This document shows positions 1-36,656 of a DNA stretch of 36,656 bases, one piece after another. The translations under genes and the position numbers were made by a program. Origin of the DNA: Andreprevotia lacus DSM 23236. Its GTDB lineage: Bacteria; Pseudomonadota; Gammaproteobacteria; Burkholderiales; Chitinibacteraceae. The stretch covers positions 1 through 36,656 of the forward strand of contig NZ_FWXD01000035.1 of assembly GCF_900176275.1 (NCBI RefSeq). The letters are read 5' to 3'. The notes under the pieces were generated by a model, which did not search any database, had not been told where the DNA came from, and saw nothing but the letters and a program-made list of their open reading frames with translations. Position 1 is the first letter of the stretch. Every line of letters starts with the position of its first letter.

Positions 1-59
1 CCTTGCGCTCCATCCCGAACTACCCCGAACGCAAGCGTGAAATAAGTGTTAACAGGCCC
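1..59 (-). repeat. Truncated copy of the 266-bp TA-flanked inverted-repeat element
   Basis: The first 59 bases are the reverse complement of the left end of the elements at 7335-7600 and 8731-8996. They end in the same 30-bp terminal repeat and are followed by TA (60-61), the presumed target duplication. The rest of this copy lies outside the window. It is inverted relative to the other two copies and sits 10 bases from the stop codon of the RNase T2 gene. Confidence 0.85.
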
Positions 60-69
60 TAATCGTGCA

Positions 70-765
70 CTAGCGTATGTTGCGCACCAGGAAGTCGCCG
101 CTGCAGCCCTTGTTGGCATAGGCGGTTTCCTTGGCGCCGCAGGTGCGGCTTTGCAGGTCTTTGCCGTAGCAGACGTGGATTTCGGTCAGGAAGCCGCGAT
201 TGCACACCGCCAGTACGCTGCCGGGCTTGAGCGACGGGTTGGTCTTGAGGAAGTCCGCAGCCAGAGCCGCCGAGGTGGTACGCACCGGTTGTGCCGGCTG
301 CTGGTAAGTGGCCGGAATCTGCACGCCGTTCTTGAGCTGGCCGCTGGCCTTGAAATAGGCGTCCTGGCTTTGCCCGTAGCACGTGCCGTGCTTTTCCCAC
401 TCGTGCGACATCAGGTTGGGCGAGGGGTAGAGTGCGCCGTATTGTTGCACCGAGGCGGGGCTGAGCTTGTCGCTGCTGCAGTTCTGCGGCCAGCCGCCGT
501 TCTCGTACTGCGGCCACAGGCCGTGCAGCACGAAACCGTAGCGCTTGCCGGTGCCGCATTCGTTCTGGTCTTGCGGGTGGCTGGCGCAATAGCTGGGTGC
601 CCAGCTCAGCGACAGCGCCAGATAATCGAACTGGCCGACGACATTGTTGCCCTGGCTGGCGGCGTCGGCATTGCCGGGCTCGTTGCGCGGGTGGTGGCGT
701 TTGGCGTGGGCCGGCACGCTGGCGCACAGGGCAAGCAGCAACAGGACGGCGATGGAGGGGCGCAT
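70..765 (-). CDS. Ribonuclease T2 family protein, exported
   Basis: Predicted periplasmic or secreted endoribonuclease that cleaves single-stranded RNA through 2',3'-cyclic phosphate intermediates. Both catalytic signatures of the T2 family are visible: FVLHGLWPQ at about residues 78-86 (His81) and SHEWEKHGTC at about 120-129 (Glu and His). Several cysteines fit the family's disulfides. The N-terminus is a signal peptide ending near AHA (residue 21). I chose the ATG at 765 because AGGAG lies 6 bases upstream and the signal peptide starts there; an upstream in-frame start would add 11 residues before the signal. At 231 aa it fits bacterial RNase I/T2 proteins. It is monocistronic and ends next to a repeat element. 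Confidence 0.93.
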   Translation of the reverse strand: MRPSIAVLLLLALCASVPAHAKRHHPRNEPGNADAASQGNNVVGQFDYLALSLSWAPSYCASHPQDQNECGTGKRYGFVLHGLWPQYENGGWPQNCSSDKLSPASVQQYGALYPSPNLMSHEWEKHGTCYGQSQDAYFKASGQLKNGVQIPATYQQPAQPVRTTSAALAADFLKTNPSLKPGSVLAVCNRGFLTEIHVCYGKDLQSRTCGAKETAYANKGCSGDFLVRNIR

Positions 766-938
766 GCGGTACTCCTGCAAGATAAGGGGAATGAGCAAAG
801 GCGCCCATGGTGCCGCAGAAAAGTGACAACTGCAGCAGTGCTGCTTGCCAGTATGGCACAGGCAGGTGTCATCATGCCGTCAGAGCCTGTCATGCAGTCT
901 GTAGTACAGGTTCATCCTGACAATGCGGAGACCACCCC

Positions 939-1844
939 ATGTTCAACAGCAGTGTGTTGGAAACCCTGATCGGCCTGGTGGCGTGCTATGCCGCGCTATC
1001 GCTGCTGACCAGCTCGATCTACGAGGCCGTGGCCTCTGCCTTGCGGCTGCGTGCCAGCAATCTGCTGCAGGGGGTGCAGCAATTGCTCAACGAGACCGGG
1101 CAGACCAACCCGGCGCTGACCCTGGCCATCTACAACAATGCACTGGTACACCCCACGGGCAATGGCACGGCCAGCAGCGTGAAGGATTTGCGCCAGCCGC
1201 CGTCGTATATCGAGGCACGCCATTTTGCCGAGGCGCTGGTCGAGCAACTGGCCGGCGCAGATCAGGATGCCGCGCAGCTCAAGCAGGCGATAGACCAGAT
1301 TCCCGACCTGCAGCTCCGCAAGCTCATGCAGGGGCTATACCAGCGCAGTGCGGCCTCGGTCGATCAATTCAAGACAGCGGTGGCTGGCTGGTTTGATACC
1401 GGCATGGCGCGCTTGTCGGGTGCCTACAAGCGCCGCAGCCAGCTCATCTGCCTGCTGATCGCGCTGCTCATCGCGGTGGTGTTCAACCTGGATACCTTCC
1501 TGATGTTCAACACGCTCTGGCACGCCCCGGCGCTGAACACGCACCTGGCGCTGCCGGTCGATGCCAGCGCGGCAGCCGCGCTGCAATACGTCAACCAGAT
1601 CAGCCCGGCGCCGATCGGCTGGGCGGCTGTTGGCGGCGGGCTGGATTGGGCGGTATTGCTCAAGCACCTGCCGGGCTGGCTGATTACCGCGAGCGCGGTG
1701 CTGTTTGGCGCGCCATTCTGGTTTGATTTGTTGCAGCGCTTCGTGCAGTTGCGCGGCACCGGTGGCAAGCCGGCTGACAAAGCGCCGGCCAGCCAGAGCA
1801 GCACCCCGGCCGTTAGCCCAGCGACAGCCGGTCCGCCAAACTGA
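939..1844 (+). CDS. Membrane protein of unknown function
   Basis: A 301-aa protein that I cannot assign to a named family. A hydrophobic segment lies at the N-terminus (about residues 8-30). A long soluble, mostly helical section rich in Gln and Leu follows (about 31-165). Two more hydrophobic segments lie at about 167-190 and 240-262, and the tail is Pro/Ala/Ser-rich and low in complexity. This layout suggests an inner-membrane protein with a sizeable soluble domain between the first and second membrane spans. It runs divergently from the RNase T2 gene and converges on the NADAR gene, so it is probably transcribed alone. Confidence 0.75.
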   Translation: MFNSSVLETLIGLVACYAALSLLTSSIYEAVASALRLRASNLLQGVQQLLNETGQTNPALTLAIYNNALVHPTGNGTASSVKDLRQPPSYIEARHFAEALVEQLAGADQDAAQLKQAIDQIPDLQLRKLMQGLYQRSAASVDQFKTAVAGWFDTGMARLSGAYKRRSQLICLLIALLIAVVFNLDTFLMFNTLWHAPALNTHLALPVDASAAAALQYVNQISPAPIGWAAVGGGLDWAVLLKHLPGWLITASAVLFGAPFWFDLLQRFVQLRGTGGKPADKAPASQSSTPAVSPATAGPPN

Positions 1845-1856
1845 GGTGCGGCCGGG

Positions 1857-2744
1857 TCAGCCCAGCAGCCGGCACTCGACGGCGGCATGGCCAAAGGTAC
1901 GGAATGCCAGTGTCGGTGCACCCTCGGTCTGCAGCTGCGCCAGCACCACGCCATGCTGGCGCACTTGCAGATGCAGCAGGTGTTCGTCTTCCAGCCAGGC
2001 GCTGATTTCCAGCGTTTCATGGTTTGGCAACACCAGGGTGTGCAATGGCGTGGCCGCATCGTGCGTCAGCGGCAGCGCGGGCAGCGTTTGCCAGTCGCCG
2101 CCGTGCGGCAATGCAAAGCGCAGCGCCAGATGCAGCTCGTCGGTATGCACCTGGCCGGCCGGTTGCGCCGGGTGCACGCGGGCCGGCTCGCCCAGCTGGC
2201 GCCGCAAGGCGCCGCGCACGTCCATCAAGGCAAAACCCAGCAGGTTAAGCCCCGGCCAGCGGGCCGGGTGCGCCGCATCCGGGTGGGCCTGATCCAGCCC
2301 GATGCCCCAGATGGCATCGACCGGGCTGGCCTCCACCAGCACCTTGTCGCCGGTTGCAAGCAGGAACTGCTGCAGCGCCGCGTTCTGGCCGAACTTGCCC
2401 ACATTGCCGGCCACCACCGCGCAATAGCGGTGTGCCTGCCAGCGCGCATCGTCATAGCCCTTGATCTTGCGCCCCAGCGCCTTCACCGAGCGCGGGTCGG
2501 CATTGGCGAGGATTTGCGCCAGGATGGCCGCGTCGTCGAACAGCCGCGCCTTGGCCGCCATCATGTAATGCTCTGCCGTGTGGTAATACACGTCGTCCAG
2601 CGTGAAGCCGGCCGGAAACCACTGGCTGAGGCAGGCCGCCGTCACGCCGCCGCGCTTGTTGTGGCGATGGCCCCAGAAAAACAGGAACTCGGGTTGCTCG
2701 CCTGCGGCAATGCGGGCGTGCAGGTCGGCCAGCGGTGGGCTCAT
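1857..2744 (-). CDS. NADAR family protein (YbiA/DUF1768-like N-glycosidase) with C-terminal extension
   Basis: Residues about 18-180 match the NADAR/YbiA fold: an early FFWGH, then AEHYMMAAKA, GRKIKGYDDARW, the VEASPVDAIWGIG block and a closing LNLLGFALMDVR. Known members cleave N-glycosidic bonds, either in early riboflavin intermediates or in ADP-ribosylated guanosine. Which substrate applies here cannot be read from sequence. Typical members are about 150-180 aa. This one has roughly 115 extra residues (about 180-295) that look beta-rich and that I cannot assign. The start at 2744 has a modest AAAGAG upstream. It converges on the membrane protein gene, with only 12 bases between the stops. 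Confidence 0.88.
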   Translation of the reverse strand: MSPPLADLHARIAAGEQPEFLFFWGHRHNKRGGVTAACLSQWFPAGFTLDDVYYHTAEHYMMAAKARLFDDAAILAQILANADPRSVKALGRKIKGYDDARWQAHRYCAVVAGNVGKFGQNAALQQFLLATGDKVLVEASPVDAIWGIGLDQAHPDAAHPARWPGLNLLGFALMDVRGALRRQLGEPARVHPAQPAGQVHTDELHLALRFALPHGGDWQTLPALPLTHDAATPLHTLVLPNHETLEISAWLEDEHLLHLQVRQHGVVLAQLQTEGAPTLAFRTFGHAAVECRLLG

Positions 2745-2821
2745 GTGATGACTCTTTAATTACGTTATGCTGTCAGTATGGCGCATGATCGCCCCGGCAT
2801 GCCAGCCACAGAGACAAGAAC

Positions 2822-3331
2822 ATGCCTGATATCCCGCCCATCGTGCTGCCGCTGATTGCGCGCAGCAAACAAGCCATCAACCGCCCTGGGCTGCCCGATG
2901 CCTTCTGGGAGATTGATCATGGGCCGACCATCCTGGCACTTTTTATGGAACTGGCGTTTGAGCTGACCGAGCTTTCTGACGAGGACTTTGCAAGTTTACC
3001 CTTGGGCTACCAGCTTGTTGCGCACCTGTTCAGTTGGGAGGCGGAATGTGAGGCTGATGGCTGGGGTGCATTTGGCAACATCGACGAGGTGGCGTTTGAA
3101 GCACTCTGTGCATGTTTTTGCGCGATAGGATTGCCAGCAGAGGCCGAGTCCTTGCAGGTGCAGATGGCAGCGTACCTGCGTGACCCGTCTGATGCAGAAG
3201 CCCTGGATGCATCAATCCGGACAAGCAGACACAAGCAGAGTGGCCGCTTGTCCCCGATACAGTTTGCTACTCAGTACCTGTGTGATCACGCGCAGCAATT
3301 GCTGTATTTGCCCGATTGTTCCGCAACATGA
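2822..3331 (+). CDS. Uncharacterised cytoplasmic protein (possibly DUF4375/DMP19-like)
   Basis: A 169-aa soluble, mildly acidic, helical protein with no signal peptide. The central stretch with WEAECEADGWGAFGN followed by ALCACFCAIGL vaguely recalls the NNGGF-type core of DUF4375/DMP19 proteins. That resemblance is from memory and weak. Its stop overlaps the ATG of the next gene in an ATGA arrangement, so the two are probably translationally coupled. Confidence 0.7.
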   Translation: MPDIPPIVLPLIARSKQAINRPGLPDAFWEIDHGPTILALFMELAFELTELSDEDFASLPLGYQLVAHLFSWEAECEADGWGAFGNIDEVAFEALCACFCAIGLPAEAESLQVQMAAYLRDPSDAEALDASIRTSRHKQSGRLSPIQFATQYLCDHAQQLLYLPDCSAT

Positions 3332-3618
3332 TTGCCTGGGTAGAGGGTTTGCTGTGGGGGCTGCGCGTGTTTGCGGTGCTGGGCTTGCTGTTCTGTCTGT
3401 ACCTTGTCGTGCGGCCAAGGCGGCTGTCGCGCCGCAGTGCTGTACAAGGCGTGATGTCTGTAGCCACCGCGGTGATCGTCTTGTGCCAGGAACCATGGCC
3501 GGTGGTGAGCTGGGGCGCTTTGGCCATCGGCTTGGCGGCCACGTTGTGGCTGTTGCTGCGCTACGCACGGCTTTACCCGCGCTGGCGCCGCCGCCGGCAG
3601 CGCGCACTCAGGGCTTGA
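3328..3618 (+). CDS. Small membrane protein, coupled to the preceding gene
   Basis: A 96-aa protein with two or three predicted membrane segments (about residues 7-27, 38-54 and 57-76) and a strongly basic C-terminus rich in Arg and Trp, so the tail is probably cytoplasmic. I chose the ATG at 3328 because it overlaps the upstream stop (ATGA), although an in-frame TTG exists at 3316. The 3' end overlaps the end of the convergent solute-binding gene by 11 bases. No named family recognised. Confidence 0.65.
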   Translation: MIAWVEGLLWGLRVFAVLGLLFCLYLVVRPRRLSRRSAVQGVMSVATAVIVLCQEPWPVVSWGALAIGLAATLWLLLRYARLYPRWRRRRQRALRA

Positions 3619-4366
3619 TGATCTGCTCGCGCAGCGCCTTCAGTTTGCCTTCCTGCGCCAGTGCCTTGAACGCGGCATCGAAGCGCTGGAACAGCGCCGG
3701 GTCCACCTGCGGGTTGAAGGCGTAGTAGCAGCCGCGGTTGCGCTGTATCGGCCAGGCCACCTGCAGTTGCTCGGCCGGCAGGCCGAGCTGGCGGGCTTGC
3801 CAGGCATAAGAGAGCAACACGCCGGACACCAGCTCGAAGCGCCCGGCATACAGCATGCGCACGATGCTGCCATTGGCCGGCACGCCGGTGACGGTGCGCA
3901 TCGGGTAGCCCAGATTGTGCAGGATGTCCTGATCGGCGCCGACCGAAGGCACGCCGACGGTGTAACGGGCCATATCGGCGGGTTTGTCGATCTGGATACG
4001 GCGATTGCGCGCCAGCTTGATCAAAACCACGTCGCAATCGTCAATGGGGCCCACCCAGCGGTAGAGCGCTTCGCGCTGCACGGTGCGCACGGTGGTGAAC
4101 AGGATGCTGTTGGTATCGTCGGCATTGCTGTTGACGGCACGCTGCCAGGGCATGAAGCGGGTGTCTATGCTCAGCCCGGCCCGTTTGGCGATCTCGTCGA
4201 GCAGGTGCACCGAGAGGCCACGCGGCTGGCCTTGTTCGGTGTAGTTGAACGGGGCGAATTCTTCGGTATAGGCGCGCAAGTCGGCTGCGCGGGCGTGGCC
4301 TGAGGCCAGCAGCGCAAGCAGGGCATGCAATATCGGCTGCCAGCGTGAGGCGATCATGCGGGTCAT
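3608..4366 (-). CDS. Periplasmic solute-binding protein, SBP_bac_3 type (orphan)
   Basis: The protein follows the amino-acid-binding (family 3) pattern: a signal peptide ending near ARA, then an opening strand with EEFAPFNYTEQGQPRGLSVHLLDEIAKRAGL, the usual PPFxY...G...D/H...i...G motif of the first lobe. LARN, KPADMARYTVGVPSVGADQDIL marks the hinge and second lobe. About 252 aa from the ATG at 4366; further starts lie at 4357 (ATG) and 4384 (TTG), and none has a good Shine-Dalgarno. No permease or ATPase gene is adjacent. Such orphans may feed distant ABC systems or act as sensors; the ligand is unknown. Confidence 0.85.
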   Translation of the reverse strand: MTRMIASRWQPILHALLALLASGHARAADLRAYTEEFAPFNYTEQGQPRGLSVHLLDEIAKRAGLSIDTRFMPWQRAVNSNADDTNSILFTTVRTVQREALYRWVGPIDDCDVVLIKLARNRRIQIDKPADMARYTVGVPSVGADQDILHNLGYPMRTVTGVPANGSIVRMLYAGRFELVSGVLLSYAWQARQLGLPAEQLQVAWPIQRNRGCYYAFNPQVDPALFQRFDAAFKALAQEGKLKALREQIIKP

Positions 4367-4533
4367 GGGCGTGTCGTGGACCAAGGTTGCCGGCGTTTAT
4401 CGCCAGTCTGTTAAAACCGTATGTCCACTAGCATACCGCTGTAACGGCCACGCCCCAATACTTCCTTACAAAGTCATGCGAACGGCATGACGGCCGGCCG
4501 CCGGCGATGGCAGCGCCCGGGCCGGCCATGCAC

Positions 4534-4950
4534 CTACATCACGTAGACCAGCCTGACTTCGACGCCATCCGCCTCGGCCGCGCTGGCGCGGGTGGTGATG
4601 TCCTGCAGCTCGGCCACCAGGGCCTCGCAGGCCGGGTCGTCGCCCAGATCGTCGAGCAGTGCGCGCAGGGTGGGCAGCAGGTCGGCTGCCGGCCGCCATT
4701 CGGCCTCGCTGTCGGTCCAGTCGTCGCCATCGTCGTCCGGATCGGCATCGTCGTCGTAATCGTCATCCGGATCGTCCTGGTCCAGATTGGCGGCGGCGTC
4801 GGAATAGTCGATCAATTCGCTCAATACCGGTACATCAAGACGCTCGCAGCGCGCATCCAGCGCATCGAGGCGGTCGTACAGCTCGACCAGATCGTCCGGC
4901 ACATCGTCTTCGGTGTCGGTTGCGAGGCAAAACCAGAGGGTGCTGCTCAT
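4534..4950 (-). CDS. Highly acidic small protein of unknown function
   Basis: A 138-aa protein. I chose the ATG at 4950 because GGAGCG sits just upstream; a longer reading from 5064 has a different, basic composition. The centre (about residues 55-85) is dominated by Asp in runs such as DDPDDDYDDDADPDDDGDD, giving a very low predicted pI. Both flanks look helical. There is no signal peptide or membrane segment. Acidic stretches like this can bind cations or mimic nucleic acid, but nothing in the sequence decides between these. Confidence 0.7.
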   Translation of the reverse strand: MSSTLWFCLATDTEDDVPDDLVELYDRLDALDARCERLDVPVLSELIDYSDAAANLDQDDPDDDYDDDADPDDDGDDWTDSEAEWRPAADLLPTLRALLDDLGDDPACEALVAELQDITTRASAAEADGVEVRLVYVM

Positions 4951-5089
4951 GCTGACGCTCCTGCAGTGAAGGCTGAAAAGAGGGATCACCACCGTTTTAG
5001 CGCGGCGGGTGTGACAAGATGATGACAACGCCCCCAGCGACCTGGCCGGTGGGGGCGGATGCAACAGCCGGGGCTGGCCCCGGCAGCGA

Positions 5090-6802
5090 TCAACGACCGC
5101 CGTTCAGGCCGGATTGCGCATCCTGGCTGAGCGTCTGGCTGTTGCCGTTCAGGTCGCCACCTTGCGCACCCGAAGCCTCGATGAAGTTCTGCGAGATCGG
5201 GTTGAACAGGTAGTTCTGCACGCGCAGGCTGTCGCTGGTGTCCGAGGTGATGCGCAGGCGGGCAGCAGCACCATCCGCTGACGGTGCAGCGTTCTCGGCC
5301 GGGCCGTTATAGGTCGGCGCGTTTCTCAGTTTGTCGGCGACATCCTGCGGCGACACCATGGCGGTGGCGCGCGGTGCCAGGGTCAACAGCTTGCCCCAGC
5401 GGCCATAGTTGCCGTTGGCCAGGATGTATTGGCCATAGATATCGGCGGTCTGGTTTTCGCTGGTGTTGATGATGCGCAGCACCGACAGCCAGCCATCGGT
5501 ACGACCATTGGCGGCATAGTTGCGCACGTCGATTTTGATGGTATTGGCCAGCGAGTACAGGCTGCCGCTGCAACTGTTGTTCTGCTCTGCCAGCGGATTG
5601 CCGGGATTGTTGGCAGCTTTAACGAGGGTGGCCGAGGCCACTGTAAAGCGGCTGCTGGGAATATTGTTGCTGCCACTGACGTCATAGCAGACATAAAGTC
5701 GCTGGGACAGGGCATTGACCAATTGTGAAGTGCCAACCGACAGGGTAATCGGCATGGTGGTACTGCTGCCCAGGGTTACATTGCTCCCGCTGATCGGGTT
5801 GCTGCAATTGTCATTGCTGGACAGGAACAGTTTGCTGCCATTAGCCGGAGCCGGGCTGGCGTTCAGCACCACGTCAAAGCGCTGCGTTTCGATAGCGCCG
5901 GCATTGCTGCTGGCGGTTGCGGTTGCACTCAGGCCGCTGCTGCCGTTGTTATTAAGTAGATACTGATGGGCGAGGTCCAGATCGTAGCCCATCGAGTTTT
6001 GCTTCAGGCTGATAAAGCCCAGATTGGCCAACGTGGGGGAGACATATGACCATGACTGTCCGGTATTGGCATCAAAACTACCGGGGTTGCCAAGGAACGC
6101 GCTGAAATTGTTGTTGGCCGACAAAGAAGCATTGCCTGTGGATGACGTTATTGCCACAAGCAGGTTGGTCGGGAACATCAGCAGTGTTTGATAGATGCGC
6201 GCACCAATGACCAGATGTTCACCCGGTGTGGCATTGCTGTCGGTGGCCAGGGCCTGCGGATTGCTCAGCGCCAGATAGTGCTTGATGCCGACAGCCAGCG
6301 TTTTCACGCTGGTATCGCAACTGCCCACGTCGCCAACCACCTGCTTGAGGTTGCGCAAAGTCGGCGCGTTACCGGTGCCGCCCGCCAGCGTGATGATGGG
6401 TTGCTGTACCAGCACGCCGTTGACGGTGAGGGTGGTGAACAAGGTCTTGCGGTCTGCGCTCAGCGCCAGCGCGACCACTTGAAACTGGCCGGGGCCGCTG
6501 CCTTGGGTCAGCGGTGTGCCGCTCACGCCGTCGGCCAGCTTGATCTGCGATGCATCGCCCACATCATTCCATAGTGCGCCGCTATCCAGCGTGTATTGCA
6601 TCTGGAAAGTGGACGCCGCAGTGCGACCATCGACATCGTGCGTAAAACGGAACGACAGGCTGGGCGAGCTCAGTGTCTGCGCATTGTCGGTAATGACCTC
6701 GCGTGCGATTGCTGTCGGTAGGGGCATCGTATCGCCAGCCATGACGGCAGTGGCGAGCGGGAAAGCACATGCGGCGAGGAAGGCGAATTTCATCTTTTTC
6801 AT
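5090..6802 (-). CDS. Large exported protein of unknown function
   Basis: A 570-aa protein with a signal peptide (lysine-rich start, hydrophobic core, cleavage near VMA at about residue 22). The mature part is rich in Ser, Thr, Asn, Gly and Ala with many short beta-type stretches, typical of surface or secreted beta-sandwich proteins. A few cysteines recur in CxxP/NC contexts. There is no recognisable catalytic motif, lipobox or anchor. The start may be the ATG at 6802 or the one at 6793; neither has a clear ribosome-binding site. It could be a surface-layer or matrix protein. It is not obviously part of an operon. Confidence 0.8.
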   Translation of the reverse strand: MKKMKFAFLAACAFPLATAVMAGDTMPLPTAIAREVITDNAQTLSSPSLSFRFTHDVDGRTAASTFQMQYTLDSGALWNDVGDASQIKLADGVSGTPLTQGSGPGQFQVVALALSADRKTLFTTLTVNGVLVQQPIITLAGGTGNAPTLRNLKQVVGDVGSCDTSVKTLAVGIKHYLALSNPQALATDSNATPGEHLVIGARIYQTLLMFPTNLLVAITSSTGNASLSANNNFSAFLGNPGSFDANTGQSWSYVSPTLANLGFISLKQNSMGYDLDLAHQYLLNNNGSSGLSATATASSNAGAIETQRFDVVLNASPAPANGSKLFLSSNDNCSNPISGSNVTLGSSTTMPITLSVGTSQLVNALSQRLYVCYDVSGSNNIPSSRFTVASATLVKAANNPGNPLAEQNNSCSGSLYSLANTIKIDVRNYAANGRTDGWLSVLRIINTSENQTADIYGQYILANGNYGRWGKLLTLAPRATAMVSPQDVADKLRNAPTYNGPAENAAPSADGAAARLRITSDTSDSLRVQNYLFNPISQNFIEASGAQGGDLNGNSQTLSQDAQSGLNGGR

Positions 6803-6960
6803 TGAAAGTAAGAAAAATCAGGTTATACCTCAAGTAATCTGAAAATTAAACGGCGTAAACGTGGTGTTGACGCTGACAATTTCAGGTGGCCATCAAGCGT
6901 TGTTCCGGCCGCGTCCCTGGCAAGGCGCTGGTTTGCGGGGCAGGACGAGGAGGGCAAGCC

Positions 6961-7335
6961 ATGACGATATTCGCACGCTGGTTGCAGCGCCTGCTGCAGC
7001 ATTCGGCATCGCCGCGTGAGGCACCGGCCATACAGCTCGACGATGACGGGCTGACGCAGGTGATGCGCAACGGCGAGGTGCATACCGTGCACTGGAACGA
7101 GCTGGCCGAGGTCAGCATCGTGACCACCGACGATGGTCCGTTGGCCGACGACGTATTCTGGGTGCTCAGTGGCGAGCGCGAGCGCTGCGTGGTGCCGGGC
7201 AGCGCTGAGGTCATCGGCCGCTTGCTGCGGCGGCTGCAAGCCCTGCCGGGCTTTCGCAACGATGCGGTGATCGATGCCATGGGCAGCTCGGGTCGCGCCC
7301 GTTTTGTGTGCTGGCAGCGCGATACCGCGCACTAG
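6961..7335 (+). CDS. Small cytoplasmic protein of unknown function; stop codon completed by a repeat element
   Basis: A 124-aa protein with an alternating strand pattern (IQLDDDGLTQV, VHTVHWNELAEVSIV) and a helical end. I chose the ATG at 6961 because GAGGAGGG lies just upstream. The stop is TAG at 7333-7335: the TA is the duplicated target of the element that starts at 7335, and the G is the element's own first base. The original reading frame may have ended differently before the insertion. Confidence 0.75.
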   Translation: MTIFARWLQRLLQHSASPREAPAIQLDDDGLTQVMRNGEVHTVHWNELAEVSIVTTDDGPLADDVFWVLSGERERCVVPGSAEVIGRLLRRLQALPGFRNDAVIDAMGSSGRARFVCWQRDTAH

Positions 7336-7600
7336 GGCCTGTTAACACTTATTTCACGCTTGCGTTCGGGGTAGTTCGGGATGGAGCGCAAGGCGCAAAA
7401 CGCGCCGCGGTACGGGTACCGCAAGCGGTTTGCAACGCAGCGAACCGCCCGAAATACCCCGAACCCGCAGGGCTGGGCCGCAAAGAGGTCATCTACGGCG
7501 TTACGCGCCTTGGCAATAACCGGTTATTGCCTGCGTTGCGTGCCTTTTAGCTGACCTCTTTGCGGCCCAGCGCAAGCGCGAAATAAGTGTTAACAGGCCC
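7335..7600 (+). repeat. 266-bp non-coding inverted-repeat element (MITE-like), copy 2
   Basis: The ends are 30-bp inverted repeats (7335-7364 and 7571-7600, beginning GGGCCTGTTAACACTTATTT) with one mismatch, flanked by TA at 7333-7334 and 7601-7602. Inside are a 16-bp near-perfect pair (7365-7380 with 7448-7463), a central palindrome (7407-7422), a perfect 18-bp pair (7474-7491 with 7552-7569) and, within it, the perfect 20-bp palindrome GGCAATAACCGGTTATTGCC (7512-7531). No credible gene is present. TA duplications suggest mobilisation by an IS630- or IS427(IS5)-type transposase acting from elsewhere, which is an inference. Confidence 0.9.
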
Positions 7601-7625
7601 TAGGCACGTGGCGTAACCGTGATGC

Positions 7626-8426
7626 TCATTCCGCCGGGCAGTCACTCGCCAGTGTGACGCCGATGCGGCCGTTCAGTCCGTCCTGGTAGTACCACATCGG
7701 ATAGCCGTAGCTGCGCATCAGCCTGAGATAGCTGCCGTCGCTCACCATGGCGCGAAAGCGGACTTCCAGCCGTTTGGCTTCGGCTAGTCCGGCGGCATCG
7801 TTGTGCACCGCCAGCGCGGGGATCACCTGATCGAAGGGGCGGCCAAGGTCATAGCGCAGCTGGCTGTTCAATTTCAGGTCGGTCATGACCTGATCCATCA
7901 AAAAGGCAAAACCGTACACATAATCGACCCGGCCGGCGGCCAGCATGCGTAGCGCCTGCTGGTAATCGCGCGTTTCATACCATTTCCAGTCGGGCTGGCG
8001 CTTGCGCAAGGGGTGGGCCAGGCCGCCCACCACGGCTATCGTCTTGCCGGCCAGATTGTCGCCCGGCTTGGGCAGCGGCTGGCCCACCCTGCCGACGAAC
8101 AGTTCGTAATCATGCAGGCCGAAGCGCAGATAGCTCGCCCCCTCCATGCGGCAGACCGGCATGGCAAACAGCACATCGGCCTTGCGGCCCTCAAACACCC
8201 AGATGGCACGGCTGGGCGGAAACATGCTGGCGTGAACGTCGATCTCGTCGCCATACAGTATCTGGGCCAGCTCGGGAAAAAAACCGCGCCCCTCTTCGTC
8301 GATGATGCCCGGCGAGGAAATGATCGACACCCTGGCCGCCTGTACCGTGGCGCCGGCCAGCAGCGCGGCAAGGGCCGCTGCATACAGTCCGGGCCTGGGT
8401 GTAATCGGGCATTTCGGGCGGAACAT
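7626..8426 (-). CDS. Periplasmic solute-binding-type protein (orphan)
   Basis: A 266-aa exported protein with a signal peptide ending near VQA. The fold signature is that of family-3-like solute-binding proteins: an N-terminal lobe with FPELAQILYG, then LAGKTIAVVGGLAHPL at the lobe crossing and a C-terminal lobe ending with RFRAMVSDGSYLRLMRSYGYP. The ATG at 8426 is preceded by GGAGG at good spacing. The opening motif is less canonical than in the 3.6-kb homologue. No transport genes are nearby. The gene lies between two direct copies of the 266-bp element, so recombination between them could delete it. Confidence 0.8.
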   Translation of the reverse strand: MFRPKCPITPRPGLYAAALAALLAGATVQAARVSIISSPGIIDEEGRGFFPELAQILYGDEIDVHASMFPPSRAIWVFEGRKADVLFAMPVCRMEGASYLRFGLHDYELFVGRVGQPLPKPGDNLAGKTIAVVGGLAHPLRKRQPDWKWYETRDYQQALRMLAAGRVDYVYGFAFLMDQVMTDLKLNSQLRYDLGRPFDQVIPALAVHNDAAGLAEAKRLEVRFRAMVSDGSYLRLMRSYGYPMWYYQDGLNGRIGVTLASDCPAE

Positions 8427-8730
8427 GGCCACCCTCCATTAGTAAGCTTATGTTGTAAGCATAATCGAATCACGGCCTGACACACGTGGCTGGCATGAAA
8501 ATAGTAAGGAATGTCTGTCAGGAGCGGACCGACGGCGGTTTTCAGGGCAGCACTGAGGGGATTGCCGGGTGGTTTGAGCGCGACCAGCGTGGGTGCATTG
8601 TTGCCAAAGCCCGGGAAGATGCGATGGGTTTGCTTGATCTGCGCGAAATCATGCAGGCCGAGCCAAGGCACCCGCAGTGCAAGGTGCAACTTGCCACGTG
8701 AAACGGCGAGGATGATCCGCATAACGTTTA
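8427..8730. other. Intergenic stretch without a convincing gene
   Basis: About 300 bases between the solute-binding gene and the next 266-bp element. Short open frames exist on both strands, but none has a ribosome-binding site, family resemblance or plausible composition. The promoter of the minus-strand solute-binding gene should lie near 8440-8480, where the sequence is AT-richer. Confidence 0.5.
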
Positions 8731-8996
8731 GGGCCTGTTAACACTTATTTCACGCTTGCGTTCGGGGTAGTTCGGGATGGAGCGCAAGGCGCAGAACGCG
8801 CCGCGGTACGGGTACCGCAAGCGGTTTGCAACGCAGCGAACCGCCCGAAATACCCCGAACCCGCAGGGCTGGGCCGCAAAGAGGCCATCTACGGCGTTAC
8901 GCGCCTTGGCAATAACCGGTTATTGCCTGCGTTGCGTGCCTTGTAGCTGACCTCTTTGCGGCCCAGCGCAAGCGCGAAATAAGTGTTAACAGGCCC
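8731..8996 (+). repeat. 266-bp non-coding inverted-repeat element (MITE-like), copy 3
   Basis: Same length and orientation as the copy at 7335-7600, with about three base differences that I could see. TA flanks it on both sides (8729-8730 and 8997-8998). All internal palindromes are conserved. Such near-identity suggests recent movement or gene conversion. Confidence 0.9.
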
Positions 8997-9162
8997 TAGG
9001 TCGCGGGCGAATCCGGTGAGGGGTGTGCAGGCAAAGCAAACGCAATGTTGATCGTTGGCAAGAGGGGGCACTGATTCGCGTGGCTGGGGGGGGGGCGGTG
9101 TGCGGAAGCGGTCGCAGTACCGTTGCGTGGCTGTACGGATTGCAATGCAATCCGCTATCGGC

Positions 9163-9531
9163 TCAACCCCAGCCGTACCAGCCATCCACCAGCGGGCCGG
9201 CGCTGGCGCTGATCACTTCCGGGCGGGCCTGCAGCCATTGCTCGATGGCGTTACGGTCGTCGTTGCTGGGGCTGTGGTGCACGCCACCGATCATGCCTTG
9301 CAGGCGGTTGTCGTCGGCGCCACCCCAAATGCCGCAAAAATGCAGCCGGTGTGCTTCGATCTGATCGACCAGTGCCGACCAGAGCAGGTCATAACCGGCT
9401 TCATCCAGCGTGGGCTGGAATTGCACGCGCAGGTCGAACACCATTTCCACGAATTCGCCCAGATGGGCTTTCTTGCGCTGGCGGCGGTTGAGGCGGCGCA
9501 GGCGGCTGCGCGAGTCGGATGATCTGGCCAC
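9163..9531 (-). CDS. yggL: YggL-type 50S ribosome-binding protein (DUF469)
   Basis: A 122-aa protein carrying the YggL hallmarks: a basic start SRSRLRRLNRRQRKKAHLGEF, then FDLRVQF, a middle helix, FCGIWGGADD and a C-terminal domain. E. coli YggL associates with the large ribosomal subunit. I chose the GTG at 9531 because GGAG lies at good spacing upstream; a TTG at 9549 would add six residues. It is somewhat longer than the E. coli protein through its C-terminus, which ends in WYGWG. There is no operon partner. Confidence 0.88.
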   Translation of the reverse strand: MARSSDSRSRLRRLNRRQRKKAHLGEFVEMVFDLRVQFQPTLDEAGYDLLWSALVDQIEAHRLHFCGIWGGADDNRLQGMIGGVHHSPSNDDRNAIEQWLQARPEVISASAGPLVDGWYGWG

Positions 9532-9616
9532 GGGCGGCTCCGGAGGCAAGGTAGGCTATCCAGCCTAGCACGCCAGCACGCTGACGCCAGGCCGTGTGCG
9601 GGCGGTAAAAACGACA

Positions 9617-9637
9617 AACCCCGGCAGAACCGGGGTT
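9617..9637 (-). terminator. Intrinsic terminator downstream of the YLATT-TPR gene
   Basis: The 8-bp stem AACCCCGG / CCGGGGTT encloses the loop CAGAA. On the minus strand it is followed by a T-rich run (TTTGTCGTTTTT). Confidence 0.7.
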
Positions 9638-9733
9638 GTAGCGACCGCAAGGGCAGGCAGCGCACGGCCAGCGTGGCGCATGCCGCAGCGGGCAATCAAT
9701 GAATGGGCTTGCGATCCGACATGGCGAGAGTCC

Positions 9734-10540
9734 TTAGGCAAACGTGGCCAACACGGCCGAGAATTCCTTGCTTCGCCTCACGCTATCAAAATCGCCGTCA
9801 TTTTGCAAGTCCACCTGCAGGTGGTGCAACTGGCGGCGTGTGTTGCAGGCCGCAGTGGCGCGGGCCAGCGTCTGCGCGACCTCGCCGGCGGTCTGCCCGG
9901 CCAGCGACTGGTAGCAGGCCATGTTGTACAGCCAGCTCACTACCTCGCGCCCTTCCAGCCGCAGGGCGGTCTGCACATTGGCGATGGCTTCGTCGTAGCG
10001 GCCCTTGCGCTTCAGGCAATAGGCGTTCCACACCCAGGCTTCGGCGTTTTCGCTGTCGGTATCGAGGATTTCGCCCAGCTCGCGCAGCGCATCGTCGATC
10101 TGGTCGGCATCGATGTGCTTGAGTACGTCATACATGGCGATGGCGCGGTTGTCGGCGCGCTTGGCATCGCGCTCGGCCAGCCGGGCCGAATCCTGCGCGC
10201 GCTCGGCCATGGCGCGGGCTTCCTTGCTGAATTCCAGTGCCTTGCGCGCCACCGAGCCGAGGAACTGCTTGGCAAAGGTGCCGGCTGCCAGGCAAAAGCC
10301 GATCAGCACGTACATTTTCTGCGGGTGGCTGTGCACCTCGTCCAGCAAGGTGCTGGAGATGGTGTTGAGAAACAGCGGCACCAGAAACGCCGCCGCCACG
10401 CCCAGAATCGAATAGCGATACCAGCTACCGTTGCTATTGCCCTCCAGCCGCTCCCAGTGATAGCGCGCCAGGCCGCCGAAAAAGCCGGACAGCAAAATGG
10501 CGGCAAAGGTCAGCCACCACCAGGTATCGATCGAACACAT
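9734..10540 (-). CDS. YLATT-like three-TM protein with C-terminal TPR-like repeats
   Basis: A 268-aa protein. The first ~95 residues hold three membrane segments (about 7-26, 43-63, 76-95) with the motif GVAAAFLVPLFLNTISS. This matches what I recall of the YLATT (YEATS-like-associating three-TM) domain. A charged helical linker rich in Ala, Arg and Glu follows (about 96-130). The C-terminus consists of TPR-like helices (AEAWVWNAYCLKRKGRYDEAIANVQTAL and MACYQSL). YLATT domains have been proposed to act in membrane-linked stress or conflict signalling; that function is unproven. AAGGG lies upstream of the ATG. It is followed by a terminator and preceded by the terminator of the CrtC-like gene, so it is a separate unit. 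Confidence 0.78.
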   Translation of the reverse strand: MCSIDTWWWLTFAAILLSGFFGGLARYHWERLEGNSNGSWYRYSILGVAAAFLVPLFLNTISSTLLDEVHSHPQKMYVLIGFCLAAGTFAKQFLGSVARKALEFSKEARAMAERAQDSARLAERDAKRADNRAIAMYDVLKHIDADQIDDALRELGEILDTDSENAEAWVWNAYCLKRKGRYDEAIANVQTALRLEGREVVSWLYNMACYQSLAGQTAGEVAQTLARATAACNTRRQLHHLQVDLQNDGDFDSVRRSKEFSAVLATFA

Positions 10541-10574
10541 GCCTTATCCCTTTGGAGTGCAATTGAACATTCAA

Positions 10575-10603
10575 TAAAAAAGCCGCCGGAGCCGTCCGGC
10601 GGC
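10575..10603 (-). terminator. Intrinsic terminator downstream of the CrtC/AttH-like gene
   Basis: The stem GCCGCCGGA / TCCGGCGGC with loop CGGC (minus-strand reading) is followed by a run of six T. It lies 16 bases after the stop of the minus-strand gene at 10619-11734. Confidence 0.9.
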
Positions 10604-10618
10604 CATGCGTGTGCTGGC

Positions 10619-11734
10619 TTAACGGCCGGCGGTGCCGTTGCCCAGGTTCTGCTCCACCCACGCGGTGCCCTGCACCCGCTGGCTGATGCCGGCGTTGATC
10701 AGGTTGCTGTCGAAATGGGCCTCGCAGTGACAGACGCCTTCATACACGTCGGCCGACGGGCCGTCCAGAAACAGCTGATCCGGACACAGGCTGGTGACGG
10801 TGAGCGAGGAGGGCACGTCGTAACCCACCACGCGAGTGGTATCCAGCTCCACATGGATTTTGAGGAAGTAGTCCACGCCCTTGGCGCTGGTGTACACCGG
10901 GCCGTGCGGCGTGGTGGTGGTGGGGATGAACACGCTCTTGCCGCCCGGCAGCAGCACGGTGGCGTGCGATTTCATCGGCTCGCCATCCTGCGGCACCTGG
11001 CCGAATTCGGTGAAGTTGGACAGGTGGATGCCGTTGTCCAGCTGCACATCCTGCAGCAGCCAGGTATCGGGGCGGCCCGGCGTGCCGGCCGGGAAGGCGC
11101 CGTACTCGTGATCCATCCAGGTCAGGCCGCTGACCGCGATCACCTCGTCGCCCAGCACGATGGCGCCGGTTGCGGCCAGCCGGGTGAGCGAGTAATAGAA
11201 ATTGTTCTTGGTCACCGGTGTGGTGCCGGTCGGGTCCACTTCTTCCACACCCGTGCCCCACACCAGCAGCGGCGCACCTTGCTGACGCAACTGCAGATTG
11301 ATCTGGCATTGCGTGCCGTCGGCCGCATTGCTGAATGCCACCGCTACCGCCATGTCCAGCGGATTGCCGCCCAGCTGCATCATGGTGATCGCCCCCGCGC
11401 CATCCGGCCCGCTGAGCGATACATACCACGGCTTGCCGGCATCGTACTGCGCCCAGTCGGCCGGCAGCGGGTCAACCACGGTGACCGCCTGATAGCGGGT
11501 CTGGTTGGCCACATCGGTGATGGCCAGCTGGGTGAAGCCCACCGTCGGCGCACCATTGGGCGTGCTGTAGCCGGTGGCATTGATCTCGAAGCCGAACTCG
11601 CGGCCATCAACGGCATGCAGCGTGCCGATGTGCCACCACCATTCGGTAGGGGCACCGGCATGGCCGTATTGATCCAGCGGCAGGGAGATGGCAGTGATTT
11701 GCAGCGGTGCTTCGGTCTGGGGCGAGGTGGTCAT
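10619..11734 (-). CDS. CrtC/AttH-type lipocalin-like protein
   Basis: A 371-aa protein with the N-terminal signature TEWWWHIGTLHAVDGREFGFEINATG, typical of the hydroxyneurosporene synthase (CrtC) / AttH superfamily. A second lipocalin-like half includes SGLTWMDHEYG, matching the WxDHE(Y/W)G motif. CrtC members hydrate carotenoids, but many relatives act on other lipids or are uncharacterised; no carotenoid genes are nearby, so the substrate is unknown. I chose the ATG at 11734 because AGGAAAG is upstream and the conserved domain starts soon after; the frame extends further upstream without support. There is no signal peptide from this start. Confidence 0.85.
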   Translation of the reverse strand: MTTSPQTEAPLQITAISLPLDQYGHAGAPTEWWWHIGTLHAVDGREFGFEINATGYSTPNGAPTVGFTQLAITDVANQTRYQAVTVVDPLPADWAQYDAGKPWYVSLSGPDGAGAITMMQLGGNPLDMAVAVAFSNAADGTQCQINLQLRQQGAPLLVWGTGVEEVDPTGTTPVTKNNFYYSLTRLAATGAIVLGDEVIAVSGLTWMDHEYGAFPAGTPGRPDTWLLQDVQLDNGIHLSNFTEFGQVPQDGEPMKSHATVLLPGGKSVFIPTTTTPHGPVYTSAKGVDYFLKIHVELDTTRVVGYDVPSSLTVTSLCPDQLFLDGPSADVYEGVCHCEAHFDSNLINAGISQRVQGTAWVEQNLGNGTAGR

Positions 11735-11893
11735 GGCAACTTTCCTGGTTCGGTTGAAGGTGCGGGCTGACAAAAATAGGCCGCCAAAATGGCGGCATGA
11801 TGACTGCTTGCAGCACTGTTGCTTGTTTGTTGAAGCAAGCCAACAGAAAGCAGATTGTCTATAGGCCATCCGCACGCCGGATGCCAAGTGCCT

Positions 11894-12211
11894 TCACCCC
11901 TCCAGCACCCGCAAGCCGGCAATGCCGGCCGCAATCAGCGCAATGCAGCCCAGCCGCGGCAGCGATGCACTGTCGCCGTGTAGCACGATGCCCAGCACCG
12001 TCACCCCCAGCGCGCCGATGCCGGTCCACACCGCATACGCCGTGCCGGCGGGCAGCACCTGCAGCGCCCGCGTCAGCAGATAAATGCTGAGCAAGGCCGC
12101 CGCCACGCCGATCGCCCCCGGCAGCGGGCGCGTCCAGCCCTGCGCCGCCTTCAGCGCCATGGCCATGATGATTTCGACCACCCCGGCCGCCAGCAACAAT
12201 ACCCATGCCAT
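11894..12211 (-). CDS. sugE: SMR-family transporter, SugE/Gdx-like
   Basis: A 105-aa protein with four membrane segments and the membrane-embedded Glu13 of small multidrug resistance proteins (AAGVVEIIMAMALKAAQG). The TAYAVWTGIGALG block is characteristic of the SugE/Gdx branch. Gdx members export guanidinium, and related ones export quaternary ammonium compounds. SMR proteins act as dimers in the inner membrane. The ATG at 12211 has AGGAG seven bases upstream. It runs divergently from an HxlR regulator, which is the likely local controller. No guanidine riboswitch is evident in the short leader. Confidence 0.9.
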   Translation of the reverse strand: MAWVLLLAAGVVEIIMAMALKAAQGWTRPLPGAIGVAAALLSIYLLTRALQVLPAGTAYAVWTGIGALGVTVLGIVLHGDSASLPRLGCIALIAAGIAGLRVLEG

Positions 12212-12279
12212 GATCAAGCTCCTGTTGAAGTGTTGAACCTGACCCTAGCGTGGCGCCATACTCACTGTTAAACAAGTAC

Positions 12280-12293
12280 GCACCTTTTGGTGC
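12280..12293. promoter_or_regulatory. Palindrome between sugE and the HxlR gene, candidate operator
   Basis: GCACC-TTTT-GGTGC is a perfect 5+4+5 inverted repeat in the 142-bp divergent intergenic region. Its position suits a site bound by the adjacent HxlR-type regulator. No experimental motif is known to me for this protein. Confidence 0.4.
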
Positions 12294-12353
12294 CTGTGAA
12301 AAATGGCCCGCTCACGATCCGGCTGGCCTGACCATGTAGACCAAGGAATGACC

Positions 12354-12731
12354 ATGTCCCAGCCTGCCAGCACGGCTTTCGATGTCTACAGCGCCAGTTG
12401 CCCGTCCCGCGCGGTGCTGGAGCTGATCGCCAGCAAGTGGACCCTGCTGATCGTGCCGCTGCTGGCCCAAGGGCCGCAGCGCAATAACGCGTTGCTGCGG
12501 CAGATCGGTGGTATTTCGCAGAAGATGCTCACGCAAACGCTGCGCGATCTGGAGCGCAACGGCCTGGTGATCCGTACCGACCACCACACCGTGCCGCCGC
12601 ACGTTGAATACCACCTCAGCTCGCTGGGGCTATCCCTCAGCGCCACGCTGGCCGCGCTCGACCGCTGGGCCGAAGCGCACGCGGCCGCGCTGCAGGGGGC
12701 GCAGCGGCGGTTTGATGGGAAGGCCGGATAA
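12354..12731 (+). CDS. HxlR-family transcriptional regulator
   Basis: A 125-aa winged-helix protein of the HxlR (DUF24) family. An early Cys sits in the YSASCPSRAVLELIASKWTLLI region, which is the classic HxlR start with Cys followed by the KWT motif. QIGGISQKMLTQTLRDLERNGLVIR forms the recognition helix and wing. VEYHLSSLGLSL follows. HxlR regulators often sense electrophiles, redox state or small ligands through that Cys. I chose the ATG at 12354 because AAGGA lies at proper spacing; another ATG at 12348 is too close. It is divergent from sugE and probably represses it. Confidence 0.9.
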   Translation: MSQPASTAFDVYSASCPSRAVLELIASKWTLLIVPLLAQGPQRNNALLRQIGGISQKMLTQTLRDLERNGLVIRTDHHTVPPHVEYHLSSLGLSLSATLAALDRWAEAHAAALQGAQRRFDGKAG

Positions 12732-12755
12732 GCGCTGCAGATGGATGTGCGGCTT

Positions 12756-13286
12756 TCACCACGTGGTGGCGGCTGGCCGCAGCCCCCGGCGCTTGCCGCC
12801 AGCCAGAACGTAAAACCAGATCCCCTGCACGATGGCGCCCAGTGTTTGATAGAACGTCAGATTGAGCGCAGCACCCAGTGCGCTGTTGCTGTCGAACTGG
12901 GCCATGGGCAGCCACTGTGCCACCAGTCCGACCAGCAACAAGCCAGGAAGCATGGGCAGGTAATCCAGCAACATGAGGCCTTCGCCCCCCTGCGAATGAT
13001 CGATCTGTGGCCCACAGGCGCAGTACAGCAATATGGGCGTGACGGCAGTCATGCCCCACAGTAGCACCAGCAAAAAGCCATTGTTGCCACGGCCGCGCTG
13101 AAACAGGCAGCCCAGCCAGATCAGCCACAACAAGGGCATGCCCAGATGCAGCGTGACCAATGCAAAGCCCAATTGCTCATTCTGCAATAGCCCGTTACAG
13201 GCGAGTGCCATCACCAGTGCCAGCGTGTTGAGTGCAAGCACGACTGCTTCGGTTCTGGTCAGGTTGCAGTGCGGCAGGGTGGGCAT
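12756..13286 (-). CDS. Polytopic membrane protein of unknown function
   Basis: A 176-aa hydrophobic protein with about five membrane segments (about residues 12-33, 40-62, 70-88, 108-126, 142-165). The last loop is rich in basic residues, so the C-terminus is probably cytoplasmic. I recognise no family. It sits between the HxlR regulator and the AmpR-like gene, with no clear operon partner. Confidence 0.65.
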   Translation of the reverse strand: MPTLPHCNLTRTEAVVLALNTLALVMALACNGLLQNEQLGFALVTLHLGMPLLWLIWLGCLFQRGRGNNGFLLVLLWGMTAVTPILLYCACGPQIDHSQGGEGLMLLDYLPMLPGLLLVGLVAQWLPMAQFDSNSALGAALNLTFYQTLGAIVQGIWFYVLAGGKRRGLRPAATTW

Positions 13287-13384
13287 ATGCAGGCAGGTCA
13301 GGGTGACGAGTGAAGTAAAGCTTTAGCCAGTTGGTTTGGCAAGGGGCGTTGCCGGTGCTTTGCGAAAGCCTGCGGTGATTACCT

Positions 13385-14257
13385 TCAGGTTTCTCTCGCT
13401 GCCCCAATCACCCACCCCGCAAATGCCTGCATCGCCGGGGTGGCGGGGCGGGTGCGGGGGGCGCACAGCCAGTAACCGCCGGCGGGCAGCACCGGGCTGA
13501 AGGGCTGCTGCAGGCTGCCGTCGGCCAGTTCGCGGGCGAACATGGCGGGCGGGGCCAGTGCCACGCCGGCGCCTTGCAGCGCGGCTTCCACCATCAGCCG
13601 GGATGAATCGAACACCGGGCCGTGCAGTGCGCGGGTGGGCTGGCCGGCCAGCGCCAGCCATTGCGGCCAGTCGTCGCTGCGGTAGGAGCGCAGCAGCGTT
13701 TCGCCGGCCAGGTCAGCCGGGTGCTGCAGCCGCGCGGCAATGGCCGGCGCGCACAGCGGCGCCAGCGGCGCATCCAGCAGCAGCGTGTTGTGGGTGGCAG
13801 GCCAGTTGCCGTCGCCGTAGCGGATGGCGTAGTCCAGCCCTTCGGCGGCCGGGTCGACCAGATTGTTGTGGGTGAGCAGGCGCAGCGATACATAGGGGTG
13901 GGCGGCCTGGAATTGCGTCAGCCGTGGCATAAGCCAGCCTATGGCAAAGGTGCCGACCACGCCGACGCTGAGCACGGCATGGAAGTGGCCGGCGTCGAAC
14001 TGCTGCAGCACTTGTTCGATGCGGCCAAAGGCATCGGCCAGCACCGGCAGCAGCGCCAGCCCTTCGTCGGTCAGCGCCAGTGCGCGTGGCAGGCGCTTGA
14101 ACAGCGTGCAGCCCAAGCGGGCTTCGAGCTGGCGCACCTGCTGGCTGACGGCGGCTTGTGTGACGCACAGCTCGTCGGCGGCAAGGGTGAAGCTGAGGTG
14201 GCGCGCGGCGGCCTCGAAGGCGCGCAGCGCGTTCAGTGGGAGCTGGGCGCGCATCAT
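13385..14257 (-). CDS. ampR: LysR-family regulator, AmpR/GcvA type
   Basis: A 290-aa LysR-type regulator. The N-terminal helix-turn-helix (LNALRAFEAAARHLSFTLAADELCVTQAAVSQQV) is typical of the AmpR/GcvA branch. A two-lobed effector domain follows (about residues 90-285). It is divergently transcribed from a class A beta-lactamase gene with a 100-bp shared intergenic region. This is the classic ampR-bla layout, in which AmpR responds to peptidoglycan fragments and induces the lactamase. The assignment as AmpR rests on this context. The start may be the first or second of two consecutive ATG codons. Confidence 0.85.
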   Translation of the reverse strand: MMRAQLPLNALRAFEAAARHLSFTLAADELCVTQAAVSQQVRQLEARLGCTLFKRLPRALALTDEGLALLPVLADAFGRIEQVLQQFDAGHFHAVLSVGVVGTFAIGWLMPRLTQFQAAHPYVSLRLLTHNNLVDPAAEGLDYAIRYGDGNWPATHNTLLLDAPLAPLCAPAIAARLQHPADLAGETLLRSYRSDDWPQWLALAGQPTRALHGPVFDSSRLMVEAALQGAGVALAPPAMFARELADGSLQQPFSPVLPAGGYWLCAPRTRPATPAMQAFAGWVIGAARET

Positions 14258-14357
14258 GCATAAGAAAATCTATGGCGATGCGGCAATTATTCCTGTTTGT
14301 ATGGATGCTGCAAAGCGCCGATAGTGGCCGCATCCCTCACGCGCACCGGACGCCGCC

Positions 14358-15260
14358 ATGACCTTCGCCCTGACCCGTCGTACCCTGTTGCTGACTGCTG
14401 CCGCCGTGCCACTGGCCACCGTGCTGGCCAGCCGCGCGCTGGCGGCCACCAGTCAGCCGCAACTGGCCACGCCGGCCAAGGCTGCTGCCGCGCTGGCGGC
14501 GCTGGAGCAACAAGCCGGCGGCCGGCTGGGTGTGTATGCGTGGGATACCGGCAGCGGCGCCATCGTCAATCATCGTGCCGACCAGCGTTTTCCCTTCTGC
14601 AGCACCTTCAAGCTGATGCTGGCCGGCGCGATCCTGGCGCGCAGCGCGCAGCAGCCGGCCTTGCTGACCAAGCGCATACACTACCGGCGCGCCCAGCTGA
14701 TCAGCCACTCCCCGCAGACCGGGCAACACCTGGACGACGGCATGACGGTGGCCGAGCTGTGTGCCGCCACCTTGCAATACAGCGACAACGCCGCCGCCAA
14801 CCTGCTGCTGGCGCAACTGGGTGGCCCGGCCGCGTTGACTGCATTTGCGCGCAGCATCGGCGACCGCAGCTTCCGGCTGGATCGCACCGAACCCACGCTC
14901 AATACCGCCGTGCCGGGCGATGTGCGCGACACCACCACCCCGGCTGCCATGGCGCGCAGCCTGCATGCGCTCACCCTCGGCAATGCCTTGCCGGCCGCGC
15001 AGCGCCAGCAGCTGCAGGACTGGCTGCGCGGCAACACCACTGGCGACAAGCGCATCCGTGCCGGCGTGCCGGCCGGCTGGGCCGTGGGCGACAAAACCGG
15101 CAGCGGCGCCTATGGCACCACCAACGACATCGCCGTGCTGTGGCCGGCCAGCAGCGCCCCCATCGTGCTGGCCATCTATTACACCCAAGACCAGCCCAAG
15201 GCAGACTGGCGCGACGCGGTGCTGGCGCAGGCCACGCGCGCGGTGTTGCAGGGGGCCTGA
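14358..15260 (+). CDS. bla: Class A serine beta-lactamase with Tat-type signal
   Basis: A 300-aa periplasmic enzyme that hydrolyses beta-lactams through an acyl-enzyme. Visible motifs are the nucleophile S82TFK (Ambler 70-73), S142DN (130-132), an E178PTLN omega-loop element (Glu166/Asn170) and KTGSG (234 region). The N-terminus has paired Arg residues before a hydrophobic stretch ([11 protein letters not shown]), suggesting Tat export as in some L2/PenI-like enzymes. Cys precedes the catalytic Ser, but no Cys follows KTG at the position of Ambler 238, so the disulfide of KPC/SME-type carbapenemases is absent. Control is probably by the divergent AmpR. Confidence 0.95.
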
Positions 15261-15547
15261 CCGCAGTTCGATAGGGCGGGGCAGCCACGGCGCTGCAATC
15301 AACACCAACCGCCGTTGCCAAACACCTATACTATGCGGGCTGCATGGCCGCGACCGGCCCACGGGCCGCAAGACCGGCATCAGCCCGGCGCTTGCCGGCA
15401 GCCCGTCCGCATGACGGCAGCCACGCGCCCGCAGCCAGCCGGCACCGGCCGGATCATGCACCAAGTATCACCGGCGTTGCCCGCCCCCGGCAGCAGCGCC
15501 GCAGATCCTGCACCCATCTACGCAATACCCCACTGGAGCAAACGACC
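15261..15547. other. Leader and promoter region of the peroxiredoxin gene
   Basis: 287 bases without a convincing gene. It begins after the lactamase stop and leads into the peroxiredoxin gene, whose start is preceded by GGAG. A TATACT near 15328 could be a -10 box, but I see no matching -35. The open frames here look like chance products of high GC. Confidence 0.45.
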
Positions 15548-16201
15548 ATGGCACTGCGCATCAACGACCTCGTCCCCAACTTCACCGCCGAAACCGATCA
15601 GGGCAGCATCACCTTCCACGACTGGATTGGCGACAGCTGGGCCATCCTGTTCTCCCACCCCAAGGACTTCACCCCGGTCTGCACCACCGAATTCGGCGCG
15701 GTAGCGCAACTGTCTGCGGAATGGGCCAAGCGTGGCGCCAAGGTGATCGGCGTGTCGGTGGACGGTGCCGAATCGCACCAGAAGTGGAAGGGCGACATCG
15801 AGAAAGTAGCCGGCTGCGCTGCTGGCTTCCCCATCATTGCCGACGAAGGTCTGGCCGTGTCCAAGGCATTCGACATGCTGCCGGCCGAAGCTTACCTGCC
15901 GGATGGCCGCACCCCGGCCGACACCGCCACCGTGCGCTCGGTGTTCATCATCGGCCCGGACAAGAAGCTCAAGCTGTCGATGACCTACCCGATGTCGGTC
16001 GGCCGCAACTTTGCCGAAGTGCTGCGCGCGCTGGATGCCCTGCAACTGACCTACAGCGTGCCGCTGGCCACCCCGGCCAACTGGACCACCGGCCAGGACG
16101 TGATCGTGGCGCTGGCGCTGAACGACGAACAAGCCCGCGAGAAGTACGGTGAGCTGGACATCAAGCTGCCGTACCTGCGTACTGCTGCTGCGCCGAAGTA
16201 A
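15548..16201 (+). CDS. 1-Cys peroxiredoxin (Prx6 family)
   Basis: A 217-aa cytoplasmic thiol peroxidase that reduces hydrogen peroxide and organic hydroperoxides. The peroxidatic Cys45 lies in the PVCTTE motif, preceded by HPKDFTP. The long C-terminal part with WTTGQDVIVA and GELDIKLPYLR is typical of the Prx6 group. A second Cys (near residue 100, in VAGCAAGFP) is not at a usual resolving position. I chose the ATG at 15548 because of the spacing to GGAG and the family's usual start. The monocistronic setting suggests its own promoter in the long leader. Confidence 0.95.
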   Translation: MALRINDLVPNFTAETDQGSITFHDWIGDSWAILFSHPKDFTPVCTTEFGAVAQLSAEWAKRGAKVIGVSVDGAESHQKWKGDIEKVAGCAAGFPIIADEGLAVSKAFDMLPAEAYLPDGRTPADTATVRSVFIIGPDKKLKLSMTYPMSVGRNFAEVLRALDALQLTYSVPLATPANWTTGQDVIVALALNDEQAREKYGELDIKLPYLRTAAAPK

Positions 16202-16350
16202 TCAGCTGTTTTCGGCCGGCAGCCCTTGGCGCCGGCCGGCCCGATGGGTGGGCAGATGAATTTGCCACATGCATCCGACATAATTTTGACTGCATCAAAA
16301 TTGCTTACTTATAGTTGACTCCTGTTTTTTGTTGATTGATAGGATTCAAC

Positions 16351-17025
16351 ATGCGTTTGCTTCACTCCGCCCTCCTGCTGGCCGCGCTGGGCCTGGCATC
16401 CAATGCCCCGGCATTCGCCGCGCAATCCCCACTGGCCGAGTTTGTCCGCTGTGACAGCAACTTCTATCGCCTGCTGGGCAGCAACCCCGAATTGGTCAAG
16501 AACGCCGAGCTGGTCAGCAAGAACGGTCTGGGCAACTTCAAGCTGGGCGCCATTGAGGGCCTGACTGCCGAAGAACGTGCCCTTGCGCCCTGGGCGCAGG
16601 AAGATACCCGCTACATCGATTTCAAAACGCCGGCACAGTTTGCCGATGGCATCAGGGTGCAATACTACGCAGAGCACTATTTCAACAGCCTGAAAAAAGG
16701 CGGCGACGATACCGAAGAATCTTTCGGTTGGCGGCTAATGGTGGAAGGCAAACCCAAGCAAGTGCTGGCTGCGCTGGGCAAATCCGGCGCCAAGTTGCCG
16801 TGGAAGTGCGAAGACGGCATCTGTACCGTATTCCGCCAGCAGCAAGGCGCAAGCTGGAACGTGGTTGCGCGTGACCAGGTCGCCGACGGTAAACCGTATC
16901 TGGTGCTGATGCTCAGCCCACACCCCAGTTTGCCCAAGAGCAGCGATGTTGAGTGCGTATTGCGTATGGATGGCGCACGCGTACCGAAAAGCGCACTCGA
17001 CAGCCTGCGCCCCAACTGGTGGTAA
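16351..17025 (+). CDS. Exported protein of unknown function
   Basis: A 224-aa protein with a signal peptide ending near AFA (residue 23). The mature start LAEFVRCDSNFYRLL resembles FTTFSQCDGSFFSPD in the protein at 20491-20961; a Gly-x-x-x-x-Tyr block and a WxLxxxG...VLxxL block follow in similar order, so the two may be distant paralogues. Two cysteines flank CEDGICTVF and could form a disulfide. The next gene starts 75 bases downstream on the same strand and could be co-transcribed. Confidence 0.72.
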   Translation: MRLLHSALLLAALGLASNAPAFAAQSPLAEFVRCDSNFYRLLGSNPELVKNAELVSKNGLGNFKLGAIEGLTAEERALAPWAQEDTRYIDFKTPAQFADGIRVQYYAEHYFNSLKKGGDDTEESFGWRLMVEGKPKQVLAALGKSGAKLPWKCEDGICTVFRQQQGASWNVVARDQVADGKPYLVLMLSPHPSLPKSSDVECVLRMDGARVPKSALDSLRPNWW

Positions 17026-17100
17026 AGCCCTGACGACCACCCCGGCCACGGCCGGCCTGATCAGGGCCGCGTGTCACACACTTGCACGAGAGGTACAGCA

Positions 17101-17637
17101 ATGACGGAACAGAAAATGGATCGTACCCCGGTAACGGCGGAGCGCATCGAGCAGATATTGGCCAATGTCGAGCTGCTGAAAGAGCTCATTCGTGAGGAGT
17201 TGGATGTGCAACTCCGCTTTGACCTTGAAAGTGTGGAATGGCTGGATGGCTACATCGAGCGGCGTCATCTGGAAGGTGATACGGCCAAGTGGGATGGCAC
17301 GATCTCGGTGATCGGTTCGTTCCTGGGTGAGTGTATCCGCCACCAGATCGGCGGTGACTGGTATTGGTGGGATGACAATCTGGGGATCTTTTTCAATGAA
17401 GGCGATGCCGTTTTCCCGTTCAATAAATTAAGGAAGCAACTGGAAAACGGCCGCGATGGCGGTGACTCGATACTTGATTTGTATCGAACGACCCTTGTCA
17501 TCATGCGTCACCGTCAAAGCACGCAGCGCAGTGCCCCGACGCCACGCGCACCCGCACCCGCACCCGCACCCAAGGCGCCAGCACCGTCAAACAACTGGTT
17601 TTCCAACTTCAAGGGTGCCGGCAAATTCGGCGGTTGA
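17101..17637 (+). CDS. Uncharacterised cytoplasmic protein with Ala-Pro tail
   Basis: A 178-aa protein with a ribosome-binding site (GAGAGG) before the ATG at 17101. The first ~140 residues are mixed alpha/beta, with VEWLDGYIERRH and GDWYWWDDNLGIFF. A low-complexity linker of Ala-Pro repeats follows, and the end has NWFSNFKGAGKFGG. The core recalls small immunity-type or DUF proteins, but I cannot name a family. It is followed by a terminator shared with argC. Confidence 0.7.
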   Translation: MTEQKMDRTPVTAERIEQILANVELLKELIREELDVQLRFDLESVEWLDGYIERRHLEGDTAKWDGTISVIGSFLGECIRHQIGGDWYWWDDNLGIFFNEGDAVFPFNKLRKQLENGRDGGDSILDLYRTTLVIMRHRQSTQRSAPTPRAPAPAPAPKAPAPSNNWFSNFKGAGKFGG

Positions 17638-17683
17638 ATGCAGGTCCAAGCCAGCAGCAGCTGCGGGGTATAGGCACCGCAGC

Positions 17684-17705
17684 AAAGGGGCATCGCTGCC
17701 CCTTT
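17684..17705. terminator. Hairpin between convergent genes, probable bidirectional terminator
   Basis: AAAGGGGC and GCCCCTTT form an 8-bp stem with loop ATCGCT between the stops of the plus-strand gene at 17637 and argC at 17728. A-rich and T-rich flanks on each side fit termination in both directions. Confidence 0.7.
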
Positions 17706-17727
17706 GTTGTTTGCTGCTCGGTTTCAG

Positions 17728-18666
17728 TCAAATCCCGCCAGCCACCCCCAGCAGCAAATCCAGATTCTGCACCGCAGCGCCCGCTGCACCCTTGCCCAGA
17801 TTGTCGAACACCGCAAACAGCAGCGCCTGGCCGTGTTCGTCGTTGGCCAGCACGCCCAGCTGCAGGTCGTTGCTGCCATTGAGGGCTTGCGGGTCGAGCC
17901 GGGTCAGCGTTTGGGTGGTCGCTTTGTCCAGCACCATCACGTAGCGGCTGTCGGCATAGTGGGCCGTGAGTGCATCGCGCAGCGCGTCGCCGCCCACGCC
18001 GGGTGCCACCCGGCCAAGGTCGATGGGGATGGTCAGCACGATGCCCTGCCGAAATGCACCATAGGCCGGCACGAACATCGGCCGGGCGGCCAGCCCGGCA
18101 TGCTGCTGGATTTCCGGGATGTGCTTGTGCGCCAGTCCCAATCCGTACACCTGAAACGGCAGCGCCTGTGCGGCAGCCGGCCCTTCGTGGGCATCGATGC
18201 CGGCGCGGCCGGCGCCGGAGTAGCCGGAGACAGCATGGATGGCCAGCGGCAGATCGCCCGGCAGCAGCCCCGCTTGCAGCAGGGGCCGCAGCAGGCCGAT
18301 GGCTCCGGTGGGGTAGCAGCCGGGGTTGGATACGCGCCTGGCCTGCGCAATGCGTTGTGCCTGCCCGGCGGCCATTTCGGCAAAACCATACACCCAGCCG
18401 GCCTGCGTGCGGTGGGCCGAGCTGGCGTCGATCACCCGCACGGCCGGGTTGCGGATGGCGGCCACTGCTTCGCGCGCGGCGTCATCCGGCAGGCAGAGGA
18501 TGGCGATATCGCAGGCATTGATTGCGGCGGCCCGGCGCTGCGGGTCTTTGCGCTCGGCATCCGGCAGGGTCAGCAGTTGCAGATCGCTGCGCTGATGCAG
18601 GCGCGCGTGGATCTGCAGCCCGGTGGTGCCCTGGTCGCCGTCGATGAAGATGAGGGGAGTGGTCAT
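17728..18666 (-). CDS. argC: N-acetyl-gamma-glutamyl-phosphate reductase, type 2
   Basis: Catalyses the NADPH-dependent reduction of N-acetylglutamyl phosphate to the semialdehyde, the third step of arginine synthesis. The protein is 312 aa, the shorter type-2 form. The nucleotide-binding start is [15 protein letters not shown], the catalytic Cys117 sits in [11 protein letters not shown], and [13 protein letters not shown] follows. I chose the ATG at 18666 because AGGAC lies upstream and this is the conserved start. No other arginine gene is adjacent. A LysR regulator is divergently transcribed from the 118-bp shared upstream region and may control it. Confidence 0.95.
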
Positions 18667-18784
18667 GGCTGCCGTCCTGTCGAATTTGGAAAAAACACTG
18701 GCCACCATGATGCGCTTGCGCTTGCATCAAGAAAATTTGCATTTCATGATACTGAAGTTTGTCTTTTCTGAATGATGGACCGGC

Positions 18785-19723
18785 ATGCGTGAACTGAACC
18801 TGGACCGCCTGCGTACGCTGGTGGTGATTGCCGAGCTGGGCTCGTTTGCCGCAGCGGCACGCACGCTGCATCTGGCGCCGCCCACGGTCAGCCTGCACAT
18901 TGCCGAGCTGGAAGACCGCATCGGTGCCCCCTTGCTGCTGCGCAAGCGCGGGCAGGTGCGGCCCACTGCGATTGGCGACACGCTGGTGGCGCGCGCGCGC
19001 CGCCTGCTGGCCGATGCCGATCAGTTGCTGGACGACGTGCAGCGGCAAGTGCAGGGGCTGAGCGGGCGGGTGCGGCTGGGCGCCTCCACCGGCGCGCTCG
19101 CGCACCTGCTGCCGCAAGCGCTGGAAATCCTCGGCCGGCAGCACCCCGACATCGACGTGCAGGTGGCCGTGCTCACCTCGCACGACACGCTGGCGCAACT
19201 GCACAACGGTACGCTGGACATCGGCCTGGTGGCGCTGCCGCAAACCCCCGTGGCCGGCCTGGCCATTCAGTCGTGGCGGCGCGATCCGGTCATGGCCTTC
19301 CTGCCCGCCGGCTGGCCGCGCCCACCCAGCGCCACCCCAGACTGGCTGGCCGCACAGCCGCTCATCCTCAACGGTGCGGGCACACGGCTGATGCAACTGA
19401 CCGCAGACTGGTTTGCTGCGGCAGGGCACTACCCCGCACCGCGCATCCAGCTGGATTACAACGACGCGATCAAAAGCCTGGTCGCTGCCGGCTACGGCGC
19501 GGCCCTGCTGCCGCACGAGGCGACAACGCCCCCGGCCGACCCGCGCATCGCCATGCTGCCGCTAAGCCCGCCGCTATGGCGCCAGCTGGGCATCGCCCAC
19601 CGCGACGGCGATATCGAACGCACCACCCGGCATGTGCTGGATGTGCTGTGGGGGCTGGGGCCGGATCAATCGGGCACAAAGTCCGCCCCTGAATTGCCTG
19701 CTACAACGCTGGATTGCTCATGA
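18785..19723 (+). CDS. LysR-family transcriptional regulator
   Basis: A 312-aa regulator with a LysR helix-turn-helix in the first 60 residues (LRTLVVIAELGSFAAAARTLHLAPPTVSLHI). The usual linker helix (RVRLGASTGALAHLL) and a two-lobe effector domain follow. It is divergent from argC, so argC is the obvious candidate target, although arginine biosynthesis is not commonly LysR-controlled. The effector cannot be read from sequence. The C-terminus has a short tail beyond the usual end. Confidence 0.9.
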   Translation: MRELNLDRLRTLVVIAELGSFAAAARTLHLAPPTVSLHIAELEDRIGAPLLLRKRGQVRPTAIGDTLVARARRLLADADQLLDDVQRQVQGLSGRVRLGASTGALAHLLPQALEILGRQHPDIDVQVAVLTSHDTLAQLHNGTLDIGLVALPQTPVAGLAIQSWRRDPVMAFLPAGWPRPPSATPDWLAAQPLILNGAGTRLMQLTADWFAAAGHYPAPRIQLDYNDAIKSLVAAGYGAALLPHEATTPPADPRIAMLPLSPPLWRQLGIAHRDGDIERTTRHVLDVLWGLGPDQSGTKSAPELPATTLDCS

Positions 19724-19839
19724 ATCGACTTTTTTGGACCAACAACGAGCCCAGTGATCCTGGCAACGGTATATTCAGGGCAGAATCTGAGCGGCGTTTC
19801 GGGCTGTTTCGATCGAGTGGATAACGAGGGGGATCGCCT

Positions 19840-20232
19840 GTGATTGAGTGCGAGAAAAACTATTTGCCACCAGAGAGCAGGGCTGAACTTGAAAGGCGCT
19901 ATGCCGCCGGGGAGCGGCGCTTTCCGCATACCGATTTGAGCGGGCTTGATCTGTCGGGGATCGTGCTGGATGACGCAGATTTTGAACAGCACGCGTGGTT
20001 TTCTGATGCAAATTTCTCGGGAGCAAGCCTGCGGAACACGAGCTTTCGGGAATGCAACGTCAAGTGTGCCGACTTTTCAAATGCCGACCTTACCGGCGCC
20101 AATTTCGAGCTTGCTGCCATTGAGTCGATCAAAACCTCGGGGGCGGCGCTAAGCGGGGTCAAGGTTAATGGCGCGACCTTCTATGGCTGTGAGCTCGCCG
20201 AGGGCGACGAGCTGCCGTCATGGGAGTGGTGA
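19840..20232 (+). CDS. Pentapeptide-repeat protein
   Basis: A 130-aa protein with pentapeptide A(D/N)LxX-type repeats from about residue 30 to 120, such as TDLSGLDLSGIVLDDADF, NFSGASLRNTSF and CADFSNADLTGANF. They should form a short right-handed quadrilateral beta-helix. It starts with GTG, preceded by GAGGGGG. With about 15 repeats it is smaller than the DNA-mimicking Qnr/MfpA proteins. Role unknown. It is not obviously linked to its neighbours. Confidence 0.85.
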   Translation: MIECEKNYLPPESRAELERRYAAGERRFPHTDLSGLDLSGIVLDDADFEQHAWFSDANFSGASLRNTSFRECNVKCADFSNADLTGANFELAAIESIKTSGAALSGVKVNGATFYGCELAEGDELPSWEW

Positions 20233-20255
20233 TGTGTAGGCCCGATGGTATGAAG

Positions 20256-20408
20256 TAGCACAAGTATGCCGCGCAATTCGCTGCGCTCATTGGCACCCTG
20301 CACCGTATCCCTACAACAGCCCAGCCTCACCCGCTGCATCATCAAATGTGTCGCCTTCCCCGATGCCACGTTCTGCACGCATTCGTAGCCCAGCGCACGC
20401 ATGTCCAC
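20256..20408 (-). pseudogene. Decayed duplicate of the 3' end of the DHFR-like gene
   Basis: This segment aligns, with substitutions and small gaps, to 21141-21294, covering the last ~30 codons of the DHFR-like gene and the repeat-like bases after its stop. Translated on the minus strand it gives VDMRALGYECVQNVASGKATH against VDMRALGYECVERVASEKATH. The remaining gene body is missing and the original stop is lost. It is a remnant, not a functional gene. Confidence 0.8.
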
Positions 20409-20490
20409 GCTATTGCACATGGCGGCCAGGGGCACTATGCGGAGCTATGGGCATTTGAGCAGGACGAGGCGGGCTGGCATGTTGCCGCGC

Positions 20491-20961
20491 TCAGGAGCGT
20501 GACGGCCGTGCGAATTCTTCATAGCCGGCCCGGAAGCGCGGGTTGTCAAAGACCAACGGGCGCAGCTTCTGGCTCACTTCGTCCATATTGCCTTTGGCGA
20601 TGAACCCCCAGTAGTAGTAAACCCCGGACCGGCCCAGATCGGTGTTGCCGGTGGTGTAGCTCAGCAGTTTTACCCCGGCTACGTCGAGTGGATGCGGGAA
20701 AGGTCGTGATGCATCGCCCAAGGGGTAACCGTTGCTGACGTTCAGCCATGCATGTTTGCCACCCTGACCAGTCGGCAAAGCATTGCCCTGGTTGAGCACA
20801 GCGACAATGTCGGGGGAAAAGAAACTGCCGTCGCACTGGCTGAAGGTCGTAAATGCCGATTCGAGCGCGCTGGCGTGGGCGACCGTTGCCAGAAACACGG
20901 TAGCTGTTGCAAAGAGCCGGGTGGCCAGTGAGCAAGTAAAGCCCGAGTGAGGTTTTTTCAT
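20491..20961 (-). CDS. Exported protein of unknown function
   Basis: A 156-aa protein with a signal peptide (basic start, hydrophobic core, cleavage near AHA at about residue 30). The mature part begins with FTTFSQCDGSFF, which resembles the start of the exported protein at 16351-17025. Later blocks, including GVYYYWGFIAKGNMDEVSQKL, follow a similar order. It lies between the two copies of the duplicated DHFR 3' segment, so it may have been carried in or trapped by that rearrangement. Function unknown. Confidence 0.7.
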   Translation of the reverse strand: MKKPHSGFTCSLATRLFATATVFLATVAHASALESAFTTFSQCDGSFFSPDIVAVLNQGNALPTGQGGKHAWLNVSNGYPLGDASRPFPHPLDVAGVKLLSYTTGNTDLGRSGVYYYWGFIAKGNMDEVSQKLRPLVFDNPRFRAGYEEFARPSRS

Positions 20962-21094
20962 TGATCCGGTGGTATGAACGGGTTGAGTTGCCCCGGCTTT
21001 GCCATGCCGGCTTGAGTCATTGGAAAATGGCAGTGCCTGAACATTGCTTGTCGCAAGGCGGCGGGCCCATCTGCTGCTGCAGGCCGGGCAGCGA

Positions 21095-21186
21095 GTAGGG
21101 CGGCAATAGCGTAGCGTATTGCGCCGTATTGGTAGGTGGCAGACACAAGCATGCGGCGCAATTCGCTGCGCTCATTGACGCCCTAC
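21095..21186. repeat. Inverted pair of palindromic REP-like units
   Basis: At 21095-21129 a unit beginning GTAGGGCG and containing AATAGCGTAGCGTATTGCGCC folds on itself. At 21155-21186 a second unit is the inverted, diverged version (its reverse complement begins GTAGGGCG and ends GAATTGCGCC). A more decayed copy is part of the duplicate near 20266-20300. The rest of the 20962-21196 gap holds no gene. Confidence 0.65.
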
Positions 21187-21196
21187 GCAACGCCCT

Positions 21197-21856
21197 TCAA
21201 GCAGTAGCCCCCACCCGCCGCAACACCACATGCGTCGCCTTTTCCGACGCCACGCGCTCCACGCATTCATAGCCCAGGGCGCGCATGTCCACACCGTCGA
21301 ACAGCCGCTCGCCGCTGCCCAGCAGCACGGGCGAGAAGGCGAGGTGCAGTTCGTCGATCAGGCCGGCGCGCAGGTATTGCTGGATGGTGCTGGCGCCGCC
21401 GCCGATGCGCACGTCCTTGTCGCCCGCCGCCTCGCGGGCACGCTCCAGCGCCTCGTGGATGCCGCCGGTAACGAAGTGGAAGGTGGTGCCGCCGGCCATC
21501 TCGAGGGACGGGCGTGCGTGGTGGGTGAGGATGAAGGTGGGCACGTGATAGGGCGGGGTGTCGCCCCACCAGCCTTGCCAGCTCAGATCAGGCCACGGGC
21601 CGCGTACCGGGCCGAACATGTTGCGCCCCAGTATCCACGCCCCGACGTTGTCAAAGCCGCGCTGGGCGAAGTCGTCATCAATGCCGGTGCTGCCGCCATC
21701 GGCGCGAAACAGCATGCGCTGAAAGGTGCGGGTGCCGATCAGCCACGGGTGCAGATCGGTGCCACCCTTGCCCAGCGGGTGCTGCAGGTCCTGATCCGGG
21801 CCGGCGGCGTAGCCGTCCAGCGAGAGGGTAAAGCCTTCAACGCGTACTCGTGTCAT
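21197..21856 (-). CDS. Dihydrofolate reductase family protein (RibD C-terminal type)
   Basis: A 219-aa protein of the DHFR/RibD-C family. The start is VRVEGFTLSLDGYAAGPDQD, GAWILGRNMFGPVRGPW sits in the middle, and the phosphate/NADPH-binding loop is VRIGGGASTIQQYLRAGLIDELHLAFSP. Members are reductases of uncertain substrate, so this does not imply true dihydrofolate reductase. I chose the ATG at 21856 as the conserved start. A decayed copy of its 3' end lies about 900 bases away. Confidence 0.9.
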   Translation of the reverse strand: MTRVRVEGFTLSLDGYAAGPDQDLQHPLGKGGTDLHPWLIGTRTFQRMLFRADGGSTGIDDDFAQRGFDNVGAWILGRNMFGPVRGPWPDLSWQGWWGDTPPYHVPTFILTHHARPSLEMAGGTTFHFVTGGIHEALERAREAAGDKDVRIGGGASTIQQYLRAGLIDELHLAFSPVLLGSGERLFDGVDMRALGYECVERVASEKATHVVLRRVGATA

Positions 21857-22006
21857 GGCTGGCTGTCCTTGCCGTAATGTGCCCGAAGGCGTCGGGCGCC
21901 TGGATGCTGTTGCAGCATGCCGCAGCCTGCAGCGCCGGGCAAGAGCGCGGGCCTTTCGCGGGCTTGAATGGATGATTGCTGCTTTGTACGGAATTCGCCC
22001 ATTTTG

Positions 22007-24314
<2,308 letters not shown>

Positions 24315-24336
24315 GGGTTGTTGATGTGAGTTCGTA

Positions 24337-24366
24337 AAAAAGCGGGCCGGATGGCCCGCTTTTTTG
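24337..24366 (+). terminator. Intrinsic terminator of katG
   Basis: GCGGGCC-GGAT-GGCCCGC is flanked by six A upstream and six T downstream, starting 23 bases after the katG stop. The symmetry would also allow termination from the other strand. Confidence 0.95.
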
Positions 24367-24441
24367 TGTGCAGCTATGGCGACGTTATTTGTGGGCCTGT
24401 TTTTTTAATAAATAAGTAGCTACGTCTTGGATCTTATCCAG

Positions 24442-24735
24442 CTAGCCCCATAGCCCCGCTTTCCGGTACCAGCGCGTGCAAGCTGCTTCCAAGAAGAGGT
24501 ACGCAATAAACGCGGGGATTGATAGCCAGGGATAAATCAGGCTTCCGGCAAACAGCGGTGCCACAAAAAGCCAGCACAATGCCTTGTAATGGAGAGGGAG
24601 TGCGTGGTAACGAATACCTTTCTCCGGGAATCGTCTGAAGTCGCGCCGGTTTGAAAAGGCGATCAGGATCAGCATGCCCGCATAGCTGGCAAGAAATAGC
24701 ATTGGTCTTGGAATGTCTGCTAACGCAAATGTCAT
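24442..24735 (-). CDS. Small membrane protein of unknown function
   Basis: A 97-aa protein with an N-terminal membrane segment (about residues 12-27) and one or two more at about 50-82. A basic loop (NRRDFRRFPEKGIRYH) lies between them. The start is ATG at 24735. No family recognised, and no ribosome-binding site stands out. It shares no clear operon with its neighbours. Confidence 0.6.
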   Translation of the reverse strand: MTFALADIPRPMLFLASYAGMLILIAFSNRRDFRRFPEKGIRYHALPLHYKALCWLFVAPLFAGSLIYPWLSIPAFIAYLFLEAACTRWYRKAGLWG

Positions 24736-24897
24736 TGCTCTTTGGTGCTAAGGTGGCGGAACACTTCGCCAAGCTTAGCATGGCCCGGCCAAGGCCCCAC
24801 CATGATATGAAGCGATGGCGGTATGCATGTTTCAACTGATGGTGGTGGTGTTGGCCGTCTCGCCGTTGCGTTCCATTGGCTGGTCGGTTTTGGCGCA

Positions 24898-25305
24898 TCA
24901 GGCAGCGCCAGCAGCTTGGTGGTTCAGCGGAATTTCGGTTGGCATGCCTGCGCTGAGTGACTGCACGCACCCATACCAGCTTGCGCCCCTAAAAGAGCAC
25001 GCGCTGCCTAGATTGTCCTGGACGAAAGCACAGCCGATAAATTCGCATTCGACGAATTTGCAATCTGGAAAACTGGTGCCCCTGAATGTGCAGTTTTCAA
25101 AGCGGCATTCGGAAAAAATACAGCAATTGAATATTCCCCAATAAATATCGAGGTTGTTAAAGCGGCATGAAAGAAAAGCCCCGCCAGCGCTCCCGCCCTC
25201 GGCGTCGAAATCTTGAATGACACAAAACCGGAAGATGATGTCTTCTTGAAGTCCATAGGAAAGTACCTGCCAGGCTTCTGTTACTTGCTCGGATTCAATC
25301 AGCAT
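24898..25305 (-). CDS. Cysteine-rich pentapeptide-repeat-like protein
   Basis: A 135-aa protein whose middle (about residues 45-105) consists of C/A-x-F-x-x repeats: CRFNNLDI, CIFSECRFENCTF, DCKFVECEFIGCAF. This is the pentapeptide beta-helix pattern with unusually many Cys. GGAGTGGGG lies before the ATG at 25305. Like the gene at 19840 it is short. The two differ enough that recent duplication is unlikely. Confidence 0.75.
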   Translation of the reverse strand: MLIESEQVTEAWQVLSYGLQEDIIFRFCVIQDFDAEGGSAGGAFLSCRFNNLDIYWGIFNCCIFSECRFENCTFRGTSFPDCKFVECEFIGCAFVQDNLGSACSFRGASWYGCVQSLSAGMPTEIPLNHQAAGAA

Positions 25306-25370
25306 GGCCCCACTCCATTCCTGGGTGATTGATTGCTGGCTGCCACGGGGCGCGCCTCTGTCTCATTTAA

Positions 25371-25727
25371 TCAAACACACCCCGCCACCGTTTTCCGCCT
25401 GCCCCCTGTCACCGCGCAGCTTTTGGCAGCGGCCGGTACTTGCAGCGTGGTGGTCTGGCGGGTTTTGGCGTAGCGGCACACCAGATAGAGCGCGGTGCCG
25501 CGTGCCTTGGCGCTTTGCTGGTAGTCGGGCAGGGCCCAGCGGATGGCGTTGTCGCTGTCGGGCATCAGGTCGGCCAGTTGGTCGGGCGGGCCTTCAAACA
25601 GGCTGGCGCTGGCCAGCGCGTGCGGCTTGCCGCCATCCTGCAGCGTGGGGGGGCATTGCACGCCGGCGGCGAGGGCGCTGCCGCACAGCAGTGCGGCCAG
25701 CAGCACGGCAGGTTTATTCAACCACAT
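25371..25727 (-). CDS. STY0301-like exported small protein, possible immunity partner
   Basis: A 118-aa protein with a signal peptide (residues 1-20), mature CPPTL start, SLFEGPPDQLADLMPD and a paired Cys end with CRYAKT and SCAV. This fits the STY0301 family as I recall it. Its ATG lies inside the end of the amidase-like gene (14-base overlap), so the two are translationally coupled. Periplasmic location and coupling to a lytic-type enzyme fit an immunity protein, but no activity is known to me. Confidence 0.75.
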   Translation of the reverse strand: MWLNKPAVLLAALLCGSALAAGVQCPPTLQDGGKPHALASASLFEGPPDQLADLMPDSDNAIRWALPDYQQSAKARGTALYLVCRYAKTRQTTTLQVPAAAKSCAVTGGRRKTVAGCV

Positions 25728-26115
25728 AGTAGTTGTCCCCGTTGTTTTCGACGCGGGGTGCCTTGCGGAACAGGATGATGCGCTCGTGCACCGGCTGCGG
25801 CACGGTGATCTTGTGGCCGGCCTGGTCGCGCTTGTGCGCTACCCATTGATCCAGCACGCGGATGCCGCTGGCGTCCTGGCCCAGATAGATGGCCACGTGC
25901 GAGCGGCCGTCGGTGTGGTTGCCGTAGTGGCCGTTGTCGTCAAAGGTGGCAATGGCGGTGCCGGGCTGCAGGTCCAGATTGCCCTTTACCAGCGTACCGC
26001 GCTGCCAGGCGGCGGTGTGCGGCATTTGCGCGGCCGCGCGGGCATAGGCCACGCATTGGCCGTTGCCGACTGATTCATCAACGAATTTGCGCGGGTTACC
26101 GGCGATATATGGCAT
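25714..26115 (-). CDS. BPSL0067-family predicted cysteine amidase/peptidase
   Basis: A 133-aa protein with the NlpC/P60-CHAP-like dyad: Cys21 in GNGQCVAYARAA and His73 in RSHVAIYLG, separated by TAIATFDDNGHYGNH. Relatives (BPSL0067 family) are found with T6SS-type loci and may cut peptidoglycan; this is family knowledge plus inference. There is no signal peptide, consistent with delivery by a secretion system or a partner. AAAGGGGG lies before the ATG at 26115. It overlaps the STY0301-like gene downstream. No secretion genes are in the window. Confidence 0.8.
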   Translation of the reverse strand: MPYIAGNPRKFVDESVGNGQCVAYARAAAQMPHTAAWQRGTLVKGNLDLQPGTAIATFDDNGHYGNHTDGRSHVAIYLGQDASGIRVLDQWVAHKRDQAGHKITVPQPVHERIILFRKAPRVENNGDNYYVVE

Positions 26116-26217
26116 GTGTTGTCCCCCTTTGTTTGCTTGCTGATTGCTTGCAATTTTAGCAGGGCTGATGTTGGCAAACAACGCAACAAAGCGTGACGAA
26201 GCGCATGAAAACAGCGC

Positions 26218-26685
26218 ATGATGGGCACTTGTTTTGCCGTGAGCAGATCACCCGTGCCGCACTATCCAGACCTTGCCCCCTACGCGCCCGACCACCCCAA
26301 CGCAGCCACGCTGCGTGCCGTGGGCTGGCTGGCGCAGGGGCAGGATTATCCGCAAGGCGCGGTGCCGGCCGCGTTTTACCGCAAGCTGGTCGAGCTGTGT
26401 GCGGCGCCGTGGCAACCCGCCGTGGCGGCCGGGGTGCAGCAGTGCGTGCTGTGCCAGGTTGATGGCCCGCACAGCGGTGGCGAGCTGTATGTGCCGCACG
26501 CCAACGAGGGGCTGATTTACATCGCGCCGGTCGCCATCGCCCATTACGTTGCCAGCCATTGGTATCTGCCGCCACCGGTCTTTGTGGCAGCCGTGCTGGC
26601 TTGCCCGCCCATGCGCTCGGTGGCGTATCACCGTGCCATGCTGGCCTGCGGCGGCAGGGGCTTGCTGCAGCCGGCCAGGGCATAG
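26218..26685 (+). CDS. Conserved protein of unknown function with CxxC motif
   Basis: A 155-aa protein with RAVGWLAQGQDYPQGAVP near the start, then a CVLCQVDGPH segment with a possible metal- or disulfide-forming CxxC, and HYVASHWYLPPPVFVAAVLACPPM near the end. I remember this pattern from small bacterial proteins without a known role, but cannot name the family. Two consecutive ATG codons open the frame. A GTG at 26251 that begins PHYPDL and is preceded by GAG is an alternative start. It is divergent from the amidase-like gene. Confidence 0.72.
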   Translation: MMGTCFAVSRSPVPHYPDLAPYAPDHPNAATLRAVGWLAQGQDYPQGAVPAAFYRKLVELCAAPWQPAVAAGVQQCVLCQVDGPHSGGELYVPHANEGLIYIAPVAIAHYVASHWYLPPPVFVAAVLACPPMRSVAYHRAMLACGGRGLLQPARA

Positions 26686-26890
26686 GCCACTGGGCTGTTG
26701 TGGCTGCGCAACCGGGTTTTGCTTGGGTTAGGTTTTGCTTATATTCTGCGCGGGGGCGTCGGGCTTGCTTGTCGTATCCCTGACAGAAAAATTTGTTTGC
26801 TGTGACAGGAAATGGCCAGTGCTCAACCCCGCTGATGCCCGCCGGGCATCGTCCATTGCAGTGACAGGCCGCTTGCGCCACGCCCGCGCC

Positions 26891-27676
26891 ATGCTTGCCC
26901 GCCAAACGCTGCTGCGTGTGCTGGCTGGGTGGGCGGGGGCTGCGCTCTTGCTGGCCGGGTTGCTGCCGTCGGCACTGGCCGCCCCCACCGTGGTGCGCTT
27001 GAGCAATGGCGAATGGCCGCCCTTCATGAGTGCGGCGCGGCCGGGCGGTGGCGTGGTCACGCAGATCGTTACCGAGGCGTTTGCGCAGGAAGGCATCAAG
27101 GCCGAATACGAATACCTGCCGTGGAAGCGCGCACTGAGCGATGCCGCCAACGGCCGGCTGGCCGGCTCGGTGGGCTGGTCGCGCACGGCCGAGCGCGAGC
27201 CGCTGTTCTATTACAGCCAGCCCATCCTCGAAGCCCCCGAGCTGCTGTTCCACCTGAAAACCCAGGCGTTGCCATGGCGCACCATGGACGACCTCTACAA
27301 AAAAACCATCGGTGGCGGGCTGGGCTATTACTACGGCGACGAGTTCGAGAACGCCGAAAAAGCCGGCCGCATCCACGTCGAGCGCGTGGTGAACGACGAG
27401 CAGAACCTGCACAAACTGCTGGCCGGCCGCATCGACGCCGCCGTCATCAACGTGCACGTGGGCTACGATCTGCTGGCCACCCGCTTCAGCACTGCCGACG
27501 CCGCCCGCATCGTTGCCGACGGCCGCCCGGTGCGCGTGGGCCAATGGCACCTCATCCTGTCACGCAAACTGGCGGGCAACCAGCAACTGATGGCCAGCTT
27601 CAACCGTGGCCTGGCCAAGCTGCGCGGCTCGGGCCGGCTGGCGCAGTTGATGCGCGGGCTGGAGGAGGGGCGTTGA
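26891..27676 (+). CDS. Periplasmic solute-binding protein, SBP_bac_3 type (orphan)
   Basis: A 261-aa family-3 binding protein. The signal peptide ends near ALA. First-lobe motifs are LSNGEWPPFMS and GGVVTQIVTEAFAQEGIKAEYEYLPWKRAL. SRTAEREPLFYYSQPI and LLAGRIDAAVINVHVGYDLL follow. The ATG at 26891 starts the signal peptide; the frame extends further upstream without support. It has no adjacent transporter and resembles the other two orphan binding proteins in layout rather than close sequence. The gene at 27699 follows after 22 bases and may be co-transcribed. Confidence 0.85.
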   Translation: MLARQTLLRVLAGWAGAALLLAGLLPSALAAPTVVRLSNGEWPPFMSAARPGGGVVTQIVTEAFAQEGIKAEYEYLPWKRALSDAANGRLAGSVGWSRTAEREPLFYYSQPILEAPELLFHLKTQALPWRTMDDLYKKTIGGGLGYYYGDEFENAEKAGRIHVERVVNDEQNLHKLLAGRIDAAVINVHVGYDLLATRFSTADAARIVADGRPVRVGQWHLILSRKLAGNQQLMASFNRGLAKLRGSGRLAQLMRGLEEGR

Positions 27677-27698
27677 TGGCTGCCTACCGGAAGACTGA

Positions 27699-28313
27699 AT
27701 GATGCATCCGCCTTCCTTGGTCGTACATTTGGAGTCATCACTAGCCGAATACATCGCTGTTGAAGCGTCTGCACAGGATGTTGTTCTTGCCGGGTTGAGG
27801 TGGGAGGCGCCTTATTGGCCGGAGTTGGCCGTGGGTTGGCTGGAGCAAGGGCTGCCAATTGATGTAGAGATTGCCTCGTGCCTTGAATCCATCGTCGAGC
27901 GAACGAAGTGGCCCCAGCCGTTGCGGCACCGAGCTCAAGCACTGTTAACCGTGTGGCGTGCCAAACAAGATGCTGGCTACTTTCAGGTCGAGACCATCCT
28001 CGCCAACGGCGTGGTCGTTGGACGTAATGCTTACTCTGATATCCCTGTTGGCGCCACGTTCATATCTTTGCGCAAGACCAAGCTGGTTGGCGACCTTGGC
28101 AACTTCCAATCGATAGAGCTTGGCGAGATTGCACAGGTCGCACTTCAACTGGATAAGGTGAAGTGGTTTCATCGATTTATCGACATCGTACCAAGAGGGC
28201 ACTCCGCAGGCCTTTATCTGTCAGGAACTGGCTTGGATGTGCTGGCGGACGCACTGAGGGGTTGCGAGAAAGGCGAGTACGTATCGTTGCACTTGCCCGA
28301 GACTTGTCGATGA
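27699..28313 (+). CDS. Uncharacterised cytoplasmic protein
   Basis: A 204-aa protein (two adjacent ATG codons at 27699 and 27702). It has a helical first half with WLEQGLPIDVEIASCLESIVERTKWP and a beta-type second half (VVVGRNAYSDIPVGATFISLR). It has no signal peptide or membrane segment. The Gly/Pro-poor, less GC-biased composition differs slightly from its neighbours. Immunity-type proteins can look like this, but I have no direct evidence. It follows the solute-binding gene closely. Confidence 0.7.
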   Translation: MMHPPSLVVHLESSLAEYIAVEASAQDVVLAGLRWEAPYWPELAVGWLEQGLPIDVEIASCLESIVERTKWPQPLRHRAQALLTVWRAKQDAGYFQVETILANGVVVGRNAYSDIPVGATFISLRKTKLVGDLGNFQSIELGEIAQVALQLDKVKWFHRFIDIVPRGHSAGLYLSGTGLDVLADALRGCEKGEYVSLHLPETCR

Positions 28314-28480
28314 AAGTGGCGGGCGGCCAATTGTGGCAAATGGGGACGTGCCAAATTCCGCTAGCGTTACCCCGTGTTATGTCTCGGTGTTGTCCCCCAC
28401 ATGATCGTCATGCCATTGCAGCAAGCGTGGCCTATGTTGAGCAGGCAGGGCACCGGCTGCCAGCGTCAAGGAGAACCCGC

Positions 28481-28960
28481 ATGATCAGCAAAAACACCAT
28501 CTGTCTGTGGTACGACGGCGCGGCGCTGGACGCCGCAACGTTTTACGCCAGCATCTTCCCCGATAGCGCGGTGGGCAGAGTGCTGCGCGCCCCCGGTGAT
28601 TATCCGTCCGGCCAGCAGGGCGACGTACTGACGGTGGAATTCACCGTGCTCGGCATCCCTTGCCTGGGCCTGAATGGCGGCCCGGCATTCAAGCATTCCG
28701 AAGCGTTTTCCTTCCAGGTAGCGACCGACGATCAGGCCGAAACCGACCGGCTGTGGCAGGCCATCATCGACAACGGCGGCGAAGCCAGCGCCTGTGGCTG
28801 GTGCAAGGATCGTTGGGGGCTGTCCTGGCAGATCACCCCGCGCGCCCTCACCGCCGCCATCACCGACCCCGACCCGGCGGCCGCCAGGCGCGCGTTCGAG
28901 GCGATGATGGGGATGAGCAAGATTGATATCGCGCTGATTGAGGCGGCAAGGCGGGGGTAG
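28481..28960 (+). CDS. VOC-superfamily protein (PhnB/3-dmu-9_3-mt type)
   Basis: A 159-aa protein of the vicinal-oxygen-chelate fold, PhnB-like branch: ICLWYDGAALDAATFYASIFPDS at the start, VEFTVLGIPCLGLNGGP and FKHSEAFSFQV in the middle, and CGWCKDRWGLSWQITP and GMSKIDIALIEAA at the end. Members are stand-alone, mostly of unknown activity, and usually lack the glyoxalase metal set. AAGGAG precedes the ATG at 28481. Monocistronic. Confidence 0.92.
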   Translation: MISKNTICLWYDGAALDAATFYASIFPDSAVGRVLRAPGDYPSGQQGDVLTVEFTVLGIPCLGLNGGPAFKHSEAFSFQVATDDQAETDRLWQAIIDNGGEASACGWCKDRWGLSWQITPRALTAAITDPDPAAARRAFEAMMGMSKIDIALIEAARRG

Positions 28961-28995
28961 GTAGCCCGCCTGCGGCAAGGCCGATCAGCGGGTGA

Positions 28996-29364
28996 TCAGT
29001 GCTGCGGATAAGGCAGCCAGACGGGTACTTCCTGCCAGTTATCGGTGGTCAACTCGTAGACTTCCAGCACGCGTATGCCTTTGGCGCTGATCGCCTTGAC
29101 CAGCCCGTAGTGGCGCCCCAGATAGTCACCGGGAAAGAGCCAGTGCAGATAACCGGCGGGGTCGCGCATCACCGCATAGGGCGCGCGCTTGCCGTGCATT
29201 TGAATGGTGACGATGCGCAGATCGGCCAGCTCGTACGCTTCCAGCGCCTGCTTCTCGCGTGTCGCGGCGGCTTCGCCCGTGAGCAGGGTGGCCAGCAATG
29301 CCAGGGCGACTATCCATCGCTGGCTGCTGTGCCACGGCAGATGCGGTGCAATCAGCTTGTGCAT
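28996..29364 (-). CDS. Solitary PilP-like protein
   Basis: A 122-aa protein. After an N-terminal hydrophobic stretch the residues YELADLRIVTIQ, YAVMRDPAGYLHWLFPGDYLGRHYGLVKAISAKGIRVLEVYE and WQEVPVWLPYP follow the order of the PilP periplasmic domain of type IV pili (dLxxvG, PdG, GdxlG, I....i.l.E). No other pilus gene is nearby, so it is probably an orphan homologue. Its ATG at 29364 lies within the end of the preceding gene (13-base overlap), implying coupling. Confidence 0.65.
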   Translation of the reverse strand: MHKLIAPHLPWHSSQRWIVALALLATLLTGEAAATREKQALEAYELADLRIVTIQMHGKRAPYAVMRDPAGYLHWLFPGDYLGRHYGLVKAISAKGIRVLEVYELTTDNWQEVPVWLPYPQH

Positions 29365-29621
29365 GACTTGCTCGGATGATGGGCCCAAGTCGAATGATAG
29401 AGCCGCCCACTGCCTCTGAAGTCCTGCCCACTGACCAGATGATCCAGACTGCGCGGGTCGGCCAGCCCTTGGCGGTATTCCACGTCGCTGATCACATAAT
29501 AATTGCAGTGGCCTGCCGGGCCAACATCAAATGGAATGCCGATCAGGGGCCTGCCATTGCTGCGATCAATGGCGATCTCAAAAAATCCCACCGGGTTGAA
29601 GGCCATGATCTCGATCTGCAC
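29352..29621 (-). CDS. Small protein of unknown function, coupled to the PilP-like gene
   Basis: An 89-aa protein. It starts with GTG at 29621, preceded by AGGAG at good spacing. It has no membrane segment. The sequence has FFEIAIDRSNGRPLIGIPFDVGPAGHCNYYVISDVEY, suggesting alternating strands. The 13-base overlap with the downstream gene and the 39-base gap to the upstream gene suggest one operon with both. No family recognised. Confidence 0.6.
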   Translation of the reverse strand: MQIEIMAFNPVGFFEIAIDRSNGRPLIGIPFDVGPAGHCNYYVISDVEYRQGLADPRSLDHLVSGQDFRGSGRLYHSTWAHHPSKSCTS

Positions 29622-29660
29622 GGGCGGCTCCTGGTGGTGTGGATATCGTGGCGGGGCGAT

Positions 29661-30107
29661 TCAGTCGTGACCTTGTATCAACGCCTCAATCTGCGCCCGC
29701 TTCTTGGCAAAGCTGCCAAAGATGCCCTCATCGGCATCGTAATCGGCCTGATGCTCGGCGACAAAGGCCACGGCGGCGCGTAGCTCGTGCCAGATGGGGG
29801 TGACGTCGCTGCGTTGCTCTCTGGCGCGGACGGCAATCAGGCCCAGGAAGCAGTCTGCTGCTGTGGCGTTGTCAATGTCGTCCGGGTTGGCGCGGGCCAG
29901 CACACTGTCGCGAAAGCCCAATACGTAATAGTGGAAGGCTTTGACCGGCATGAAGTGCAGCTCTTCAAACACTTCGATGGGGCTGGCGTCATAGCGCAAA
30001 CGCATCTCGCTATTGCTGCGGCCAAAGTAGGTGCGGTAAGCAAAGCGGGATTCCACATCGGCTTTCCAGCCAGTCCAGTCCGCTTCATTGGGGATGGTGT
30101 CGTTCAC
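29661..30107 (-). CDS. Uncharacterised protein at the end of the small-gene run
   Basis: A soluble protein (149 codons including the stop) with an aromatic-rich middle (FEELHFMPVKAFHYYVLGFRDSVL) and a helical end. I chose the GTG at 30107; an upstream in-frame ATG at 30140 or TTG at 30167 would lengthen it but overlap the previous small gene more. It overlaps the end of the 58-aa gene by 23 bases in another frame. It may be the distal gene of the operon or an independent gene. No family recognised. Confidence 0.62.
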   Translation of the reverse strand: MNDTIPNEADWTGWKADVESRFAYRTYFGRSNSEMRLRYDASPIEVFEELHFMPVKAFHYYVLGFRDSVLARANPDDIDNATAADCFLGLIAVRAREQRSDVTPIWHELRAAVAFVAEHQADYDADEGIFGSFAKKRAQIEALIQGHD

Positions 30108-30261
30108 CGGTTTGCTCGGGGCGCGGTGTAATGCCGGCATCGTTACCGCGCTGCGCAGGCGCGTCAACTTGCTTGGCGTGCTGTTGCTGCAAATGAAAAA
30201 ACTGCAGCCGCCGCTGCCGTTGCGTGGCGGCGGCGTGCTGGGTGAAACGGCGTGCGTTCAT
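30085..30261 (-). CDS. Small basic protein of the overlapping small-gene operon
   Basis: A 58-aa protein rich in Arg, Gln and His (MNARRFTQHAAATQRQRR start). The frame opens with ATG at 30261, three bases after the previous stop, with GGGAG upstream inside the previous gene, and closes with TGA at 30085. Composition suggests a nucleic-acid-binding or structural role, but that is a guess. Confidence 0.6.
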   Translation of the reverse strand: MNARRFTQHAAATQRQRRLQFFHLQQQHAKQVDAPAQRGNDAGITPRPEQTGERHHPQ

Positions 30262-30264
30262 GGC

Positions 30265-30447
30265 TTACTCCCAGACTTCGCGGTCTTGTTCGTGGCGTTC
30301 TTGCAGGCGCAGGCGTACTTCGCGGCGCTGTTGGGCCTGGGCTGCGGCGGTGGGGCGCTTGGCCGGCTTGCTGGCCGTGGGTGCGTGGCCGCGCCACGGG
30401 GTGTTGGCAAGGCGGGCGTGCTCGGCGCGTTGGCGGGTGGTGGTCAT
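30265..30447 (-). CDS. Small charged protein of the overlapping small-gene operon
   Basis: A 60-aa protein beginning MTTTRQRAEHARLANTPWRG and ending in a helix with RREVRLRLQERHEQDREVWE. It is basic and rich in Arg, Gln and Glu, without membrane segments. AGGAG sits before the ATG at 30447, inside the end of the previous gene; the previous stop overlaps this start (ATGA). The C-terminal part could be a coiled coil. No family recognised. Confidence 0.65.
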   Translation of the reverse strand: MTTTRQRAEHARLANTPWRGHAPTASKPAKRPTAAAQAQQRREVRLRLQERHEQDREVWE

Positions 30448-30680
30448 GCGTTCTCCTGAATACGGGTGGCAAGCAGGTACAGCGTGGCGCGCAGCCAGCG
30501 CGGCAGCGGGGCGTCGCCGGGGCTGGTCAGTGCGTGGCGGGCCTGTTGGTAGAGTGGCGTGTGCAGCAGCGCCGGTTGTTGCAGATACAGGCGCAGCAGC
30601 AACTGGCGGGCGCGGCCTTGGGTGGCCAGCGGCGCTTCAGCCGGTGTGCTGCGCGGTTTGATATGCAGGTGCAGAGGCAT
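30444..30680 (-). CDS. Small protein of the overlapping small-gene operon
   Basis: A 78-aa protein starting MPLHLHIKPRSTPAEAPL and continuing with helices (RARQLLLRLYLQQPALL, RWLRATLYLLATRI). It has a strong ribosome-binding site, AAGGAG, before the ATG at 30680. Its TGA overlaps the ATG of the next gene. Unknown function. Confidence 0.68.
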   Translation of the reverse strand: MPLHLHIKPRSTPAEAPLATQGRARQLLLRLYLQQPALLHTPLYQQARHALTSPGDAPLPRWLRATLYLLATRIQENA

Positions 30681-30693
30681 GCGATCTCCTTGA

Positions 30694-30738
30694 TCAGGCC
30701 GTGCAGGGGCTACAATCTGGCGGTGGTGCGTGAGCCAT
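30694..30738 (-). CDS. Possible 14-codon leader-type reading frame
   Basis: In the only larger gap of the operon, ATG at 30738 opens a 14-codon frame (MAHAPPPDCSPCTA) that closes just before the ribosome-binding site of the 78-aa gene. A run of G precedes it. It may be a coupling or leader peptide, or chance. Confidence 0.2.
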   Translation of the reverse strand: MAHAPPPDCSPCTA

Positions 30739-30765
30739 TGCCCCCGCTGTGGCGATACCGGCTCG

Positions 30766-30861
30766 CTAGCTGTTGGCGCCCCAGGCGCTCAACAGCAAAT
30801 AAGCCAGGCACAGCGCCAGATACAGTGCACCCCAGCCCAGTGCGGCCAGCGCGCTACGCAT
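30766..30861 (-). CDS. 31-aa single-span membrane protein
   Basis: A very short protein that is almost entirely one membrane helix: LAALGWGALYLALCLAYLLLSAW. The ATG at 30861 overlaps the end of the previous gene by 8 bases, and the frame ends in TAG at 30766. Tiny single-span proteins like this occur in phage lysis or small toxin modules, which is only a comparison. Confidence 0.55.
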   Translation of the reverse strand: MRSALAALGWGALYLALCLAYLLLSAWGANS

Positions 30862-31018
30862 GGCGCACTGCCACGGCCAGCAGGTTGAGCCGGCCCCGGC
30901 GGATGGCCTTGCAGCCGCTGGCGGCCTCCAGCGCGGCGCGGCGGCGGGCGTTTTGTGCCAGGCCCGGCAGGATCAGCACATTGGTGATGCGCCAGCGGCG
31001 CGGTGTGGCGGCGCTCAT
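30854..31018 (-). CDS. 54-aa basic protein of the overlapping small-gene operon
   Basis: It begins MSAATPRRWRITNVLILPGL, followed by an Arg/Ala-rich helix, and ends in VAVRHA. The ATG at 31018 overlaps the previous stop (ATGA), and GGGG lies upstream. Basic and rich in Arg; no family recognised. Confidence 0.6.
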   Translation of the reverse strand: MSAATPRRWRITNVLILPGLAQNARRRAALEAASGCKAIRRGRLNLLAVAVRHA

Positions 31019-31257
31019 GCGGCCAGCCCCACGTATACGCCGTGGCGATGGCGCGCCTCGGCCCATGCCTGCTGCTCCAGCTCGTCCTGCCAGTGCGGTG
31101 CCAGCACATCCCAGATATCGGCCTCGCCCACGCAGGCGGCGTGAATGGTGAGAGCCTCGGCCCGACGCAGGTGGGGCGCGGCCGCTTGATAGTCGTAATC
31201 GACCAGCAGGGTGAGCGGGCTGGCCGCATCGGCCAGCGTGGCGGCAAAGCGTTCCAT
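31015..31257 (-). CDS. 80-aa phage-type protein of the overlapping small-gene operon
   Basis: It begins MERFAATLADAASPLTLLVDYDYQAAAPHLRRAEALTIHA. A strand with DYDYxxAxP, a later VGEADIWDVL and a helical end with WQDELEQQAWAEA follow the layout of a small protein I recall from prophage early regions (DYDY...AEV...GVDI...). That memory is not verified here. GGAG sits upstream of the ATG at 31257. Its start shares one base with the previous stop. Confidence 0.65.
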   Translation of the reverse strand: MERFAATLADAASPLTLLVDYDYQAAAPHLRRAEALTIHAACVGEADIWDVLAPHWQDELEQQAWAEARHRHGVYVGLAA

Positions 31258-31466
31258 CAGGCGATCTCCAGCGTGGTTTCCACCGCCAGCAATGCGCCGG
31301 CATCGGCATGGTCGGGCACGATCAGGCGACCGGCGCGCAGCAGGCCGGCCAGCTCGCGCAGCAAATCGGACTTCTGCATGGTCAGATTGTGTGCGGCCAG
31401 TTCGTAATCCATGGTTAGCAAAGACTGGCCGATCAGTTCGTCGTCCAGCGGGCAGGCGGTATGCAT
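31257..31466 (-). CDS. First gene of the overlapping small-gene operon, 69 aa
   Basis: It begins MHTACPLDDELIGQSLLTMD and continues helically (MQKSDLLRELAGLLRAGRLIV). GGAGGT, one of the strongest ribosome-binding sites in the window, lies at good spacing before the ATG at 31466 and directly after a terminator. Acidic start and helical pattern could fit a small regulator, but no family is recognised. Confidence 0.68.
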   Translation of the reverse strand: MHTACPLDDELIGQSLLTMDYELAAHNLTMQKSDLLRELAGLLRAGRLIVPDHADAGALLAVETTLEIA

Positions 31467-31476
31467 GGCAACCTCC

Positions 31477-31503
31477 AAAAAAATCCCCGGCACAAGACCG
31501 GGG
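31477..31503 (-). terminator. Intrinsic terminator or attenuator before the small-gene operon
   Basis: On the minus strand CCCCGG-TCTTGTG-CCGGGG is followed by A and seven T. The T run leads straight into the GGAGGT ribosome-binding site of the 69-aa gene (31471-31476). The terminator would separate the leader RNA from the operon unless read through. Confidence 0.85.
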
Positions 31504-31794
31504 TGAAGCTCGAGGATGAAGCAAGGTGCCGCAGGCACCGGTGATGCATGGCTGTGCATCCGGCAACAGACTGCGGGGCAATCTGCTGGCGGATGCCGAC
31601 CCTGGCGGGCCGGCCCATCTGCGCACCACTCAGCCGCTGCGGCAGCCTCATCGGGGTGCCGCGCCCCGCCCATTGGCCGTATGCCGTGCCGGGCTGCAGA
31701 CCCACGCTTGGTGTCCGTCCTGCGTTCCCGCTGTTGCGGTACTGGCCTCGGGGGGCTGGCGTGAACCGGGGTAGGTGCTGAGTGGTGCGTCGAT
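31477..31794 (-). ncRNA. Structured leader or independent non-coding RNA, about 315 nt
   Basis: Starting about 10 bases after the -10 box, the transcript's first bases (31789-31777) can pair perfectly over 13 bp with 31634-31622 (CGCACCACTCAGC with its complement), closing a domain of about 155 nt. Next come a hairpin with 15-nt arms at 31596-31582 / 31570-31556, a GGTGCC-TGC-GGCACC hairpin (31525-31539) and the terminator. I recognise no known RNA family. The start point is an estimate from the promoter. Confidence 0.6.
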
Positions 31795-31800
31795 ATCGTT

Positions 31801-31829
31801 ATATTAACTAAAGTTAGTTAATTTGTCAA
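31801..31829 (-). promoter_or_regulatory. Near-consensus promoter with an operator-like palindrome
   Basis: Minus strand: TTGACA (31829-31824), exactly 17 bp, TAATAT (31806-31801). A perfect inverted repeat, TTAACTAA-AG-TTAGTTAA on the plus strand (31804-31821), fills most of the spacer and reaches into the -10 box, so a bound protein would block RNA polymerase. Confidence 0.8.
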
Positions 31830-32097
31830 GTATTTTGATATCTTTGGTTTGTGCTTTGGTTGATTTTGTGACGGGCCATGCCGAAGCTATCGTCGCAAAG
31901 TTCGCGGCGGGGCCGAACTGCGATGAATCGTGTTGCCGATGCCACGGTGAACGAATAGAAGGGCACGAAGTGCGCCGGGGGCCGAACGGAGAATGGGCGC
32001 GTGGTGAGGCGGGGGCAGAGAGCCTGGTGGGCCTAGCAGCGTAGAAGGGGCTGTCTATCAGGCTGTCACGATGGCCCAAGCGCCTGTTTGAAAAATG
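31830..32097. other. Intergenic region upstream of the promoter, no gene seen
   Basis: About 270 bases between the promoter at 31801-31829 and the terminator near 32100. A 73-codon plus-strand frame begins with TTG inside the promoter, but it has no ribosome-binding site and turns low in quality. A divergent repressor gene, expected for a phage-type switch, is not present. Confidence 0.5.
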
Positions 32098-32121
32098 CAA
32101 AAACCCGGCCAGGCCGGGTTC
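32098..32121 (-). terminator. Terminator of the lipoprotein gene
   Basis: On the minus strand AACCCGGCC-T-GGCCGGGTT (effective stem about six to seven pairs) is followed by TTTTG and a T-rich stretch, about 50 bases after the stop of the lipoprotein gene. Confidence 0.8.
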
Positions 32122-32166
32122 TTGCGTGCCATGGAGAGTGGCATGGGGCAGGACTGATGATGTTGC

Positions 32167-33000
32167 TTAGCGCGAACCGACGAAGATCAGCGCCATGCTG
32201 CGATCCGGCAGCTGCGCGCCACCGTACAAACGCTTGGTGGCCGAGTCGAAGTAACCCAGGCCCTGCAAGGTCGAGGTACCCAGCAGGCAATTGCCGCCGC
32301 CAAAAGTGACGGTCAGGTTGTAGGCATTGCCTTTGGCCAGCGGGCTGGCTGTGCCGCTGAATGCGCAGCCACTGCTAAGGCCGAGGCCGGAAACCTTGCC
32401 ATCTGTGCCAACGGTGACGCGGATGCTTTCGCCGCCGCCCGACACAATCGCACCCGTGCCAGTGTAAGTGCCAGCAACTGCAGCCAGGCTGGGCTGGGCG
32501 TCATATGCGCTGTTGTAGCTGGTGGACATCGTGACCGACTGATTGAGCGAAGGATAGGCGATAACGGCGCTCAGGCCGGATTTGCTGGTGTAGTTGCCGC
32601 TGACTGTTGCGCTTAGCACGGCATTGCCTTCAACGCTGTAGTCCTTGGCATTCGACGATGCCAGCGTACCGTTCGATGCACTGAGCTGGCCCTGGATGGC
32701 ACCACCAATCACCGATGGGTTGTTTGCAACTGTGTACATCACCCAATAATTGCCATTCCCTTGCACCAAGCCAATCGCCACGCGGCCGTTATTGGTATTG
32801 CCAAACCAAAGCCCCTCTGCCGCAGAACCGGCCGGAACCGGTGTCGGAATCGGTGTCGGTGTCGGTGTTGGTGTTGGTGTTGGTGTGGGCCGCACATTAC
32901 CGTTATCGCTGCTGCCACCGCCGCCACCGCAGGCGGCAAGAGCGAGTGCTGCTGCCGTCATGGCGGCTACGGTACGGACTAGGTAGGAACCGATTTGCAT
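32167..33000 (-). CDS. Lipoprotein with (TP)n linker and beta-barrel-like C-terminus
   Basis: A 277-aa protein. The signal sequence ends in the lipobox LAAC (Cys24), followed by a Gly/Ser stretch. A proline-threonine linker (TP repeats, about residues 38-55) joins a Gly/Ser/Thr-rich domain with repeated strands (AVAGTYTGTGAIVSGGGES, VGTDGKVSGLGLSSG). This looks like a small beta-barrel displayed on the outer membrane. The ATG at 33000 is my choice; a TTG at 33015 is in frame. Function unknown. The linker is encoded by a 6-bp repeat that could vary in number. Confidence 0.82.
   Translation of the reverse strand: MQIGSYLVRTVAAMTAAALALAACGGGGGSSDNGNVRPTPTPTPTPTPTPIPTPVPAGSAAEGLWFGNTNNGRVAIGLVQGNGNYWVMYTVANNPSVIGGAIQGQLSASNGTLASSNAKDYSVEGNAVLSATVSGNYTSKSGLSAVIAYPSLNQSVTMSTSYNSAYDAQPSLAAVAGTYTGTGAIVSGGGESIRVTVGTDGKVSGLGLSSGCAFSGTASPLAKGNAYNLTVTFGGGNCLLGTSTLQGLGYFDSATKRLYGGAQLPDRSMALIFVGSR
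32852..32887. repeat. Six tandem 6-bp units encoding the Thr-Pro linker
   Basis: GGTGTC, GGTGTC, GGTGTT (three times) and GGTGTG lie in frame within the lipoprotein gene. Because the unit is 6 bp, gain or loss would lengthen or shorten the linker without shifting the frame. Confidence 0.85.
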
Positions 33001-33406
33001 TATGTGTTTTCCCAAGGATGAGCGTTGAAGGCTGCGAACACAGCATCACTGCAAAATTGTATTCGTTAGCTGTCATATTTTGACATAATCGGGTATGTAA
33101 TAAACAATATATACGTAGTTGTTTGCAAAAAAATTGCGAATTTTGGTGACTGAATGTAAGTAGTGTTGCTGAGAGGTGGGCATTGGCTAACTGCAGTGGC
33201 AGCTTGATATTTGCTTTACTTACGCAAACTACTGGTACTACCTTTGCCAAGCCATTTGCATTGGAGCGGGTGGCTCATTGACGCTGCGGGATCAGTTTGT
33301 AAATCTGCTGCTGGCTGCATCGGCCAATGGATGGATGCCGCGGTCTGGCTTGGCACTTGGTGCCAGCGCAAACGAGTTATGCTGATTTCTCCTTACAGGA
33401 AACCCC
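33001..33406. other. AT-richer divergent intergenic region
   Basis: About 400 bases between the lipoprotein gene and the DUF1330 gene, richer in A and T than the rest. It should hold both promoters. No gene is visible. Confidence 0.55.
33071..33085. promoter_or_regulatory. Palindrome upstream of the lipoprotein gene
   Basis: TGTCA-TATTT-TGACA is a perfect 5+5+5 inverted repeat about 70 bases before the lipoprotein start. A regulator site is plausible, but the protein is unknown. Confidence 0.35.
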
Positions 33407-33733
33407 ATGCCCAAAGGCTACTGGATCGTCCGCGTCGATATTGCCGACGCCGCCCAATACCAACACTACGTGGCTGCCAATGCCGCGCCGCTGGCCGAGT
33501 ACGGCGGGCGCTTTCTGGCGCGCGGTGGCCAGTTCGAAAACCCCGAGGGCAGCACGCGCAGCCGCCACGCGCTGGTGGAGTTCCCCACCTATCAGGCCGC
33601 GCTGGACTGCTGGCACTCGCCCGCCTATCAGGCCGCCATCGCGCTGCGTGCGCCAGTATCGGCGCTGGATATGGTGATCATCGAAGGCTACGATGGGCTG
33701 CAACCGGGCCAGACGGCCCCCGCACAGCCATGA
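33407..33733 (+). CDS. DUF1330 family protein
   Basis: A 108-aa protein of the dimeric alpha/beta-barrel type. MPKGYWIVRVDIADAAQY and LAEYGGRFLARGGQFE match the family start, and ALVEFPTYQAALDCWHSPAYQAA follows. Function of the family is unknown. ACAGGAAA precedes the ATG. The next gene starts one base after its stop, so the two form an operon. Confidence 0.92.
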   Translation: MPKGYWIVRVDIADAAQYQHYVAANAAPLAEYGGRFLARGGQFENPEGSTRSRHALVEFPTYQAALDCWHSPAYQAAIALRAPVSALDMVIIEGYDGLQPGQTAPAQP

Positions 33734-33734
33734 A

Positions 33735-34016
33735 ATGAGTACCGGCACCGAACAGGAAACAACCCCCGCTACGCCAGAGATCACGCCGGTGCCGCCGTGG
33801 CAACGCCTGGCTTGCGGGGTGCTTGCCGCTGGCGCGGTGGTGTTGATCCCGGCGGTGATTTACATGGCGGTTGATCTGTTCAGCCATCCTGGCATGTATT
33901 CACCGTTCTGGCAGCGGTTGGTGCAGGTGATCGGGCTGGGCTACTCCGGCGTCTATGGCGCGTACAGGTTCGGCTACGTGGCCAAGCATGGTTACCCACC
34001 CAAGCGCTGGCGCTGA
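33735..34016 (+). CDS. Small membrane protein of unknown function
   Basis: A 93-aa protein with a Thr/Pro-rich N-terminus and two hydrophobic segments (about residues 25-47 and 61-80), with a basic C-terminus (KHGYPPKRWR). The ATG at 33735 follows the stop of the DUF1330 gene almost immediately. No family recognised. Confidence 0.68.
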   Translation: MSTGTEQETTPATPEITPVPPWQRLACGVLAAGAVVLIPAVIYMAVDLFSHPGMYSPFWQRLVQVIGLGYSGVYGAYRFGYVAKHGYPPKRWR

Positions 34017-34061
34017 GCATGGTGGATGTAGCTGTGCCTGACCAGCTTCAGGAGCAAGGAC

Positions 34062-34724
34062 GTGGCCTACGCGCAATACCTGCTGGATGAAACCGACGCT
34101 GCCGGACAGGCTGAGGCAGCGCAAGCCGTGCATGCGTTGCTGCAGTCGCTGGGCGAGGCCGAAGCCGCCTGGCATGCCACGCAGGGCAGTGCGCGGCCCG
34201 TGCAGTTTTTTGTGATCCCAGGGTTGTACCGTGGCCCAACAGCCGCAGCCACGGCGTCGTTGATCGTGTTGCCGCCCAAAAGCCCGCTCTACAGCCTGCC
34301 CCGCACGGTGTTGCGCGATGCGCTGGCAGATCAGGTAGCGATCACCGTACGCTTGAGCTACCTGCCACCGGGCCAGTCCCGCACCGTGCCCGTCTGGGCC
34401 GGCAGCACCGCCGCGCTGGTGCTGCACGGTTTGCTGGACGAGGCCGGGCTGCTACCCGACCGCAGCCGCCAGGATCCGGCCAGTTTCGCGCTGGCCCGGC
34501 TGCTGGCGCCGCTCTGCGCCGTGCTGGACAGCCAAGATGTGCGCATCGTCATCGGCCGCCGCCGCATGCAACGCCTGCTGCGTGCGGCCAAACGGCGTCT
34601 GGCATCGACGCCGGACGGGCGCGCCATCTTCGATCTGCTCGCCCCGTATGGCGTGCGCAGCGGCCCGCTTTGGCAGCGCGGCTTGCGCGCGTTGCAGAAC
34701 CAATTGAGGAAGAAACAACCATGA
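34062..34724 (+). CDS. Uncharacterised protein, first of a three-gene operon
   Basis: A 220-aa protein starting with GTG, preceded by AGGAGCAAGGAC. The first half contains FFVIPGLYRGPTAAATASLIVLPP; the second half is helical and basic (RIVIGRRRMQRLLRAAKRRL). There is no signal peptide or membrane segment. Its TGA overlaps the ATG of the next gene. I recognise no family. Confidence 0.7.
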   Translation: MAYAQYLLDETDAAGQAEAAQAVHALLQSLGEAEAAWHATQGSARPVQFFVIPGLYRGPTAAATASLIVLPPKSPLYSLPRTVLRDALADQVAITVRLSYLPPGQSRTVPVWAGSTAALVLHGLLDEAGLLPDRSRQDPASFALARLLAPLCAVLDSQDVRIVIGRRRMQRLLRAAKRRLASTPDGRAIFDLLAPYGVRSGPLWQRGLRALQNQLRKKQP

Positions 34725-35068
34725 TCGATCGCTGGCTGCGCCGCCCCTGGCTGTTGCTTGCCCTGCTGGCCGGGCTGGGCTCCGCCGTGCTGCAATGGAT
34801 GCTGTTGGGCAGCATGCAGTGGAGCAACACGCAAATCTGCATTGGGCTGTTCTTTCCACCACTGTTGGGCACCTTGCTAGGCCGCCAACTGGCCCCGCAG
34901 CGCTGGAACGGCTTTTTCCAGTTAGCCTGGCTATGCTGGGGCGGCAGTGGCTTGCTGTTCCGCTTTGCTTACTTGCAGGCAGCCGCGCTGCTGTTTGCGC
35001 TGGCCAGCCTGTTTCTGGCGCAATCACTATCGATGGCCGCGCGTTTGCCAGCAGATGATATGAGTTAG
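34721..35068 (+). CDS. Polytopic small membrane protein of the same operon
   Basis: A 115-aa protein with about four hydrophobic segments (about residues 9-30, 38-55, 66-83, 86-106) and a basic start (MIDRWLRRPW). The ATG overlaps the previous stop (ATGA). The next gene starts four bases downstream. No family recognised. Confidence 0.68.
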   Translation: MIDRWLRRPWLLLALLAGLGSAVLQWMLLGSMQWSNTQICIGLFFPPLLGTLLGRQLAPQRWNGFFQLAWLCWGGSGLLFRFAYLQAAALLFALASLFLAQSLSMAARLPADDMS

Positions 35069-35071
35069 GTC

Positions 35072-35551
35072 ATGCCAAGCAATTCCACTTCCGATTTCAA
35101 TTTCCCCGCAGAGGCCATGCTCCGGCTCGATGCCGCCGTCGGCAGTCTGACGGTGGACGAGTTGTATTTCGCCGCCGGTACGCGGCTGGATGCACTCGGC
35201 CCGCGCTTTCAGGTGAGTGCCCCGCAGCAGGTTTGCGTTGAACAGCGCGAAGTCAGTTGCTGCTTTGCGCGTATGCGCTTCAGCGAACAAGGCCAGCCAC
35301 GCACCCTGTGCTTGCGCTTTGACGATGGCGTGCTGACCGGTGGCAGCATCTCGCTTGACGACGCCGACATCGCCTTTGTCGATTGGGACAGCTACGACAG
35401 CGACAAGGCCTACGCAAGGCATGCCGCCTGGCTGCAGCGCCAGCTAGGGGATATCGATATCGCTTATCAGCGCTACCCATGGGGCAATGCCGGGGTGGGG
35501 CGCAGCAAAAGTGAGGATGTATTCATCTACTTCCACTTCGGCGCTGACTGA
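35072..35551 (+). CDS. Uncharacterised soluble protein, end of the operon
   Basis: A 159-aa acidic protein with repeated Asp (SLDDADIAFVDWDSYDSDKAYARH) and a closing GRSKSEDVFIYFHFGAD. A CC pair sits in a beta-type stretch. It lies three bases after the previous stop and converges on the DUF4241 gene. Function unknown; it could be an immunity-type protein, by its size and composition only. Confidence 0.68.
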   Translation: MPSNSTSDFNFPAEAMLRLDAAVGSLTVDELYFAAGTRLDALGPRFQVSAPQQVCVEQREVSCCFARMRFSEQGQPRTLCLRFDDGVLTGGSISLDDADIAFVDWDSYDSDKAYARHAAWLQRQLGDIDIAYQRYPWGNAGVGRSKSEDVFIYFHFGAD

Positions 35552-35562
35552 GGCTCCTGCAT

Positions 35563-36195
35563 TCACACTAGGAAGTCGGTCATCACGCAGACCAGCGTGC
35601 CATCGGCCGCATGGCCAAAAAAGGATGGGTAGCAGCCATCGCCCCAGCCGCTGCTGAAGCACATTACGTTGTCTGGGCGCTGCGGATCGGGCCGCAGGTC
35701 AACCCAGCAATGCGTATCCCGGTAATTGGCCTGCATGGCATCAATCATCTGCTCAAAGTAATCGCTATCGGCTTGCATGCAAGCCGCCAGCAGCACGGAT
35801 GCCCTGAGGTCCATGAAGCAACCCGTGCCGGCATCGACGCCATAGCCATAAAACTCATCTTCGCCCATCTCCCCGTCGGGCTGGTCTGGCGTGCTGGCCA
35901 TTACCCAACGGCTAACCGGCGCGTTGGCAAACACCACACGTGCATAAGCCATGCGCTCGTCGCCGTTGGCCAGACAGGCTACGGCGACCTGCACCGGCCA
36001 ATCGCCGATCGGCACCTGCTGGGTGAACGCCGGCGGATCAGGACATACAAGCGGATCACTCGCACAGAGCTGGCCGCTGGCCAGGTGCAGCAGACCGGTG
36101 TCGATGACCCGAAAGCCTGAAATGTCGCTGCCAGGCGCAAAGGTGATGCCGTCGAAGGCGCTGTTGAAGCGCTCAAGCTCGGGTTGATAGGGCAT
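35563..36195 (-). CDS. DUF4241 family protein
   Basis: A 210-aa protein with the features of DUF4241: VPIGDWPVQVAVACL, then ARVVFANAPVSRWVMA, GYGVDAGTGCFMDL, and the ending NVMCFSSGWGDGCYPSFFGHAADGTLVCVMTDFLV. The family is widespread and often near polymorphic-toxin immunity genes, so an immunity role has been suggested; nothing here tests that. The start is ATG at 36195. An IS3 element begins 125 bases upstream. Confidence 0.85.
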   Translation of the reverse strand: MPYQPELERFNSAFDGITFAPGSDISGFRVIDTGLLHLASGQLCASDPLVCPDPPAFTQQVPIGDWPVQVAVACLANGDERMAYARVVFANAPVSRWVMASTPDQPDGEMGEDEFYGYGVDAGTGCFMDLRASVLLAACMQADSDYFEQMIDAMQANYRDTHCWVDLRPDPQRPDNVMCFSSGWGDGCYPSFFGHAADGTLVCVMTDFLV

Positions 36196-36320
36196 GCGTC
36201 AGTCCTTGTAGGCGTTGTGTATGGGCAGGCTGCCCGTATTGGGATGCACAATCCCTAAGTCGTATCGCTTGCAGGATCAGTACGGTTCATTGAGGGATCT
36301 TGCCCGCTGGCACCGCCAAC

Positions 36321-36656
<336 letters not shown>

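Follow-up and report, generated by a model that had tools for sequence, protein, structure and literature searches.

A probable terminator-ended structured leader and a putative CI-type operator precede an operon of small ORFs in Andreprevotia lacus

The window analysed here is the whole 36,656-nucleotide stretch of contig NZ_FWXD01000035.1 of Andreprevotia lacus DSM 23236. All parts of the unit that we describe lie on its minus strand, which the preliminary description of the locus did not give, and they run from a promoter through a leader region and a terminator into a series of small open reading frames (ORFs), as follows.

31829-31801, minus strand: sigma-70 promoter, TTGACA-17-TAATAT, with 10 of 12 consensus matches in a consensus scan
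31803-31822: palindromic operator, CI-type by sequence, with its core TAAC-N4-GTTA at 31805-31816, from the promoter spacer into the -10 element
31618-31794, minus strand: 5' domain of about 177 nt, predicted by folding to be closed by a 13-bp long-range helix
31777-31789, minus strand: 5' arm of the 13-bp helix, an exact inverted repeat
31622-31634, minus strand: 3' arm of the 13-bp helix, an exact inverted repeat
31556-31596, minus strand: hairpin with 19-nt arms (31556-31574/31578-31596), 84% complementary, with 3 nt between them
31525-31539, minus strand: 6-bp hairpin GGTGCC/GGCACC, from folding and sequence
31477-31503, minus strand: intrinsic terminator, a 7-bp stem (31503-31485) plus U-run, from a terminator scan and sequence
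31257-31466, minus strand: g1, 69 aa; its Shine-Dalgarno GGAGG (31476-31472) comes immediately behind the U-run, and the frame would also allow a longer start at 31673
31015-31257, minus strand: g2, 80 aa, overlapping the stop of g1
30854-31018, minus strand: g3, 54 aa, overlapping the stop of g2
30766-30861, minus strand: g4, 31 aa, hydrophobic by eye, overlapping the stop of g3
30444-30680, minus strand: g5, 78 aa
30265-30447, minus strand: g6, 60 aa, overlapping the stop of g5
30085-30261, minus strand: g7, a doubtful 58-aa ORF that is not coding-like (codon score -0.04)

Promoter spacing predicts a transcription start near 31794, and at the other end of the leader the U-run of the terminator passes into GGAGG, with the g1 ATG following 5 bases later. 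A consensus scan of the minus strand from 31801 to 30265, the end of g6, found no second promoter-like site. A codon score, for which 14 long ORFs of the window served as training set, was negative in all six frames of the leader (-0.19 to -0.37), which agrees with the earlier view that no coding frame is plausible across the region, though open frames do span it, including g1 when extended upstream to the ATG at 31673. The same score gave +0.22 to +0.37 for g1-g6 in their own frames, on a scale where six of seven other ORFs (two of the seven overlapping on opposite strands) fell between 0.03 and 0.25 and one at -0.11. By this measure the leader appears to be non-coding, and g1-g6 appear to be genuine coding ORFs.

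Searches of Pfam, PHROGs and NCBIfam (10 ORFs each) and of PADLOC (8 ORFs) returned nothing confident for g1-g8, the weak matches having E values of at least 0.009; g1 gave a weak YciZ-like match below the cut-off. Among the 10 ORFs scanned around the unit, no phage protein family, repressor, antirepressor or Q-like gene was recognised. Sequence searches, which covered g6 and g7 in the family libraries only, found g1 solely in its own genome among 120 and nowhere in viral or genome contigs, plasmids or phages, while g2 had no match in viral contigs, genome contigs or phages and, in 300 genomes, matched its own plus two others weakly at E 0.005. No match to g5 was found in plasmids, and g1-g5 joined together matched, across 369 genomes, their own and six others weakly; the one of these six that was inspected, L019, lies antisense to a 524-codon ORF. 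The leader DNA matched one of 100 relatives, its own genome, and nothing in phages and plasmids, and a covariance model built from the single leader sequence recovered under strict filters one of 61, itself. An 18-mer over the 5' arm matched one viral contig, which we took as chance in view of the lack of adjoining similarity; two further short matches to that contig lie elsewhere in the window. No convincing homologue of the small proteins searched was found, and none of the leader. In synteny comparisons with 19.9-kb stretches of two congeners, a single gene matched the window, and the open-access literature searched, with partial coverage, held no report of an orphan unit of this sort.

The next gene after the operon, g8 (window 29661-30167, minus strand), has a distant relative in a genome of the same family (20% identity, E 7e-7), which sits among fragments that we take to be RHS-core-like; this setting suggests that g8 may be an immunity-type protein. 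At the contig end, 36329-36649 (minus strand) carries a transposase-like ORF, and an insertion sequence possibly broke the assembly there.

Turning to the leader itself, the preliminary description had proposed a perfect 13-bp helix between 31777-31789 and 31622-31634, and the exact inverted repeat is there, its arms growing to 18 nt at 89% if mismatches are allowed. The terminator proposed for the 3' end of the RNA is likewise present. Of the hairpins between them, the 6-bp one was recovered, but the clean 15-nt arms described for the other were not, the actual arms being 19 nt long and imperfect. In the predicted ensemble all 13 helix pairs have probabilities of 0.98-1.0, and six of the seven terminator pairs have a probability of 1.0. 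A 13-bp repeat within 200 nt arose in just 0.25% of 2000 shuffles of the leader region, so that the helix stands above shuffled expectation, but the figure is optimistic since native DNA is richer in such repeats than its shuffles: the whole window holds five, against a mean of 0.2 and a maximum of 2 in 30 shuffles, two of the five lying in copies of one dispersed repeat and one inside g2. The folding energy of the leader gave z -3.1 against 100 dinucleotide shuffles, and its stability was unremarkable after GC correction (z -0.95, with 96 of 674 window stretches equally or more stable). What is unusual in the leader is the perfect long-range helix together with the promoter and operator, not overall stability. 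The best alternative, antiterminator-like pairing was 8 bp, matched by 11.6% of 2000 shuffles and not significant. An Rfam scan, put forward in the preliminary description as a check, gave no match anywhere in the window at the gathering cut-off, and five weaker matches (E up to 5) all lay over the terminator; C4 antisense RNA was absent even from these sub-cut-off matches.

Elsewhere in the window, the lowest GC-corrected folding energies belong to a strongly folded intergenic repeat of about 200 bp, MITE/REP-like, with perfect inverted arms of at least 14 bp (~7345-7562 and ~8740-8958). A near-identical ORF reading of this repeat occurs on another contig of the same genome, C23 (L015, ~3899-4127).

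Within the 36.7-kb window, the only exact TAAC-N4-GTTA is the one at this promoter. Across the genome (4.6 Mb), CTAAC-N4-GTTA occurs in exactly two places, the window promoter and a site, OR1, on contig C23, compared with 23 matches per strand for the reversed pattern, a control in which dinucleotides are not preserved. When up to 3 mismatches were allowed, the promoter palindrome had one match besides itself in its own genome, again on C23 (reversed control, one match on each strand), and reversed-pattern controls for longer patterns gave 1+1 and 2+2 matches. The window site and OR1 are alike at 15 of 16 bases in the same register. For such a match, a second-order Markov model trained on the two contigs gives an expectation of 0.0005 in the whole genome, and the expected number per 200 kb at 55-60% AT is 0.011 to 0.022. 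On C23 the site is flanked by a gene for an HTH/S24 repressor on one side and a P22_Cro-like gene (just below the Pfam cut-off) on the other, with DUF1376 and DnaB genes next, in what has the look of a prophage cI-cro region. It is one of three sites there, spaced 25 and 23 bp apart, that differ from TAAC-N4-GTTA at 1, 2 and 0 positions. Beside this prophage, two neighbouring genes, L015 4996-5568 and 6402-7142 (minus strand), seem by eye to be related in their N-terminal parts.

The register is common to a third promoter, in the family relative G029, such that all three share the ungapped pattern TTG.........CTAAC....GTTA..AT, with the operator in an identical position within -35 to -10. G029 carries CTAAC-N4-GTTA exactly five times, once at cI-cro and four times elsewhere, so that site count alone is weak, and the 15/16 match is the stronger evidence. 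In phage HK639, the CI of which shares 32% identity with C23 CI, TAAC-N4-GTTA is found exactly four times: once at the annotated pL, where its register (base 14) is that of the window, and three times at 24-25 bp spacing between cI and cro (0.10 expected in 5.5 kb). The annotated pR of HK639 is without a site in this register, which slightly lowers our confidence in the explanation preferred below. Among the phages with CI relatives that were examined (7 of 389 matched records), only HK639 has the array at cI; of the six others, one carries two sites at a distance from cI and the remaining five lack the site altogether. Among nine cellular cI loci, with approximate start positions, the motif was seen by eye only in C23 and G029, and no stretch in viral contigs held the exact 18-base operator. 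The operator specificity is that of one sub-family as judged from these sites, and we infer, at the level of sequence identity, that the window site is a CI operator. As in lambda-type CI systems, the cI-cro interval of both C23 and HK639 holds a three-site array, and the site overlaps an early promoter; unlike them, the window holds a single exact site. With regard to the cI linkage looked for at an early promoter, no cI gene was recognised among the 10 ORFs scanned around the unit, and the matching cI is on C23.

Known phage systems offer several parallels to this arrangement. At HK639 pL, as here, TAAC-N4-GTTA stands in the same register at an early promoter and a non-coding RNA precedes the first small gene: the annotation places a putL-like antiterminator RNA after pL and then a small hypothetical gene, which suggests by analogy that the leader may play an antiterminator-type role. 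Unlike the window unit, HK639 has no terminator-like site by our scan in the locus around pL (1-1300), its one annotated terminator being upstream of pL. The leader also showed no similarity to HK639 putL, the only put compared (local score 15, reached by 86% of 300 shuffles). HK022 put is about 70 nt with two stem-loops (PMC9378689), unlike the leader of about 318 nt with its predicted long-range closing helix and predicted 177-nt multibranch domain. PMC4825925 describes for Gifsy-1 IsrK, an sRNA/mRNA, a promoter, a short RNA, a terminator and read-through into small ORFs; the window unit has its sequence elements in the same order, with read-through here a presumed step, but lacks a recognised antirepressor or AntQ-like neighbour among the ORFs scanned. 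As described in the same paper (PMC4825925), phage P4 immunity (CI RNA) has a non-coding leader that contains complementary segments and is terminated ahead of small genes, and the window leader likewise has complementary segments and a terminator before small genes. P4-type CI-RNA immunity was nevertheless rejected, as no seqC-like third segment is present (the best has mismatches at 5 of 13 positions) and there is one complementary pair down to 31400; unlike in P4, moreover, the window promoter contains an operator of the protein-CI type.

Taken as a whole, the locus is probably a stranded lambdoid-type early (pL-like) unit outside any recognisable prophage, repressed in trans by CI and furnished with a terminator-ended structured leader. 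The preliminary description's putative transcript, structured and non-coding and running from a strong repressible promoter to a terminator, is supported, but it does not look free-standing, given that the terminator abuts the Shine-Dalgarno of a small ORF. Our best reading is that it would be the leader or attenuator of g1-g6, possibly also releasing an RNA of about 318 nt, because of this abutment and because no other minus-strand promoter-like site lies down to 30265, which would leave terminator read-through as the sole visible route to transcribe the operon. In this scheme, CI of the C23 type would bind TAAC-N4-GTTA across the promoter and keep it off in lysogeny. Inactivation of CI, for which DNA damage is the expected trigger since the C23 CI has a Peptidase_S24 domain, would let transcription start and the leader be made, its first 177 nt or so folding as the predicted helix-closed domain. 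Most transcripts would then end at the terminator, before the g1 ribosome site, releasing the short RNA. Expression of the operon would depend on read-through alone, which either the leader itself or a phage antitermination factor would control.

Other explanations share part of this evidence. The operator may serve a different phage repressor from this sub-family, one that is unlinked or has been lost, with the unit a decaying remnant without present regulation; this is possible, if on balance unlikely, and would fit the lack of a recognised repressor gene next to the unit, the failure to find relatives, the prophage being on another contig and the non-coding look of g7, yet decay sits poorly with 15 of 16 bases kept, a perfect palindrome, a good promoter and coding-like ORFs. 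That the RNA of about 318 nt is instead a free-standing regulatory RNA gene, with the ORFs past the terminator incidental or fed by leak, we consider unlikely: it does have its own promoter, a 5' end within the long helix and a terminator, but that terminator is fused to the g1 Shine-Dalgarno, no other minus-strand promoter-like site precedes g1-g6, these ORFs are coding-like and no homologue of the RNA occurs in the genomes searched.

Less likely again, the inverted repeats could be chance products of GC-rich intergenic DNA ahead of an ordinary operon whose operator serves another type of repressor, such as TetR or MarR. The fold stability is indeed ordinary for GC, and the palindrome, centred two bases off the TAAC-N4-GTTA core, could suit such a repressor; the rarity of the 13-bp helix in region shuffles argues against chance repeats, and the register and flanks in common with cI-cro promoters against a different repressor type. 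Within the preferred leader reading, a special case would be an IsrK-like dual system, in which the short RNA opens translation of its own read-through mRNA in trans. The order promoter, RNA, terminator, small ORF is identical (PMC4825925), and the G residues of the g1 Shine-Dalgarno are predicted to be mostly paired, but this pairing is local and mainly with the first codons, both the A and the U of the start codon are predicted to be largely free of pairing, and neither an antirepressor nor a Q-like gene is recognised in the ORFs scanned; we hold this case to be very unlikely.

Going beyond the CI-repressed early unit that we favour, it is a doubtful but conceivable extension that the leader represents an undescribed class of phage leader RNA, in which a helix-closed 5' domain of about 177 nt would set read-through at an adjacent terminator in a CI-controlled early operon, with a put- or P4-CI-like function and an unrelated structure, and which would survive here as a chromosomal unit on its own, responding to prophage induction by turning on a set of orphan small proteins. 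If the favoured reading is right, the repressor of a resident prophage would govern a chromosomal operon, distant from it, that encodes orphan small proteins, and the structured RNA and terminator would act as a second check on that operon. Prophage induction would then be tied to functions outside the prophage, and a new leader RNA candidate, open to testing, would occupy a position known in phages to be used for antiterminator RNAs.
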